A stretch of 56,381 nt of DNA from Alphaproteobacteria bacterium. GTDB taxonomy: Bacteria; Pseudomonadota; Alphaproteobacteria; CAAGCB01; CAG-977. The DNA is taken from contig JAFZYY010000031.1 of the NCBI GenBank assembly GCA_017616015.1, positions 1 through 56,381 of the forward strand, read 5' to 3'. Shown one piece after another: positions 1-56,381 of this stretch (positions are counted from its first letter, which is position 1; every line of letters starts with the position of its first letter). A program made the position numbers and the translations under genes. The notes beneath the pieces were generated by a model. It saw nothing but the letters and a program-made list of their open reading frames with translations. It searched no databases and was not told the origin of the DNA.

Positions 1-137
1 GACCTGTCCGACCCGTTTACGGGCAGCAAGTAACAAAATGCGCCTGCCAGACCGTTGTACGCCGTTTAGGCGTCGCTAGTAGCATGAGGGCTACGCCCGT
101 CCTGTGAAGTACCACGCGCTAGGCGCGTGGGTGTCTA
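1..137 (+). mobile_element. Right-end remnant of an IS200/IS605-type element (TnpB guide-RNA-like hairpins)
   Basis: No gene fits here, but a chain of hairpins does: 12-15/20-23, 59-63/69-73, 79-83/90-94 (or 88-91/95-98) and a perfect 8-bp stem 112-119/123-130 with a TAG loop. The order 'gtagc..gagggctacgccc..cctgtgaag' followed by a GC stem-loop near the end resembles the 3' ends of many tnpB genes, where the omega/re RNA overlaps the transposon right end. That resemblance is from memory of the family; the stems are directly visible. Any tnpB would lie to the left of the window. A chance terminator cluster is the alternative. Confidence 0.42.
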
Positions 138-150
138 TTATGGAAAATTA

Positions 151-179
151 TTGACAAAAAAGGTGTCTTTTTTTACTAT
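151..179 (+). promoter_or_regulatory. Sigma70-type promoter of the metallopeptidase gene
   Basis: A perfect TTGACA (151-156) lies 17 bp before TACTAT (174-179). The expected start near 186 gives a short leader to the ATG at 216, which has an AAGGGG ribosome site. It begins just beyond the mobile-element remnant, so the gene has its own promoter. Confidence 0.65.
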
Positions 180-215
180 TACTTCAAATATTTTTTATGA
201 AATAAGGGGTGTAAA

Positions 216-1283
216 ATGGCTATTAAAGAAGGATTTCAAGGCTCTAAAAAAACGGTTGTTTATCCGGAAGAGAAACCTGCCGTTGACGTTGATTTAAGCA
301 CTTGCCCGAAAAAAGACAGACCGCGCATGATTTCCATCATCAATCGTCTGGCAAAAAGCAAACTGGGGCTTGAGACTTTACAAATCGCCGTGGATAACGG
401 TTATCATTTCAACTTTATTAAAGGGGCGACCCGCGCGTTCGGTTTTGCGGATCCCACCAATAAAAGAATCGCTTTGAATCCGAATGTCACAGATGAAAAA
501 TTGATCGGAACGCTGTGCCATGAATGCCGTCATGCCGGTCAGTTCTCACGCGCTTCCGATTTAAGCGAAGAAAAATGGGACGTTAAAACCAATTTGGTTT
601 ATATGCGCGCCATGGAAGCCGATGCGCAGGCATATGCGGCTTCTGCTTGCGAAGAGTTGTTCCGTATGGGCGATGAAGGACCGAAAAAGGAATTTTACAG
701 ATTCTATCCCGAAATTGCCAAGGGCTTCACAAACGCCTTGATTAAAAACGACGGCAAAATGGGGCATGCTCTGCTGACGGATACCTTTAAAGCCTGGTAT
801 GATCAGTTAGGGACGAAATCTGTTTACGAAGAAAACTATCTGTTGACACCGATGCAGCAGGAATTGCGTGACATCGCTAACGGCAAGGGAACGACGATGA
901 CTTTTGAAACGTCCATTTCCGCTCAGAAGACGATAGCTGAAATCGCTTGGACAAAGGACGGCAACTATTTCAAGGACGATCCGGAAATCTTAAACGGCGG
1001 CCAATATCTGAACGTTTCCGAATTTACAATGGAACAAATGAAGAAATTCTTTGAATTCCGCAAAGAAATGACGGGTATCGACGATTCTAAAGCGCTGGAA
1101 GGTATTCCGACCCGCCCGAATACGATTGAACCGCGCGTTCCCGCAATGAAAAAGCCGCCGGTAAAGAAATCAAAGGCCGATAAGATAAAGAAAATCAATC
1201 ATAACAAAGAGGCGGTTAAAAAACAGACCTTAGCGGCCAAATTTGTTAAGGCACAAAAGCTGATGGCCAAACAGGAACGTTAA
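216..1283 (+). CDS. Putative zinc metallopeptidase (DUF6782-like), 355 aa
   Basis: The visible signature is a zincin motif HECRH at residues 102-106, in the context LIGTLCHECRHAGQ. A second conserved acidic stretch, EADAQAYA, starts near residue 133; its Glu134 could be the third zinc ligand. There is no signal peptide or membrane segment, so a cytosolic protein is expected. The tail after residue 300 is Lys-rich (KKPPVKKSKADKIKK) and may bind nucleic acid or be disordered. The arrangement matches what I recall of DUF6782 putative metallopeptidases, whose substrate is unknown. The ATG is supported by AAGGGG seven bases upstream. The gene is monocistronic, with its own promoter (151-179) and terminator (1302-1334). 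The catalytic role is inferred from the motif alone. Confidence 0.7.
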   Translation: MAIKEGFQGSKKTVVYPEEKPAVDVDLSTCPKKDRPRMISIINRLAKSKLGLETLQIAVDNGYHFNFIKGATRAFGFADPTNKRIALNPNVTDEKLIGTLCHECRHAGQFSRASDLSEEKWDVKTNLVYMRAMEADAQAYAASACEELFRMGDEGPKKEFYRFYPEIAKGFTNALIKNDGKMGHALLTDTFKAWYDQLGTKSVYEENYLLTPMQQELRDIANGKGTTMTFETSISAQKTIAEIAWTKDGNYFKDDPEILNGGQYLNVSEFTMEQMKKFFEFRKEMTGIDDSKALEGIPTRPNTIEPRVPAMKKPPVKKSKADKIKKINHNKEAVKKQTLAAKFVKAQKLMAKQER

Positions 1284-1301
1284 AAGCAATTATATTTTAT
1301 G

Positions 1302-1334
1302 AAAAAAGTCTCTGATAATCAGAGACTTTTTTTT
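1302..1334 (+). terminator. Rho-independent terminator
   Basis: A 10-bp stem (1306-1315 with 1319-1328, loop TAA) is followed by a T run, 19 bases after the stop of the metallopeptidase-like gene. A-rich flanking sequence upstream lengthens the stem. Confidence 0.85.
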
Positions 1335-1412
1335 ATGTTAATAATAAAGCGCTCTACATTTTCGGATAAATCGCTTATTATTCTTTTGTTCGTTTTGTAA
1401 ACAGAGGCCGCA

Positions 1413-2558
1413 ATGTATTCGGAAAAAAAGCTTTTTCAATATTTGTTTCTTATTTTTTTCGCCGTTGTGACGGCTTATTCCATCATGATCAGGGCTTCTT
1501 TTTATGATGATGAAGGTATGCCTCGTTCATCGGACGGTTTTTTCAAAGTTATAGGGGAAGATTTAGCCGGTGATTATGCTTTGTTCCGTTTGCTGGAACA
1601 GAAAACTCCGCCGCAGGAAGCATATCGCAGTGAAAAAATCTCCGCTTTTTTGAATAAGAAAACACATATTGACGGCACTTTTTTTTCTTTTGCCTCTCCG
1701 ATGAAAGCGTTTGCTGCCGTTCCGTTGCTGAATGTTCCGTACAATAATTTTTTTGAAACGTGGTTTCTATGGGGATTGGGATTGTTCGGCGTCGCAATGT
1801 ATTCGTTGTTTCCTTTGAAAAAGACGTTGTTTCTGATGTTTGCTTTGCCGGCGGCCTTTTTAAGCTTTATGACCGGCGGCTGGGGACTTTTTGCTGCTGC
1901 CGCGGTTGTTTTGGCGTTGACGTTAACCGAAGACTATCCCAAAACCGCTGGCTTTTTCGCGGCATTATGCGCTGTCGAACCGATTGTTTTCATTTTCATC
2001 GCCGCTGTTTTTCTGATTCGTCATCAGAAAAAAGCCGCCTCTGTTTGCATCGGCATGGGGCTGTCTTTGTTTATACTTGCCTTGTTCCGTTATGATATGA
2101 CGGCGTTTAAAGCCGCTTTCTCTTCCGCCTGGCGGATCTTAACCGAAAAACCGTGCGCGTTAACGTCATTCGGCGCCGCTTTGATCTGCGAAGGAATGCC
2201 TGTGCCGGCAGCATTGACATTGCATGTGTTGTCGGTCGTCGGGATAGTTTTCTTCGGCGTTCGTCTGTTTCTGAAGCAATCCTGCTCCCAAGCCGTTCAG
2301 GACACTTATTTGTGCGCGGCGCTGTGCGTAATATCGCCGTTTTCCGTTCTGGGCGATTACGGCTTGTTATATGCGGGAATAGCTTTTCTGCTTTTGGATT
2401 CTGAACGAAGAGGAAATTTAAAAGGGGATATTTTATTTATCTTTCTGGCTTTTTCTTCGATTTATATCGAACCGTTTTTTGTAAAATGGACGGGCTTTTC
2501 CGTTCAGATGTTTTTATCGTTTCTTTTGCTGGAAGTTTCTTATCGGAGATCCTATTAA
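1413..2558 (+). CDS. Polytopic membrane protein, possibly GT87/DUF2029-like, 381 aa
   Basis: Nine or ten hydrophobic segments run through the protein. The soluble loop after the first segment (about residues 30-90) contains GDYALFRLLEQ and later SFASPMKAFAAVPLLNVPY. This order recalls DUF2029/GT87 glycosyltransferases, in which a periplasmic loop with an acidic residue after the first helix is followed by a 'P..PL...P' turn. Those enzymes use polyprenyl-phosphate sugars. I cannot verify catalytic residues here, so the assignment is tentative. The final codons overlap by 4 bp the end of the convergent gene at 2555-3307. There is no clear ribosome site better than AGAGG 10 bases before the ATG. 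Confidence 0.6.
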   Translation: MYSEKKLFQYLFLIFFAVVTAYSIMIRASFYDDEGMPRSSDGFFKVIGEDLAGDYALFRLLEQKTPPQEAYRSEKISAFLNKKTHIDGTFFSFASPMKAFAAVPLLNVPYNNFFETWFLWGLGLFGVAMYSLFPLKKTLFLMFALPAAFLSFMTGGWGLFAAAAVVLALTLTEDYPKTAGFFAALCAVEPIVFIFIAAVFLIRHQKKAASVCIGMGLSLFILALFRYDMTAFKAAFSSAWRILTEKPCALTSFGAALICEGMPVPAALTLHVLSVVGIVFFGVRLFLKQSCSQAVQDTYLCAALCVISPFSVLGDYGLLYAGIAFLLLDSERRGNLKGDILFIFLAFSSIYIEPFFVKWTGFSVQMFLSFLLLEVSYRRSY

Positions 2559-3307
2559 AGTTCCGCGATAAAAACGATGGGAAATTCGGCGCGGAAAATA
2601 TCGGCTTTTTCTTTTGTCATCAGATTGTATCGGCAAAGAGTATTTGCGTCGGCAAAAAGAAGCTCTTCTCCGCTTTTTGAAAAGGAAAGGGCGGAGACAT
2701 TATTTGTTTCTATTTCATCTTGCGTTTTTCCGGAAACAACGATTTTTTTGTTTTGAATAAAAGCTCTGAAACCAGTGATGCCGCTGTAAACAGGGCTATG
2801 TCCCTGCGGGCTGATTTCAACCGTTCTGAGTTGTTTATATAAACGGACGGCTTTTAAGGCGCCCGATACGTCCGTATACATTAAAACGTCCGAAGAACAA
2901 AAGCAAACCGGAGAGAACGAAGCCGGAATTTTAATAAAAGGCAGGGGAAACCAACCGAATTCTTCGTGTATGATGACACGCAGCTGTGTTTCCTGAGTCG
3001 TTTTATCCGTTGCCAAAAAAGCTATTTTCTGATTGTCCGGAGAAACGGCCGTATGTGAAATCGTCTTGTTTGACAGCGCAAACAGGAAAGAAAAATCGGA
3101 AGCGGAGTCGATTTTCATTCGGCTGATCAGGTCTTTTCCGTCTTTATTCCATACGCCGTAAATCATCTGGAAATCTGCGTGATAGGACAGGAATCTCGCG
3201 CTTTCGTCTAAAGGAATTAAACGTCGATCTTGTGTTAAAAAAGCATATTTGACATCATCTTTTTCAGCGACGCCGATTAAAAATTGATAAAAAGGCATCA
3301 TGACCAT
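2555..3307 (-). CDS. Beta-propeller-like protein of unknown function, 250 aa
   Basis: I do not recognise a specific family. The protein has repeated short strand-rich blocks with the flavour of TolB/WD-like propellers: 'TAVSPDNQKIAFLATDK' near residue 87 and 'SALSFSKSGEELLFADANT' near residue 210 both have the 'S..G..L.FA' pattern. No signal peptide is apparent and cysteines are few. Three ATGs are available at the N-terminus (MVMM); the first is taken here. The gene converges with the preceding membrane-protein gene and diverges from moxR, sharing an 82-bp gap with it. It could be a scaffold for the neighbouring operon, but nothing in the sequence shows that. Confidence 0.55.
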   Translation of the reverse strand: MVMMPFYQFLIGVAEKDDVKYAFLTQDRRLIPLDESARFLSYHADFQMIYGVWNKDGKDLISRMKIDSASDFSFLFALSNKTISHTAVSPDNQKIAFLATDKTTQETQLRVIIHEEFGWFPLPFIKIPASFSPVCFCSSDVLMYTDVSGALKAVRLYKQLRTVEISPQGHSPVYSGITGFRAFIQNKKIVVSGKTQDEIETNNVSALSFSKSGEELLFADANTLCRYNLMTKEKADIFRAEFPIVFIAEL

Positions 3308-3337
3308 AAATTGTAGTGTCCCGAAACGGTGGAATCA

Positions 3338-3343
3338 TATAAT
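3338..3343 (+). promoter_or_regulatory. Candidate -10 element of the moxR-bat operon
   Basis: A perfect TATAAT lies 46 bp before the moxR ATG in the 82-bp divergent gap. No good -35 is seen at 16-18 bp; TTGTAG at 3311-3316 is 21 bp away. The operon may therefore depend on an activator or another sigma factor. Confidence 0.35.
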
Positions 3344-3389
3344 ATAGCGACAGTGTAACAGCTATAAAGGCAAAAAAGGAGTTTTTTTT

Positions 3390-4385
3390 ATGCTGACCGA
3401 AAACGAAACCAAAACGGAAATGACAAGCGCCCGCCAAAGCTTTATGCGGCTGAAGGAATATATGAACGGCTGCATCGTCGGACAGACGGAGTTGGTGGAC
3501 AAGCTGCTGATCGCTTTGTTAGCGGACGGGCATCTGCTTGTGGAAGGCGCTCCCGGTTTGGCAAAAACAAAGGCAATTAAAAAACTTTCCGAAGCGATCG
3601 AAGGCGATGATCAGCGCATTCAGTTTACGCCGGACTTGTTGCCTTCGGATATTACGGGCAGTGATATTTATCGTCCGGAAACGGGGGATTTTAAGTTTCA
3701 GCCGGGACCGATCTTCCATAACCTGATTTTGGCGGACGAAATCAACCGCGCGCCCGCAAAAGTGCAGTCGGCTTTGCTGGAAGGCATGGCCGAACGACAG
3801 GTGACGGTCGGCGGAAAGACATACAAACTGCCTCAGCTGTTTATGGTGATGGCGACGCAGAACCCGATTGAACAGGAAGGAACGTATCCTTTGCCGGAAG
3901 CTCAGCTGGATCGTTTCCTGATGTACGTTAAAATTGATCAGCCCGACGCGGCGGCCGAACGACAGATTTTGCAACTGGTGCGCAACGAGGCTTTGGCAGA
4001 CGGCGCCGCCGGAAAAATCGAAGTGATGCCGCAGGACAGAGTGTTTTCCGCGCGTAAAGAAGCTTTGAACGTGCATCTTTCTCCGGCATTGGAAGAATAT
4101 ATCGTTCAGTTGATTATGGCGACGCGGCGGCCGCAGGCGTATGACGGAAAGTTCGCGCGCTGGGTGGCTTTCGGCGCAAGTCCGCGCGGCACGATCGCTT
4201 TGGATCGTTGCGCCCGCGCCAGAACGTGGCTGGCCGGCAGAGATTATGTTTTGCCGGAAGATATTCACGCCGTTGTGCATGACGTGTTGCGTCACCGCAT
4301 TATTCTGACTTTTGAGGCCGAGGCCGAAGGCGTAACGCCGGACAGCTTTATTGACATGTTGTTATCGCAGGTGCCGTTGCCGTAA
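3390..4385 (+). CDS. moxR: MoxR-family AAA+ ATPase, 331 aa
   Basis: This is an AAA+ ATPase of the MoxR group, thought to act as a chaperone or metal-insertion motor for VWA-domain partners. Walker A is GAPGLAKT at residues 53-60 and Walker B is LILADE at 112-117, continuing as INRAPAK as is typical for MoxR. A sensor-1 ATQNP lies near 155-159. The C-terminal lid domain runs from about residue 205. Length is normal for the family. A strong AAGGAG lies before the ATG. It is first in a run of six genes (3390-9835) with overlapping or abutting ends, the classic MoxR-DUF58-VWA 'aerotolerance' arrangement. Its partners are probably the DUF58 and BatA/B proteins that follow. Confidence 0.93.
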   Translation: MLTENETKTEMTSARQSFMRLKEYMNGCIVGQTELVDKLLIALLADGHLLVEGAPGLAKTKAIKKLSEAIEGDDQRIQFTPDLLPSDITGSDIYRPETGDFKFQPGPIFHNLILADEINRAPAKVQSALLEGMAERQVTVGGKTYKLPQLFMVMATQNPIEQEGTYPLPEAQLDRFLMYVKIDQPDAAAERQILQLVRNEALADGAAGKIEVMPQDRVFSARKEALNVHLSPALEEYIVQLIMATRRPQAYDGKFARWVAFGASPRGTIALDRCARARTWLAGRDYVLPEDIHAVVHDVLRHRIILTFEAEAEGVTPDSFIDMLLSQVPLP

Positions 4386-5359
4386 TGTTTGATCGATTAA
4401 CCTCTTTTTTGCGCAAACAAGCGATAAATCCGACGCCTTCTTTTACGGAAGAAGGGGACGGAATACACGTGTCTTTGCCGGAATTGCTAGCGCAAAAACG
4501 GTTCGTGCCGCTTCTGTCTTTTGATACTCTGGGTTTTTCAAAAGCGGAAGGATTGGGACTTCATCGCTCGCCTTTTCGCGGCAGAGGTATGGAATTCGAC
4601 GAAGTCCGCGCTTATCATCAGGGCGACGACATTCGTTTGATTGATTGGCGTGTGACGGCCAGAACGGGAAAGGCGCATACCAAGCTGTATCGGGAAGAAC
4701 GGGACCGCCCCGTTCTGTTTCTGGCGGATTTTCGCCCCCGTATGCATTTCGGCACGCGCAAAGCCTTTAAATCCGTTATGGCCGCGCGGGTTTTGGCCGC
4801 TTTAGCGTGGGCATCGCGGGAACACGGCGATAAAATCGGCGCAATTATCCTGTCGGCGGAACATTATTTTAAAATCGCACCGCACAGACAACTGCGCCGG
4901 TTGATGGAAGTCTTTAACGCGACGGTCGTAGCGGCAAATGACGAAGAAAAAACAAAGGGAACAGCGCTCAGCGACGCTTTGGGCGAATTGCGGCGCGTCA
5001 GCAAGAACGGCGGGCGCGTTTATATTGTCAGCGACTTTTACGGCTTTGACGAGGAATGCAAAAAGCATCTGACATACATTTCCCGCCATTGCGACGTGGT
5101 TTGCATTCAAATCTTTGATCCGTTGGAAGAAACGCCGCCGCCTCCGGGAGCCTATCGGATCAGCGACGGACACCGGATTGTAACGATTTACACGGACGAT
5201 GAAAAATGGCGCAAAGAGTATGAAAAGCTGTTTGTCGAACCGCGCCGCGATCTGGAAAATTTCTGTAAAAGCAGACATATTATTTATATCGGACTGCGCA
5301 CGGATCAGGATATGGTGCAAGTCGTGCGCCGGGGCGTTTTAACTGCGGGGGAAAAATAA
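4385..5359 (+). CDS. DUF58 protein of the MoxR-VWA operon, 324 aa
   Basis: The DUF58 core is unmistakable: EFDEVRAYHQGDDIRLIDWR at residues 70-89, followed by the Arg-rich LYREERDRPV. The C-terminal half looks like a VWA-type Rossmann fold, with strands DRPVLFLAD and GGRVYIVSDFYG. No N-terminal membrane pair is visible, unlike some DUF58 proteins, so it may be cytosolic or peripheral. The start ATG shares its A with the moxR stop (TAATG), so translation is probably coupled. In known systems DUF58 proteins are presumed to link the MoxR ATPase to the VWA proteins; the biochemical role is not established. Confidence 0.9.
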   Translation: MFDRLTSFLRKQAINPTPSFTEEGDGIHVSLPELLAQKRFVPLLSFDTLGFSKAEGLGLHRSPFRGRGMEFDEVRAYHQGDDIRLIDWRVTARTGKAHTKLYREERDRPVLFLADFRPRMHFGTRKAFKSVMAARVLAALAWASREHGDKIGAIILSAEHYFKIAPHRQLRRLMEVFNATVVAANDEEKTKGTALSDALGELRRVSKNGGRVYIVSDFYGFDEECKKHLTYISRHCDVVCIQIFDPLEETPPPPGAYRISDGHRIVTIYTDDEKWRKEYEKLFVEPRRDLENFCKSRHIIYIGLRTDQDMVQVVRRGVLTAGEK

Positions 5360-5836
5360 ATGCAGGGGCGGGGAATTGATTTGTCCGGATTAAGGGATAT
5401 TCATCTGCCGGAAATTCCGTCCGTATGGCCGTTGCCGATTGCTTTTTGGATCATGCTTTTTTCTGTTTTTCTGACGGTTTTTGTGTTTCGGTGGGGCTGG
5501 ACTTATTTTCATAGGATAACAGCTAAGAAATATGCAAATCGTGAAGTTGAAAGTTTAACTAAACGATTTAATGGAAATAACTATAAAATATCTTCTGAAA
5601 TATGTTTATTACTGCGGCGGATTGCGTTGATGAAATTCAAGCGCGAAGACGTTTCTCTTTTATCCGGCAAAGCCTGGCGTCAATTCCTTGAAAAAACAAC
5701 AAAAAAGCCTGTTTTTAGCGGACAGGCCGGCGATATTGTCGAAAACATCATGTTTATTCCCGCCGATCAGTTTCCTTATACGGATATTTCGGCATTGGTT
5801 GCGGCAGCTAAGGAATGGATTTCTGAAAATACATGA
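5360..5836 (+). CDS. DUF4381 membrane protein, 158 aa
   Basis: It has the length and layout of DUF4381: a short Pro-rich lead (LRDIHLPEIPSVWPLPIAFW), one membrane helix at about residues 28-48, and a helical cytoplasmic part with LLRRIALMKFKREDVSLLSGKAWRQFLE. The start abuts the DUF58 stop, and the end overlaps the next gene by 4 bp (ATGA). Codons between about 5515 and 5610 are clearly AT-richer than the rest of the operon, covering the segment just after the membrane helix. The family occurs in MoxR-VWA operons and is presumed to help assemble them at the membrane; its mechanism is unknown. Confidence 0.85.
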   Translation: MQGRGIDLSGLRDIHLPEIPSVWPLPIAFWIMLFSVFLTVFVFRWGWTYFHRITAKKYANREVESLTKRFNGNNYKISSEICLLLRRIALMKFKREDVSLLSGKAWRQFLEKTTKKPVFSGQAGDIVENIMFIPADQFPYTDISALVAAAKEWISENT

Positions 5837-6789
5837 TTCATTTCGGCTGGCCTTTGATTTTTCTCTGTTTTCCGTTGCCCGTGTTGGCGCAAAGATTCTT
5901 TTTGTCCGGCAGAGAAAACGCAACGGCAATTAAAGTTCCTTTCTTTGCGGAAATCAAAGCCGCTTCAAAGGCGCGTCGTTTCCGCGCGAGCAGGCAAACG
6001 CTTCTTTTGTGGGTTCTGTGGGGATTATTGGTGACAGCCGCGGCCAGACCGCAAATTTCAGGCGGACTGCAGGAATATACGGTTCCCGTCCGCGATATTA
6101 TTTTGGCATTGGATATTTCCCGTTCCATGTTGCATCAGGATATGGACGAAGAAGGGAAAAGTCGTCTGGACACCGTCAAAGAAGCGGCGATTTCATTCGT
6201 TAACATGCGAAAAAACGATCGCGTCGGAATTGTTTTGTTTTCGGAACAAACAAGCCTGTATGTGCCGTTGACGGTCGATACGGCGGCTTTGAACGAAATG
6301 TTGAACGGCGTTCAGGCCGGATTGCTCGGAACTTTGACGGCGGTCGGTGATGCGATGGGGCTTTCATTGAAGTATCTGGAAAACAGCGAGGCCCGGCATA
6401 AAATTATCGTCTTGTTGACCGACGGTATGAACAACGCCGGAAATATTACGCCTGACGAAGCCTTGGAAGCCGCTAAAAAAGCCGGCGTTACCGTTTATAC
6501 GATAGGCGTCGGATCTGATGCGGATCAAAAAACGGGGGTTGATACCGACTTTTTAAGGAAAACCGCCGTTGAAACGGGAGGAATGTTCTTTATGGCAAAA
6601 GAGCGGGAAGCCGTTGCCAAAGCTTATTCGGAAATTGCCAAAAATGAACCGAAATCCGAAGCCCCCGTTTATTTAATCCGTTATCGGGAATTGTATTTCT
6701 GGCCTTTGGCGGTTTTTGCGCTGATTGTTTTTGCTGTGATTTTAAAGCGCTTGATTGAACGCGTCATGTTCGCGCGGAGGACGGGATAA
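5833..6789 (+). CDS. batA: BatA-like VWA membrane protein, 318 aa
   Basis: It is a von Willebrand factor A domain protein of the aerotolerance group. Membrane segments lie at about residues 1-22 and 56-72, and another near the C-terminus (about 285-308), bracketing the VWA domain at about 85-270. The MIDAS metal-binding motif DISRS is at residues 94-98. A later conserved Thr lies in GTLTAVGDA and the Asp motif in LLTDGMNNAG. These residues suggest an intact divalent-metal adhesion site. The start overlaps the DUF4381 stop (ATGA) and the end overlaps the next start (TAATG), so it is coupled both ways. It probably forms a membrane complex with the adjacent BatB/C protein. Confidence 0.88.
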   Translation: MIHFGWPLIFLCFPLPVLAQRFFLSGRENATAIKVPFFAEIKAASKARRFRASRQTLLLWVLWGLLVTAAARPQISGGLQEYTVPVRDIILALDISRSMLHQDMDEEGKSRLDTVKEAAISFVNMRKNDRVGIVLFSEQTSLYVPLTVDTAALNEMLNGVQAGLLGTLTAVGDAMGLSLKYLENSEARHKIIVLLTDGMNNAGNITPDEALEAAKKAGVTVYTIGVGSDADQKTGVDTDFLRKTAVETGGMFFMAKEREAVAKAYSEIAKNEPKSEAPVYLIRYRELYFWPLAVFALIVFAVILKRLIERVMFARRTG

Positions 6790-8501
6790 TGGAAATAACC
6801 GTTTTGCGTCTCTGGGCGTTGATTTTTTTGATTCCCGCCGTTCTTTTCTGCTTTTTCAGGCTGAAATCCGTTCAGGCGTGGCTGGGAATAGTCGACGCGC
6901 ATCTGTTAAAGCCTTTGGCGGTAAAGACGTACGTGCGGCTGAAAGAAAAACTGACCGCCTTTTTCCTGATATTGTGCGTTTGCTCGTTTGCGGCGGCTTT
7001 GTGCGGCGTTTCTCTGAAAAGCGATAAAGCGCCGCTGTATTATCCGAAATCCCCCGCCGTTATCGTGTTGGATATGTCGCTGTCCATGAAGATTCAAGAC
7101 ATTCAGCCCAATCGGTTCAGCCGCGCGATTTTTAAAATTTATGATTTGTTGGAAGAGCTGAAAGGGAATCCGGTCGCTTTAGTCGTTTTTACCGATGAAC
7201 CGTATCAGCTGATACCGATAACAACCGATAAAGACGTTATAGAATCCGTTTTGCCGCTGTTGAATTTTTCTTTAATGCCGTCACAAGGCTCCAGAACGGA
7301 CAGGGCGCTCAAAGAGGCTTTGCGCTCGATTGAAGAGACGGGAGCCGGCTTCGGCGATATTTTTCTGATAACCGACGGCGCGGACGACGTGTTTGAAATA
7401 CAGGATATGACGCAGGAATTAGTCCGTTCGGCGGCGCAGAAAGGAAACAGGCTGTTTATCCTGGGGGTCGGAACCCTGAAAGGCGGCCGGTTGTTGGAAA
7501 AAGAAGACAAACCTGTCTTCGATGCTTTGGGAAATCCCGTAATGCACAGGCTGAAAGAAGGTTATCTGAAGCTTTTGGCTAAGCAGGGAAACGGAAAATA
7601 CGCCGGAATTCAAACGGATAATTCGGATATTTCCGCTTTGATAAAAGCCAGATCCGCACTTTCGGCCGGCAAAGAAAGCTCGGTGACGGATCCGTCTTTG
7701 GGGGATACCGGGTACTGGTTTTTAATTTTACCGTTAATCGGATTTCCGTTCTTATTTCAGAAAGGGCGGTTGTTGGTCGGCTTGTTGATTTTTTTGACCG
7801 CTTTTCCGGCGCGTGCGGACGTCGCTGACGCGTTTCTTTCTCCTTCCGGCGCCGCCATGCGGCAGTTGGAGAGAGGCGACCGGAGCGCTGCCGTAGCGAC
7901 CGCAGAGCGTTCAAACGATTTTACGGCGCTTTATAATGTCGGGACAAAGATGATTCTTTTGCAGAATTACTCTCAGGCCGTTTTGTTGTTGGGAAAAGCC
8001 GTACAGCTCAGACCGGATAACGAAGACGCTCAAATTAATTGGGAAATAGCCAAAAGGCTGAATGAGAATCCGCCTGACGATGAATCTCCGAACGCGGGGG
8101 AAAACGATCAGAGCCAAAATCCGGATCAATCCGATGACGGGCAGGGGGATTCGGAGGGGGAAAACAACTTAAACCAAAATAACAATAATGATAGTCAAGA
8201 TACTGATAATAAAGAAAACAATAATCAAAAAGACGACGAAAACAATCGCGGGGAAAATCAGGAATCTTCTTCTTCGGATTCAGACGGAAACAATCCGGAA
8301 CCGGAAGGAAATCAGAATGAAACGCCTGTTTCCGGTGAAGCCGGCAACGGGGAAAACGACAGTGACGAAGATCCGCCGGATTCCGAAAACAAGATGTTCC
8401 CCGTACACGAGGATCCTTTAACGCTGCTGCGTCATAAAATTTTGTTTTTACATCAGGAACGGCGTTATAATCAGGAAAAGCAAATCGGGGCGCCATGGTA
8501 A
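6789..8501 (+). CDS. batB: BatB-BatC fusion: VWA domain, TPR and acidic Asn/Asp-rich tail, 570 aa
   Basis: The N-terminal part matches BatB: two membrane helices (about residues 10-25 and 55-75), then a VWA domain with MIDAS DMSLS near residue 96, a TD pair in GSRTDRALK and DGADDV. A third membrane region lies at about 310-345. After an ARADVADAF segment resembling a signal cleavage site comes a TPR-like helical part (NVGTKMILLQNYSQAVLLL). Next is an extreme low-complexity stretch, about residues 430-537, of Asn, Asp, Glu, Gly and Ser. The protein ends with PLTLLRHKILFLHQERRY. In other bacteria BatC (TPR) is a separate gene, so here the two appear fused. The end overlaps BatD by 7 bp. Confidence 0.85.
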   Translation: MEITVLRLWALIFLIPAVLFCFFRLKSVQAWLGIVDAHLLKPLAVKTYVRLKEKLTAFFLILCVCSFAAALCGVSLKSDKAPLYYPKSPAVIVLDMSLSMKIQDIQPNRFSRAIFKIYDLLEELKGNPVALVVFTDEPYQLIPITTDKDVIESVLPLLNFSLMPSQGSRTDRALKEALRSIEETGAGFGDIFLITDGADDVFEIQDMTQELVRSAAQKGNRLFILGVGTLKGGRLLEKEDKPVFDALGNPVMHRLKEGYLKLLAKQGNGKYAGIQTDNSDISALIKARSALSAGKESSVTDPSLGDTGYWFLILPLIGFPFLFQKGRLLVGLLIFLTAFPARADVADAFLSPSGAAMRQLERGDRSAAVATAERSNDFTALYNVGTKMILLQNYSQAVLLLGKAVQLRPDNEDAQINWEIAKRLNENPPDDESPNAGENDQSQNPDQSDDGQGDSEGENNLNQNNNNDSQDTDNKENNNQKDDENNRGENQESSSSDSDGNNPEPEGNQNETPVSGEAGNGENDSDEDPPDSENKMFPVHEDPLTLLRHKILFLHQERRYNQEKQIGAPW

Positions 8502-9835
8502 TATTTTCATTCCTGCTTTTTTTGACGTTATTCCGGGCGAGGCCCTGCACAGCCGCGCCGCAAAGGTTGTCTTTGATTTTTGAACCGCCGTCAAAAGAAG
8601 TCTATATCGGACAGGAAGATTTTTTTCAAATCAGGCTGATCGACAGAATAGGGGTGAAAGATATAGAGCTTCTTCCCGCGGAATGGCCGAACGCGGAAGT
8701 GTTTATGCTGAATAAGTCGTCAGGGCAGGCCGTTTTTGAAGGCGTCTCTTACAATATCAATACGCTGTATTTCAGTCTTGTCCCCAAATCCGTCGGAAAA
8801 ATGTCCTTTCCTTCTTTTTGTTTGATTGTGTCTGCGCCGACATTGGTGTCTGACAGGGATTTGCCGAACAGCGTCAAAGTGGTGTCGAAAGGAAAGCTGA
8901 AAGCGTGTTCGCCGCCGTTTTCTTTGGTTGTAAAGAGTTTGCCTTCGTATTCCCGTCCGTTATTTGCCGCGTCGGAAGTGAAATTGTTTGACGGCATTGT
9001 TCCGAAAGTTTCTTCCGTACAGGAAGGAACGCCCGTTAAACGCTCCGTTTTATTGGCGGCGAAGGGGACTTTACCGGCTTTTTTGCCTGATTTTCAAATA
9101 GGGGAAATCAAAAACAGCCGGATTTATAACGGAAAAACGGAAAGAAGTCTGCCGTCTTCCGAAACGGGCATGTCCGCGGCTTTGCGTCAAACGGTTGTTT
9201 TTGTGCCGCGACAGGCTGGCGAGCTTATTTTGCCGGAAATTAAAGTGCCTTGGCTGAACACACGGACGGGACAGATAGAAACGGCGATTGTTCCCGCTTA
9301 TAAACTGACGGTTTTGCCGGCGCCTCAGACTAAAGCCGAAGAAAAAGAAGCTCCAATTTCGCCTGTTCAAAAGGATATTCGGCCTTCCGGCTTGAAGCTG
9401 GAACGATTGTTTTCGGCCGTAGCCTTTATTTTCGCGCTTTTATGCCTTGTTTCTTTGCGCTTTTTAAAAAGACATTTAAAACAAAAAAAATTAATCAAAG
9501 CCGTGGAAGACGCTTGTTTGAAAAATGATTTCGAACAAATAACGCCGGCTGTTCTGAAATGGGCATCGGCCGCTTTTCCGGATCGTTTTTTTCATAACTT
9601 GTCCGATGTGCGCCGTTTGTTCCAAGGCCGGTGCGACGACTTTGTGAAGTGTTTGGAAGAATTTGAAATGTTTTTGTATGGCACGGGGCGTTTTGCCAAA
9701 CATATTCCGTTCGCCGCGGAAAGTTTAAGCAGGGACTTTTCGGAAGCCTTTCTGAAAGCTGTTCAGGTCAAATTCGAAAAAAAAACAAAGCAAACGGCAA
9801 AACTGCCCGGTTTATATCCGGACGGCAACGGTTAA
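8495..9835 (+). CDS. batD: BatD-like protein, 446 aa
   Basis: This is the last gene of the aerotolerance-type operon. A signal peptide covers residues 1 to about 20. A beta-rich exported region follows, beginning with FEPPSKEVYIGQEDFFQIRL, the usual opening of BatD ('..p..v.vGe.f.l.v'). A single membrane helix lies at about 305-323, and a charged cytoplasmic tail of about 120 residues follows. BatD proteins are predicted to sit in the periplasm around the VWA partners; a precise activity is not known. The ATG lies inside the end of the preceding gene, giving a 7-bp overlap. The operon seems to end here, as a 70-bp gap precedes metG. Confidence 0.82.
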   Translation: MVIFSFLLFLTLFRARPCTAAPQRLSLIFEPPSKEVYIGQEDFFQIRLIDRIGVKDIELLPAEWPNAEVFMLNKSSGQAVFEGVSYNINTLYFSLVPKSVGKMSFPSFCLIVSAPTLVSDRDLPNSVKVVSKGKLKACSPPFSLVVKSLPSYSRPLFAASEVKLFDGIVPKVSSVQEGTPVKRSVLLAAKGTLPAFLPDFQIGEIKNSRIYNGKTERSLPSSETGMSAALRQTVVFVPRQAGELILPEIKVPWLNTRTGQIETAIVPAYKLTVLPAPQTKAEEKEAPISPVQKDIRPSGLKLERLFSAVAFIFALLCLVSLRFLKRHLKQKKLIKAVEDACLKNDFEQITPAVLKWASAAFPDRFFHNLSDVRRLFQGRCDDFVKCLEEFEMFLYGTGRFAKHIPFAAESLSRDFSEAFLKAVQVKFEKKTKQTAKLPGLYPDGNG

Positions 9836-9905
9836 ATTATACTTGAAATCCGGAGCAAAAAGCGGTTAAAACCAATATTCATCAGTTTTTTTTAAGGACA
9901 ATACC

Positions 9906-11609
9906 ATGACCAGATATTTAATAACCAGCGCGCTTCCTTACATTAACGGTATTAAGCATTTGGGGAATTTAGGCGGATCAATGCTGCCGGCAGATGTATA
10001 CGCCCGTTTTTTGCGTCAGAAAGGCGAAGACGTTTTGTTCATCTGCGCAACGGACGAGCACGGGACGCCCGCGGAACTGGCTGCTTTGGAAAAAAATCAG
10101 GACGTGGAAACGTTCTGTACGGAACAGCATGAAATTCAGAAAAGCATTTATCAGCGCTTTCATTTGTCCTTTGATCATTTCGGACGCTCTTCTTCTTCTC
10201 AAAATGCGGAGCTGACGCAGCATTTTTGTAAAAAACTGATGGAAAACGGCTTTATTGAAGAACGCACGATCAAGCAGGTTTATTCCGTTGACGACGGGCG
10301 TTTCCTGCCGGATCGCTATATTGTCGGAACTTGCCCGCATTGCGGATACGAAGCGGCCAGAGGCGATCAGTGCGAAAATTGCACGCGCGTTCTGGATCCG
10401 ACGGATCTGATTAATCCGCGCTCCGCCGTTTCCGGCAGTTCCAATCTGGAAATCAAAGACAGCAAGCATTTATTCTTAAATCTGCCCGCTATGGAAAGCA
10501 AATTAGCCGCTTTTATTGATGAGCATGAAGCGGAATGGCCGATCGTCGTGACTTCCATCGCTCGCAAGTGGCTGAAAGAAGGATTGCGCGAACGCTGTAT
10601 CACGCGTGATTTAAAGTGGGGCATCTCCGTGCCGAAGGAAGGCTTTGAGGGAAAAGTATTCTATGTTTGGTTCGACGCGCCGATCGAATATATCGGCGCA
10701 ACGGCGGAATGGGCTGAAAAAGACCCCGAACACCGTGATTGGAAAAGCTGGTGGTATGATGCCAAAGATGTTCGCTATACCGAATTCATGGCTAAAGACA
10801 ACATTCCTTTCCATACGATTATGTTCCCCGCGACTTTGTTTGCTTCCGGTGAACCGTGGAAAAAAGTCGATTATATTAAGGGCTTTAACTGGCTGACGTT
10901 CTACGGCGGCAAATTTTCCACGTCGCAGAAACGCGGCATCTTCACTAATCAGGCTTTGGACGAATTTCAGCCGGATTTCTGGCGCTACTGGCTGATGGCA
11001 AACACGCCGGAAAACGCGGATTCAAGCTTTACCTTTTCTTCTTTTGCCGCAACGATTAACAAAGACCTGAACGACGTTTTAGGCAACTTTGTCAACCGGG
11101 TTTTAAAAATGACGGCTTCCAAAATCGGAGCGGCGGTTCCCGCGGGCGGCGAATGGACAGCCGTTGAAAAAGAATTTATTCAAACGCTTCAAAAAAGAGT
11201 GACGGACTACACAAAATACCTGTCTGAAATGGAATTCCGCAAAGCTTTAACGGAATTGCGCGCTATCTGGGTAGAAGGAAACAACTACCTGACTGCCGCC
11301 GCGCCATGGACGGTCATTAAAGAAGATCCTGAAAAGGCGGCCATGATTTTGCGTTTGGCTTTGAACGTGATTCGTTTGTACGCGGTTTTATCCGCTCCGA
11401 TTATTCCGGAAACGGCTGAAAAAATTCAGAAATTGCTGAATCTGGAAAACGCCGGTTATGCGTGGCCTAAAGCTGACTTGACCGAGGAACTGCAAACCTT
11501 GAAGGCCGGTCATGCGTTCAATGTTCCCGAACAGCCTTTATTCCAAAAAATTACGCCGGAAGCCGTTACGGATTTATGCGCGCGCTATGGCGGCAATCCT
11601 GACGAATAA
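9906..11609 (+). CDS. metG: Methionyl-tRNA synthetase, 567 aa
   Basis: This class I aminoacyl-tRNA synthetase charges tRNA-Met. The HIGH motif appears as HLGN (residues 18-21) after SALPYINGIK. A zinc knuckle CPHC...CENC lies at about residues 140-160. The KMSKS loop is written KFSTS, in GGKFSTSQKRGIF. The anticodon-binding helical domain fills the C-terminal third. There is no extra C-terminal tRNA-binding domain. The KFSTS loop and zinc arrangement point to a MetRS subtype different from the one usually encoded between holB and tatD in alphaproteobacteria. At 49451 in this window that slot is empty. The ATG follows TAAGGAC. It may share a transcript with the next gene, which starts 3 bp after its stop. 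Confidence 0.95.
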   Translation: MTRYLITSALPYINGIKHLGNLGGSMLPADVYARFLRQKGEDVLFICATDEHGTPAELAALEKNQDVETFCTEQHEIQKSIYQRFHLSFDHFGRSSSSQNAELTQHFCKKLMENGFIEERTIKQVYSVDDGRFLPDRYIVGTCPHCGYEAARGDQCENCTRVLDPTDLINPRSAVSGSSNLEIKDSKHLFLNLPAMESKLAAFIDEHEAEWPIVVTSIARKWLKEGLRERCITRDLKWGISVPKEGFEGKVFYVWFDAPIEYIGATAEWAEKDPEHRDWKSWWYDAKDVRYTEFMAKDNIPFHTIMFPATLFASGEPWKKVDYIKGFNWLTFYGGKFSTSQKRGIFTNQALDEFQPDFWRYWLMANTPENADSSFTFSSFAATINKDLNDVLGNFVNRVLKMTASKIGAAVPAGGEWTAVEKEFIQTLQKRVTDYTKYLSEMEFRKALTELRAIWVEGNNYLTAAAPWTVIKEDPEKAAMILRLALNVIRLYAVLSAPIIPETAEKIQKLLNLENAGYAWPKADLTEELQTLKAGHAFNVPEQPLFQKITPEAVTDLCARYGGNPDE

Positions 11610-11612
11610 GCG

Positions 11613-12275
11613 ATGCTTTCCAGATATATCGGTGGTATTATCGAATTAACGAAAGACGCGCTGCGTTTGATGTTTTATTTTTTAAAACGTCCGCATTACA
11701 CGGCTGCCGTATTGCTTCTTATTATCGGGATTTTTTATTTGAACGGTATTCCGCCTCAGGAAATTTCCGGATTTTTATCCGGCAAATGGCAGGCTTTCGT
11801 TGAAAACAGAAAGCAGACATTTCGGGAAGACATGCAAATAATTTCGGGGCATTTCAGTCAGAGTGAAGAACAGAAGCCTGTTGAAAACAAAGAAGTCGAA
11901 CAGCAACTGCAAATGCAAAAGCAAATAGAAGAGGCGCAGAGCTATCAACAGCGAATAAAAGAGGAAGAAAACTGGAAAACCGCTTTTGAAGAGGCGCGGG
12001 GAATGGTCGAAATTTCAGGGGAAAATGTTGTGGAAGGCGTGTTATCCGTTGTCAGCGCCGGCGAAATTCGCCTGAACGGGCAAACTTTTTTGTTGAAAGC
12101 GCGAATACGTCCCGGAAAAGCGGGGGACGCCTACCAACAAATGAAGAGCCGGTTTGACGGCAGACAAGCAAAATGTGTTCCGGATAAAGACGATTCCAAA
12201 TACGCGGAATGTTTTGTCGGCGTTTTAGGCGTTTCTGAAATGCTGATCGATTTTAATCTGGCCGATCCGCTCTAA
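11613..12275 (+). CDS. Membrane-anchored protein with coiled coil and inactive SNase-like C-terminus, 220 aa
   Basis: I do not recognise the family. One membrane helix (about residues 28-45) is followed by a Gln/Glu-rich coiled coil (about 85-125). The C-terminal 80 residues have a strand pattern like a staphylococcal-nuclease OB fold: VVEGVLSVVSAGEIRLNGQ, then KCVPDKDDSKYAECFVG, then DFNLADPL. The Arg and Asp/Glu residues that catalyse phosphodiester cleavage are not evident, so if it is that fold it is probably non-catalytic. The gene starts 3 bp after metG and ends with a 4-bp overlap with convergent yqgE. Topology suggests a short cytoplasmic N-terminus and an exported C-terminal domain. 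Confidence 0.6.
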   Translation: MLSRYIGGIIELTKDALRLMFYFLKRPHYTAAVLLLIIGIFYLNGIPPQEISGFLSGKWQAFVENRKQTFREDMQIISGHFSQSEEQKPVENKEVEQQLQMQKQIEEAQSYQQRIKEEENWKTAFEEARGMVEISGENVVEGVLSVVSAGEIRLNGQTFLLKARIRPGKAGDAYQQMKSRFDGRQAKCVPDKDDSKYAECFVGVLGVSEMLIDFNLADPL

Positions 12276-12826
12276 GCTTTTCCTTGTTCCGAAGACAACA
12301 GAAGCGGGTCAATTCCGATTTTCTTTAAAGCAAAATCCCATTTTTTCTCCGGAGCGAGCGTAAACAACAAGTCTGTTGACGTTTCGACCGGCAGCCAGGC
12401 GTTTTCTTTGATCTCCTGTTCCAGCTGTCCGCCGCTCCACCCCACGTAGCCGAGCGTAATCAAAAAGTTTTTAGGTCCGACACCTTTGGATATATCACGG
12501 ATAACGTCGGTCGTGACGGTTAAAGAAGTAATCTGCGTCATGGTCAGCGTCGCTGTGCTGGTATATTCCGGCGAATGCAAAACAAAGCCACGAATAACGT
12601 CAATCGGACCGCCGGCAAGAATAGGAGGAGCCGTCAGACTTGTCGGCTGTTCTATATTCAGCTGAGCCAGCAATGCGGAAAACGTCAAATCCCGGATAGG
12701 GCGATTGATCATTAAACCCATTGCTCCTTCTTTGGTATGGGCGCAGATGTAAACGACGGATCGGTCAAAGCGATCATCTTGCAGACCGGGCATCGCGACC
12801 AAACATTGACCGTTTAAAAAGCTCAT
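12272..12826 (-). CDS. yqgE: YqgE/AlgH family protein (UPF0301), 184 aa
   Basis: The family signature opens the protein: LNGQCLVAMPGLQDDRF, then GAMGLMINRPI near residue 35, and later GYVGWSGGQLEQEI. Length (184) is typical. The family's biochemical function is unresolved; AlgH in Pseudomonas was linked to alginate regulation. There is no signal peptide. It lies on the minus strand between the metG pair and the divergent DsbD-like gene, with an 83-bp gap containing AT-rich promoter-like DNA. Confidence 0.92.
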   Translation of the reverse strand: MSFLNGQCLVAMPGLQDDRFDRSVVYICAHTKEGAMGLMINRPIRDLTFSALLAQLNIEQPTSLTAPPILAGGPIDVIRGFVLHSPEYTSTATLTMTQITSLTVTTDVIRDISKGVGPKNFLITLGYVGWSGGQLEQEIKENAWLPVETSTDLLFTLAPEKKWDFALKKIGIDPLLLSSEQGKA

Positions 12827-12909
12827 TACAGTAAATTCCTATTGTTTTCTTTTTAATTATGATATTCTCTTTTTTAAAATATACCATAAAAATTAAAGGA
12901 TATTGAAAA

Positions 12910-15435
12910 ATGCGTAAAAATATATTCATGCTTGCTTTCTTTATTTTGAGCTTTTTTTTCTATCCGTCTTTCGTCAGCGCAAATCAGGGAAACGTGATCC
13001 CCATAACAATCAGCGATGTAGAGCGGAACAAAACGCTTACTCCGCAGGAACGTTGGAATTTTATCGTGGAATACTACGTTAAAAACAAAAAAAACGGCGC
13101 GACTGACGAACAAATTATAAATGAGCTTGTGAAATTACTGTCGTTGGATAAGGAAAACGCTGAAAAAATCCGGAAAATCGTTTTATTGGGCTACCGTTAT
13201 AAGACGCTGGAAGATATGGCTCAGGATATAGTTAACAAGATTAATCTGTCGATTCTTGAAAAAAATCCGGGACGAGTGGACATGCTTATTGATATCAGCG
13301 ATACCAATACATGGAAAAACATAAAAAATCTGACTATCGGGCAAACAAGAGTCGTAGATTTTTTCAAGATATTTCAGGAAGAGATATATTTTTCAAATTT
13401 TATCAGCACGGAAAAGATGGATTCGTTTTTGATGTCTTGTGCCGATACGGGAAAAGACAAAATAATGATGTCAATTTATTTGAGCCCGAGCGAAAACCGT
13501 TTTCTGGCCGTGCAGGAAGAAGGAAAAGCGCCTGACGGCATTCAGATTGACTTTTCCGGGTCTGAAAATTTAATCGTGGATCCTTTTTTCCTTCCTATGG
13601 AAAAAGCAATGACTGTGAACGGAAAAAAAGTTTTCGGATATGATCGCGCAATCTATATTCCGTTTAAAGCTGCCTTGAAAGATCCCCAAAAAAACGGTGT
13701 TGTTCACGCCAAAGTAACGGCAAATGTTTGTCAGAATAATGTTTGCCAAAAAGAAACATTGCCGGAAATAGTCTATACGACCGATAAATCGACATTTGAA
13801 TCGTCGCTTTGTCATAAAAACACGCAAGAATATGTCGGGACGCCGAAAAGCCAACAATCAGGCATTAAATTGGAAAACGCCTACTTTAGGAAAGAAAAGA
13901 CCGGAGAAGTTGATTTAATAGCTTCTTTTCATCTGCCGGCATTAAGACGGTCTAAAATCTTTTTTCTGGTCAGAAATGAGCAGGGGCTGAATTTTTCCGA
14001 ACCGTTTTTGATGGAAGACGACAGAACGTTTTTAGCTAAAATACGATTGTTGAATCCGGAAAAATTAAAAGACAAAGCCAATCTGACGTTCGATATCGGA
14101 TATTCGGACGCGGCTTCGGAATTTAATAAGGAAGTGCGGATCGAAACAAAAACATTTGAACCGAGCGTGTCTTTTTTCTCGTTTTCGCTACTTAACTTTT
14201 TCAAATCTTTTCTCCAAGGTCTGAAAGTCTTTATTTTAACGCCTGTTTTTGCACTGTTCCTGTTGATGCTTTCTCAATTGGTCATCGCTCCCGAAAAAAC
14301 ATTCGACAAAAGTCTTTCGTTCTGCGTGGGATTAAGCAAAGCTTTTCTGTCCGGATTTTTGCTGGTCTGGGCAGTAGTGTGCTTGGCGGGATTCTTTCCC
14401 GTATTCAGAAGCATTATATGGGGAGAGCAGTTTAGTTCACCTTTGCTGAATTTTGTTTTTATGAACATTTTCCTGTTGATCGCCGCTAATTGGAGACTGG
14501 TGTTTGATGATACGATAATAGAACGCTTCGGCAAACCGTTTGAGGCTCTGTTCTCTGTCTTTGATTTTGAAGACGAAAGAGAAAAGGCCGGCGCCGTCGC
14601 CGTGATAGTGATAGGATTGCTGTTGCTTATAACGCCGATGACGAATTTATACTATCAGACATACGATCTTTTATCGCAGTCTTACCTGTTTTATTCGATA
14701 GCTTTTTTGGCGGGACTTGCCGTTCCGTTTTTAATTCTCTCCTTGTTTATCGAACAGATTACGGAAACCAAACAAAACAAATATGTGCATCGAATCCTTG
14801 GCTGGATCGTTTTTCTGTCGTTTTATCTTCAAGCGTTGATGCTGTTGTTATCAATCGGCGTTGATGTCGAAAAGAATGTTTTATTCGGAACAATCGCTTT
14901 GGTCGTCGTTTCTATCGTATTGATGAAAAAAGCCAAGCAATTTTTTAACAAAGGATTGGCTTGTATCACGTTAATAGGCGTTTGCTTTATTCCTTTGATG
15001 CCTTCCGAAAAGACTCTGAACAATTTCTGGGGCGTCGAATTTGATCAGGCTTCGTTGCGCCGTCAGGTGGAAGAAGGAAAAAATGTTTATTTGAGTGTTT
15101 CCGAAAACTTCTGCATATCTTGTTTGTGGAATCGTTTCGTTGTATCGAGAGCCTTGGAAAATCAAATCAGAGCCGGAACTTTGTCCGTTATGCGCATCGG
15201 ATACAATGATCCGTTCATAAAGAACATTATCTTTCAGAACTCTCTTCGCAGTTTGCCGATGAATATCGTTTTTTCGCCTAAATATCCGGAAGGAAAGATC
15301 ATCGCTCCGGATTTGAAACTGTGGGCTATGTCCGAAATCGCGGAAGACGCTTTTGTCTTTAAAAAAAGCGAGCCAACTCAACAAACTCCGCCTGAAGATA
15401 CTGCGCCAAAGCCTGAGGAGAAAGACACAAATTAA
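12910..15435 (+). CDS. DsbD/ScsB-like protein lacking the transmembrane redox cysteines, 841 aa
   Basis: The domain order matches DsbD/ScsB: a signal peptide (1-25), a long exported N-terminal region, a core of about eight helices (about 430-700) and a C-terminal thioredoxin-like domain. The N-terminal domain keeps a cysteine pair, C274 and C279, in VTANVCQNNVCQKETLPE. The C-terminal domain keeps CISC at 735-738. The two hallmark TPC motifs of the membrane core are changed: LTPV at 443-446 and ITPM at 574-577. Markers such as WGEQFSSP and LAGLAVPFLILSLF support the alignment. Other cysteines occur in the core but not at these points. Electron relay from cytoplasmic thioredoxin therefore looks unlikely. 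The Pro/Glu-rich tail overlaps convergent ybaK by 77 bp. RBS is AAAGGAT. Confidence 0.72.
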   Translation: MRKNIFMLAFFILSFFFYPSFVSANQGNVIPITISDVERNKTLTPQERWNFIVEYYVKNKKNGATDEQIINELVKLLSLDKENAEKIRKIVLLGYRYKTLEDMAQDIVNKINLSILEKNPGRVDMLIDISDTNTWKNIKNLTIGQTRVVDFFKIFQEEIYFSNFISTEKMDSFLMSCADTGKDKIMMSIYLSPSENRFLAVQEEGKAPDGIQIDFSGSENLIVDPFFLPMEKAMTVNGKKVFGYDRAIYIPFKAALKDPQKNGVVHAKVTANVCQNNVCQKETLPEIVYTTDKSTFESSLCHKNTQEYVGTPKSQQSGIKLENAYFRKEKTGEVDLIASFHLPALRRSKIFFLVRNEQGLNFSEPFLMEDDRTFLAKIRLLNPEKLKDKANLTFDIGYSDAASEFNKEVRIETKTFEPSVSFFSFSLLNFFKSFLQGLKVFILTPVFALFLLMLSQLVIAPEKTFDKSLSFCVGLSKAFLSGFLLVWAVVCLAGFFPVFRSIIWGEQFSSPLLNFVFMNIFLLIAANWRLVFDDTIIERFGKPFEALFSVFDFEDEREKAGAVAVIVIGLLLLITPMTNLYYQTYDLLSQSYLFYSIAFLAGLAVPFLILSLFIEQITETKQNKYVHRILGWIVFLSFYLQALMLLLSIGVDVEKNVLFGTIALVVVSIVLMKKAKQFFNKGLACITLIGVCFIPLMPSEKTLNNFWGVEFDQASLRRQVEEGKNVYLSVSENFCISCLWNRFVVSRALENQIRAGTLSVMRIGYNDPFIKNIIFQNSLRSLPMNIVFSPKYPEGKIIAPDLKLWAMSEIAEDAFVFKKSEPTQQTPPEDTAPKPEEKDTN

Positions 15436-15844
15436 GGCCGACTTTACCTGCGCTGACGCAAAATTTATCGTACAGCAAAGCCGTTTCGTCGATAAAAGTC
15501 GGAAACGGCTTTTTCATGCCGACCGGAGAACAGCCGCCGTGCACGTATCCGGTCGTGCCGAGCAGTTGCTTTAACGGAATCATTTCGATGCTTTTCTGTT
15601 TTGCGGCTTTAGCGGCTAACTTTAAATCCAATTCGCTTACGGAAGGAATGACAAATACAAAATGTTCGCGGGAAGGGGACTGCGTTACCAGCGTTTTAAA
15701 AACCTGTTCCGGTTCCTGTCCTATTTTTTCGGCGACGGAAACGGCGTCTATTTTTCCGTCCGTCGTTTCGTATTCGTAGTATTCATAAGAAATATGCGCC
15801 TGATCCAACAGGCGCATCGCGTTTGTCTTTTTTATATCGCTCAT
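15359..15844 (-). CDS. ybaK: YbaK-type Cys-tRNA(Pro) deacylase, 161 aa
   Basis: This is a trans-editing enzyme that clears misacylated Cys-tRNA-Pro and related mischarged tRNAs. The conserved Lys is K50 in VFKTLVTQ. The signature GGCSPVGMKKPFPTFID lies at about residues 103-119, with YVHGG before it. Length is normal (about 155-165). The gene is convergent with the DsbD-like gene and shares 77 bp with its 3' end. The overlapping part encodes the last 25 residues here and the acidic tail there. It sits 9 bp downstream of the next minus-strand gene (15854), so it probably belongs to the pepN transcript. Confidence 0.93.
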   Translation of the reverse strand: MSDIKKTNAMRLLDQAHISYEYYEYETTDGKIDAVSVAEKIGQEPEQVFKTLVTQSPSREHFVFVIPSVSELDLKLAAKAAKQKSIEMIPLKQLLGTTGYVHGGCSPVGMKKPFPTFIDETALLYDKFCVSAGKVGLNLCLSPQALAQYLQAEFVELARFF

Positions 15845-15853
15845 GAAAAAATC

Positions 15854-16363
15854 CTAAGAGGGGTTAACCGTCGGAAATCTCGGTTTTAAAACAAGCTCTC
15901 CGTCCATATCGTCAAATCCCGTCGCGGCGATTAAAGGCAGAACAATACTGCGCAGTTTCAGAGCGGAGCGGTTCTTGGCATAAAATTTCATGTATGTCCG
16001 GCGATCTATTAACGGCATGTTTTGAATGGAATCCAGAACAATTTTATCGATTTTAGCCTGAGTTTTGTTCATTTTATCTTCCATTCCCGCCCGATAAAAA
16101 TCAGCGGCGGCACGATCGGGCTCTTTTGCCGTAATCGCTTGCAGCGCTCGGGTTTTTTCCGCCATGATTTCACCGATGTCTTCGTCTAAAATCGCATTGA
16201 TTTCGGAAATCATTTTTTGAACTTCGGCGCGTCCCTGCGACGTCAAACTTGTCAGCATTGGCTGATATGAGCCAATATCCCGAGTTTTCGGCGCGACTAA
16301 AAAACCGCAGCCGATGCCCAGAAGAAAACCTGCTATTCCGGCGTAAACTATCGTTTTATTCAT
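15854..16363 (-). CDS. Membrane-anchored helical protein, possibly CnrR/CpxP-like, 169 aa
   Basis: A single N-terminal helix with a Gly-rich core (AGIAGFLLGIGCGFLVAP) anchors an exported, almost entirely helical domain. The spacing of Arg, Met and Leu in DFYRAGMEDKMNKTQAKIDKI and in PLIDRRTYMKFY recalls the Metal_resist/CpxP superfamily of periplasmic four-helix sensors. The match is impressionistic. Its start overlaps the pepN stop by 4 bp (ATGA), so it is translationally coupled to pepN. Metal sensing near a zinc peptidase would make sense but is only a guess. Confidence 0.55.
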   Translation of the reverse strand: MNKTIVYAGIAGFLLGIGCGFLVAPKTRDIGSYQPMLTSLTSQGRAEVQKMISEINAILDEDIGEIMAEKTRALQAITAKEPDRAAADFYRAGMEDKMNKTQAKIDKIVLDSIQNMPLIDRRTYMKFYAKNRSALKLRSIVLPLIAATGFDDMDGELVLKPRFPTVNPS

Positions 16364-19131
16364 GAACGACCCTGGCGGGCTTGAAGCAATTGTTTTAAAT
16401 TTTTCCGATTCAGCTTCCGCGGCGCCGATTTCGAACCGTTCGAGTATTTTTTGACGCTCGGATCTTTCAGAAAGTCAGCCGCTTTCTGACGTTCTTTTTT
16501 TTCCGTAATACCCAAAGACTTGGAAACGATTTCATAAGTATTCGGCGACAAATTCGGCGTTTCAAGAATGCGCGTCAAAGCTTTTTTCATCATTTCCTGA
16601 CGTTCGGGATCGAATTTCTTCCAGTTGCCGATGGCGACCGGAATGGTTGCGGCAACCTGCGGATTGATTTTATCAACGGCAATCGTTTGTTCCGCAATAA
16701 AATCATATCCGGATCCGTCCTTTTTATGCAAAGCCGTCGGGTTGGCGGCAAAAGCGTTAATCAACGCGCGGACTTTGTTCGGATTTGTCATTGAAAACGC
16801 TTCGTGATTCATCAGTTCTTTGACGGTCTTTAATGAATCCGGCGAAGCTAAAGCCTGCATGGACAACCATTTGTCGACAACCAGAGAATCTTTCTTGTAC
16901 GTCTGATAGAAATCGTCCATAACCGCTTTGGCTTCGGGTGTGTCTTTACCGGCGAAAACGCGGACGGCGGCGTCTTTGTCCGTCATCTGTTCGGCTTCGC
17001 GATACTGCTTCAGGGCTAAAGAGTCGTCCAAGATGCTCAAATATCCCAAAGCCATATTTTTAACGGCGCGTTTTCCGGAATCTTCGGCGTTCGGAACATA
17101 TTCGCCTTTAACCTGATTGTTGTTATATGTTCTGAGCAAATCGTCCTTTAATTCCGTAGCAATATGCGTGCGCAAAGCCAAACGAGCCTGAGCGATTGCG
17201 TCAACGTCAACGATGTCCATGCGTTCCGCTATCGCGCGTTCGGAAGGCAGAATAAAGGCTTTCGCAATAAACGCCTTATCCAGATTTTCATCGTTCAGGT
17301 ATCCCTTTAACGCCTGCGTGAAAGCGGGCGGAATAGTGACTTCTTTACCGGCCTGAATATCTTTGACCATGTTCAGCATGATGTCAGTCGCGAATTGCTG
17401 TCCGGCGTCCCAACGGTTAAACAGGTCGGAGTCTTTTGCCATTAACAAGCCGCGCTGTTCCGGCGTATAGTCCATTCTGAAATGAATCGGCGCCGTAAAA
17501 GCACGGTTACCGGACAAAACGGGCGGTTCCGTTACGTTTTCAAACACAAACGTTTGTTCTGGCTTGTTCATCACAATGACTTTGGAGGTTTTTCCGTCTT
17601 TTTCCTGTCCTTCGATTTCCAACGGCATATCGTTTCCGTCTTTATCCAACAGGCCGACTTCCAAAGGAATGACAAACGGTTTTTTAATCGGCTGTCCCGG
17701 AGTGGCCGGCGTATGCTGACTTAAAGTCAGCGTATATGTTTTCTTTTCCTCGTCATAGACGCCTTTGGCTTCGACGACGGGAGTACCTGCCTGATGATAC
17801 CAGGTATTGGCAAATTGCTTTAAGTCAATGCCGGCGCCTTCGGAAATCGCGGCGACGAAATCGTCGCAAGTAACGGCTTTTCCGTCGTTGCGTTCAAAGT
17901 ATAAATCCATACCTTTGCGGAATTTTTCTTTGCCCGCTATGCGTTCCATCATACGAATGACTTCGGCGCCTTTGTTGTAAACGGTGCCGGTATATAAAGA
18001 ACGCACGGAAATATAAGAATCCGGACGAATGGGGTGAGCCAGAGGACCGGCGTCCTGCGTAAACTGTCCGGCGCGCAGAGAAGCAACGTCTTCGATTCTC
18101 TTGACCGCGCGGGAACGCATATCGGAAGAAAACTCCTGATCGCGGTAAACGGTCAGACCTTCTTTTAATGTCAGGTCGAACCAATCGCGCAAGGTGACGC
18201 GGTTACCCGACCAGTTATGGAAGTATTCGTGTCCGACAACGCCTTCAATGCTGGCGTAATCGGCGTCGGTCGCCCGGTTCGGATCGGCCAGAACGTATTT
18301 GTCGTTAAAAATATTCAAAGACGTGTTTTCGCACGCGCCCGAATTGAAGTTAGACACCGCCACAATATTAAAGACATCGTGATCGTATTCGCGGCCGAAC
18401 GTTTCTTCGTCCCATTTCATCGCTTTCTTTAAAGATTCGACAGCGTAGCCGCTCATTTCGCCTTTGCCTTCCTCGACAAAGACGTTCAGCGTAACGTCGC
18501 GGCCGGAGCGGGTTATAAAATGATCTTGTTGCTGATCAAGCTTGCCGGCGACAACGGCGTACAAATAGCACGCTTTGGGAATGGGATCGAAAAAGACCTC
18601 TTTCTTGCGGCCGTCGGGCAATTCTTCCACGGATTCCTTGTTGCCGTTTGAAATCAGTTTGGGCAGTTTTTCCTTGTCCCCAATCAAAGTCGTGCGCCAG
18701 GTCGGCATTACGTCCGGACGGTCGGGGAAGAAGGTGATTCTGCGGAAACCGTGCGTTTCGCATTTGGTGCACAGAATGCCGTCGGATTCGTACAGTCCCT
18801 GCAGTTTAGTGTTGGCTTTGGGGTTGATGTCCGTTTCGATCGTCAGGGTGAAATCCTTCGGCGGATTAAGCAACATCATGCCTTCGTCGGACAGAATGTA
18901 GTCTTCCGGTTTTAAAGGTTCACCGTTAATGGCTATGCTTTTCAGCGTTAATTCGTCGCCGTCCAGCCACATCGGCGCGTTTTCCGCCGTGTCGGGTTCA
19001 CGGTGCACCTGCATTTCCGCAACGGCTTTTGTGTGTTCGGAATCCAAATCAAAGGTCATATCGACATGACTGATTTGATAGGCGGGTTTCTTGTAATCCT
19101 TGGCATAAACGGTTTTTGGTGTGGAAGACAT
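16360..19131 (-). CDS. pepN: Aminopeptidase N (M1 family), 923 aa
   Basis: This zinc aminopeptidase releases N-terminal residues from peptides in the cytosol. The zinc site HEYFH is at residues 301-305 with the third ligand Glu324 (LKEGLTVYRDQEF). The substrate-amine motif, normally GAMEN, reads GACEN at 265-269. Domains follow the E. coli PepN order: beta N-domain, thermolysin-like domain, small beta domain and a long helical C-domain. The last 40 residues are Lys/Arg-rich (KSAPRKLNRKNLKQLL). No signal peptide is present. The start ATG at 19131 fits family starts. The gene opposite begins at 19295, leaving a 163-bp divergent gap. Confidence 0.96.
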   Translation of the reverse strand: MSSTPKTVYAKDYKKPAYQISHVDMTFDLDSEHTKAVAEMQVHREPDTAENAPMWLDGDELTLKSIAINGEPLKPEDYILSDEGMMLLNPPKDFTLTIETDINPKANTKLQGLYESDGILCTKCETHGFRRITFFPDRPDVMPTWRTTLIGDKEKLPKLISNGNKESVEELPDGRKKEVFFDPIPKACYLYAVVAGKLDQQQDHFITRSGRDVTLNVFVEEGKGEMSGYAVESLKKAMKWDEETFGREYDHDVFNIVAVSNFNSGACENTSLNIFNDKYVLADPNRATDADYASIEGVVGHEYFHNWSGNRVTLRDWFDLTLKEGLTVYRDQEFSSDMRSRAVKRIEDVASLRAGQFTQDAGPLAHPIRPDSYISVRSLYTGTVYNKGAEVIRMMERIAGKEKFRKGMDLYFERNDGKAVTCDDFVAAISEGAGIDLKQFANTWYHQAGTPVVEAKGVYDEEKKTYTLTLSQHTPATPGQPIKKPFVIPLEVGLLDKDGNDMPLEIEGQEKDGKTSKVIVMNKPEQTFVFENVTEPPVLSGNRAFTAPIHFRMDYTPEQRGLLMAKDSDLFNRWDAGQQFATDIMLNMVKDIQAGKEVTIPPAFTQALKGYLNDENLDKAFIAKAFILPSERAIAERMDIVDVDAIAQARLALRTHIATELKDDLLRTYNNNQVKGEYVPNAEDSGKRAVKNMALGYLSILDDSLALKQYREAEQMTDKDAAVRVFAGKDTPEAKAVMDDFYQTYKKDSLVVDKWLSMQALASPDSLKTVKELMNHEAFSMTNPNKVRALINAFAANPTALHKKDGSGYDFIAEQTIAVDKINPQVAATIPVAIGNWKKFDPERQEMMKKALTRILETPNLSPNTYEIVSKSLGITEKKERQKAADFLKDPSVKKYSNGSKSAPRKLNRKNLKQLLQARQGRS

Positions 19132-19294
19132 TTGTATTTTCCCCTTAAAGCTTCAAAATTTTGTCCATTTTACTCAAAAACGGTTCTCTTTCCAAGAAAA
19201 TTCTGAACAAGCTCTCAAGAAAAAAGCAGAGAGGCGATCCCGTCTTGTCTTTTCAGAAAATCCGGATAAAATGAAACAAACTGCGGAGAGAAAA

Positions 19295-20884
19295 ATGAGT
19301 GATACTCCAAAAGGTTTAAAACTGTCCGACATAAGAAACTATTTTTCAGCTTTATCTTATAAAGAGCGCTGTGCCGTCGTTGCAAGAGCGTCTATGGTTT
19401 TATTCTGTTGGCTGATAATGTTCGTTATGTCTAAAAAGCTGAGCATAAACGAATATCAGTTGTTTCTCAGTGTTGTCTCGCTTTTCGGAATGGGACTCTT
19501 TTTTAATTCCGTTCTTTTTCTGATTTTTTATTGGGCGATTTTTTTGCCGTTAACGTTGGATTTGCATTTATTTCTGGCTTACGGTTTATCTTTGCACAGT
19601 TTCGGGGAACAGCTGTTTGCGATTCTCGGCGACACGAATAAAATAGAAATAATCGAATATTTGCCGAAGGTAACATTTTTCGAATGGATTTCCGTAATAA
19701 GTATGTTTTCGGCGTCAGTTTGTGTTCTTTTATTCAAGCCGCAACCGATAAAAATTCCGAAAGAATGGAAGAGAACAATCTTTTTTATTCTTTTTGCCGT
19801 ATATCCGCTGACGTATATAGCCCATATTTACCCCATTATTCAGTCAAAATTTTCAGCTGAAGAAAACGAGCTGATTTCTAAGGCTTTGGCGTTTCATTTT
19901 AATCCGGCAAAGCAGAGCAAAGCGGACATCGTTGTTGTTTTAATCGGGGAATCGCACAGGCAGGAAGAATTTGACCCGGCTTTTGATAAATACGCGCCTG
20001 AATTTCAAAATCTGTACCGTTTTTCGGATATGATTTCTCCGTTTGCGGGCACGCTGAATGCTGTTCCGATTATTCTGTCGCGCAAAAAAGGAGATGACAC
20101 ACACGATTTCTTTTATGAAAAGTCTCTTTTTTCTTTGTTTGAAGAAGCCGGATATTCAACGTATTTCGTACAGTATACGGGGCTCTCTTCAGAATTAAAC
20201 AAGCTAAGCTTTATTTACAGGGAAGCCGGCCATTTTGTAAAATACGAAAATAAAAAAATAAAAGCCGCGACTGACGAAGGGATTTATTCCGTTCTTGAAG
20301 ACATTCTGAATAACGGCGAAAGAAAAAAACTGATCGTTATAAAGATGATCGGCGCACATATCGATTTCAAGTACCGCTATCCGGCTCCGAAGCCTTCTTT
20401 GTTTCAACGGCTGGCGTCTGTGGTCGAGACCAAAACAAAAGAACGGGAAATGTATCATTATAACAAGGCAATTTCTTATTCTGCGGGCGTTATCGCAAAT
20501 ATTATGAAAAAAATAGAAAAGCGTCCCGAACCCGCGATGCTGTTTTTTTCTTCGGATCACGGAATTTGCATATTTGATGTCAATTCTTTTCATTTGCCGC
20601 CGGATTGCCGAAACGCTTTCCATATTCCCGCCATGATTTTATTAAATCCGGCATTGAGCGCAATAACATCACAAAAAACTAAGGATAATCTGGACTGCAA
20701 CCAGGATAAGCCGCTGACGGAAGAATACGATTTTGAAACGATTGCCGCGTTAGCCGGCATTTCTTACCCGACGGCCGACAAACAATATGAACTGACGGGA
20801 CAATGCGATCCTCTGCACGGAAAGAAAAGACTTGTTTCCACCGGTTCCATAAAAGAAAAAAGAACGTTTTACGAGGATTTATAA
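19295..20884 (+). CDS. EptA-like phosphoethanolamine transferase/sulfatase-fold membrane enzyme, copy 1 (529 aa)
   Basis: The protein is built like lipid A or core phosphoethanolamine transferases: about five membrane helices in the first 180 residues, then an alkaline-phosphatase-type catalytic domain. The nucleophile motif reads IGESHR (Ser220; EptA has Thr in GET). Later come a His-bearing KMIGAHIDFKYRYP, then a conserved YNKAISYSAGVI, and the metal motif SSDHG. An in-frame upstream ATG exists at 19121, but 19295 is chosen: it has GGAGAG at the right distance, avoids overlapping pepN, and gives exactly the 529 residues of the paralogue at 22046. The acceptor (lipid A, core sugar or other glycan) is unknown. 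Confidence 0.82.
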   Translation: MSDTPKGLKLSDIRNYFSALSYKERCAVVARASMVLFCWLIMFVMSKKLSINEYQLFLSVVSLFGMGLFFNSVLFLIFYWAIFLPLTLDLHLFLAYGLSLHSFGEQLFAILGDTNKIEIIEYLPKVTFFEWISVISMFSASVCVLLFKPQPIKIPKEWKRTIFFILFAVYPLTYIAHIYPIIQSKFSAEENELISKALAFHFNPAKQSKADIVVVLIGESHRQEEFDPAFDKYAPEFQNLYRFSDMISPFAGTLNAVPIILSRKKGDDTHDFFYEKSLFSLFEEAGYSTYFVQYTGLSSELNKLSFIYREAGHFVKYENKKIKAATDEGIYSVLEDILNNGERKKLIVIKMIGAHIDFKYRYPAPKPSLFQRLASVVETKTKEREMYHYNKAISYSAGVIANIMKKIEKRPEPAMLFFSSDHGICIFDVNSFHLPPDCRNAFHIPAMILLNPALSAITSQKTKDNLDCNQDKPLTEEYDFETIAALAGISYPTADKQYELTGQCDPLHGKKRLVSTGSIKEKRTFYEDL

Positions 20885-20912
20885 GGCTTCAGACGCTCTT
20901 ATTTTCTTTGAG

Positions 20913-20932
20913 AAGAGTTTAACTCTTTTTTT
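20913..20932 (+). terminator. Weak terminator-like hairpin
   Basis: A 5-bp AAGAG/CTCTT stem with loop TTTAA runs into seven T residues, 28 bp after the copy-1 transferase stop. The short stem makes it doubtful. Confidence 0.35.
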
Positions 20933-20977
20933 AAAATAACTTTATACTATCAGTGTCAGCAGAAAAACGGGAAGAAA

Positions 20978-21967
20978 ATGAATCTGAAAAGCAGAACTTT
21001 TGTCGTGTTTGTATTGACGGCTACACTGTCCGGTTGCGTTGCCGTTCCGTTGAACAATCCGAACGGCTATCAACAGGTGCGCGCGATAAATTCCCGGAAC
21101 ACAAAAGTCCATGACCGGAGCCAGTACCGACTGCAAAGTATTTCTCCGGCGTTTGTGACGGTTTACAAAGGCGACACGGTTTATTCGCTGTCCAGAAAGT
21201 ATACCGTGCCAACAAGAGCTTTGATTGAAACAAACAATCTGAAAGCGCCGTTTTTATTGTCTCCCGGTCAAAGGCTGAAACTGCCGCCGGCTTCAGTCCA
21301 TGTTGTTCAGAAAGGCGATACGATTTACAGCATTTCCAGACGTTATAACGTGGATATGAGTCTTCTGGCGCGTCAGAATCAGTTGAAAGCGCCGTATAAT
21401 ATATATGAAGGACAATTTTTAAAGCTTCCGGGCTCTATTGTAGAATATAAAGGAACGCAGGTTTCTTCTTTAAAAACGCCGGAAAAGCCTTCCGCCAAAG
21501 CACAGCAACCTAAAAAAACGGCGGCAAAACAAACAAAAACAACAAAGAAAGATTCCGTGCGTTTGCCTCCGCCGCCCGTCAGATCAAAAGCAAAGTTCGC
21601 CTGGCCGGTTGACGGCAAAGTCATGACGAAATTCGGTTCGGCCGGGGCAGGGCGGCATAACGACGGCATTAACATCAAAGTCAATGAAGGCGTTTCTGTC
21701 CGCGCGGCGGAAAACGGCGTTGTCGCTTACGCCGGCAACGAGCTGAAGGGCTTCGGGAATCTGTTGCTGGTCAAGCATGCGGACGGGTGGATTACGGCAT
21801 ATGCTCACAATGCGTCGCTTTTGGTTAAACGCGGGGAAACGGTGACGCGGGGGCAATCCATTGCCAAAGCGGGAAAAACAGGAAACGCGAAAGAACCTCA
21901 GTTGCACTTTGAAATCCGTAAAGGGACAAAAGCGGTCGATCCTTTGGCTTATATGGAAAAACGGTAA
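20978..21967 (+). CDS. LysM-LysM-LytM lipoprotein, NlpD/DipM-like, 329 aa
   Basis: A lipoprotein signal ends in LSGC (Cys20). Two LysM peptidoglycan-binding repeats lie at about residues 60-103 and 108-153. A Lys/Ala-rich linker and a C-terminal LytM (M23-like) domain at about 205-329 follow. The metal site looks degenerate: the first motif is RHNDGINIK, with Asn where active enzymes have Asp, and the last is PQLHFEIR, with Gln in place of the first His of HxH. This pattern is typical of NlpD/EnvC/DipM factors, which activate cell-wall amidases rather than cut peptidoglycan. A TATACT -10-like element lies at 20943-20948. The gene is sandwiched between two transferase paralogues. Confidence 0.9.
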   Translation: MNLKSRTFVVFVLTATLSGCVAVPLNNPNGYQQVRAINSRNTKVHDRSQYRLQSISPAFVTVYKGDTVYSLSRKYTVPTRALIETNNLKAPFLLSPGQRLKLPPASVHVVQKGDTIYSISRRYNVDMSLLARQNQLKAPYNIYEGQFLKLPGSIVEYKGTQVSSLKTPEKPSAKAQQPKKTAAKQTKTTKKDSVRLPPPPVRSKAKFAWPVDGKVMTKFGSAGAGRHNDGINIKVNEGVSVRAAENGVVAYAGNELKGFGNLLLVKHADGWITAYAHNASLLVKRGETVTRGQSIAKAGKTGNAKEPQLHFEIRKGTKAVDPLAYMEKR

Positions 21968-22045
21968 AAGATTTGAAATCTTTCAGCTTTTAATTTTGTG
22001 CTTTCCGATTATACTTAATAAACCTGTATAGTCTGAGGAATTAAA

Positions 22046-23635
22046 ATGTCTGACGAGTTTAGACCGATAAAGCTGTCCGAAATAAAAGCATTCTTTTCGG
22101 GATTGTCTCTGAAAGAAAAAATCGCCGTTTCGGCACGGGCGATTATGGTTTTTATTGCGTTGTTCGCTTTAATCGTTATGTTCGTTAAAGCCGAAGGAAA
22201 CGCGCGGAATGAAACGGAACTGCTTATCGGCTGTTTTACTCTTTTAGGCTCGGCTTTCTTTTTCAGGCCGTTATTTTTTCTGCTTCTGTATTTCCCTGTT
22301 TTTTTTATACTTATGCTGAATGTCCATTTGAGGCGGACTTACGGATTATTTTTGTCAGATGTTGCAAATCAGGTTTTTGCGGTCATAGGGGACACCAATA
22401 AAACAGAAGTGTTTGAATATCTTGCCGGAGCAAGTTTTTTCGAGTTAATCGCATTGCTTCTGACGGCACCGCTTTCCGTCTGCACTTTGTTTTATACCCC
22501 GAAATTTAAAGAAATTCCTGTAAAATGGATAAGAATATTCTGTTTTATTATTGTGCTTTCCTATCCGTTCGGCAATTTGTCTCAGCTGGCGCCGGTAGTT
22601 AAAACGAAGTTTTCTCCGGAACAAAAGGAAATTTTAGAAAAAGCCGCCGCTTTTAAATTCAATCCGGAAAAAAGCGGGAACAAAGCGGATACCGTCGTTA
22701 TTTTAATCGGAGAATCACATCGACAAGCAGAATTTAATCCGGCTTTTGATAAATATGTCTCCGGATTTCAGAATCTTTACCGTTTTTCCGATATGACGTC
22801 GTTGTTTGCGGGGACTTTGAACGGTGTTCCGACTATTCTGTCGCGGAAAAAGGCAACCGATCGTTTTAATTTTTTCTATGAAAAGTCCGTCTTTTCCTTG
22901 TTTAAAGAAGCCGGATACGAAACCTATTTCGTTCATTACACAAATACGGCTTTCGAACAAAACCAATTAAGCGTGATTTATAAAGAAGCGGATCATTTTA
23001 TAAAGTATGCAAAAAAAATTACGCCCGTGACAGATGAAAGTATTCTTCCCGTATTGGAAAACCTTTTAGCCAATCGGAAAAAGAAAAAACTGATTGTTAT
23101 TAAAATGATAGGCATTCATATAAATTTCAGCGAACGCTATCCCGATCCCGGTTTTTCTTCGTTTCGGCGTTTTTGGACGTCTCTTAAACCCAAAACGAAA
23201 GAACGGGAAATGTACCATTACAACAAGGCAATTTCTTATTCCGCGGGTGTTATCGCCGATATTATGCAAAAGATAGAACAGCGCCCGGAACCGTCTTTGC
23301 TGTTATTTTCTTCCGATCACGGTATTTGCATTTTTGACAAAGGGACTTTTCATATTCCGGCAACCTGCCAAAACGCCTTTCATATTCCTGCCATGCTTTT
23401 ATTGAATCCCGCATTGACGGCGGCGACTTCGGACGATGCTAAGAAAAATCTGGCCTGCAATCAGGACAAGCCGCTGACGGCAGAGTATTATTTCGAAACG
23501 ATAGCTTCTTTAGCGGGGATTTCTTATTCTTCGGCTGATAAACGGTATGATTTGACACGGAAATGCGATCCGTTGCATGAAAAGAAAAGACCGGTTTATA
23601 CGGCGGGAAAGGATTATTTTTACGAAGATTTATAA
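22046..23635 (+). CDS. EptA-like phosphoethanolamine transferase/sulfatase-fold membrane enzyme, copy 2 (529 aa)
   Basis: This is a full-length paralogue of the gene at 19295. Both have the same length, helix pattern and motifs: IGESHR (Ser224), KMIGIHINFSERYP, EREMYHYNKAISYSAGVI, SSDHGICIFD, and the closing block CNQDKPLT...CDPLH. The catalytic halves are much more alike than the membrane halves, so the catalytic part is under stronger constraint. The TGAGGA ribosome site lies 9 bases before the ATG, and a TATACT lies about 35 bp upstream. A strong terminator follows (23648-23684). The family transfers phosphoethanolamine from phosphatidylethanolamine to surface glycolipids; the target of this copy is not known. 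Confidence 0.82.
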   Translation: MSDEFRPIKLSEIKAFFSGLSLKEKIAVSARAIMVFIALFALIVMFVKAEGNARNETELLIGCFTLLGSAFFFRPLFFLLLYFPVFFILMLNVHLRRTYGLFLSDVANQVFAVIGDTNKTEVFEYLAGASFFELIALLLTAPLSVCTLFYTPKFKEIPVKWIRIFCFIIVLSYPFGNLSQLAPVVKTKFSPEQKEILEKAAAFKFNPEKSGNKADTVVILIGESHRQAEFNPAFDKYVSGFQNLYRFSDMTSLFAGTLNGVPTILSRKKATDRFNFFYEKSVFSLFKEAGYETYFVHYTNTAFEQNQLSVIYKEADHFIKYAKKITPVTDESILPVLENLLANRKKKKLIVIKMIGIHINFSERYPDPGFSSFRRFWTSLKPKTKEREMYHYNKAISYSAGVIADIMQKIEQRPEPSLLLFSSDHGICIFDKGTFHIPATCQNAFHIPAMLLLNPALTAATSDDAKKNLACNQDKPLTAEYYFETIASLAGISYSSADKRYDLTRKCDPLHEKKRPVYTAGKDYFYEDL

Positions 23636-23647
23636 TAATTTCAGGCA

Positions 23648-23684
23648 TAAAAAAAAAGCCCCCGAAAACGGGGGATTTTTTTTA
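23648..23684. terminator. Bidirectional terminator between transferase copy 2 and the 25-aa peptide gene
   Basis: A CCCCC/GGGGG stem (23659-23663 with 23670-23674) is flanked by an A run on the left and a T run on the right. It can therefore end transcription from both sides: the transferase on plus and the peptide gene on minus, which stops only 11 bp away. Confidence 0.88.
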
Positions 23685-23694
23685 TCAGATGAAA

Positions 23695-23772
23695 TTACAT
23701 ACGAATGTAGGGGATAAATTCGCCTTCAAACGTAACGTAGGGCAGGAATTCACCTTCAAATTCAACAGTCAT
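23695..23772 (-). CDS. 25-residue tandem-repeat micropeptide
   Basis: On the minus strand a perfect GGAGG lies 7 bases before an ATG that opens a 25-codon frame. The peptide contains two near-identical units, FEGEFLPYV and FEGEFIPYI, and ends RM. The two 30-nt DNA copies differ mostly by synonymous or conservative changes: GGT/GGC, TTC/TTT, Leu/Ile, Val/Ile. That indicates selection on protein sequence. The stop is 11 bp from a strong terminator. There is no signal peptide, cysteine or hydrophobic segment. Each unit has Glu-x3-Tyr, the spacing used in PqqA-type crosslinked peptides, but no maturation enzyme is seen nearby. Function unknown; it could be a peptide substrate, signal or regulatory leader. 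Confidence 0.6.
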   Translation of the reverse strand: MTVEFEGEFLPYVTFEGEFIPYIRM

Positions 23773-23806
23773 AACAACCTCCACAAAAATTGTTAAATCA
23801 CCTTTT

Positions 23807-23839
23807 ACGCTTGTTTTTATCAAAAATCAAGCGTTTTTT
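23807..23839 (+). terminator. Stem-loop with T run upstream of the micropeptide gene
   Basis: ACGCTTG (23807-23813) plus a T run pairs with an A run plus CAAGCGT (23828-23834), leaving one bulge, then six T residues follow on the plus strand. It could be a back-up terminator for plus-strand read-through. On the minus strand the same hairpin sits in the leader of the 25-aa peptide. Confidence 0.4.
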
Positions 23840-23951
23840 GCGGTTGCCATTCATTTTTTTTACCTATATGCTTTTTATCAGCTGTTTTGAGGTCAGAACA
23901 GTCAGAACCAAACGGTTCGGGAGCCTGAACAACTCTTGCGAAAAACAGCAT

Positions 23952-23960
23952 TGATATAAT
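23952..23960 (+). promoter_or_regulatory. Extended -10 promoter for the structured leader
   Basis: TGATATAAT is an extended -10 (TG-n-TATAAT, hexamer 23955-23960). A good -35 is not apparent, which fits extended -10 promoters. The predicted start is near 23967, directly ahead of a run of hairpins. Confidence 0.55.
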
Positions 23961-23966
23961 GCTGTG

Positions 23967-24139
23967 ATTATCCTTTCGTTTCATTGAAACGAGGGACTTA
24001 TATCCCCGATTTTATCAAGAGGTCGGGGAGCTTTGACTATGTCCAGAGGCTTTGCGGCTTTAAAGGTCAAGGGATCATTTTTTTCGCATGATTGTTCAAT
24101 CCCCGACCGCCTTAGTTTTTAAGGCGGTTTTCCTTTTTT
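23967..24139 (+). ncRNA. Structured leader or small RNA with competing stems (riboswitch-like)
   Basis: Visible stems: 23977-23982/23986-23991; CCCCGA 24004-24009 with TCGGGG 24023-24028; an 8-bp alternative GGTCGGGG 24021-24028 with CCCCGACC 24101-24108; and inner CTTTGAC 24031-24037 with GTCAAGG 24066-24072. A TCAT/ATGA hairpin branches off the 3' side. The element ends in a terminator at 24106-24139, which shares bases 24106-24108 with the long-range stem. Folding therefore looks mutually exclusive, as in attenuators. It lies directly upstream of the lipoprotein gene at 24161. It matches no RNA family I know. A free-standing sRNA is the alternative. Confidence 0.5.
24106..24139 (+). terminator. 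Terminator hairpin just before the lipoprotein ribosome site
   Basis: ACCGCCTTA (24106-24114) pairs perfectly with TAAGGCGGT (24120-24128), followed by a T-rich tract to 24139. It ends 5 bases before GGAG of the next gene, a position typical of attenuators. Confidence 0.8.
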
Positions 24140-24160
24140 GAAATGGAGATTGAACGAATT

Positions 24161-24736
24161 ATGAAAAAACTTTTCTTATGCGGCGCGCTTTGCCTGTTAA
24201 GCGCATGTTCCTCGATAATCAACGGAACATCGCAGGAAATATCATTTAAGGGAAACGTCAATGGCATAAAAATCAAGCAAAACGGGACGGTTTTATGTTC
24301 CGTTCCGTGTACGGTTTTGATTGACCGGACAAAGAACGGAACCGTTCTGACGGCTGAAAAAGAAGGATATAAGACCGAAGAATTTTCCCTAAGAACGAAG
24401 CTGTCCTCTCTATTTTGGTTAAATGTTACCAGTTTGGATCCGTTTGCTTCGACAACGGACGCGACCGTCGGCGGTATGTGGGTTTATTCTCCGTCGGAAT
24501 ATTACGTTGATTTGATCGAAATCGGCGGAACAGCCGATACAAAAGTACAGGAAGTCAAAAAGTTTGTTTTGAAAAACTATGCCGCTTTGAAAGCGGAAGC
24601 CGCCAAAGGCAAATCGGGCGAATATTTGGATTCTTTGGAAAAACTGACCGGTATCGGCGCACAAAATCTGAAAGAAGATATTTCAAAATGTTCCGATGCG
24701 GCAACTTGCGCCAATATGATTGCAGATAAGATTTAG
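24161..24736 (+). CDS. PEGA-like lipoprotein, 191 aa
   Basis: The start at 24161 is preferred over the in-frame ATG at 24143, because it yields a clean lipoprotein signal (MKKLFLCGALCLLSAC, lipobox LSAC) and places GGAGA 12 bases upstream. The mature part starts SSIINGTSQEISF and continues with CSVPCTVLI and TAEKEGYKTEEFSL. This resembles small lipoproteins with a PEGA-type beta domain, usually 'SG..Q.V....P.GA.V...G....TP..V.L.R....V...K.GY'. A membrane-proximal WLNVTSLDPFAS..GGMW stretch fits the same group. A helical C-terminal extension of about 65 residues with two cysteines (KCSDAATC) is less usual. The function of these lipoproteins is unknown. Its 3' end overlaps recG by 4 bp. Confidence 0.8.
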   Translation: MKKLFLCGALCLLSACSSIINGTSQEISFKGNVNGIKIKQNGTVLCSVPCTVLIDRTKNGTVLTAEKEGYKTEEFSLRTKLSSLFWLNVTSLDPFASTTDATVGGMWVYSPSEYYVDLIEIGGTADTKVQEVKKFVLKNYAALKAEAAKGKSGEYLDSLEKLTGIGAQNLKEDISKCSDAATCANMIADKI

Positions 24737-26823
24737 CCCGCTTTCAGGGTTTTGACGGCTTCGTCTTTGCCGAATAAATACAACAAGAGACGCAGGGCTT
24801 TTCCTCTTTCCGAGGACAACTCCGCGTCTATGTTCATGATGTATTTGGCATCGTTACACGCCATTTTCAGCAAATTCTGATCGGTTGCCAGGTCGGCGAT
24901 TTTGAAATCGGGCAGGCCGCTTTGCTTCGTGCCGAGAACTTCGCCCGCGCCGCGCAGGGTCAGATCCTCTTCCGCGATCTTAAAGCCGTCCTGCGTTTCC
25001 CGCATCGCCGTCAGACGCGCTTTTGCCGTTTGACTTAAGGGGTCGGCGTACATCAACAAACAGGTTGACGCCTTTTCTCCGCGCCCGATGCGTCCCCGAA
25101 GCTGATGCAACTGCGCCAATCCGAAACGCTCCGCGTGTTCGATCACCATAACCGTGGCGTTCGGCACGTCGACGCCGACCTCGATGACCGTCGTCGCGAC
25201 CAGAATGTCCAGTTCTCCGGCGGCAAAACGCTGCATCACTTCGTCTTTTTCATTCCCTTTCATCTTGCCGTGCACCAGTCCTACACGGTTCGGGAAAAGC
25301 CGGTTCAAGTATTCGAAGCGTTCTTCCGCCGCCGCCAAGTCGATTTTTTCGCTTTCTTCGACCAACGGGCAGACCCAGTAAACCTGATTTTTATCGTTCA
25401 ACGCCCGTTTCAGAGCGTTAGCAACATCTTCCAGACGGGAGGAGGGCAAAACCCGCGTCGCGATCGGTTTCCTTCCGGGGGGAAGCTCGTCAATTTGCGA
25501 CGATTCCATATCGCCGTAATAGGTCAGGGCAAGTGTGCGCGGAATGGGCGTTGCCGTCATTACCAGCATATCGGCCGATTTTCCTTTTTCGGACAGGCTT
25601 AACCGCTGATGGACGCCGAATTTGTGCTGTTCGTCAACGACGGTCAAAGCCAAATCCTTAAAGGTCACGTCCTCGGAAAACAGCGCGTGCGTGCCGATAA
25701 TGATCTGCGCCTGTCCCGAAGCGATTTGATCAAGGATTTCCTGCCGTTTTTTGCCTTTGTCGCGCCCTGTCAAAAGAACGGTTTGAACACCGCCCGCCGC
25801 GGCCGTTTTACTGATCGTCGCAAAGTGCTGGTTTGCCAGAATGTCCGTCGGCGCCATCAAAGCTGCCTGCGCGCCCGCTTCCACGGCATTCAGCATCGCC
25901 ATCAGGGCAACCATCGTCTTTCCCGAGCCGACATCGCCTTGCACCAATCGAAGCATACGCATCGAAGAATCCATATCCGCGTTAATTTCTTTGATTACAC
26001 GGATTTGTGCTTGAGTCAAAGAAAAAGGTAAAGCATCAAGTACTGCTTTTCTGATTTTTCCGCTTCCTTTGATTTGTCGGCCTGAAGACTTACGCATCTT
26101 TCGCCGCACCAACGCCAGAGCCAACTGGTTTGCCAGCAGTTCGTCATAGGCCAATCTTTGTTTTGCAGAGCCTGTTTTCTGCAAATCTTCCTCATTTTCC
26201 GGCGCATGAAGAGTTTTTAACGCCGTTTCAAAGTCCGGCCACTTTTCACGCTTTGTCATCGCTGGATCCTGCCAGTCGGGAAGGGTAGGCATTTTGGTCA
26301 GAGCCGTGCGGATCGCCTTATTTAAAATCTTGCCCGACAGCCCTGCCGTCAGAGGATAAACACACTCGATTTTTGGCACTTTTTCAAGCTCTGTTTCGGA
26401 AACGATATAATCCGGGTGTGTCATTTGAAGCTGCTTATTTCCCGTCCCATAGCGCTCGACTTTTCCGCTGATAAAACGCTTTTCCCCGATCGGCAAAGCC
26501 TGTGCCGGATAGTTTCCGAACGCATGGAAAAAGACAATCTGAATCGTTCCCGTATCGTCGCTACAAATGACGCGGTAGGGACTTTTGCGCGTCGGGGCAG
26601 GGATATGCCGGTCGGTGACAACTTCCAACGTCACGACGCTTCCGTCGGGGGCTTCGGCAATCGTCGTTTTCAGCCGTCTGTCGATAAACCCCGTCGGCAT
26701 GTGAAACAACAGATCCGCCACCGTCGAACCGCACAGTTTTTCACATAAAACGGCAGTTTTCTTTCCGATACCGGGCAAAGTGTCCAAAGAAGCGAAAAAC
26801 GGAAACAGAATTTCGGGGCGCAT
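24733..26823 (-). CDS. recG: ATP-dependent DNA helicase RecG, 696 aa
   Basis: RecG remodels stalled replication forks and Holliday junctions. The N-terminal wedge OB-fold domain (about residues 60-160) precedes a superfamily 2 helicase core with Walker A GDVGSGKT, DEQH box VVDEQHKFGV, TATPIPRTL and the QLRGRIGRG motif VI. The C-terminal TRG-type region GAGEVLGTKQSGLPDFKIA is intact. Length is normal. It is divergent from mfd with an 80-bp gap, as in many alphaproteobacteria; sdhE, sometimes found between them, is absent here. The 3' end overlaps the lipoprotein stop by 4 bp. Confidence 0.97.
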   Translation of the reverse strand: MRPEILFPFFASLDTLPGIGKKTAVLCEKLCGSTVADLLFHMPTGFIDRRLKTTIAEAPDGSVVTLEVVTDRHIPAPTRKSPYRVICSDDTGTIQIVFFHAFGNYPAQALPIGEKRFISGKVERYGTGNKQLQMTHPDYIVSETELEKVPKIECVYPLTAGLSGKILNKAIRTALTKMPTLPDWQDPAMTKREKWPDFETALKTLHAPENEEDLQKTGSAKQRLAYDELLANQLALALVRRKMRKSSGRQIKGSGKIRKAVLDALPFSLTQAQIRVIKEINADMDSSMRMLRLVQGDVGSGKTMVALMAMLNAVEAGAQAALMAPTDILANQHFATISKTAAAGGVQTVLLTGRDKGKKRQEILDQIASGQAQIIIGTHALFSEDVTFKDLALTVVDEQHKFGVHQRLSLSEKGKSADMLVMTATPIPRTLALTYYGDMESSQIDELPPGRKPIATRVLPSSRLEDVANALKRALNDKNQVYWVCPLVEESEKIDLAAAEERFEYLNRLFPNRVGLVHGKMKGNEKDEVMQRFAAGELDILVATTVIEVGVDVPNATVMVIEHAERFGLAQLHQLRGRIGRGEKASTCLLMYADPLSQTAKARLTAMRETQDGFKIAEEDLTLRGAGEVLGTKQSGLPDFKIADLATDQNLLKMACNDAKYIMNIDAELSSERGKALRLLLYLFGKDEAVKTLKAG

Positions 26824-26903
26824 CAGACTGATTTTCCTAAAAATAACAGGTGATTTTCTTTTCTTCCTATTGTATTTATCTTGATGAACGGAGCAAGTTT
26901 AAA

Positions 26904-29900
26904 ATGAAGTTTTCTGAAAATCGCGGGGAATGTTTGCTGGCGGGTGTCCCGGACGGATACGCGGCGGTTGTTTTGGCGGATATGGCCAAACAGACGGGCG
27001 ACGTCCTGCATATCTGCCGCGACGATGTCCGTCTGGCGTCTTTGGCGGAACAGCTTGCTTTTTTCGCGCCGGACGTCGACGTTTTGCAGTTTCCCGCCTG
27101 GGATACCGTGCCTTACGACCGCGTTTCCCCGAATACCGACATTGTGGCCAAGCGATTGGAAACGCTGTCGATTCTTCATTCCGGCAAAGCCCGAAAGGCA
27201 AGAATTGTCTTAACGACCGTCAATGCCGTATTACAACGTGTGCCGCCTGTCGATTTTTTCAAAACGTCTTTAAGCGCGGAAGCCGGAAAATCCTTTGACG
27301 AGCAGGCTTTTCACAAGTTTTTGGAAAAGAACGGCTATCAGCGCACGGAACAGGTGATGGAAGCCGGCGAGTACGCCGTGCGCGGCGGAATCATTGACGT
27401 TTTTGCCCCCGGTACGCCCGAGCCTTTGCGGTTGGACTTGTTCGGGGACGAGCTGGAAACCATTCGCACGTTCGACCCGATGACACAAAGAACGACGGGA
27501 CAAATCGACCGTTTTGTGTTCAAGCCCGTCAGCGAAATCGCTCTGGACAGCGAAGCGATCGCCCGTTTCCGCACAAACTATCGGGAATCCTTCGGTTCCG
27601 GCGTGAACGACGCTTTGTATGAAAGCATTTCGGAAGGCCGCCGCTTTTCCGGCATGGAGCATTGGCTACCTTTGTTTCATGACGGCACGGACACGTTGTT
27701 CGCTTTTCTGCCAGAGGCCGCCGTTTCCGCGGATTATCAGACGCAGGAAGCCGTTTCCTCCCGTCTGGAACAGATTGACGAGTTTTTTCAGGCTCGCCTT
27801 GACGCCGAGAAAAACGGCCTGTCCGAAGGCGGCTTTATCTATCACCCCGTCCCTAAGGAACAGATGTTCCTTGACGCGAAAGAATTAAACCGTTTGTTGG
27901 CGGGCAGGGCTGTTTACCGCCATTTTCCGTTTGCCGCGCCCGAAGAAAAGGGGAATCTTGAAACATTGGACGCGGGCGGCCGCGCGGGGAAGGACTTTTC
28001 CGCTGAACGCGCCGTACCCGACGCGAATGTTTATGACGCCGTCCGCCACTTTATCGTTGAGGAGCGGCAGAATAAAAAGCAAGTCGTTTTAACAGCTTTT
28101 TCAACGGGTTCGCGCGCCCGCATCGCTTCTTTACTGACGGAAAACGGCCTTGTCGTCGCCGAAGCCGGAACATGGGCGGAAGCCTTGAAAATAAAAGACG
28201 GGACGCCTTTCGTCGTTCTGCCGTTGGACGAGGGCTTCAGAACGGACAGGCTGACGGTCGTTTCCGAAGCCGATATTCTTGGCGACCGGCTGGTGCGCAC
28301 GGTAAAGCGCAAAAAGCGCGGCGATCAGTTCATCGCCGACGTTTCCGCTTTGAACGAAGGGGATTTGGTCGTCCATGTCGATCACGGCATCGGGCGCTAT
28401 AAGGGGTTGGAAACATTGCAAATCGGCGGGGCTTCGCACGATTGCGTCTGCTTGATTTACGCCGACGACGACAAGTTGTTCGTACCGGTTGAAAATATCG
28501 AAACGCTGTCCCGTTACGGCTCGGAGCAGGCGGGCGTTTTGCTGGACAAGCTCGGCGGCGCGGCGTGGCAGGCGCGAAAAGCCCGCCTGAAAAAGCGGAT
28601 TCGCGATATGGCGGAGGCTCTGATCAAAGTGGCGGCGGAACGATATTTGAAAAAAGCCGACAAACTGCCGGTTTCCGCCGGCGTTTATGATGATTTCTGC
28701 GCCCGTTTCCCTTACGCCGAAACGGAAGACCAGGAAAAAAGCATTCAGGACGTCTTGCGCGATTTAAGCGAAGGCCGTCCGATGGATCGTCTGATTTGCG
28801 GCGACGTCGGCTTCGGCAAGACGGAAGTCGCCTTGCGCGCGGCGTTTACGGCAGCGATGAACGGCGTTCAGGTCGCCGTCGTCGTGCCGACCACCCTTTT
28901 GGCCAGACAGCACTTTGAGACGTTTTCCAAGCGTTTGACAGGCTTTCCATTGCGCGTCGGACAGCTTTCCCGTCTGACCGGAGCAAAACAGGCCGCCGCC
29001 GTCAAAAAAGAGTTGGAAGAGGGCTCTTTGGACATCGTTATCGGCACGCACGCGTTGTTGGCCAAGACGATTTCCTTTAAAAAGCTGGGGCTTTTGATTG
29101 TTGACGAGGAACAGCACTTCGGCGTTGCGCACAAGGAACGCCTGAAACAGTTGCGTTCGAACGTCCATGTGCTGACTTTGACGGCGACACCCATTCCGCG
29201 CACGCTGCAAATGGCTCTTACGGGGGTGCGGGAGCTCAGCATTATCGCAACGCCGCCGGTGGATCGGCTGGCCGTACGCACGTTCGTTCTGCCCTTCGAT
29301 CCCGTGATTATCAGGGAAGCATTAATGCGCGAGTATCTGCGCGGCGGCCAGACGTTCTATGTCTGTCCGCGCATTTCCGATATGGACGAAGTCATGCGGA
29401 AACTTAAGGCTTTAGTGCCGGAAATCAGGGTGGTTGCCGCTCACGGCCGTATGAGCCCCAAGGAATTGGAAGATATTATGACCGCTTTTGCGGATAAAAA
29501 GTATGATGTCCTGCTGTCCACGACGATCATTGAATCGGGACTGGACATGCCGTCCGTCAACACGATCGTCATTCACCGCGCCGATATGTTCGGGCTTGCT
29601 CAGCTTTATCAGCTGCGCGGACGCGTCGGACGGGCAAAAACAAGGGGATACGCCTACCTGACTTTGCCGCCGCGCCAGAAAGTCACAAAAACGGCTTTAA
29701 AGCGTATGGAAGTAATGCAGAAGCTTGACACGCTGGGGGCTGGTTTCACGCTTGCCAGTTACGACCTGGATATTCGCGGGGCGGGGAATTTGCTGGGCGA
29801 AGAGCAATCCGGCCATATTAAAGAGGTCGGCATCGAGCTTTACCAAAAAATGCTGGAAGAAGCTGTTGCCGAAGCTCGCAGCGGAACCGCTGAACAGGAG

Positions 29901-30368
29901 GAGGAAACCTCCTGGTCGCCGCAGATTACGGCGGGAATGCCCGTCTTAATTCCTGAAAATTATGTGCGTGATCTGGGGATTCGCATGGGATTGTACAAGC
30001 GCTTGGCCGATATGACGGAAATCAACGAAATCGAGGCTTTTGCCGCGGAAATGACCGATCGCTTCGGACCTTTGCCGCCGGAAGTCGAAAATTTAATGGA
30101 AATCATTGCCATCAAAACGCTTTGCCGCCGCGCCAACGTGGAAAAAATCGAAGCCGGCTCGAAGGGAGCTGTCGTTACTTTGAAAAATAATCGCTTTCCA
30201 AATCCGGCCGGACTTGTTAAATTCATAGCGCAGAACAGCGGCGCGGCAAAACTCCGACCGGATCAGAAGATCGTTTACAAACGGGTTTGGGATATTCCGA
30301 AAGACAGAATCAGAGGAATGCGCAAACTGATGGAGAAAATGGCTGAAATTGCAGAACAATCAGAATAA
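26904..30368 (+). CDS. mfd: Transcription-repair coupling factor Mfd, 1154 aa
   Basis: Mfd pushes stalled RNA polymerase off lesions and recruits UvrA. Visible parts in order: the UvrB-like N-terminal region, with FPAWDTVPYDRVSPN; the RNA-polymerase interaction domain GDLVVHVDHGIGRYKGLE; the RecG-like helicase core with GDVGFGKTEVALRAA, VDEEQHFGV, TATPIPRTLQMAL and LYQLRGRVGRAKTRGYAYL; and the TRCF C-terminal domain. The start at 26904 is chosen over 26850 because GGAG lies 11 bases upstream and the product then opens with the family-typical MKFSENRGECLLAGVP. The resulting length is normal. Confidence 0.96.
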   Translation: MKFSENRGECLLAGVPDGYAAVVLADMAKQTGDVLHICRDDVRLASLAEQLAFFAPDVDVLQFPAWDTVPYDRVSPNTDIVAKRLETLSILHSGKARKARIVLTTVNAVLQRVPPVDFFKTSLSAEAGKSFDEQAFHKFLEKNGYQRTEQVMEAGEYAVRGGIIDVFAPGTPEPLRLDLFGDELETIRTFDPMTQRTTGQIDRFVFKPVSEIALDSEAIARFRTNYRESFGSGVNDALYESISEGRRFSGMEHWLPLFHDGTDTLFAFLPEAAVSADYQTQEAVSSRLEQIDEFFQARLDAEKNGLSEGGFIYHPVPKEQMFLDAKELNRLLAGRAVYRHFPFAAPEEKGNLETLDAGGRAGKDFSAERAVPDANVYDAVRHFIVEERQNKKQVVLTAFSTGSRARIASLLTENGLVVAEAGTWAEALKIKDGTPFVVLPLDEGFRTDRLTVVSEADILGDRLVRTVKRKKRGDQFIADVSALNEGDLVVHVDHGIGRYKGLETLQIGGASHDCVCLIYADDDKLFVPVENIETLSRYGSEQAGVLLDKLGGAAWQARKARLKKRIRDMAEALIKVAAERYLKKADKLPVSAGVYDDFCARFPYAETEDQEKSIQDVLRDLSEGRPMDRLICGDVGFGKTEVALRAAFTAAMNGVQVAVVVPTTLLARQHFETFSKRLTGFPLRVGQLSRLTGAKQAAAVKKELEEGSLDIVIGTHALLAKTISFKKLGLLIVDEEQHFGVAHKERLKQLRSNVHVLTLTATPIPRTLQMALTGVRELSIIATPPVDRLAVRTFVLPFDPVIIREALMREYLRGGQTFYVCPRISDMDEVMRKLKALVPEIRVVAAHGRMSPKELEDIMTAFADKKYDVLLSTTIIESGLDMPSVNTIVIHRADMFGLAQLYQLRGRVGRAKTRGYAYLTLPPRQKVTKTALKRMEVMQKLDTLGAGFTLASYDLDIRGAGNLLGEEQSGHIKEVGIELYQKMLEEAVAEARSGTAEQEEETSWSPQITAGMPVLIPENYVRDLGIRMGLYKRLADMTEINEIEAFAAEMTDRFGPLPPEVENLMEIIAIKTLCRRANVEKIEAGSKGAVVTLKNNRFPNPAGLVKFIAQNSGAAKLRPDQKIVYKRVWDIPKDRIRGMRKLMEKMAEIAEQSE

Positions 30369-30412
30369 CTTCAAAATGTTATAACTTGTTTTTAATAAAA
30401 CGGATTAAGAAA

Positions 30413-31282
30413 ATGAACAAAGAAACACATATTCTAACAATCATCTGTCCCGATAAAACCGGTATTGCGGCAAGGGTGTTCAGCTTTATCGCGGAGCATG
30501 GGGGCTTTATCACCGAAGCAGCCCAATTTGGCGATGAAATGAGCCAATTGTTTTTCATGCGTATCGTTTTTACGACGGAAACGGAAAACGGTTTTCGGAC
30601 GGAATTTAAAGCCGCTTTTCAATCCGTCGCCGCCGAATTTGAAATGCAGTGGAAACTGCATAACGGAGATCGTCCGGCACGGTTGCTTTTAGCCGTGTCC
30701 AAAGAAAGCCATTGTCTGAACGATTTGCTGTATCGCTACCGCGCTGGATTGCTGAACGTGGAAATCGCGGGTGTCGTATCCAATCACGAGGATATGCGCT
30801 CTTTTGTGGAATGGCATAAAATTCCTTACTATTATTTCCCGCTACCGAAAGGATCGACTTTTGAACAAAAACGCGAGCAGGAAAACAAGATTCTGTCGCT
30901 TGTCGACGAACTGCACGTCGATTTGGTTGTCCTGGCGCGTTACATGCAGATTCTTTCCGACGAAATGTGTCAGGCTTTAACGGGACACTGCATCAATATC
31001 CACCACTCGTTTCTGCCGAGTTTCAAAGGAGCAAAACCTTATCATCAGGCTTATGAACGCGGCGTAAAGCTGATCGGGGCGACAGCGCACTATGTTACGG
31101 CCGATTTAGACGAAGGGCCGATCATTGAACAGGCCGTCGAACGCGTCGATCATACGAATACGCCCGATCAACTTGTCGCTATCGGCAAGGATTTGGAAAA
31201 TATTGTGTTAGCTCGCGCGGTCAGGTATCATACGGAAAGACGCGTACTGTTAAACGGTCATCGGACGGTGATTTTCAAATAA
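30413..31282 (+). CDS. purU: Formyltetrahydrofolate deformylase PurU, 289 aa
   Basis: PurU hydrolyses 10-formyl-THF to formate and THF, balancing one-carbon pools. An N-terminal ACT domain (about residues 1-80, opening with ILTIICPDKTGIAARV) is followed by a formyltransferase-like domain. That domain shows NIHHSFLPSFKGAKPYHQA and the catalytic-Asp region ATAHYVTADLDEGPIIEQ. The start at 30413 is preferred over 30386 since it begins at the conserved domain edge. The ribosome site is weak (GGATTAAG). It sits 44 bp after mfd and 16 bp before the Sel1-repeat gene. Confidence 0.95.
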   Translation: MNKETHILTIICPDKTGIAARVFSFIAEHGGFITEAAQFGDEMSQLFFMRIVFTTETENGFRTEFKAAFQSVAAEFEMQWKLHNGDRPARLLLAVSKESHCLNDLLYRYRAGLLNVEIAGVVSNHEDMRSFVEWHKIPYYYFPLPKGSTFEQKREQENKILSLVDELHVDLVVLARYMQILSDEMCQALTGHCINIHHSFLPSFKGAKPYHQAYERGVKLIGATAHYVTADLDEGPIIEQAVERVDHTNTPDQLVAIGKDLENIVLARAVRYHTERRVLLNGHRTVIFK

Positions 31283-31298
31283 TTCGGGAGAAACCATC

Positions 31299-32915
31299 AT
31301 GAAGTTGCGTACATTAAAACATTTTCTGGTCGCCGGCGGGGTTTCTTTGCTGGCGTTGTCTTCTCCGGCTTACGCGACCCTGAAAGAGGCGTTGGAAGCG
31401 CTGGAAGAGCGGGATTATCCCTTTGCGCTGGAAGAATTAAATCGCTTGATTAATCAGGAAAAAAACGCGGAGGCATGCTATCATTTAGGCCGCATGTATT
31501 ATGATGGTTTGGGGCTGGAGCAGAATGAAGAGACTGCTATGAAATATTTTTTTCAGGCAGCACAGCAGGGAAATGAAAAGGCGGCGTTAAAGGTCGGAAA
31601 CGCTTATTATCTGGGCGAAGGAGTAGAAAAAAGCGCTCAGGAGGCTTTTAAATGGTACAAAGTCGCCGCAGAACAGGGGAATTATCTGGCTTTATACAAT
31701 ATTGGGTTAATGTATGAAGAAGGAACAGATGTAAAGAAAAGTCTGACTGACGCTTTCCGGGCATACCGGGGCTCCGCGGAACAAGGATATGCTCCGGCTC
31801 AAATTGCCTTAGGACATATGTTCTTTAACGGTATAGGCACGCCGCAGGACTACAATCAAGCCGTTTTTTGGTATAAATTAGCCGCGGATCAGGGAGATCT
31901 GGACGCGCAGATGAAATTGGCAAAACTGTATGCCAACACTTCCGTGCGCGGTTTGGCTTTTAATATTGTCGGCGCGCATATATATTTCAACCTTATCGCA
32001 GCGTACGGGAAATCTCCATTAAAAGAAGAAGCCGCAGAATTGCGTGATAAATTAGCCGAGACAATGCGCCATGACGACGTTATTAGCGCGCAAGAACAAG
32101 CAAATAAATGGAAAAAGAAAACACGGGAAGAATCCCTGCCGAGCCTGGCGGAACAGGACTTTATGGGACAATATGTAGATGTTCAGGCAAACATTAAAAA
32201 AGACAAGCCCGAAGAAGGAGAAGCCGAAATAAAAATTACGGTTCAAACCGAATTGAAAAGCTTATTGCTGGCGGCGGGAATATCCAGACGCGATCTGAAT
32301 AAAGCCGTCAGAGCCGATGACTTTTCGGAAATCGAAGGCATTTTAAAGCAAAAAGCTGAGAAAGGCGATGCGACGGCTCACTTGGCTTTAGCCGATCTGT
32401 ACGTTCTGGGGCAAGGGTTGAAGGAAAACCCGAAAGAAGCCGTTGAAATTTATCAAAAACTTGCCGCCAAAGCTAATCCGATTGCATTTTTCAGGCTGGC
32501 TCCCATGTATTGCGAAGGCAAGGGAGTGGCTCCGGATTTGGTAGAATGCTACAAGCTGATGTTGCTGGCTAAAAAATACGCAGACGAAGCGTCTCAACCG
32601 TTTGTTTCGGAAGCGTTACAGATGCTGGACGAGAATTTGGATCAGGAAATCAGAGATTCCGGCAAAAAACAGGCAGACGAATGGAAGCCTGAGCCCGAAA
32701 AGGTAAAAAAGAAAAAATTCAGCTTTTTCAGCAAAAGCGATGATGACGACGATGAAAATGAAAGCGCCATAAAACGCTCTGAGAAAAAAGAAGAAGAAAA
32801 AAAGAAGGAAGAGCTGAAAAAGAAAGAAGAAGAAGAGAAGAAAAAGACAGAAACAAAAGAAAAGAAAAAAGCTTCCGGTGACGAAGATGACGATGATCTG
32901 TTTTCAGGACTGTAA
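31299..32915 (+). CDS. Exported Sel1-repeat protein with Lys/Glu-rich tail, 538 aa
   Basis: A signal peptide ends around AYA (residue 27). At least seven Sel1-like repeats follow (pattern A...LG..Y..G.GV..d...A..WY..AA.QG), for example LGRMYYDGLGLEQNEETAMK and VGNAYYLGEGVEKSAQEAFK. The final 90 residues are highly charged, with runs of Lys and Glu and an Asp-rich end (DEDDDDLFSGL). Sel1 proteins are protein-interaction scaffolds, often in envelope or host-contact roles; no partner is evident. The start has GGGAGAA before it. It ends 3 bp before the hydrolase gene, so the two are probably co-transcribed. Confidence 0.88.
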   Translation: MKLRTLKHFLVAGGVSLLALSSPAYATLKEALEALEERDYPFALEELNRLINQEKNAEACYHLGRMYYDGLGLEQNEETAMKYFFQAAQQGNEKAALKVGNAYYLGEGVEKSAQEAFKWYKVAAEQGNYLALYNIGLMYEEGTDVKKSLTDAFRAYRGSAEQGYAPAQIALGHMFFNGIGTPQDYNQAVFWYKLAADQGDLDAQMKLAKLYANTSVRGLAFNIVGAHIYFNLIAAYGKSPLKEEAAELRDKLAETMRHDDVISAQEQANKWKKKTREESLPSLAEQDFMGQYVDVQANIKKDKPEEGEAEIKITVQTELKSLLLAAGISRRDLNKAVRADDFSEIEGILKQKAEKGDATAHLALADLYVLGQGLKENPKEAVEIYQKLAAKANPIAFFRLAPMYCEGKGVAPDLVECYKLMLLAKKYADEASQPFVSEALQMLDENLDQEIRDSGKKQADEWKPEPEKVKKKKFSFFSKSDDDDDENESAIKRSEKKEEEKKKEELKKKEEEEKKKTETKEKKKASGDEDDDDLFSGL

Positions 32916-32918
32916 ACA

Positions 32919-33671
32919 ATGAATGAAACTCTTTTGCTTGAAAACGGCGGGAAACTTTCTTTTCGCCGCAATGTCGGATCAAAAGAAACGGAAATCGTCT
33001 TTATGCACGGAACATTGTCCGACAAAAACGCTTCAAAATCTTTATTTTTAGAGGACTTATGTAAAAAACATCACCTCAGTTATACGGCCTTTGATTTTAT
33101 CGGCCACGGGGAATCTTCCGGGAAATATACCGACGGAACAATCGGTATATGGTTGGAAAATGCGTTGGAAATAATAGACCGGGTAACGACGGGACAGCTG
33201 ATTTTGGTCGGCAGCTCCATGGGCGGCTGGATTGCCCTGCTGGCTGCGCAAATGCGTCCCGATCGTGTGCGCGCGGTTGTCGGCCTGGCCGCCGCCGCCG
33301 ATTTTACGGTTGATGTCTGGGCTTCTTTTTCGGAAGAACAGAAAAAAGCCGTTCGTGAAAAAGGTGTCATTTATACGCCGAACGGTTGGACGGAAGAGGG
33401 CGATCCGTGGACGCTGAATTTGTTCAAAGACGCTGAAAAATATTTGTTGCTGAAAGAAAAAAACAGCCTGAATATTGACTGCCCAATTACTTTAATTCAC
33501 GGCGCTAAAGACGATTGCGTTCCTTTAAAAACAGCTTTTAAAATAATGGATTGCGCAAAAACAGAAAACGTTAAAGTTATTGTTTTAAAAAATAGCGGTC
33601 ACAGGCTGTCCGAGCCACATGAACTGGATATTCTGGAAACAGAACTTTTAAAGCTGTTGCCGGTAAAATAA
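32919..33671 (+). CDS. Alpha/beta hydrolase, 250 aa
   Basis: Typical alpha/beta-hydrolase features: the oxyanion region FMHGTLSDKNASK, the nucleophile elbow GSSMGG (Ser near residue 94), a catalytic Asp in HGAKDDCVPL and a His in NSGHRLSEPHEL. FDFIGHGESSGKY before the nucleophile is close to the ABHD10/acyl-thioesterase subgroup. It may thus be a small carboxylesterase or thioesterase; the substrate is not predictable. There is no signal peptide. It follows the Sel1 gene by 3 bp and converges with the stator genes, ending 2 bp before pomB. Confidence 0.88.
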   Translation: MNETLLLENGGKLSFRRNVGSKETEIVFMHGTLSDKNASKSLFLEDLCKKHHLSYTAFDFIGHGESSGKYTDGTIGIWLENALEIIDRVTTGQLILVGSSMGGWIALLAAQMRPDRVRAVVGLAAAADFTVDVWASFSEEQKKAVREKGVIYTPNGWTEEGDPWTLNLFKDAEKYLLLKEKNSLNIDCPITLIHGAKDDCVPLKTAFKIMDCAKTENVKVIVLKNSGHRLSEPHELDILETELLKLLPVK

Positions 33672-33673
33672 GC

Positions 33674-34336
33674 TTATTTATAAACGGGATCCATGCGCAA
33701 ACGAACGCGACGATTGCGTTGCTGATTGTGCTTAATCGGTTCGCCGTGAGCATCGCGATTAGGGTAAAGCGGTTGAATGTCCGACAATCCGACAGCGCGC
33801 AAACGCGTAGGATCAATGCCGTTATCTATCAGAAAACGCGTTACTGCGGAAGCACGAGCCGAAGATAATTCCCAGTTGGACGGATATTGATCCGTTTTAA
33901 TCGGATTGTCGTCCGTGTGTCCCTGGACTTCAAATCTGAAAATATGGTATCTCTTGGCATTCAGAGTTGAAACCAAACGTCTTAAAACAGGATAAGCGCT
34001 TGGTTTTAAAGCGGCGGAACCGCTTTTGAAAAAAGTATCGGACTCAATGTCAAGAACCAGCCCCTGATGGTCGCTACCCAAAGTGGCGGTTGCATCTAAC
34101 TGCAACGCCCGCAAATCATCGTCCAAATCCGAACGCAAAAGTGTGACAGGTTTATCCACCTGGCGATCCATAAATTCCCGTGTCATACCGGATCGAATGT
34201 TTTCAAAGACGACTGTATCGATTTTTGAAGCCGCCAGAAGCATGACGAAGAAACAAAGCAACAACGTCACGCAGTCGCCGTATGTTCCCTGCCAGTCGTC
34301 TGTGTTGATTTCTTTCTTTTTCGAAGGCATCGGCAT
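33674..34336 (-). CDS. pomB: PomB/MotB-like stator protein with OmpA domain, 220 aa
   Basis: One membrane helix near the N-terminus holds the ion-carrying Asp21 in WQGTYGDCVTLLLCFFVMLL. The order '..CFFVMLLAASKID' resembles sodium-driven PomB more than proton-driven E. coli MotB. The C-terminal OmpA-like domain (about residues 85-218) binds peptidoglycan, with FEVQGHTDDNPI, SSARASAVTRFLIDNGID and QQRNRRVRLRM. It follows the PomA-like gene after 14 bp. No flagellar structural genes are in the window, so the pair may drive a flagellum encoded elsewhere or another energised envelope machine. Confidence 0.85.
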   Translation of the reverse strand: MPMPSKKKEINTDDWQGTYGDCVTLLLCFFVMLLAASKIDTVVFENIRSGMTREFMDRQVDKPVTLLRSDLDDDLRALQLDATATLGSDHQGLVLDIESDTFFKSGSAALKPSAYPVLRRLVSTLNAKRYHIFRFEVQGHTDDNPIKTDQYPSNWELSSARASAVTRFLIDNGIDPTRLRAVGLSDIQPLYPNRDAHGEPIKHNQQRNRRVRLRMDPVYK

Positions 34337-34350
34337 CGTCTGTGTTTCCT

Positions 34351-35151
34351 TTAGCGCTGCATGTCGCGGTCAATCAGGAAATGCTGAGACGGATCAAGGA
34401 ACGCGTTCAGTTTATCCTGAATATAACGGGGGCTTTTGCGTTCAGCCAATAAAACAAGACTTTCCGTGATTAAAAGATTTCTGAACAGGGCTTCGTCCGT
34501 ACGGGCAGCCAATTTCATACCTGCCGGCAGATAAATCAGACGCGCAGACATAACGCCGTAAAACGTTGTAATCAAAGCAACGGCCATACCGGTTCCGATC
34601 GCAGCCGGATCAGCCCCCATATTAGCTAACATAACGACCAAACCGATCAACGTGCCGGCCATACCGAAAGCCGGAGCATAAGCGCCGATGTTTGTTAAAA
34701 TTTCTCCGGGTTTGCCGTCGCGCTGATATGCACTGTAAGCGGCTTCCTTCAAAATTTCGCGCACTTCGTTACTCGTATAACCGGAAATAACCAATTCCAC
34801 GCCGTATTTCAAAAAATGATCGCTTTCGCTTACAGAAGTCAGCGCGTCATTCTCCAATCCCTGTAAACCGCTTTTTTGCGTAATATAAGCCCAACGGACA
34901 AAACGTCCGACTTCATCTTTATATGACGCGGGACCGTCTTCGTTGGTTCTGAAGATAGACAGCCATTTTTTATTGGCTTTATGGACGTCTGAGGCTTTGT
35001 ACGCCATCAGCATGGAAAAGTAGGGACCGATAATCACCAGCAGAAAACTGCCTGTATCCCAAAACATTAACATGTCAGACGTGGCAATCCGGATAGTGGC
35101 GAAAACAATACCCCAACCTAAAATAATACCTAACAGAGAACTTTTAGACAT
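34351..35151 (-). CDS. pomA: PomA/MotA-like stator channel protein, 266 aa
   Basis: The protein has the four-helix MotA/PomA layout: helices near residues 5-22 and 30-52, a cytoplasmic loop with charged residues, then helices in YAPAFGMAGTLIGLVVMLANMG and GTGMAVALITTFYGVMSARLI. The second pair contains the conserved Pro-rich turn and Thr residues typical of PomA. It works as the ion channel with the PomB-like partner encoded 14 bp downstream. The 190-bp upstream gap to the divergent GGDEF-EAL gene likely holds promoters for both; motility and cyclic-di-GMP genes are thus back to back. Confidence 0.86.
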   Translation of the reverse strand: MSKSSLLGIILGWGIVFATIRIATSDMLMFWDTGSFLLVIIGPYFSMLMAYKASDVHKANKKWLSIFRTNEDGPASYKDEVGRFVRWAYITQKSGLQGLENDALTSVSESDHFLKYGVELVISGYTSNEVREILKEAAYSAYQRDGKPGEILTNIGAYAPAFGMAGTLIGLVVMLANMGADPAAIGTGMAVALITTFYGVMSARLIYLPAGMKLAARTDEALFRNLLITESLVLLAERKSPRYIQDKLNAFLDPSQHFLIDRDMQR

Positions 35152-35349
35152 AATGTACCTTAGTTATACAAGTCGCATAGAAGATAATTTTTACAGCGCT
35201 TGTATATAAAAAGCAATGTTTAAAATCAAACGCCTAATATTTTTTAAAACAAATGATGAATCTTCTTTAATTTTTAAGAATCATCAGTTATAAAGTCATT
35301 ACCTGAATGTTTTTTATGCAATTTTTATAAGGAGCCGGATCTGATCCCG

Positions 35350-37833
35350 TTGTTAAAAAACAACTTGACCGCCGTGTTTAAAATTAATTCTGACGGATTG
35401 ATTTACGAGGCGAATTCAACTGCTCATCGTTTATTCGGTTATGAAGGCGAAGAATTAAACGGAAAGCAGGTGCAGGTTATTTTGCCTCAAAGCAATCATC
35501 AGCAGCTTGCCTTCGGTGCTTTAAACGAATTTCGCCATACAACGGATCAATCCAATACGATTGAAGCTGTCGGATTAAAAAAAGACGATACGGAATTTCC
35601 CGTTGAAATCGTTTTAACGCCGTACGGTCAGGATTATATTTGCCAACTGCGCGATATTTCCCGCCGGCAAATGTCCGAAAGCATGGACAATATTTTGCAT
35701 GCTATGTTACGGCGCGTATTGCGCGGGCAGACGTATGAGGAATTTTGTTCTTTCCTGTGCGAAAAAATCGTGGAGCTGTTAGGCTGTCCGTTGGTTTGGA
35801 TCGGCAGAAAAGAAAAAGACGGCGGAATTAATATCTGCGCTGTTGCCGGCGAATTGTCCGAAGGTTTTCCGGCCAAGCCGATCCGGTGGGATAATCCGAC
35901 CGAAAAATTCGGCCCGACGGGGCAGGCGATACGGACGAAACGGACTGTCATTGTCGAACTGGCCGATGATAAAGTCGTTGATGCCGACGGACGGGAACAC
36001 ATTCGCCAGATTATTGTCTTTCCTTTAATGACTCATACCGGCGTGGACGGCGTTTTGGAAATTCATTCCGGTTTGGGAAAACTGGATAAAACGACTATAC
36101 AGCGGATAGAAACGTTTTCTTTGCGTATTGCCATGGCGATGCAGTTCGCCGCGGATCAGCAGAATATGCGTCTGCAGCGCGCCGCGTTGGAGACGTCTCC
36201 GAATGCTTTTATTATTACGGACGACAAAGGAAATGTTCTGTGGGTGAACGACGCTTTTTGTTTATCCAGCGGCTACCGGCGCGAAGAAGTATTGGAACGT
36301 CCTCTGACATTTTTAAAAACGGATCTGCAAAACGACGCTTTCTATGATGAAATGTGGGGAGCGTTGCGCGCGGGGAAAAACTGGCAGGGCGAAATCATCG
36401 AACGTCACAAGTCCGGCTCTCTTTATACAGTAGATCAAAGAGTTACGCCGATTTTGGACGCAAACAAAGCTTTAGCCTATTGCGTTATCGTGCGGGACGA
36501 CGTTACCGAACGCAAAAATGCCGAAGGTCAGATCATGCATTTGGCCAATTATGACCAGTTGACCGGTCTGCCCAATCGACGCCTGTTTCACGAACAGCTG
36601 AAACAAATTTTGAAACGCGCTGAAAAACGAGGAAAGAAAGCCGCTTTAATTTTTGCCGACTTAACGAATTTCAACCGGATTAACGATACTCTGGGGCATT
36701 CCGCCGGCGATAAATTACTGAAAGCCGTAGCGGACAGATTGCTGAGAATGGTATCGGCAAGAGATTTTGTCGCGCGCATCGGCGGCGATGAATTCACGAT
36801 GATTATCGAAGACGTACCCAATACGGAAACGGTAGCTTTAACGGCGCGGACATTGATTGAAACGATTTTGTCTCCGATAGAGCTGAGCGGAACGGAAGTC
36901 AACGTCGGAGCCTGTGTCGGTATTTCTATTTTCCCCGACGACGGTACGGAACCCGACAAGCTGGTCAATTTCGCGGATATGGCTTTAAGAACGGCGGCTC
37001 ATTCCGCACCGAACAGTTATTTCTTCTTTTCTCAGGAAATGAACGAAGAAACAGAGGACAGGCTTGCTTTGGAACGCGATTTGCGCAAAGCCCTGATTCA
37101 AAACGAGTTCGCTTTGTTCTTCCAGCCGCAGTTAGATGTCAAAACGGGAAAAATCAATGCGGCGGAAGCTCTCGTCCGCTGGTTCCACCCGACGCGCGGC
37201 ATGGTGTCGCCGATGCGCTTTATTCCGATCGCCGAAGATACGGGACTGATTATTCCTTTGGGTGATTGGATTCTGAAGGAAGCTTTGCGTCATATCAAAC
37301 TTTGGGACGAAATGGGACTGCCGAAAATATCGGTTGCCGTCAATTTGTCCGCCATTCAATTCCAACAGGAAGATTTGGCCGGATCTGTCGAAAAAACATT
37401 GGAAGAAAGCGGCGTTCCGCCCGAAAGGCTGGAGCTGGAATTGACCGAAAGCGTCGTCATGCAGGACGCGCGCAAAGCCGACGATATGCTGTCCCGTCTT
37501 TCCCGCATAGGGATTAAGCTTGCGATCGACGATTTCGGGACAGGGTATTCCTCTTTAAGCTATTTAAAGCGTTTCGCGGTCGACCGCTTAAAAATCGACC
37601 AATCTTTTGTGCGCGACATGACGCACAATAATGACGATGCCGAAATTGCCCGCGCGATCATCAATCTGGGACACACGCTGGGATTGGAAATCGTTTCCGA
37701 AGGCGTTGAAACGAAAGAACAGCTGGAGCTGCTGAAACAGCAAGGCTGTGATATTATTCAGGGGTATTATATCAGCAAACCGATACCGGCTTCCGATATT
37801 CCAGATTTTCTGCGGAAGAAAATAGAGTTTTAG
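35350..37833 (+). CDS. PAS-GAF-PAS-GGDEF-EAL cyclic-di-GMP protein, 827 aa
   Basis: Domains in order: PAS (1 to about 110), GAF (about 120-275), PAS (about 280-395), GGDEF (about 400-565) and EAL (about 575-820). The cyclase motif GGDEF is intact, but the inhibitory RxxD site before it is absent (SARDFVARIGGDEF). The phosphodiesterase residues EALVRW, VNLSAIQF, LELTES, IDDFGTGYSS and LKIDQSF are all present, so both activities are possible. No in-frame ATG or GTG exists. TTG at 35350 is used here, but CTG at 35341 lies 6 bases after AAGGAG and is better spaced. It probably controls motility or adhesion; it is divergent from the stator genes. Confidence 0.92.
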   Translation: MLKNNLTAVFKINSDGLIYEANSTAHRLFGYEGEELNGKQVQVILPQSNHQQLAFGALNEFRHTTDQSNTIEAVGLKKDDTEFPVEIVLTPYGQDYICQLRDISRRQMSESMDNILHAMLRRVLRGQTYEEFCSFLCEKIVELLGCPLVWIGRKEKDGGINICAVAGELSEGFPAKPIRWDNPTEKFGPTGQAIRTKRTVIVELADDKVVDADGREHIRQIIVFPLMTHTGVDGVLEIHSGLGKLDKTTIQRIETFSLRIAMAMQFAADQQNMRLQRAALETSPNAFIITDDKGNVLWVNDAFCLSSGYRREEVLERPLTFLKTDLQNDAFYDEMWGALRAGKNWQGEIIERHKSGSLYTVDQRVTPILDANKALAYCVIVRDDVTERKNAEGQIMHLANYDQLTGLPNRRLFHEQLKQILKRAEKRGKKAALIFADLTNFNRINDTLGHSAGDKLLKAVADRLLRMVSARDFVARIGGDEFTMIIEDVPNTETVALTARTLIETILSPIELSGTEVNVGACVGISIFPDDGTEPDKLVNFADMALRTAAHSAPNSYFFFSQEMNEETEDRLALERDLRKALIQNEFALFFQPQLDVKTGKINAAEALVRWFHPTRGMVSPMRFIPIAEDTGLIIPLGDWILKEALRHIKLWDEMGLPKISVAVNLSAIQFQQEDLAGSVEKTLEESGVPPERLELELTESVVMQDARKADDMLSRLSRIGIKLAIDDFGTGYSSLSYLKRFAVDRLKIDQSFVRDMTHNNDDAEIARAIINLGHTLGLEIVSEGVETKEQLELLKQQGCDIIQGYYISKPIPASDIPDFLRKKIEF

Positions 37834-37846
37834 CCCGATAAACCGC

Positions 37847-38458
37847 ATGAAACAGATAAAACCGCATCAACAGGGAACGATTGATTACTTTTGCGGCGTG
37901 TATGCCGTGATCAATGCGTTTCGTTGGGCGGCGAAGAAGCACAAGAAGCTTTCTTACAAAGAAAGCTGCCTTTTTTATCAGTATTTAATCTCTTTTCTGC
38001 TGAAAAAGGATTTGTTCGCGGAAGTTTTGCATTCCGGCTCTTCCTGCAGGATTTTATCAAAAATAATAAAGCGCGCGGACAAGTACACGCGCAAAACCTT
38101 TTCGCTTTCATTGAGTGTCGAAAGTCCCTTTGCCCGCACAAAAAAGAGCGTTTCCGCCGCTTTGGGTGAAATCGGCGATTTTTTAAAACTGGCGGATACG
38201 GCTTGGATTATCCGGCTGAACAATCAAACGATCGGGGATCATTGGTCCGTTGGCACAAAAATAGCGTCCGATAACCGCGTTTGTTTGTTCGACAGTTACG
38301 GCTACGCGGGGTTTGACGCAAATAAAGCGGTTTGGGTGCCTGCCGTTAAGGAAAAGGATAAAACGCCGGACAATCCGACGGAAATGCCCGATCCGCCAAA
38401 AGGAAAAACGTATTTATTAAAAGAAGGGCAGCTTCTTTTAACGGTCAAACGGGTTTAG
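37847..38458 (+). CDS. Papain-like/C39-like cysteine peptidase candidate, 203 aa
   Basis: I do not recognise a named family. The N-terminus QQGTIDYFCGVYAVINA has the Gln-x6-Cys-Gly spacing of papain-fold and C39 peptidases (Gln9, Cys16). A later IGDHWSVG (His132) and LFDSYGY (Asp149) supply the remaining triad residues in the expected order. No signal peptide is present and several Lys-rich stretches suggest a cytosolic protein. A loop of Pro and Asp residues (EMPDPPKGKT) precedes the last strand. It starts 13 bp after the GGDEF-EAL gene and is probably co-expressed. It could process a peptide or act as a deamidase or transglutaminase-like enzyme. Confidence 0.6.
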   Translation: MKQIKPHQQGTIDYFCGVYAVINAFRWAAKKHKKLSYKESCLFYQYLISFLLKKDLFAEVLHSGSSCRILSKIIKRADKYTRKTFSLSLSVESPFARTKKSVSAALGEIGDFLKLADTAWIIRLNNQTIGDHWSVGTKIASDNRVCLFDSYGYAGFDANKAVWVPAVKEKDKTPDNPTEMPDPPKGKTYLLKEGQLLLTVKRV

Positions 38459-38467
38459 CAAAAGCTT

Positions 38468-39565
38468 TTAAAACAGCTCTTTAAAAAATTTCCCTAAAGA
38501 ATCTGCGCCGGATTTAAGCGCTTCCGTCGTCGCTTTTCCGATAGCACCTAACGTTTCCGTGGAGAACACTTTCACAATGGAAGCGAGAGCCTGTTTGAAC
38601 GTCGAAGGCTTTTTCTCGCCGATGCCGGTCAGGTGAATGGTCGGCAAAGGCAAAGACACGCCGATGCCGGAAATAGATGCGGCGACTTTGGCGTCTTTGA
38701 CGGTCAAATCTTTAATGACGACGTTTTTAGCGGGCTTTTTATCTTTGGCGGCGGGCTTAGCAGCTTTTTTCGCCGCGGGTTTCGGTTCGCCGAGGAGTTT
38801 TTTCTGTAAAGCGTCGATATTATTTGTTCCTTTTGCTATTTCATAGTTGGCAAAGACGTTATCAACCATGATCTTGTTAATGATGATTTTATTGCTCAAT
38901 AAGGTTTCCGGCTGCAAATCGACGGTGACGGAGCTTAAAGAGAACAGCTTTTTATCGGAAAAGCCTTTCGGATTGCCAACATGTAATTCTTTGATTACGC
39001 CGTGTCCCTGAACGGGCTGAAAGTTGGCTTCACCCAAAAGAATGGTTGCTTCAGCGTCAACTTTAACGTCTTTAACGGTCACTTCTTTAATATCGACGGC
39101 TTTAGCGGGTTTGGCCTGTTTTTTATCTTTGGCGGCGGGTTCAGGGGCTTTTTTCTCTGCGGGCTTCGGTTCGCCGAGAATGTTTTTCTGTAAAACCTCG
39201 ATATTATTTGTGCCGTTTTTTGCGACTTCATGGCTGGCAGAGACCTTCTCAACCGCGACCTTTTCAATGATGATTTTGTCGCTCAACAAACTTTTCGGTT
39301 GCCAATCGACCGTGAGGGAGCCCAAAGAAAACAGCTTTTTTTCGGAAAAGCCTTCCGGATTGCCGATATGAAATTCTTTGATCATAAAGTGTCCCTGAAG
39401 AGGCTGAAAGTCGATTTCGCCCAAAAGAACTGTCGTTTGCGTGAACTTGGGCCCGATTTTTTCAACAGCGGTTTTAATCAGCTTGTTGCGTCCCATGTAA
39501 GCGCCGGACAACGCAAGAATAAGAACAAAAACAATACCGGAAAAGATTTTCAAAAATGTTTTCAT
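38468..39565 (-). CDS. AsmA-like membrane-anchored protein with internal duplication, 365 aa
   Basis: The start is set at 39565, where MKTFLKIFSG follows AAGGAG; this removes 24 unlikely upstream residues. One N-terminal helix (about 7-24) anchors a beta-rich exported part. Residues 44-171 and 173-296 are two copies of one unit. Each contains LLGE.(D/N)FQP.QGH, IGNPEGFSEKKLFSL or its variant, SLL/TLLS(D/N)KIII, GTNNI..LQK..LGEPKP and a Lys/Ala/Pro linker. The unit resembles AsmA/DUF748 repeats ('..i.i.NP.GF'), which bridge membranes or move lipids. The C-terminal 70 residues are helical. The true role is unknown. It is expressed separately from the synthetase gene upstream. Confidence 0.72.
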   Translation of the reverse strand: MKTFLKIFSGIVFVLILALSGAYMGRNKLIKTAVEKIGPKFTQTTVLLGEIDFQPLQGHFMIKEFHIGNPEGFSEKKLFSLGSLTVDWQPKSLLSDKIIIEKVAVEKVSASHEVAKNGTNNIEVLQKNILGEPKPAEKKAPEPAAKDKKQAKPAKAVDIKEVTVKDVKVDAEATILLGEANFQPVQGHGVIKELHVGNPKGFSDKKLFSLSSVTVDLQPETLLSNKIIINKIMVDNVFANYEIAKGTNNIDALQKKLLGEPKPAAKKAAKPAAKDKKPAKNVVIKDLTVKDAKVAASISGIGVSLPLPTIHLTGIGEKKPSTFKQALASIVKVFSTETLGAIGKATTEALKSGADSLGKFFKELF

Positions 39566-39654
39566 TGATAAGAACTCCTTTTCCCTTTGGTTTATCAAAA
39601 AACGGAAAGAAAGGGAAGGGAGGAAAAGGTAAAACAATATTATTCATATATATG

Positions 39655-39688
39655 TGCAAAAAGAGCCGGTCTTTCGACCGGCTCTTTC
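39655..39688 (-). terminator. Terminator of the acyl-CoA synthetase gene
   Basis: A 10-bp perfect stem (39662-39671 with 39676-39685, TTTC loop) is followed on the minus strand by a T run, 18 bp after the stop. It may work weakly in both directions. Confidence 0.85.
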
Positions 39689-39705
39689 GTTAAAGGAGTA
39701 AATCC

Positions 39706-41787
39706 TTATTTCAGCAACATCTTGAAGTCCACAACAACGGCGCGGTCTTTGGTGACCAAAACGGGGTTGCCGTCGATCGACTTGATTTCGGGGATTTCCA
39801 AAACCAGCTTCTGAACCTTTTTGAGCGTTTCGGCCAAAGGTCCGACAGCTTTCGGTTCTTCACCGCGGACGCCGTTCAGAATGATACCGACTTTCGTTTC
39901 CTTGATCATCGCGTCAAAGTCGTCGGCCGGCAGAATGCGCATCGTCGTGTCGCGCATGACTTCCGTGTAAATACCACCCGTACCGAACACCATCACGCGG
40001 CCGAAGTTCTTGTCGGAATTGACGCCGATAATCGTTTCTGTCGCTTTGACGATCATTTCCTGAATCAGAACGCTCGCGTTCTTCAGCTGGAATTTAGCGA
40101 TTGTCGCGGTCAGTTCGTCAAATGCGGCGTTGAACTTTGCTTCGTCGTCGATGTTCAGGTAAATACCCTTCATTTCCGTTTTGTGCAAAGCGTCCGGAGC
40201 GGACAGTTTCAACACGACGGGGGCGGGGAACAGCTTCTTGCAGAACGCCAGAGCTTCCGCTTTGTCGGTGAAGTTGCCGCATTTCGGATAATCAATGCCG
40301 TAATGATCCATGATCTTGTTCATCGTGGACTGGGGCAGGGAAGCTAAACCGTCGGCAACGGCTTTCTTGACGTCCTCGCGGATATCGGCCGGAACTTCGC
40401 CTAATTCGACTTTAACGTCTTTCATACCCTTGAACGCCATCTGCGCTTTCATCAGGCCCAGCAGGCGGACGCAGTCGGTCGGATAGTCGTAGGTCAGAAC
40501 ATTTGCGGCTTTCAACATGTTGACCGCTTCACGCACGCGCGCGCCGCCGATGAACGAGCAGAAAATGTTGATGTTCTTGAACTTCGGAGCCAGATTGATA
40601 ATCGCCTGCGCCGTTTCGTTCGGTTCGGTGGACATCTGCGGCGTCAACAGAACGATGATGTTCTTGTATTCGCCGGATTCACACAGAACGCGCAGAGCGT
40701 TTTCATAACGGTCGGCTTTTGCGTCGCCGACAACGTCGATCGGGTTGCCGACGGAAGCTTCCGGCGTCAGAACGGCGCGCAGGGCTTCGATCGTCTTTTC
40801 GCTCGGACGAGCCAGATCCAAATGGGCTTCTTCGCACAGGTCGGAAGCCAGAACGCCGACGCCGCCCGCGTTCGTCAGAATACCGACGGAACCGGAGAAG
40901 TCCGTGTGATTGACGTGTTGCAACAATTCCAAAGCGCCGAACAATTCACGGGTCGTATAGACCTGAATGGCGCCGCTGCGCTGCAAAGCGATTTCCAGAA
41001 CGCGATAGTTCGGAGCCAGAGAACCCGTGTGGGACAAGCTGGCGGCCTGCGCCTTGCTGGATTTACCCGGTTCCATGATAACGCAGGGCTTCGTCTTGCT
41101 GACTTCTTTCAGAATGCGCAGGAATTCCTGACCTTTTTTGAGGCCTTCCAGATAGAACACGAACGCTTTGGTGTTCGGGTCATGCTGAATGGCGTCAAGC
41201 AGGGAGGCTTCGTTCAAATCGGCCTTGTTGCCGATGGAAATGAAGTGGGAAAAACCGATTCCCTTTTCTTCCGCCCAGTCCAAAATCGCGGAGCAGTAAG
41301 CGCCGGATTGCGAAATGAACGCGACGTTGCCCTGCAACGGGAAGCACGGGGCAAAGCTGGCATTCAGCTTGTCGAATGTGGAAATGTGACCCAGGCAGTT
41401 CGGACCCAACAGGTTGATGCCGTTGTCCAGGCACTTCTTCGCGATCGCCAGTTCCAAATCCTTGTGACCGGCTTCGCCGAAACCGGCGGTGATGATGCTG
41501 ACGTTCTTGGCGCCGTTCGCAATGGCGTCGTCGACGGCGGCTTCGCAGAAACGCGCCGGAACCAGCAAAACAACCAGATCAACGGGTTCCGGAATGTCGC
41601 GGACGGAAGCAAAGCACTTTTTGCCTTTCAGTTCCTGTCCCGCCAACTTCGGGTTGACACCGTACAGGTTGCCGGAGAAGCCGGCTTCGATCAGGTTTTT
41701 GAACACGACTGCGCCCAGTTTGGATTCATCAGCGGAAACGCCAACGACGGCAACGGAACGCGGATTAAAGAATGTGCTTAAAGACAT
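39706..41787 (-). CDS. NDP-forming acyl-CoA (acetyl-CoA) synthetase, 693 aa
   Basis: The enzyme family interconverts acyl-CoA plus ADP and phosphate with acid, CoA and ATP. A CoA-binding Rossmann domain (about residues 8-130, with FFNPRSVAVVGVSAD) is followed by two succinyl-CoA-ligase-like domains (ISQSGAYCSAILDWA, IGNKADLNEASLLDAI). The phospho-acceptor His253 is in SLSHTGSLAPN. The C-terminal ATP-grasp domain (about 480-693) holds VLKLSAPDALHKTEMKG. There is no GNAT domain, so it is not a Pat-type acetyltransferase. The acyl substrate (acetate, propionate or other) cannot be told. It has its own terminator and probably its own promoter in the 293-bp gap before ssb. Confidence 0.9.
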   Translation of the reverse strand: MSLSTFFNPRSVAVVGVSADESKLGAVVFKNLIEAGFSGNLYGVNPKLAGQELKGKKCFASVRDIPEPVDLVVLLVPARFCEAAVDDAIANGAKNVSIITAGFGEAGHKDLELAIAKKCLDNGINLLGPNCLGHISTFDKLNASFAPCFPLQGNVAFISQSGAYCSAILDWAEEKGIGFSHFISIGNKADLNEASLLDAIQHDPNTKAFVFYLEGLKKGQEFLRILKEVSKTKPCVIMEPGKSSKAQAASLSHTGSLAPNYRVLEIALQRSGAIQVYTTRELFGALELLQHVNHTDFSGSVGILTNAGGVGVLASDLCEEAHLDLARPSEKTIEALRAVLTPEASVGNPIDVVGDAKADRYENALRVLCESGEYKNIIVLLTPQMSTEPNETAQAIINLAPKFKNINIFCSFIGGARVREAVNMLKAANVLTYDYPTDCVRLLGLMKAQMAFKGMKDVKVELGEVPADIREDVKKAVADGLASLPQSTMNKIMDHYGIDYPKCGNFTDKAEALAFCKKLFPAPVVLKLSAPDALHKTEMKGIYLNIDDEAKFNAAFDELTATIAKFQLKNASVLIQEMIVKATETIIGVNSDKNFGRVMVFGTGGIYTEVMRDTTMRILPADDFDAMIKETKVGIILNGVRGEEPKAVGPLAETLKKVQKLVLEIPEIKSIDGNPVLVTKDRAVVVDFKMLLK

Positions 41788-41965
41788 TTTAAAAAGTTCC
41801 TCTCAATATATTTAAAGTGTAACTGGGGTGTAATATGAAGTGTTTACGGACTAAAAGTCAAGGCAATTTTTACGTATTTTTAACTGATTCCCGACGCCGT
41901 TTCCGTTAGCTTGAAAAATCGGAAAAAATCAGCCTATATTTCAGATTAATTTTTAATTATAACAC

Positions 41966-41988
41966 ATTGATTTTTTAAAAAAATCAAT
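41966..41988. repeat. AT-rich perfect inverted repeat upstream of ssb
   Basis: An 11-bp perfect palindrome with a single central base (ATTGATTTTTT / AAAAAATCAAT) lies about 95 bp before ssb, inside the divergent gap with the acyl-CoA synthetase gene. It may be a regulator site or a weak hairpin. No LexA-like GAAC-n7-GTTC box was seen. Confidence 0.4.
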
Positions 41989-42080
41989 CTTTTTCTGTTC
42001 TTTAAAAAAGAAAACCTTTCTTTTTTTTCTCTTTCGGTGTAAAAAGAGATAACTTTTGACTTTAGATATAGGATATTGAA

Positions 42081-42554
42081 ATGGCTGGAAGCGTTAATAA
42101 AGTAATCCTGATCGGCAATGTGGGACGGGATCCGGAAATCCGTCAGTCCGCCGACGGCAGAAAAATCGTCAATCTGTCTCTTGCCACGTCCGAAACGTGG
42201 AAAGACAAAACCGGTGAACGGCAGGAAAAAACAGAATGGCACCGTGTCGTCATTTTTAATCAGGGATTAGCCGATGTCGCCGAACGATATGTAAAAAAAG
42301 GCTCCAAACTGTATATTGAAGGCTCTTTACAAACACGGAAATATACCGACAGCAGCGGCGTCGAAAAGTATTCAACCGAAGTCGTCCTGGGCAATTATCG
42401 CGGTGAAATGACTTTATTGGATAACAAAAACGGCTCAGGCGAGTCCGTTTTCAGCGGGGCTTCCGCGGGATTTGACGCTCCGGCAGCTTCTGCCGGCTGG
42501 GATTCCAAACCGGCGGCAAGCAATAATCTGCTTGACGATGAAATCCCGTTCTAA
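42081..42554 (+). CDS. ssb: Single-stranded DNA-binding protein, 157 aa
   Basis: SSB coats single-stranded DNA and recruits repair and replication partners. The OB-fold opens with SVNKVILIGNVGRDPEIR, and the family block TEWHRVVIFNQGLADVA lies near residue 53. A Gly/Ala/Ser-rich disordered linker ends in the acidic partner-docking tip DDEIPF. Length is typical. AGGATAT lies before the ATG. It is 36 bp upstream of gyrA, giving the ssb-gyrA order common in alphaproteobacteria. Confidence 0.97.
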   Translation: MAGSVNKVILIGNVGRDPEIRQSADGRKIVNLSLATSETWKDKTGERQEKTEWHRVVIFNQGLADVAERYVKKGSKLYIEGSLQTRKYTDSSGVEKYSTEVVLGNYRGEMTLLDNKNGSGESVFSGASAGFDAPAASAGWDSKPAASNNLLDDEIPF

Positions 42555-42590
42555 ATCGAATTTCTTTAAAACAAAAACAGGAATGTAGCT

Positions 42591-45353
42591 GTGGCTGTAG
42601 ATAATACTGTAAAAGATTCTTCAACCGTTGTTGTCGGCATTGAAGAAGAAATGAGGCGTTCTTATCTGGATTACGCGATGAGCGTGATTGTTTCGCGCGC
42701 CTTGCCGGACGTACGTGACGGACTGAAACCCGTTCACCGTCGTATTCTGTATTCCATGCACGAAAGCGGATACGATTACAATAAACCCTTCAGAAAATCC
42801 GCGCGTATCGTCGGAGACGTGATGGGTAAATACCACCCGCACGGCGACGCGGCGATTTATGACGCTATGGTGCGCATGGCGCAAGACTTTTCCATGAGTG
42901 TGCCGCTGATTTCTTCGCAGGGAAACTTCGGTTCAATCGACGGCGATCCTCCCGCGGCCATGCGTTACACCGAAGCCCGTCTGGCTTTGTCGGCGCATAA
43001 CCTGTTGGACGATATTGACAAAGATACCGTCAACTTTATGCCGAACTATGATGAAACGGTCATGGAACCGGTCGTTCTGCCGGCGCGTTTCCCGAATATT
43101 CTGGTTAACGGCGCGGGCGGTATCGCGGTCGGTATGGCGACAAACATTCCGCCGCATAATCTGGGCGAAGTCGTCGACGCTTCGATCGCTTATGTCGATA
43201 ATCCCGAAATTTCCGATGAAGAACTGTTGCAGATTGTTCCCGGGCCCGATTTTCCGACGGGCGGCATTATCATGGGGCGTTCCGGCTCCCGTTCGACAGA
43301 ACTGACGGGCAGAGGATCGATCATTATGCGCGGCAAAACGCATATTGAGGAAATCCGCAAAGACCGTTGGGCTATCATCATTACCGAAGTGCCTTATCAG
43401 GTCAACAAAGCGGCGATGATCACCCGTATTGCCGAACTGGTTCGCGATAAAACGATTGAAGGCATTGCGGATATTCGTGATGAATCCGATCGTCAGGGCA
43501 TTCGCGTCGTTATTGAAATCAAACGCGATTTCCACCCTGAAATCATTTTAAATCAACTGTTCCGTTACACCTCTTTGCAGACCAGCTTCGGATCGAACAT
43601 GATTGCCTTAAACCAAGGGCGGCCGCAGCTGATGAATCTGCGCGACATGATCAAGGCGTTCATCGCTTTCCGCGAGGAAGTCATTCGCCGCAGAACGATT
43701 TTTGATCTGGGCAAAGCCCGCGACAGAGCGCATTTATTGGTCGGTCTGGCGATTGCGGTCGAAAATCTGGATCCGGTGATCGAGCTGATCCGTAACGCGC
43801 CGAACAGGCAGGTTGCTAAAGACGGTTTGATGGGACAGATTTGGGACGCGAAGGAAATCGTTCCGCTGATTGACTTGATTGACGATCCCGAATACGAAGC
43901 CGTTGACGGCAAGTGCAAACTTTCCGAAAAGCAGGCGGACGCGATTTTGGATTTGCGTCTGCATCGCTTAACCGGTTTGGAACGCGAAAAAATTCATAAC
44001 GAATTGCGCGATTTAGGAGCTGAAATCAAGAAATTGCTGTCTATTTTGGCTTCCCGTGAAAAGCTGTACGGCATTATGCGCGCCGAACTGGTCGCGGTGA
44101 AAGAGGAATTTGCCACGCCGCGCCGCACAACGATCGAGGAAGTCGAGTTCGAGCACGATATTGAAGACTTGATTCAGCGCGAAGATATGGTTGTCACCGT
44201 GACAAATACGGGTTATATCAAGCGCGTTCCGTTATCCGCTTACCGTGCTCAAAAGCGCGGCGGCAAAGGGCGCACCGGCATGAATACGCACGACGAAGAC
44301 TACATTACAAATCTGTTTGTGGCCAGCACGCACACGCCGGTTTTGTTCTTCTCGTCTTTGGGGTTGGTTTACAAGATGAAAGTCTACCGTTTGCCCGTCG
44401 GTTCGCCGCAGTCAACCGGAAAGGCTTTGATTAACCTGCTGCCGTTAAAACAGGACGAGCGTATCACGACGATTATGCAGCTGCCCGAAAACGAAGAGGA
44501 AAGCGAAAATCTGGACGTGATGTTCGCAACCCGTTCAGGAAATGTTCGCCGCAACAAACTGTCCGACTTTATCGACGTGAAAGCGAACGGCAAAATCGCG
44601 ATGAAACTGGACGAAGGCGACACGTTGATCGATGTCAAAATCTGCACGGACGAGCAGGATATTCTGTTAGCAGCGAAAGGCGGCAAGTCCATTCGCTTCC
44701 CGGTATCCGAAGTCCGCGTTTTCTCCGGCAGAACGTCTACGGGCGTTCGCGGTATTCGTCTGGGCAAGGGCGACGAAGTCATTTCCATGTCCGTGTTAAA
44801 GCATACGAACGTTGAAATCGAAAAACGCTACGCTTACCTGAAAATGGCTAAAGCCTTGCGCCGCATGGACGATGTGGAGGAGGGGACACCCGATGAAGAA
44901 GTGACGACTTCTACCATTACTTTGTCCGATGAGGAATTCCAGAAAATGCAGGCGGACGAAGAATTTATTCTGACCGTCGCCGATACCGGATACGGCAAGC
45001 GGACTTCCGCTTACGAATACCGCATCACCGGCCGCGGCGGGCAGGGCGTCACGAATATCGACAACACCAAGCGCAACGATAAAGTCGTCGCTTCGTTCCC
45101 CGTGACGGATACGGCACAGGTTATGTTGGTGACAGACGCCGGCAAGCTGATTCGCATGCCGATTAAAGATGTCCGCATTGCCGGCCGCAACACGATGGGC
45201 GTGATTATGTTCCGCCTGAGCGACGCCGAGCGCGTTGTTTCCGCAACTTGTATCGAAGATTACGAGGACGATACGGAAGAAGCGGGCGAGGGCGAAGAAC
45301 CGACGGAAAACCAAGAGACAGCTCAACCAGTCGAAGGAGAAAACAATGCCTGA
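42591..45353 (+). CDS. gyrA: DNA gyrase subunit A, 920 aa
   Basis: GyrA forms the DNA cleavage and strand-passage part of gyrase. The catalytic Tyr is Y126 ([11 protein letters not shown]). The C-terminal wrapping domain has the GyrA box [10 protein letters not shown]. The quinolone region reads [15 protein letters not shown]: residue 87, equal to E. coli Ser83, is Ala, while Asp91 (E. coli Asp87) is kept. The start codon is GTG at 42591, with AGGAA seven bases upstream. An acidic insert (about residues 755-790, [12 protein letters not shown]) and an acidic tail are visible. The 3' end overlaps coaD by 8 bp, so the two are translationally coupled. Confidence 0.97.
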
Positions 45354-45861
45354 GCGTATCGGCGTTTATCCCGGCACGTTTGATCCGATCACTTACGGTC
45401 ACCTGAATCTGGTCGAGCGCGCTGCCAATCTGGTGGATTGCCTTGTCATCGGCGTCGCCGTCAATCAGAACAAGCGTTCTTTGTTCAGCATTGAAGATCG
45501 TCTGGCAATGACGGAAGAAGCCGTCGATAAATTCCGTGATAAAAGCAAAATCATTGTTAAACCGCTGGTCGATACGCTTCTGGTCAATTTTGCTAAAGAA
45601 AACAACGCTCAGGTTATTTTCCGCGGCTTGCGTGCCGTTTCGGACTTTGAATACGAATTCAAAATGTGCGTGATGAACAGGCGTTTGGAGGAAAACATCG
45701 AAACGGTATTTCTGATGGCGTCTGAAAAGCATCAGTTTGTCGCTTCCGAGTTCGTCAAGGAAATCTGTAAACTGGGCGGCGATATTTCGACTTTCGTTAC
45801 GCCGGCAATCGCCGAAAGGCTGATCAACCGCTATAAGGAATTGGGGGAAATCAATGGCTAA
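45346..45861 (+). CDS. coaD: Phosphopantetheine adenylyltransferase, 171 aa
   Basis: CoaD makes dephospho-CoA from phosphopantetheine and ATP. The nucleotide motif [17 protein letters not shown] contains the T/HxGH signature. Family residues [15 protein letters not shown] and the C-terminal [15 protein letters not shown] are present. The start at 45346 has AAGGAG seven bases before it and lies inside the gyrA 3' end; longer in-frame starts would overlap gyrA heavily. The stop overlaps the next ATG by 8 bp. Confidence 0.96.
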
Positions 45862-46324
45862 AGAACAGAAAAACAAGCTTTTGCTGGAATTAAAGGACGG
45901 TATCGTTGAAATTGAAATGCGCCCGGACTTGGCGCCGAAACACGTCGCCAGAATTAAAGAACTGGTCAAGCAGGGCTTTTACGACGGCTTGAAATTCCAT
46001 CGCGTCATTGAAGGCTTTATGGCACAGACCGGCTGTCCCGACGGCACCGGACGCGGCGGCAGCGGCTATCTGCTGCGGGCGGAATTTTCCAAAGAACCGC
46101 ATGTGCGCGGTACTTGCTCGATGGCGCGGGCAATGGACATTCACAGTGCGGACAGCCAGTGGTTCATCTGCTACGACGATTGCCCGTGGCTGGACGAGCA
46201 ATATACCGTCTGGGGAAAGGTCGTCAAAGGTATGGAATTCGTCGATAAAATCAAGAAAGGTACCGGTGGCGACGGAGAAGTCAAAGATCCCGACCGCATC
46301 ATTTCGATGAAACTGGCCGAATAA
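45854..46324 (+). CDS. Cyclophilin-type peptidyl-prolyl isomerase, 156 aa
   Basis: This is a small cytosolic cyclophilin with no signal peptide. Active-site residues of the fold can be placed: FHRVIEGFMAQTG, GTCSMARAMDIHSADSQWFI and WGKVVKGMEFVDKI. Trp replaces one of the usual aromatic residues in SQWFICYDD. Such enzymes speed prolyl cis-trans isomerisation in folding proteins. It is the last gene of the ssb-gyrA-coaD run, with an 8-bp overlap with coaD. The gene often found next in alphaproteobacteria (queA-tgt) is replaced here by a long gene-poor region. Confidence 0.93.
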   Translation: MAKEQKNKLLLELKDGIVEIEMRPDLAPKHVARIKELVKQGFYDGLKFHRVIEGFMAQTGCPDGTGRGGSGYLLRAEFSKEPHVRGTCSMARAMDIHSADSQWFICYDDCPWLDEQYTVWGKVVKGMEFVDKIKKGTGGDGEVKDPDRIISMKLAE

Positions 46325-46346
46325 GAAAACGGTTTAAGATTTTAAA

Positions 46347-46379
46347 GCTCCGCTCGGATTTTTCCGGCAGAGTTTTTTT
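46347..46379 (+). terminator. Imperfect terminator after the cyclophilin gene
   Basis: CTC/GAG (46348-46350 with 46370-46372) and CGG/CCG (46355-46357 with 46364-46366) form a broken stem, then seven T residues follow. It is placed where the gyrA operon should end, but the stem is weak. Confidence 0.4.
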
Positions 46380-46380
46380 G

Positions 46381-46915
46381 TTTCTATCATCAGAATTTTC
46401 TCAGGCCACTGAGACGTGTAAGGATACGTTTTTCAAACTCAGCTCGCTTATAGCGTTCAAACGGCGGTTATCTGTACGATAATAACATATTGTTACCCTT
46501 CTTTGCTGTATCCGGATTTTAACATAATAAACATTATGCGACAATTATATATAATCAGGCGAGAAAAATTTTCAGATAAGTTTTTGAAAAATAATCGTAT
46601 TTTGTCAACCCAATTACAATTATATAAACAGACTTATAAAGCGCTCTTACGCGACTTTATACGGATTTGTTATTAACAGCAAAAACAAGTGATAATTTTG
46701 TTTGTTTTCAACGAGATACTTTCCGAATCTGAGTCGATGTATGAAAGAATGGTTAATATTTTCCACCTGTTGAGCAAATTCGCGTTTTCAGGGCGCAAAA
46801 TTTAAAAAGTCGTATCAGTTAACGTTCAGCTCGCCGAAAATCGCTTTTGGGAATTAACGGGGACCGCCCTCGCCCGTCTGAAATAAAAAAAGATGCTCCG
46901 TTTATGATTTTCGGA
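46381..46915. other. AT-rich non-coding stretch, no gene seen
   Basis: No frame on either strand has both a plausible ribosome site and coding character. One stem-loop is visible around 46635-46660 (ATAAAG...CTTTAT with inner GCG/CGC). A TATAAT-like string lies at 46550-46555 without a -35, and a TTGTCA at 46602-46607 has only a 15-bp spacer to TATAAA. No tRNA or known RNA gene is apparent. DnaA boxes of the TTATCCACA type are not seen, so an origin is not supported. Confidence 0.5.
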
Positions 46916-46940
46916 TATAATTTGACGCAAGGGGGAAAGA

Positions 46941-47183
46941 ATGGGGTGGAAAAAGGATTTCGAAAAATTTAACTTCTATGAGTTTATGGAGAAGGCTTCG
47001 AAAAAAAGAAGGCGAAAAAAATCCGATCCAGGGACAGAAGCCGTAAAAGCGTTTCTTATTCTGATTTTTTACGGGATTCTTTTCTTTCTTTTTATCCTGT
47101 TTTTCCGAAAAAAGAGTCCTGTTCGTCCTGTCCGACATGACGCCCCGGACAGCCGCGTCATTGATTATAAAGACGAGAGTTGA
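46941..47183 (+). CDS. Small single-span membrane protein, 80 aa
   Basis: A very strong AAGGGGGAAAG ribosome site lies before ATG 46941, and a TATAAT (46916-46921) just upstream would give a short leader. The peptide has a basic N-terminal half (KKRRRKKSD), one long hydrophobic helix (FLILIFYGILFFLFILFF, about residues 38-55) and a short polar tail (PVRPVRHDAPDSRVIDYKDE). The positive-inside rule predicts N-terminus in the cytoplasm and tail outside. No family is recognised. It lies alone in a long gene-poor region. Small single-span proteins of this kind often tune membrane enzymes or stress responses. Confidence 0.5.
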   Translation: MGWKKDFEKFNFYEFMEKASKKRRRKKSDPGTEAVKAFLILIFYGILFFLFILFFRKKSPVRPVRHDAPDSRVIDYKDES

Positions 47184-47252
47184 GACAAACGGTGTCGTCC
47201 CCTTCCCCGCTTCTGTTTTTAACGATCGCGCCTTGCCGGACTCTTTTAAAGT

Positions 47253-47280
47253 TTGATTTTTACCTTAACGCATTTATACT
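47253..47280 (+). promoter_or_regulatory. Candidate promoter of structured RNA 1
   Basis: TTGATT (47253-47258), a 16-bp spacer and TATACT (47275-47280). The predicted start is near 47287, at the beginning of a stem-rich stretch that ends in a strong terminator. Confidence 0.42.
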
Positions 47281-47286
47281 TGTTTT

Positions 47287-47423
47287 ATATCGATATGCCC
47301 CGAAGGTTACCGTAACCGTAAAAGACTTAGGACTATCGATCAAAGCCTGAAACAATGACCCGGAAACATAGTTGTTTTTTGTAGCCGCGCTGAATGGGGG
47401 AATCGGCGCGGCGAGCTTTTTTT
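47287..47423 (+). ncRNA. Candidate structured small RNA 1, about 137 nt
   Basis: ATCGATA (47289-47295) pairs with TATCGAT (47334-47340), enclosing a GGTTAC/GTAACC hairpin. A second small stem (AACAA/TTGTT) follows. The RNA ends in a GC terminator: GCCGCGC (47384-47390) with GCGCGGC (47406-47412), then T7. No frame with a ribosome site covers it. It could also be the 3' UTR of the 80-aa gene at 46941, whose transcript would end at this terminator. The family is unknown. Confidence 0.38.
47384..47423 (+). terminator. Strong GC terminator
   Basis: A perfect 7-bp GCCGCGC/GCGCGGC stem with a 15-nt loop, then GAGC and seven T residues. No protein gene ends near it, which argues for an RNA gene or a long 3' UTR. 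Confidence 0.75.
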
Positions 47424-47581
47424 GAAAACTTGTATTTTGGAAAAATGATACATATAGCTTCAACGGCGACCGGAATAACACGCCCGCATGTCATCATAAG
47501 TAAAGAGAAGCAATCTGGAATTGATTGTAGCTTGTCGTAATCGACGTGTGCCTCTGCAAAAGCAGACTGATTAAAGTTTTG

Positions 47582-47610
47582 TTGTTTTTTTTATGTGCCG
47601 AATTTATAAT
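47582..47610 (+). promoter_or_regulatory. Candidate promoter of structured RNA 2
   Basis: TTGTTT (47582-47587), exactly 17 bp, then a perfect TATAAT (47605-47610). The predicted start is about 47617, at the foot of the first long stem. Confidence 0.58.
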
Positions 47611-47616
47611 TTCTTT

Positions 47617-47876
47617 AAGGGAATGACCATAGGGAACTACAGATACTGGCGTTTTGCCTAAAGAAGTCGGTGGGTTGTTGACCGATCCTATGGCTTCCGT
47701 CGTAAGCTCCCGATATAAGACGACTGAAACGTAGGCTTATATCGCGTAGGTATGGTTTTGCATTAAACTTGCCATATCCGCCTTACGAAGCAACAGCGGT
47801 CGCGGATATAACAGACAGGCATTGTGTCCGGTCGGTATCTGTGGCCGTTTTTGGTTTTATAAAAAAACGCTTTTTT
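47617..47876 (+). ncRNA. Candidate structured small RNA 2, about 260 nt
   Basis: A dense set of perfect stems is visible. GGAA 47620-47623 pairs with TTCC 47695-47698, extended by CCATAGG 47627-47633 with CCTATGG 47687-47693. Nested inside are GGC/GCC at 47648-47650 and 47656-47658, and TCGGT/ACCGA at 47667-47671 and 47681-47685. Then come CGATATAAG 47711-47719 with CTTATATCG 47736-47744, and ATATCCGC 47774-47781 with GCGGATAT 47802-47809. No frame with a ribosome site covers the region. It lacks the landmark strings of RNase P, tmRNA, SRP and 6S RNA that I know. Promoter and terminator frame it neatly. It may be a novel RNA. Confidence 0.52.
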
Positions 47877-47878
47877 TG
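47845..47878 (+). terminator. Terminator of structured RNA 2
   Basis: CGTTTTT (47846-47852) pairs with AAAAACG (47863-47869), followed by C and T7. The stem is AU-rich and so only moderately convincing. It ends about 16 bp from the stop of the convergent minus-strand gene. Confidence 0.5.
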
Positions 47879-47893
47879 TGCCAGCCGGCTTTT

Positions 47894-48670
47894 TTATTCC
47901 ACGGCGATTTCCATGCCGTCATAGCCGGGCTCTATCCCTTCGGGCAAAGAGTTGCGCAGAGAGTCATAGTCCAATCTTGGCGCCATGTGTGTTAAAATCG
48001 TGCGACGCGGTTTAATGATGTCCACCCATTCCAAAACACGCTCGATCGAAGCGTGGCTCGGGTGGTCTCTGTCGGACAGACAGCCGACAACCCAGGTATC
48101 GATGCCTTCCAAAACCGACAGAGCGGATTCATATAAATGCACGACGTCCGTAGAGTAGGCAAAGTTTTTAATTCTGAACCCCAAGCTTGTCGTCCATTCA
48201 TGGTCTTGCATAAATGGCATTATTTTCAGCGACTTGACATAAAAAGCCTCTCCCGGTTTGATCAGGTTCGGTTCCAGCCACGGGTGAAAAAACGGTTCTT
48301 TTTCAACATTGATTGGCTGAAAAGCGTAGCCGAAACGCTCTTTCAGGCACGCCAAAGTCGTGGCGTTGGCATAAACGGGAATGCCTTTCTGCATCGCGCG
48401 GTTGACTTCGCGCAAATCGTCGATGCCGTGCGTGTGGTCGGCATGCTCGTGCGTATAAAGAATCGCGTCAAGCGATCGAACCTGCGCGCTTAGCAGCTGT
48501 TCGCGCAAATCCGGCCCCGTATCAAATAAAAGCGTCAGATTTTCGTTCTGCAGCAACAAAGACGTTCTCAACCGTCTGTTTTTCGGGTTGTTCGGGTCGC
48601 AATTCCCCCACCCTCTGCTGATCATCGGGACACCGCCCGCCGCGCCGCAACCTAAAATCGTGACTTTCAT
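47894..48670 (-). CDS. MBL-fold metal-dependent hydrolase (PhnP-like), 259 aa
   Basis: The metallo-beta-lactamase motif THEHADHTHGIDDLR places His74, His76, Asp78 and His79. Later ligands fit HLYESALS and TILTHMAPRLDY. The N-terminus MKVTILGCGAAGGVPMISRGWG with CDP soon after is the hallmark of the PhnP/cyclic-phosphodiesterase-like group. The start at 48670 is chosen over one 72 bp upstream, because it begins at the conserved first strand and lies one base after the tatD stop. In alphaproteobacteria this gene regularly follows tatD; its natural substrate is not settled. Confidence 0.9.
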   Translation of the reverse strand: MKVTILGCGAAGGVPMISRGWGNCDPNNPKNRRLRTSLLLQNENLTLLFDTGPDLREQLLSAQVRSLDAILYTHEHADHTHGIDDLREVNRAMQKGIPVYANATTLACLKERFGYAFQPINVEKEPFFHPWLEPNLIKPGEAFYVKSLKIMPFMQDHEWTTSLGFRIKNFAYSTDVVHLYESALSVLEGIDTWVVGCLSDRDHPSHASIERVLEWVDIIKPRRTILTHMAPRLDYDSLRNSLPEGIEPGYDGMEIAVE

Positions 48671-48671
48671 A

Positions 48672-49451
48672 TCAATGCGCCTTTGAAAATAAAGTGAAAA
48701 AGTTTTCCGTCGTTTTCTTTTGCAGTTCGTCCATGCCGACATTCTTCAGCAAAGAAAGCATTTCCGCCGTTTTTATCATATAAGCGGGCTCGTTTTTCCG
48801 CCCTCTGTACGGTACGGGCGCCAGATACGGCGCGTCCGTTTCAACCAACAGCCTGTCCATCGGAACGGACGCGAAAATATCCCTCAACTCCTGTGCCGAC
48901 TTGAACGTAATAATGCCCGAAGCGGAAAGGTAAAATCCGAGTTCCAATCCCTTTTCCGCCAGCCGTCTTTCAGAGGAAAAACAATGCAAAACGCCTGTTA
49001 AATCAGGGGATTTTTCCTCTTCCAGCAAAGCGATCGTGTCGTCCTCGGCTTCGCGGGTGTGAATGATGATCGGCAGCTTTGCCGCCTTTGCCGCCTTTAA
49101 ATGAATGCGGAACAAGTCGAGCTGAGCCTGTCTGGTTTCCGCCGCGCCGTAATGATAATCAAGCCCCGCCTCCCCGATCGCGACGATTTTCGGATCGGTT
49201 GTCAAAGCGCAAATATCCTCGACGGAAACGGTATCGTTCTCCGGCTCTGCCGCATATTCCGGGTGAATGCCGACCGAAGCGAACACTTCGGGAAAAGTCC
49301 GTGTCAGTTCCAGCAATTCCGGAACTTCGGACAAACGGGTGCAGGCGGTCAGAAAATGTCCGATACCGACTTGTTTGGCGTTGTTAACGATTTCCGCTTC
49401 TCTTCCTTTGAAATCGGGAAAGTTCAAATGGCAATGACTGTCGATAAACAT
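48672..49451 (-). CDS. tatD: TatD-family metal-dependent hydrolase/DNase, 260 aa
   Basis: The family signature DSHCHLNFPDF opens the protein (His6, His8). GEAGLDYHYG provides the catalytic Glu, and IIHTREAEDD and LLVETDAPYLAPVPYRG complete the metal site. Length is typical. The ATG at 49451 overlaps the holB stop (TAATG); the in-frame upstream region is holB in another frame and is not credible as protein. TatD enzymes have 3'-5' exonuclease activity and roles in DNA repair. In many alphaproteobacteria metG sits between holB and tatD; here the two genes touch directly. Confidence 0.95.
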   Translation of the reverse strand: MFIDSHCHLNFPDFKGREAEIVNNAKQVGIGHFLTACTRLSEVPELLELTRTFPEVFASVGIHPEYAAEPENDTVSVEDICALTTDPKIVAIGEAGLDYHYGAAETRQAQLDLFRIHLKAAKAAKLPIIIHTREAEDDTIALLEEEKSPDLTGVLHCFSSERRLAEKGLELGFYLSASGIITFKSAQELRDIFASVPMDRLLVETDAPYLAPVPYRGRKNEPAYMIKTAEMLSLLKNVGMDELQKKTTENFFTLFSKAH

Positions 49452-50590
49452 TATCCGGACACGGCCTCCCGCTGCAATGTTAAAAAAGCGTTCGCGAAAA
49501 CCTGTTTTTGATCCAAATCGGTATCGGCAAAAGCCCTTTGCAATTCTTCGGTGATTTCCATCAGGCGCAAAGGAGAAACGCTGTTTTGCAGACGCTTCAT
49601 GATTTGCCTTTCCGAAGGGAAAATTTCCGTCCCCTCTTGTGTCTGAGACTGAATACAAACGCGTTCAAGCCATTGCAGCAATAATGCCTGTGCCATTCTC
49701 ATAACGTCTTTTTCTTTCAGGACTTTTTCCGTGAAAGCATATAAAACCGGAACGGACAGCTTCGGAAAATCTGAAAGCTGGGAAATCATCTGCGTAAAGA
49801 CGGAAACGCCGTCCTGTTCGCATAAAGCAAGAGCTTTTCCTAAACTGCCTTCGGAAAGCAGTGCTAAAGCATGCAAATCCTGCTTGGAAAGGTCTTCCGC
49901 TTTTGCTTTCAGAATTCCGATCAGCCGATCGTTTTCCAAAGGCTTTAAAGAAAGCTTCCGGCATCTGGATCGAATAGTCGGCAGTAATTTTCCGGGCTGA
50001 TGACTGATCAGAATAATGACCGTTTTGGGCGGCGGCTCCTCCAGAGATTTCAGCAAAGCGTTCGCGGCATTAACATTCATTTCATCTGCGGAATCTATAA
50101 TCATCACGCGCCAGCCGTTCGCGCTTGCCGTCAGATGCAGGAAAGTTTCCGCTTCCCGAATATCGGTGATGCGGATTTCGTCAAACCGTTTTCTGTTTCT
50201 TTCCGTTTCCGGATCAAGCGTTTTTCCGGCGTCAATCAAAGCCTGCCTGCTCTTCAGTTCGTCTTCCTTCAGGCCGCGTTCAATGACACAAAGTCCGGGA
50301 TTTGTCCGTTGAGCAACGGATCTGAAAACGGGATCATCTTCCGAAATATCAAGCGAAGCCGGCTGTACTTCCTCTCCGAATAAACTGATTTCATTCTTTT
50401 CGGGCTGAGACAAAATAAAGCGCGCCAAACGATAAGCTAAAGTCGCTTTTCCTATGCCTTTCGGCCCGCAAAACAGCCAGGATCCTGCTAAGCGCTTGTT
50501 ATTCCATAACTCCAGCAATGTTTTCTGCGCCGCATCGTGCCCGAACAGTTCGGTTTGTTCTTCCGGCAATTCCACGATACGATCTGTCAT
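49451..50590 (-). CDS. holB: DNA polymerase III delta-prime subunit, 379 aa
   Basis: The delta-prime subunit is part of the clamp loader. Domain I has the P-loop GPKGIGKAT (residues 42-50) after LAGSWLFC. The SRC-type sensor SHQPGKLLPTIRSRCRKL follows AANALLKSLEEPPPKTVIIL, the classic clamp-loader block. The C-terminal helical region is long, which suits alphaproteobacterial HolB (about 330-380 residues). The gene follows tmk after 2 bp and runs into tatD, so it is co-transcribed with both. Confidence 0.94.
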   Translation of the reverse strand: MTDRIVELPEEQTELFGHDAAQKTLLELWNNKRLAGSWLFCGPKGIGKATLAYRLARFILSQPEKNEISLFGEEVQPASLDISEDDPVFRSVAQRTNPGLCVIERGLKEDELKSRQALIDAGKTLDPETERNRKRFDEIRITDIREAETFLHLTASANGWRVMIIDSADEMNVNAANALLKSLEEPPPKTVIILISHQPGKLLPTIRSRCRKLSLKPLENDRLIGILKAKAEDLSKQDLHALALLSEGSLGKALALCEQDGVSVFTQMISQLSDFPKLSVPVLYAFTEKVLKEKDVMRMAQALLLQWLERVCIQSQTQEGTEIFPSERQIMKRLQNSVSPLRLMEITEELQRAFADTDLDQKQVFANAFLTLQREAVSG

Positions 50591-50592
50591 TT

Positions 50593-51234
50593 TTAAGCTT
50601 TCAGCAATCGGGATTGAACGACTGAAATAATATCGGCGGAAATCTCTTCTATTGTTCTGTCGGCATTAACAACAACACAACGGCCGGGCTCTTTCTTTTC
50701 TATTTCCAAGAACGCTTTGCGCAGGTTGCGATGGAAATCCAGCCCCATTTTTTCATAACGATTGACGTTCGCGTCCCGCTGCAAAGCCCGTGCGACACCG
50801 GCTTCAACGGGCATATCCAGAATAATCGTCAGATCGGGTTTGAAATCCCCCACGACGATCTGATACAACCGCTCGACAGTCGCCTGCCCCAATCCGTTAT
50901 CGGCATATCCGAAGCCCTGATAAGCCATAGTGGAATCGGCAAAACGATCGCAGATGACGGTTTTTCCCTCTTTCAAAGCCGGCCAGACAGTTTTAACCAA
51001 ATGATCCCTGCGCGCGGCAAACATTAAAAGAGCTTCCGTCATCGCGTCCCATTTGGCCACATCGCCTTTAACAACCAAATTCCTGATTTCTTCCGCACCG
51101 GAGGAACCTCCGGGTTCCCGCGTTAAAACGCAAGGATAGCCTTCTTTTTCCAGAAAAGCGGAAAGCAATTTGGCTTGTGTGGATTTGCCGGCTCCCTCCC
51201 CGCCTTCAAAGGTGATAAAGAAATTTGATTTCAC
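50593..51234 (-). CDS. tmk: Thymidylate kinase, 213 aa
   Basis: Tmk makes dTDP from dTMP. The P-loop GGEGAGKST is at residues 11-19. The DR-type motif VICDRFADSTMAYQG and the LID-like RDANVNRYEKMGLDFH are present, as is TREPGGSSGAEEIR. Length is normal. The start lies 12 bp after the dacA stop and it precedes holB by 2 bp. Confidence 0.96.
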   Translation of the reverse strand: MKSNFFITFEGGEGAGKSTQAKLLSAFLEKEGYPCVLTREPGGSSGAEEIRNLVVKGDVAKWDAMTEALLMFAARRDHLVKTVWPALKEGKTVICDRFADSTMAYQGFGYADNGLGQATVERLYQIVVGDFKPDLTIILDMPVEAGVARALQRDANVNRYEKMGLDFHRNLRKAFLEIEKKEPGRCVVVNADRTIEEISADIISVVQSRLLKA

Positions 51235-51246
51235 CGCCGTTATTCC

Positions 51247-52404
51247 TTAGTTGACGTTTTGAAACAAAACATATTTCGTCAGCTCTTTCAGCCGTCCGAA
51301 GTATCCCTGTCGTTTTACATCATTTGCAGCAAACAAATCAATCTTTCGATCTTCCTGATCGGGAACTTTCAACACCAACGAGCCGACCTTTTGCCCTTTT
51401 TTCACGGGCGCGCTCAACGGTTTTTCATAAGTCACCTTGGCAACGATTTCTTTTTGCTTTCCTTTGGGAACGGTCAACACAATATCTTCCGCGGGAACGG
51501 CCGCCACAGTGCGCGATTTTCCCAACCAAACGGGAATATTGACAACACGAACGTCTTTTTTCAAAACCTTGTAGTTATCAAAGCTTCTGAACCCCCACAG
51601 GATCAGTTTCTGAGCTTCCTCGCTGCGTTCCTTCATGGTTTTTAAGCCATTGATAACCATAATAATCCGGCGATTTCCTTTTTTGGCCGACCCGACCAGA
51701 CCGTACCCCGACGCGGTTGTATGACCCGTTTTGATTCCGTCGGCGACTCCCGGCATTAAAAACAGCAACGGATTGCGATTTTCCTGTTTAATACCGTTAT
51801 AGGTAAATTCTTTTTCGGAATAAATGCTGTAATACTCCGGAAAATCCTGAATAATGTGACTGGACAAAACAGCCAAATCTTTGGGCGACATATAATGATC
51901 AGGATTCGGCCAGCCGGTCGCGTTCGCCAGATGCGAATGACTTAATCCCAATTCGACGGCTTTCTGATTGGCCTGTTCCACAAATTCCTTTTCAGAACCC
52001 GCAATATTTTCCGCGGCGGTAATACAGGCATCATTTCCGGACTGAACAATAATGCCGCGCAACAAATCGCCCAACTTTACCTTGTCGCCGATCTTCAGAA
52101 ACATGGTCGAGCTGCCTGTTTTAGCACCGCCTTTACGCCAGGCGTTTTCGCTGACGACAAATTCGTCATTCATCGATAATGAACCGCTTTTCAGTCTTTC
52201 GAAGATCATATAAGCCGTCATTAATTTGCTCATGGACGCGGGAGGCATTTTTTCATCGGCATTTTTCTGATAGAAAAAAGAACCTGTTTCAAAATCCATC
52301 AAAACGGCATTCTTTGCTTTCGTTTCGATAGCCTGAGCCATGGAAGAAAGGAAAAAGCCACCCGCAAAAACGGTTAATGCCAGAAATGATTTGTAATTTT
52401 TCAT
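51247..52404 (-). CDS. dacA: D-alanyl-D-alanine carboxypeptidase (PBP5/DacA family), 385 aa
   Basis: DacA trims the terminal D-Ala of peptidoglycan stem peptides in the periplasm. A signal peptide covers residues 1-25 (ending AQA). The penicillin-binding motifs are SMSK (57-60), SGN (122-124) and KTG (225-227). The C-terminal beta domain ends with an amphipathic stretch (GRLKELTKYVLFQN) that probably attaches the protein to the inner membrane. Order rlpA-dacA-tmk-holB is standard for the group. It starts 9 bp after rlpA ends. Confidence 0.96.
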   Translation of the reverse strand: MKNYKSFLALTVFAGGFFLSSMAQAIETKAKNAVLMDFETGSFFYQKNADEKMPPASMSKLMTAYMIFERLKSGSLSMNDEFVVSENAWRKGGAKTGSSTMFLKIGDKVKLGDLLRGIIVQSGNDACITAAENIAGSEKEFVEQANQKAVELGLSHSHLANATGWPNPDHYMSPKDLAVLSSHIIQDFPEYYSIYSEKEFTYNGIKQENRNPLLFLMPGVADGIKTGHTTASGYGLVGSAKKGNRRIIMVINGLKTMKERSEEAQKLILWGFRSFDNYKVLKKDVRVVNIPVWLGKSRTVAAVPAEDIVLTVPKGKQKEIVAKVTYEKPLSAPVKKGQKVGSLVLKVPDQEDRKIDLFAANDVKRQGYFGRLKELTKYVLFQNVN

Positions 52405-52413
52405 ATACTTCTC

Positions 52414-53547
52414 CTAGAAAGCGCTGTCCAACCGTTTTCCGGCAGTCATATTTCCTTTTTCTTCCACCAACCGCGCGTCGGCAATACCGTTATTAGATAA
52501 TTTATCCATCATTTCCAAAGCTTTTTTTGCATCTGCGGGTCCCAAACGCACCCGATAAAGCGTCTTGCCGTTTGCCGTTGTCGGCTGAATAGTCGCCGAT
52601 CCGAAACGAGAAACTTTATTTTTCATTTTTTCCGCATTTTCCGCGCTACCGAAAGCGCCGACCTGAACATAATATCCCGGAGCGACAGCCGCCGTCACGG
52701 CAGAAGGAACGGACTTTTTGGACGGAGCCGGTTTAGGTTGCGGCTTAGGCTGAGGCTTCGGAGCCGCTTTTTGTTTGGCGGCAGGCTCTTCATAAAACGT
52801 TCTTTGCGCCTGAGCTTTAGGAAGATCTTCGTCCCAATCGTTATAAGGAGTTGTCGTCTTTTGAGCGGACGCCGCCACCAACGGAGCCGATTCCACAGCC
52901 GGAGGCGGATTTGCCAATCTCGGCCGATTTGGCGAATAGTCTAAATCCCGGGGTCTGTCCACTTGTTCCTGACGATACTCCGTTTCATTCAGCGCCGTCG
53001 GAGCCGCAACAGTAGCGCCTTCAGCTTTTGCCAGCAACTCCTCTTTTAATTTTTTGCTTTCTTCCGGCAAAATTTCGACCTGAACCTGCGTTGTCCCCTG
53101 TTCTTTAAATCCCAACATCTGAGCCGCGCGCATCGATACGTCTATAACGCGGTTATTGACAAAAGGACCGCGATCGTTAACGCGCAGAACCAAAGAACGT
53201 CCGTTTTGCAAATTCGTCACGCGAACGACGCTGGGCAACGGCAACGTTCTGTGCGCGGCTGTCAGAGCGTGCATATCGTATAACTCGCCGTTTGCCGTTA
53301 TGCCGTTGTGAAAATCCGGCCCATACCAGGAGGACACGCCGATTTCTTTATAGGTATAGTCTTCTTTCGGATAATACCATACGCCGGCGACCTGATAAGG
53401 ATTGCCCACCTTATAGTATCCGGCGGACGCCGCCGAAGACTGTTTCGTCGCACCGGAAGTCGTTGATGAAAAAATTTGTGTGTTATCAGAACACCCAGTC
53501 AGGGTTAAAGCCGAAGACAACAGCAAAATCTGAAAAAATGAACGCAT
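52414..53547 (-). CDS. rlpA: RlpA-like septal lipoprotein with SPOR domain, 377 aa
   Basis: A lipoprotein signal with LTGC (Cys19) is followed by a double-psi beta-barrel (about residues 75-165): ASWYG-like VSSWYGPDFHNG, then TAAHRTLPLPSVVRVTN and VNDRGPFVNNRVIDVS, the catalytic region of RlpA lytic transglycosylases. A disordered Pro/Lys/Ala stretch links to a C-terminal SPOR domain (about 298-365, YYVQVGAFGSAENAEKMK) that finds denuded glycan at division sites. The protein probably acts in septal peptidoglycan processing next to DacA and MltB. Confidence 0.93.
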   Translation of the reverse strand: MRSFFQILLLSSALTLTGCSDNTQIFSSTTSGATKQSSAASAGYYKVGNPYQVAGVWYYPKEDYTYKEIGVSSWYGPDFHNGITANGELYDMHALTAAHRTLPLPSVVRVTNLQNGRSLVLRVNDRGPFVNNRVIDVSMRAAQMLGFKEQGTTQVQVEILPEESKKLKEELLAKAEGATVAAPTALNETEYRQEQVDRPRDLDYSPNRPRLANPPPAVESAPLVAASAQKTTTPYNDWDEDLPKAQAQRTFYEEPAAKQKAAPKPQPKPQPKPAPSKKSVPSAVTAAVAPGYYVQVGAFGSAENAEKMKNKVSRFGSATIQPTTANGKTLYRVRLGPADAKKALEMMDKLSNNGIADARLVEEKGNMTAGKRLDSAF

Positions 53548-53630
53548 GTTTTTATCCTTTCGCCTTTAGGCAGAATAACTGGTAAATCTTACCGAATCAA
53601 GAAAGATACTTTTGTTTTTTTGCACCTTCA

Positions 53631-55214
53631 TTAGCGTTTTTTTAATCCTTTTCTGGAAGCGGTCTTTTTCGTTTTTTGGACGGTCGTTTTTTTCTTTTTC
53701 AAGCGCTTGTTTTTATTTGCTTTAAGACGTTTTTTTTCTTCCTCCTGACGGCGAAGTTTTTCTTTAACCAACGGATCAAGCTCGCCGTTTTCAAGATTTC
53801 TGGCAAACTGAACGCGCATCTTTTCCAACAACGCCCGATTCACAGCGCCGGACGAAAGACCGTAAACCTTTTTATACAGTTCAACCCCGTCCAAAGTCGC
53901 CTTTCCGAGCTTTCCGTCTATCGGACCGATGTAATAAGAACCTTTGGCCAGGATTTTCTGCAATTCGACCGTTTCATCAAAAGTCAGATTGTCCCGCTTT
54001 TCCCCGCCATTGACGACCAACCGCATAAACTCCAACAAAGAAGCGTTTGCATATCCGTCTGCCGGCAAATCGTACATGGTTTGAAAATTGCGTATGGCTT
54101 CACGGCTCTTACGCCCCAAAACGCCGTCTATATCCGAATCATACAGCCCCATTTTAGATAACAGTTCCTGTATTTCCTGAGCGTTTTCAAGAGTAAAAGC
54201 CGACCCTTTCTGAAAATATTTTTTTGAAAACGAGGGGCGAAAAACTATTCTATCCGCCAGATGTCCCACGGCGATAGCGTATAAAACGGAATTATTCCAT
54301 TTCAAAATCACTCTGAAATTGGAATACGTTAAAAACGCCGGGCCATGAACGCCTGCCGGCAAAAACAATTCGGCCTGCGTTGACAAAGGCTCATGAATTT
54401 CAGAAGAATCCGCAAAAGAAATACCTTCTTCCAGCCATTCTTCAATCGTTTTCTTCTGTTCGATCAGAGCCCAGTTAAACTTTTTAGGCAGAACGACTTC
54501 CCTTCCCCACCCCACTTTAGGGTTCCACCCTTCCGCGGAAAGATAATTCGCGGCGGAAGCTAATGCGTCCGGCAGACTGTTCCATAAATCTATCTGTCCG
54601 TCGTTATCATAATCCACCCCGAAATTTCTTAGCGTCGACGGCATAAACTGAAAGTTTCCGACAGCTCCCGCCCAAGACCCCGAAAACTTTTCGGGAGGCA
54701 ACCCGTCCTGAATCAACCGGACACAGTGCTTTAATTCGGATCTGAAAAAACCGGAACGCCGCGTATCATAAGCTAAAGTTGCCAAAACGCTGACAGTCGG
54801 ATACTCTCCTTTTGTCGCCCCGAAATTAGTCTCCATTCCCCAAAACGCCAGCAAATAATTGGCCGGAACCTTATATTTCCGTTCTATCTCTTTAAACAAG
54901 GCGGCGTGCTGCTCCATTAATTTTCTGGCGTTTTTTATGCGCGGAATATTAATCGCGTTGTCAAGATAAGACTGGAAATCACGCCGGAATTCAGGCTGCT
55001 TTCGATCTGAAACTATCACTTCCGGATATAATTGCAGAGACTGAAAAGCCATATCCAATGATTGGGCGGAAATACCGTCATCGACAGCTTCGCGCCTGAA
55101 TTCTTCAATCCATTCATCAAAAGTCAAACCTATGCCGCCCGTCGCAGCAAAAAGCGGTGCGGAAGTCAAAAAGGCGTAGCAAAAAACACCGTATTTTAGC
55201 CACTTTTTCTTCAT
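53631..55214 (-). CDS. mltB: MltB-type lytic transglycosylase with two peptidoglycan-binding domains, 527 aa
   Basis: A signal peptide ends near residue 23 (FAA). The GH103 catalytic domain covers about residues 30-330 with Glu128 in LAFWGMETNFG, and the family strings VGNFQFMPSTLRNFGVDYDNDG and LWNSLPDALASAANYL are visible as separate short blocks. Two PG_binding_1 domains follow (about 345-405 and 415-475). The last 50 residues are rich in Lys and Arg, perhaps touching DNA or teichoic-like polymers, or simply disordered. It cuts glycan strands non-hydrolytically. It is 83 bp upstream of rlpA in the same direction. Confidence 0.92.
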   Translation of the reverse strand: MKKKWLKYGVFCYAFLTSAPLFAATGGIGLTFDEWIEEFRREAVDDGISAQSLDMAFQSLQLYPEVIVSDRKQPEFRRDFQSYLDNAINIPRIKNARKLMEQHAALFKEIERKYKVPANYLLAFWGMETNFGATKGEYPTVSVLATLAYDTRRSGFFRSELKHCVRLIQDGLPPEKFSGSWAGAVGNFQFMPSTLRNFGVDYDNDGQIDLWNSLPDALASAANYLSAEGWNPKVGWGREVVLPKKFNWALIEQKKTIEEWLEEGISFADSSEIHEPLSTQAELFLPAGVHGPAFLTYSNFRVILKWNNSVLYAIAVGHLADRIVFRPSFSKKYFQKGSAFTLENAQEIQELLSKMGLYDSDIDGVLGRKSREAIRNFQTMYDLPADGYANASLLEFMRLVVNGGEKRDNLTFDETVELQKILAKGSYYIGPIDGKLGKATLDGVELYKKVYGLSSGAVNRALLEKMRVQFARNLENGELDPLVKEKLRRQEEEKKRLKANKNKRLKKKKTTVQKTKKTASRKGLKKR

Positions 55215-55282
55215 ATCATTGACTTTAAAATAAAAATATCCTTCTCTAATTTTTATAAAAGAGACGTTATTTTTTCGTTAAT

Positions 55283-55320
55283 CAAAAAAAACGCCTCTGC
55301 CGGCAAGCAAAGGCGTTTCT
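55283..55320 (-). terminator. Terminator of the acidic-protein gene
   Basis: On the minus strand AAACGCCT pairs with AGGCGTTT with an inner TGC/GCA extension, then at least eight T residues. It lies 18 bp after the stop at 55339 and ahead of mltB. Confidence 0.85.
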
Positions 55321-55338
55321 TGAGCAAATTTCGAATTT

Positions 55339-56085
55339 TTATTTTGCAGTAGCAGGTTTCGCAGCCGGAGCGGCGGCAGGTTTCGCCGCAGCAGCGACAG
55401 GCTTTGCCGCCGGAGCCGGAGAACCTTGCAGTTTTTTGTAAAGCAACAATGCCTGCGCATAACTTTCCAAACTGCCGAGCGATAATTTTATTTCATCTTT
55501 TTTCAGAGAAATCGTCAATTTCCCCGCAATATCACCGCGCGGAGGCAACAATGAAAATCCGCAAATTTCGGAAACAGGATAAATAAATACCGCATATTGA
55601 TCCGAGTTTTTCACGAAGTGATATATATATTTCGCGGATACGGCAATAAAAACAACGTCGGAAGCAACGCCGAATTTCATTTTCAAAGAAATCTGCTCGC
55701 CCTGTGCGATATCGGACAAAACAGCAGAAACAACGGCCGGAAATTCCTCCGCCGTCTTTGCAGCCGTTTCAAACAGATTTTTCATCTGTTCGGCAGACAA
55801 CGTTTCACGGGGCGGTATCGTGTTTTCCGTTTTTCCCGCGTTTAATTCAGAAGCCTTATCCTTAACTTCATTTACTTTTTGCTTAGCCTTTTCCGTTAAT
55901 TCCTTAACATCTATATTTTTAGCCCTTTCCGCCAATCCGCCAAGAAATCCCGTCAGTTTTTTACCGACTTCCTGAGCCTTGGAAACAGTATCCATAGCGC
56001 TTTCCAAATCGGATTTTTCCTGAGAAGCAGGTTCTTTAGCTTCGGCCGCGGCGTTTTCTTCCGTATTTTCATTTTCTTCGGTCAT
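55339..56085 (-). CDS. Uncharacterised acidic protein with helical and PH-like parts, 248 aa
   Basis: I do not recognise the family. The first 30 residues are Glu/Asn/Ala-rich and probably disordered. An amphipathic helical region follows (about 35-85, with AERAKNIDVKELTEKAKQKV). The middle and C-terminal part (about 95-225) has alternating strands like a bacterial PH-type or stress-protein domain: KMKFGVASDVVFIAVSAKYI and KLTISLKKDEIKLSLGSLES. The tail is a degenerate Ala/Pro/Lys repeat (PAAKPVAAAAKPAAAP). No signal peptide is visible. The gene stands alone, with its own terminator, divergent from the tRNA gene. Confidence 0.6.
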   Translation of the reverse strand: MTEENENTEENAAAEAKEPASQEKSDLESAMDTVSKAQEVGKKLTGFLGGLAERAKNIDVKELTEKAKQKVNEVKDKASELNAGKTENTIPPRETLSAEQMKNLFETAAKTAEEFPAVVSAVLSDIAQGEQISLKMKFGVASDVVFIAVSAKYIYHFVKNSDQYAVFIYPVSEICGFSLLPPRGDIAGKLTISLKKDEIKLSLGSLESYAQALLLYKKLQGSPAPAAKPVAAAAKPAAAPAAKPATAK

Positions 56086-56225
56086 TGTTTTCTCCCTAAT
56101 AAATTTAATATGTTTGCATCATGGCATTTTTTCGCAAGCTCTTCAAGCCCGAATATGTATTTTTATATTAACAAAACAGTTTAGGTTTTAACGACATCAT
56201 ATTGTTTTAAAAGGAAAAATATTTT

Positions 56226-56252
56226 TTGACATAATGTCTTGATTTTTAAATA
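56226..56252 (+). promoter_or_regulatory. Candidate promoter of tRNA-Ser
   Basis: TTGACA (56226-56231) is followed by a 15-bp spacer to TAAATA (56247-56252). The start would be about 20 bp before the tRNA. The -10 is imperfect and the spacer short. Confidence 0.4.
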
Positions 56253-56278
56253 AAAATATCCGAGAATGCGTGTGTCGC

Positions 56279-56368
56279 GGATGGGTGGCAGAGCGGTTGA
56301 ATGCACCGGTCTTGAAAACCGGCGACTCTTTACGGAGTTCGTGAGTTCGAATCTCACCCCATCCGCCA
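56279..56368 (+). tRNA. tRNA-Ser (anticodon UGA)
   Basis: The cloverleaf is complete: acceptor GGATGGG (from 56279) pairs with CCCATCC (56358-56364), then the discriminator G and an encoded CCA end at 56368. The anticodon loop CTTGAAA (56311-56317) carries TGA at 56313-56315. The long variable arm (CGACTCTTTACGGAGTTCG region) is typical of serine tRNAs, and the T arm GTGAG-TTCGAAT-CTCAC is canonical. It reads UCN codons. Confidence 0.97.
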
Positions 56369-56381
56369 TAAGCAAAAAGCC

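Follow-up and report, generated by a model that had tools for sequence, protein, structure and literature searches.

A repeat micropeptide of up to 25 residues with codon-level evidence of selection in a small group of uncultured alphaproteobacteria

The window, the whole stretch of 56,381 nucleotides analyzed here, comes from the genome of an uncultured bacterium (2.09 Mb, 34 contigs). Its minus strand carries a micropeptide gene of 25 codons plus stop, which lies between a sulfatase-fold protein gene and a structured RNA that precedes a lipoprotein gene, the latter three on the plus strand. The features are as follows.

23695–23772, minus strand: micropeptide gene, ATG to stop, MTVEFEGEFLPYVTFEGEFIPYIRM; kept in 7 species, with third-position changes predominating
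23734–23763, minus strand: repeat unit 1, EFEGEFLPYV; replaced in the 23-aa homologue and missing from the 15-aa homologue
23704–23733, minus strand: repeat unit 2, TFEGEFIPYI; together with the next codon it yields EFIPYIR, which is unchanged in all seven homologues
23778–23782, minus strand: ribosome binding site GGAGG; GGAG kept in 7/7 homologues
23803–23831, minus strand: promoter-like box CTTGATT-N16-GTAAAA; CTTG and GTA at constant spacing in 7/7
23649–23674, minus strand: intrinsic terminator, CCCCCGTTTTCGGGGG followed by a T run; equivalent hairpin and T run 3' of the stop in 7/7
about 23900–24130, plus strand: structured RNA, with the covarying leader element at 23994–24130 and a covariance model of its core (24023–24106)
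24143–24736, plus strand: lipoprotein gene, with weak similarity only to known families
19121–20884 and 22046–23635, plus strand: two sulfatase-fold protein genes, flanking a DipM/NlpD-like gene on both sides

The coordinates, strand and length of the frame in the first-pass annotation were exact, and the ideal GGAGG site that it had described is present, five bases 5' of the ATG. The terminator that it had called dedicated to the frame was found on the minus strand 3' of the stop, at 23674–23659, with a stem of 6 bp, all GC, before the T run, though it is bidirectional and may therefore also serve the convergent gene at 22046–23635 in the source genome. Across the homologues the promoter-like box reads CTTG-N19-GTA about 60 bases 5' of the ATG, the GTA part being GTAAAA in six of them and GTACAT in one. 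The box of the source genome has one exact copy there, compared with two for the reversed control, and was rejected as the mark of a regulon. The next downstream gene is convergent in 6/7 loci, and hence the micropeptide gene is most likely an independent transcription unit and not a leader. Promoter-like box, ribosome site and terminator are thus all retained within the unit itself.

A search of related genomes for short frames with the motif, as the first-pass annotation had proposed, returned homologues in seven of the 12 species of the order, which as sampled comprises one family and three genera. Five homologues have 25 aa, one from another genus has 23 aa (MNVFFDDSVRVTFEDEFIPYIRM), and one has 15 aa and a single unit (MTIDFAGEFIPYIRM). 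The length differences, 30 nt and 6 nt, are both in frame. ATG, ribosome site, stop, terminator and promoter-like box are kept in all seven, with zero broken frames; loss of the frame or its ribosome site in relatives, the outcome that was to have counted against the peptide, was seen in no relative carrying the gene. The micropeptide had no match in the other five species. In one of these (G004) recG and the DipM-like orthologue were likewise not found, so that the region is probably absent from the assembly, and in two (G009 and G010) recG adjoins the peptidase gene, the gap being small or nil. In G008 the region is present and the micropeptide was not found. In G011 the assembly splits the two flanking genes between contigs, and neither of them had a frame of this kind next to it.

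Beyond the order, 385 genomes of the class yielded no credible homologue, nor did viral contigs or a genome-wide pattern scan. The best-scoring matches in the 385 genomes (E 0.02–0.3) lay inside other proteins or had no start or SD; they were attributed to chance and rejected on inspection, as was a match to a Pelagibacter record from the pattern scan, which has no in-frame start codon. Mimicry of another protein in the genome was also rejected, E(F/Y)xP(Y/F)x occurring elsewhere only in unrelated frames. Public records with the same motif belong to metagenome-assembled Alphaproteobacteria or Rhodospirillales. The title of one mentions sheep rumen, and judging by such titles the group probably inhabits rumen or gut.

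Between species, the changes in the gene have the pattern of a protein-coding sequence. Among the five full-length homologues, the variable columns at the three codon positions number 4/3/14 of 25 each (Fisher p = 0.0003). For the last eight codons, compared over seven species, the minimum numbers of changes are 1/0/7 (p = 0.003), and dN was lower than dS in 10/10 species pairs. This concentration of changes at third codon positions shows, at the level of codon comparison, that the frame is selected as protein in a small group of uncultured alphaproteobacteria, as the first-pass annotation had claimed from the repeat alone. The two 30-nt units differ at 8/30 bases. Their codon differences were indeed synonymous (GGT/GGC and TTC/TTT) or conservative (Leu/Ile and Val/Ile), with the addition of one Glu/Thr change that the annotation had omitted. 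The proposed comparison of the two copies gave dN 0.22 and dS 1.06, which is the expected direction; it is based on only 10 codons, and the between-species comparison is therefore the stronger evidence.

The family went unmatched in NCBIfam, PHROGs and PDB sequences and, apart from one chance match below threshold, in Pfam. This agrees with the earlier remark that no described family resembled it, and the papers examined do not mention such a peptide. It is a new family among orphan small proteins. The GMSC metagenome small-protein catalogue predicts frames from 30 nt (PMC11364881), so members may already sit there as unnamed clusters. Like the lineage-restricted small proteins in GMSC and sORFdb (PMC11796252), the micropeptide is unannotated, shorter than 50 codons and without a known domain. 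In contrast to such entries, seven species, a promoter-like box, a terminator, a repeat architecture and codon-level selection together define this family. Standard annotation usually omits genes this short, and for few of them has sequence comparison shown selection on the protein. The confinement to one small uncultured order makes the family useful for asking how such genes come into being and disappear.

The residues of the peptide alternate in character. Apart from Met1, the odd positions are V, F, G, F, P, V, F, G, F, P, I and M, and the even positions are mostly polar or charged. This register is kept in the 23-aa and 15-aa homologues (permutation p 0.006–0.06 per sequence, for sequences that are not independent). 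The two-residue turns among homologues are EG, ED, AG or DD, and together with the alternating hydrophobic residues they suggest one beta-hairpin per unit. An AlphaFold2 model of the 42-residue open frame placed a strand-turn-strand at MTVEF-EG-EFLPYVT (block pLDDT ~83) and a second hairpin at low confidence. The model was made from a single sequence (overall pLDDT 67, pTM 0.30) and includes 17 upstream codons that are probably untranslated, so this result is only suggestive. The 15-residue homologue may be unstructured when alone. Net charge ranges from -1 to -5 among the homologues, which have between three and six aromatic residues and, by inspection, no membrane segment. Resemblances to the FtsZ C-terminal tail and to the outer-membrane beta-signal were considered and set aside; in each case the spacing would differ by one.

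The best explanation of these features, which we regard as plausible if slightly short of probable, would be a soluble acidic micropeptide that docks a cytoplasmic partner by a short beta or linear motif, with the second unit as an optional duplication. Transcribed independently, the one-gene unit would yield a micropeptide 15 to 25 residues long, which would be soluble, acidic and aromatic. Each unit would form a beta-hairpin from a strand, a two-residue turn (EG, ED, AG or DD) and a strand such as EFIPYIR, with the odd-position residues on one hydrophobic face. This hairpin or linear motif would dock on a putative partner protein in the cytoplasm, and the micropeptide might be a small regulator of that protein or an accessory subunit to it. 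The contact would be made by the invariant C-terminal unit EFIPYIR, whereas the first unit would be a duplication adding a strand or avidity, dispensable in that one species has a single unit. A bolder and rather unlikely version is that of a free-standing 15-residue beta-hairpin gene, with a unit number that varies by species, which would be among the smallest selected protein modules and would by itself dock on some conserved cellular machine. With a unit that can be counted, at one or two predicted hairpins per peptide, and an invariant seven-residue core, the family is simple enough for synthesis and pull-down tests, and the predicted tryptic peptide is MTVEFEGEFLPYVTFEGEFIPYIR.

Several other readings share part of this evidence. 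If the peptide had no regulatory role and were instead built constitutively into a larger complex as a structural subunit, it would be natural both for EFIPYIR to be invariant and for the promoter-like box to occur just once in the genome, outside any regulon. However, several members of the same family yielded no homologue, so the micropeptide is not part of a core complex, and we consider this reading doubtful. Less likely still is a dual-function small RNA, in which the ~150-nt transcript would base-pair and the peptide would be a second product. The predicted stand-alone transcript with a Rho-independent end, a fold z of -3.2 (partly owing to the terminator and the UTR hairpin) and the AACAA..TTGTT arms that flank the SD in three species are consistent with such an RNA, but the UTR hairpin is not conserved in the other species, and conservation is strongest in the coding frame and coding-like in shape. 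The very short frame, its own intergenic unit and its patchy presence also recall type I toxin-antitoxin pairs, in which the peptide would be the toxin. Yet this peptide is acidic, with alternating polar residues and no membrane segment, and its gene is single copy, which makes a toxin very unlikely. An Rfam search, which covers described RNA families, recognized no antisense RNA gene.

The remaining two readings were judged even less probable. The first-pass annotation had speculated on a link to PqqA, in which a radical-SAM maturase would join Glu and Tyr within each EFxPY of a RiPP or cofactor precursor. PqqA is itself near 25 residues long, close to the length of the micropeptide, with Glu and Tyr three residues apart, and E-x3-Y is kept in all seven homologues. 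However, searches for two enzyme types, the SPASM radical-SAM maturases by which the PqqA pathway is defined and the YcaO cyclodehydratases, were positive in control genomes but detected neither in the 12 genomes of the order. Neither a maturase, protease or transporter gene nor pqq genes were seen beside the micropeptide gene. Furthermore, its motif is duplicated or, in the 15-aa homologue, cut to a length with no room for a leader, and has no Pfam or NCBIfam sequence match. The link is therefore unsupported and a precursor highly improbable. Least probable of all is an attenuator leader of the pheL/trpL type, controlling transcription of a downstream operon. Such leaders likewise consist of a short aromatic-rich frame and an intrinsic terminator, and 6/25 residues of the micropeptide are aromatic. 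With the next gene convergent in all but one locus, however, there is nothing to attenuate; moreover, the aromatic codons are unclustered, no antiterminator was seen in the fold, and the non-aromatic residues are conserved equally, so that conservation extends over the whole amino-acid sequence and not the aromatic codons alone.

Gene neighborhood did not point to a partner for the proposed docking peptide. The micropeptide gene remains in the vicinity of recG and of an M23/LysM peptidase gene (DipM/NlpD-like), but its immediate neighbors vary by species and include a CptA/EptA-like sulfatase-fold gene, lipoproteins, deoD-like, rpsI with an LPS-sugar cluster, recG and adhesin-like genes. These names were mostly assigned by reading the sequences and some, including that of the DipM/NlpD-like gene, by family search. 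No gene was found adjacent to or co-conserved with the micropeptide as a partner. The sulfatase-fold protein at 22046–23635 resembles phosphoethanolamine transferases (CptA/EptA), below cut-offs, and G007 has just one sulfatase-fold gene within the stretch examined. In a close relative (G006), rpsI abuts the micropeptide gene, and an LPS-sugar gene cluster lies between it and recG (locus L013, 7.8–15 kb).

The structured RNA consists of a P1 helix (TCGGGGAG/CTCCCCGA), an internal loop (GTATGTTCA/AAAG), two hairpins, a terminator and an SD. It had no Rfam 15 match at the gathering level and chance-level matches only below it. The covariance model of the core gave 25 matches in the loci examined, a few of which are the same place twice. 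Copies lie at loci L103–L122 and L125–L131; the RNA is multi-copy in the order and present in 9/142 genomes of the class, seven of those nine in other families, so that it extends to at least seven further alphaproteobacterial families. Two-sided changes were observed at 13/25 pairs, compared with 5.2 in shuffles (0/500), in an alignment that had been fitted to the structure. The arm GGUCGGGGAG has two potential pairing partners, an upstream CCCCGA arm and a downstream one adjoining the terminator, and we infer from this alternative pairing that the RNA is riboswitch- or antiterminator-like. G008 and G011 have the RNA without the micropeptide, and G003, G006, G001 and G002 have the micropeptide gene without an adjoining RNA copy. 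These species distributions differ, and a link between the RNA and the micropeptide was thus rejected.

Behind an RNA copy there is typically a terminator-like hairpin with an SD; the gene that follows often encodes a lipoprotein, is adhesin-like, or belongs to the DNA methyltransferase or restriction-modification class. At L104, L108, L110 and L115 they lie directly 5' of methyltransferase/restriction-modification genes of unrelated types (type IIG, C5, EcoRI-type, type III). Further copies come before genes for PEGA-type lipoproteins and before adhesin-like and prepilin-like genes, as though the RNA labelled accessory genes. A homologue of the lipoprotein at 24143–24736, located behind the same RNA in another genus, has a PEGA domain, and G008 has two lipoproteins of this type, each behind an RNA copy (L103 and L118).
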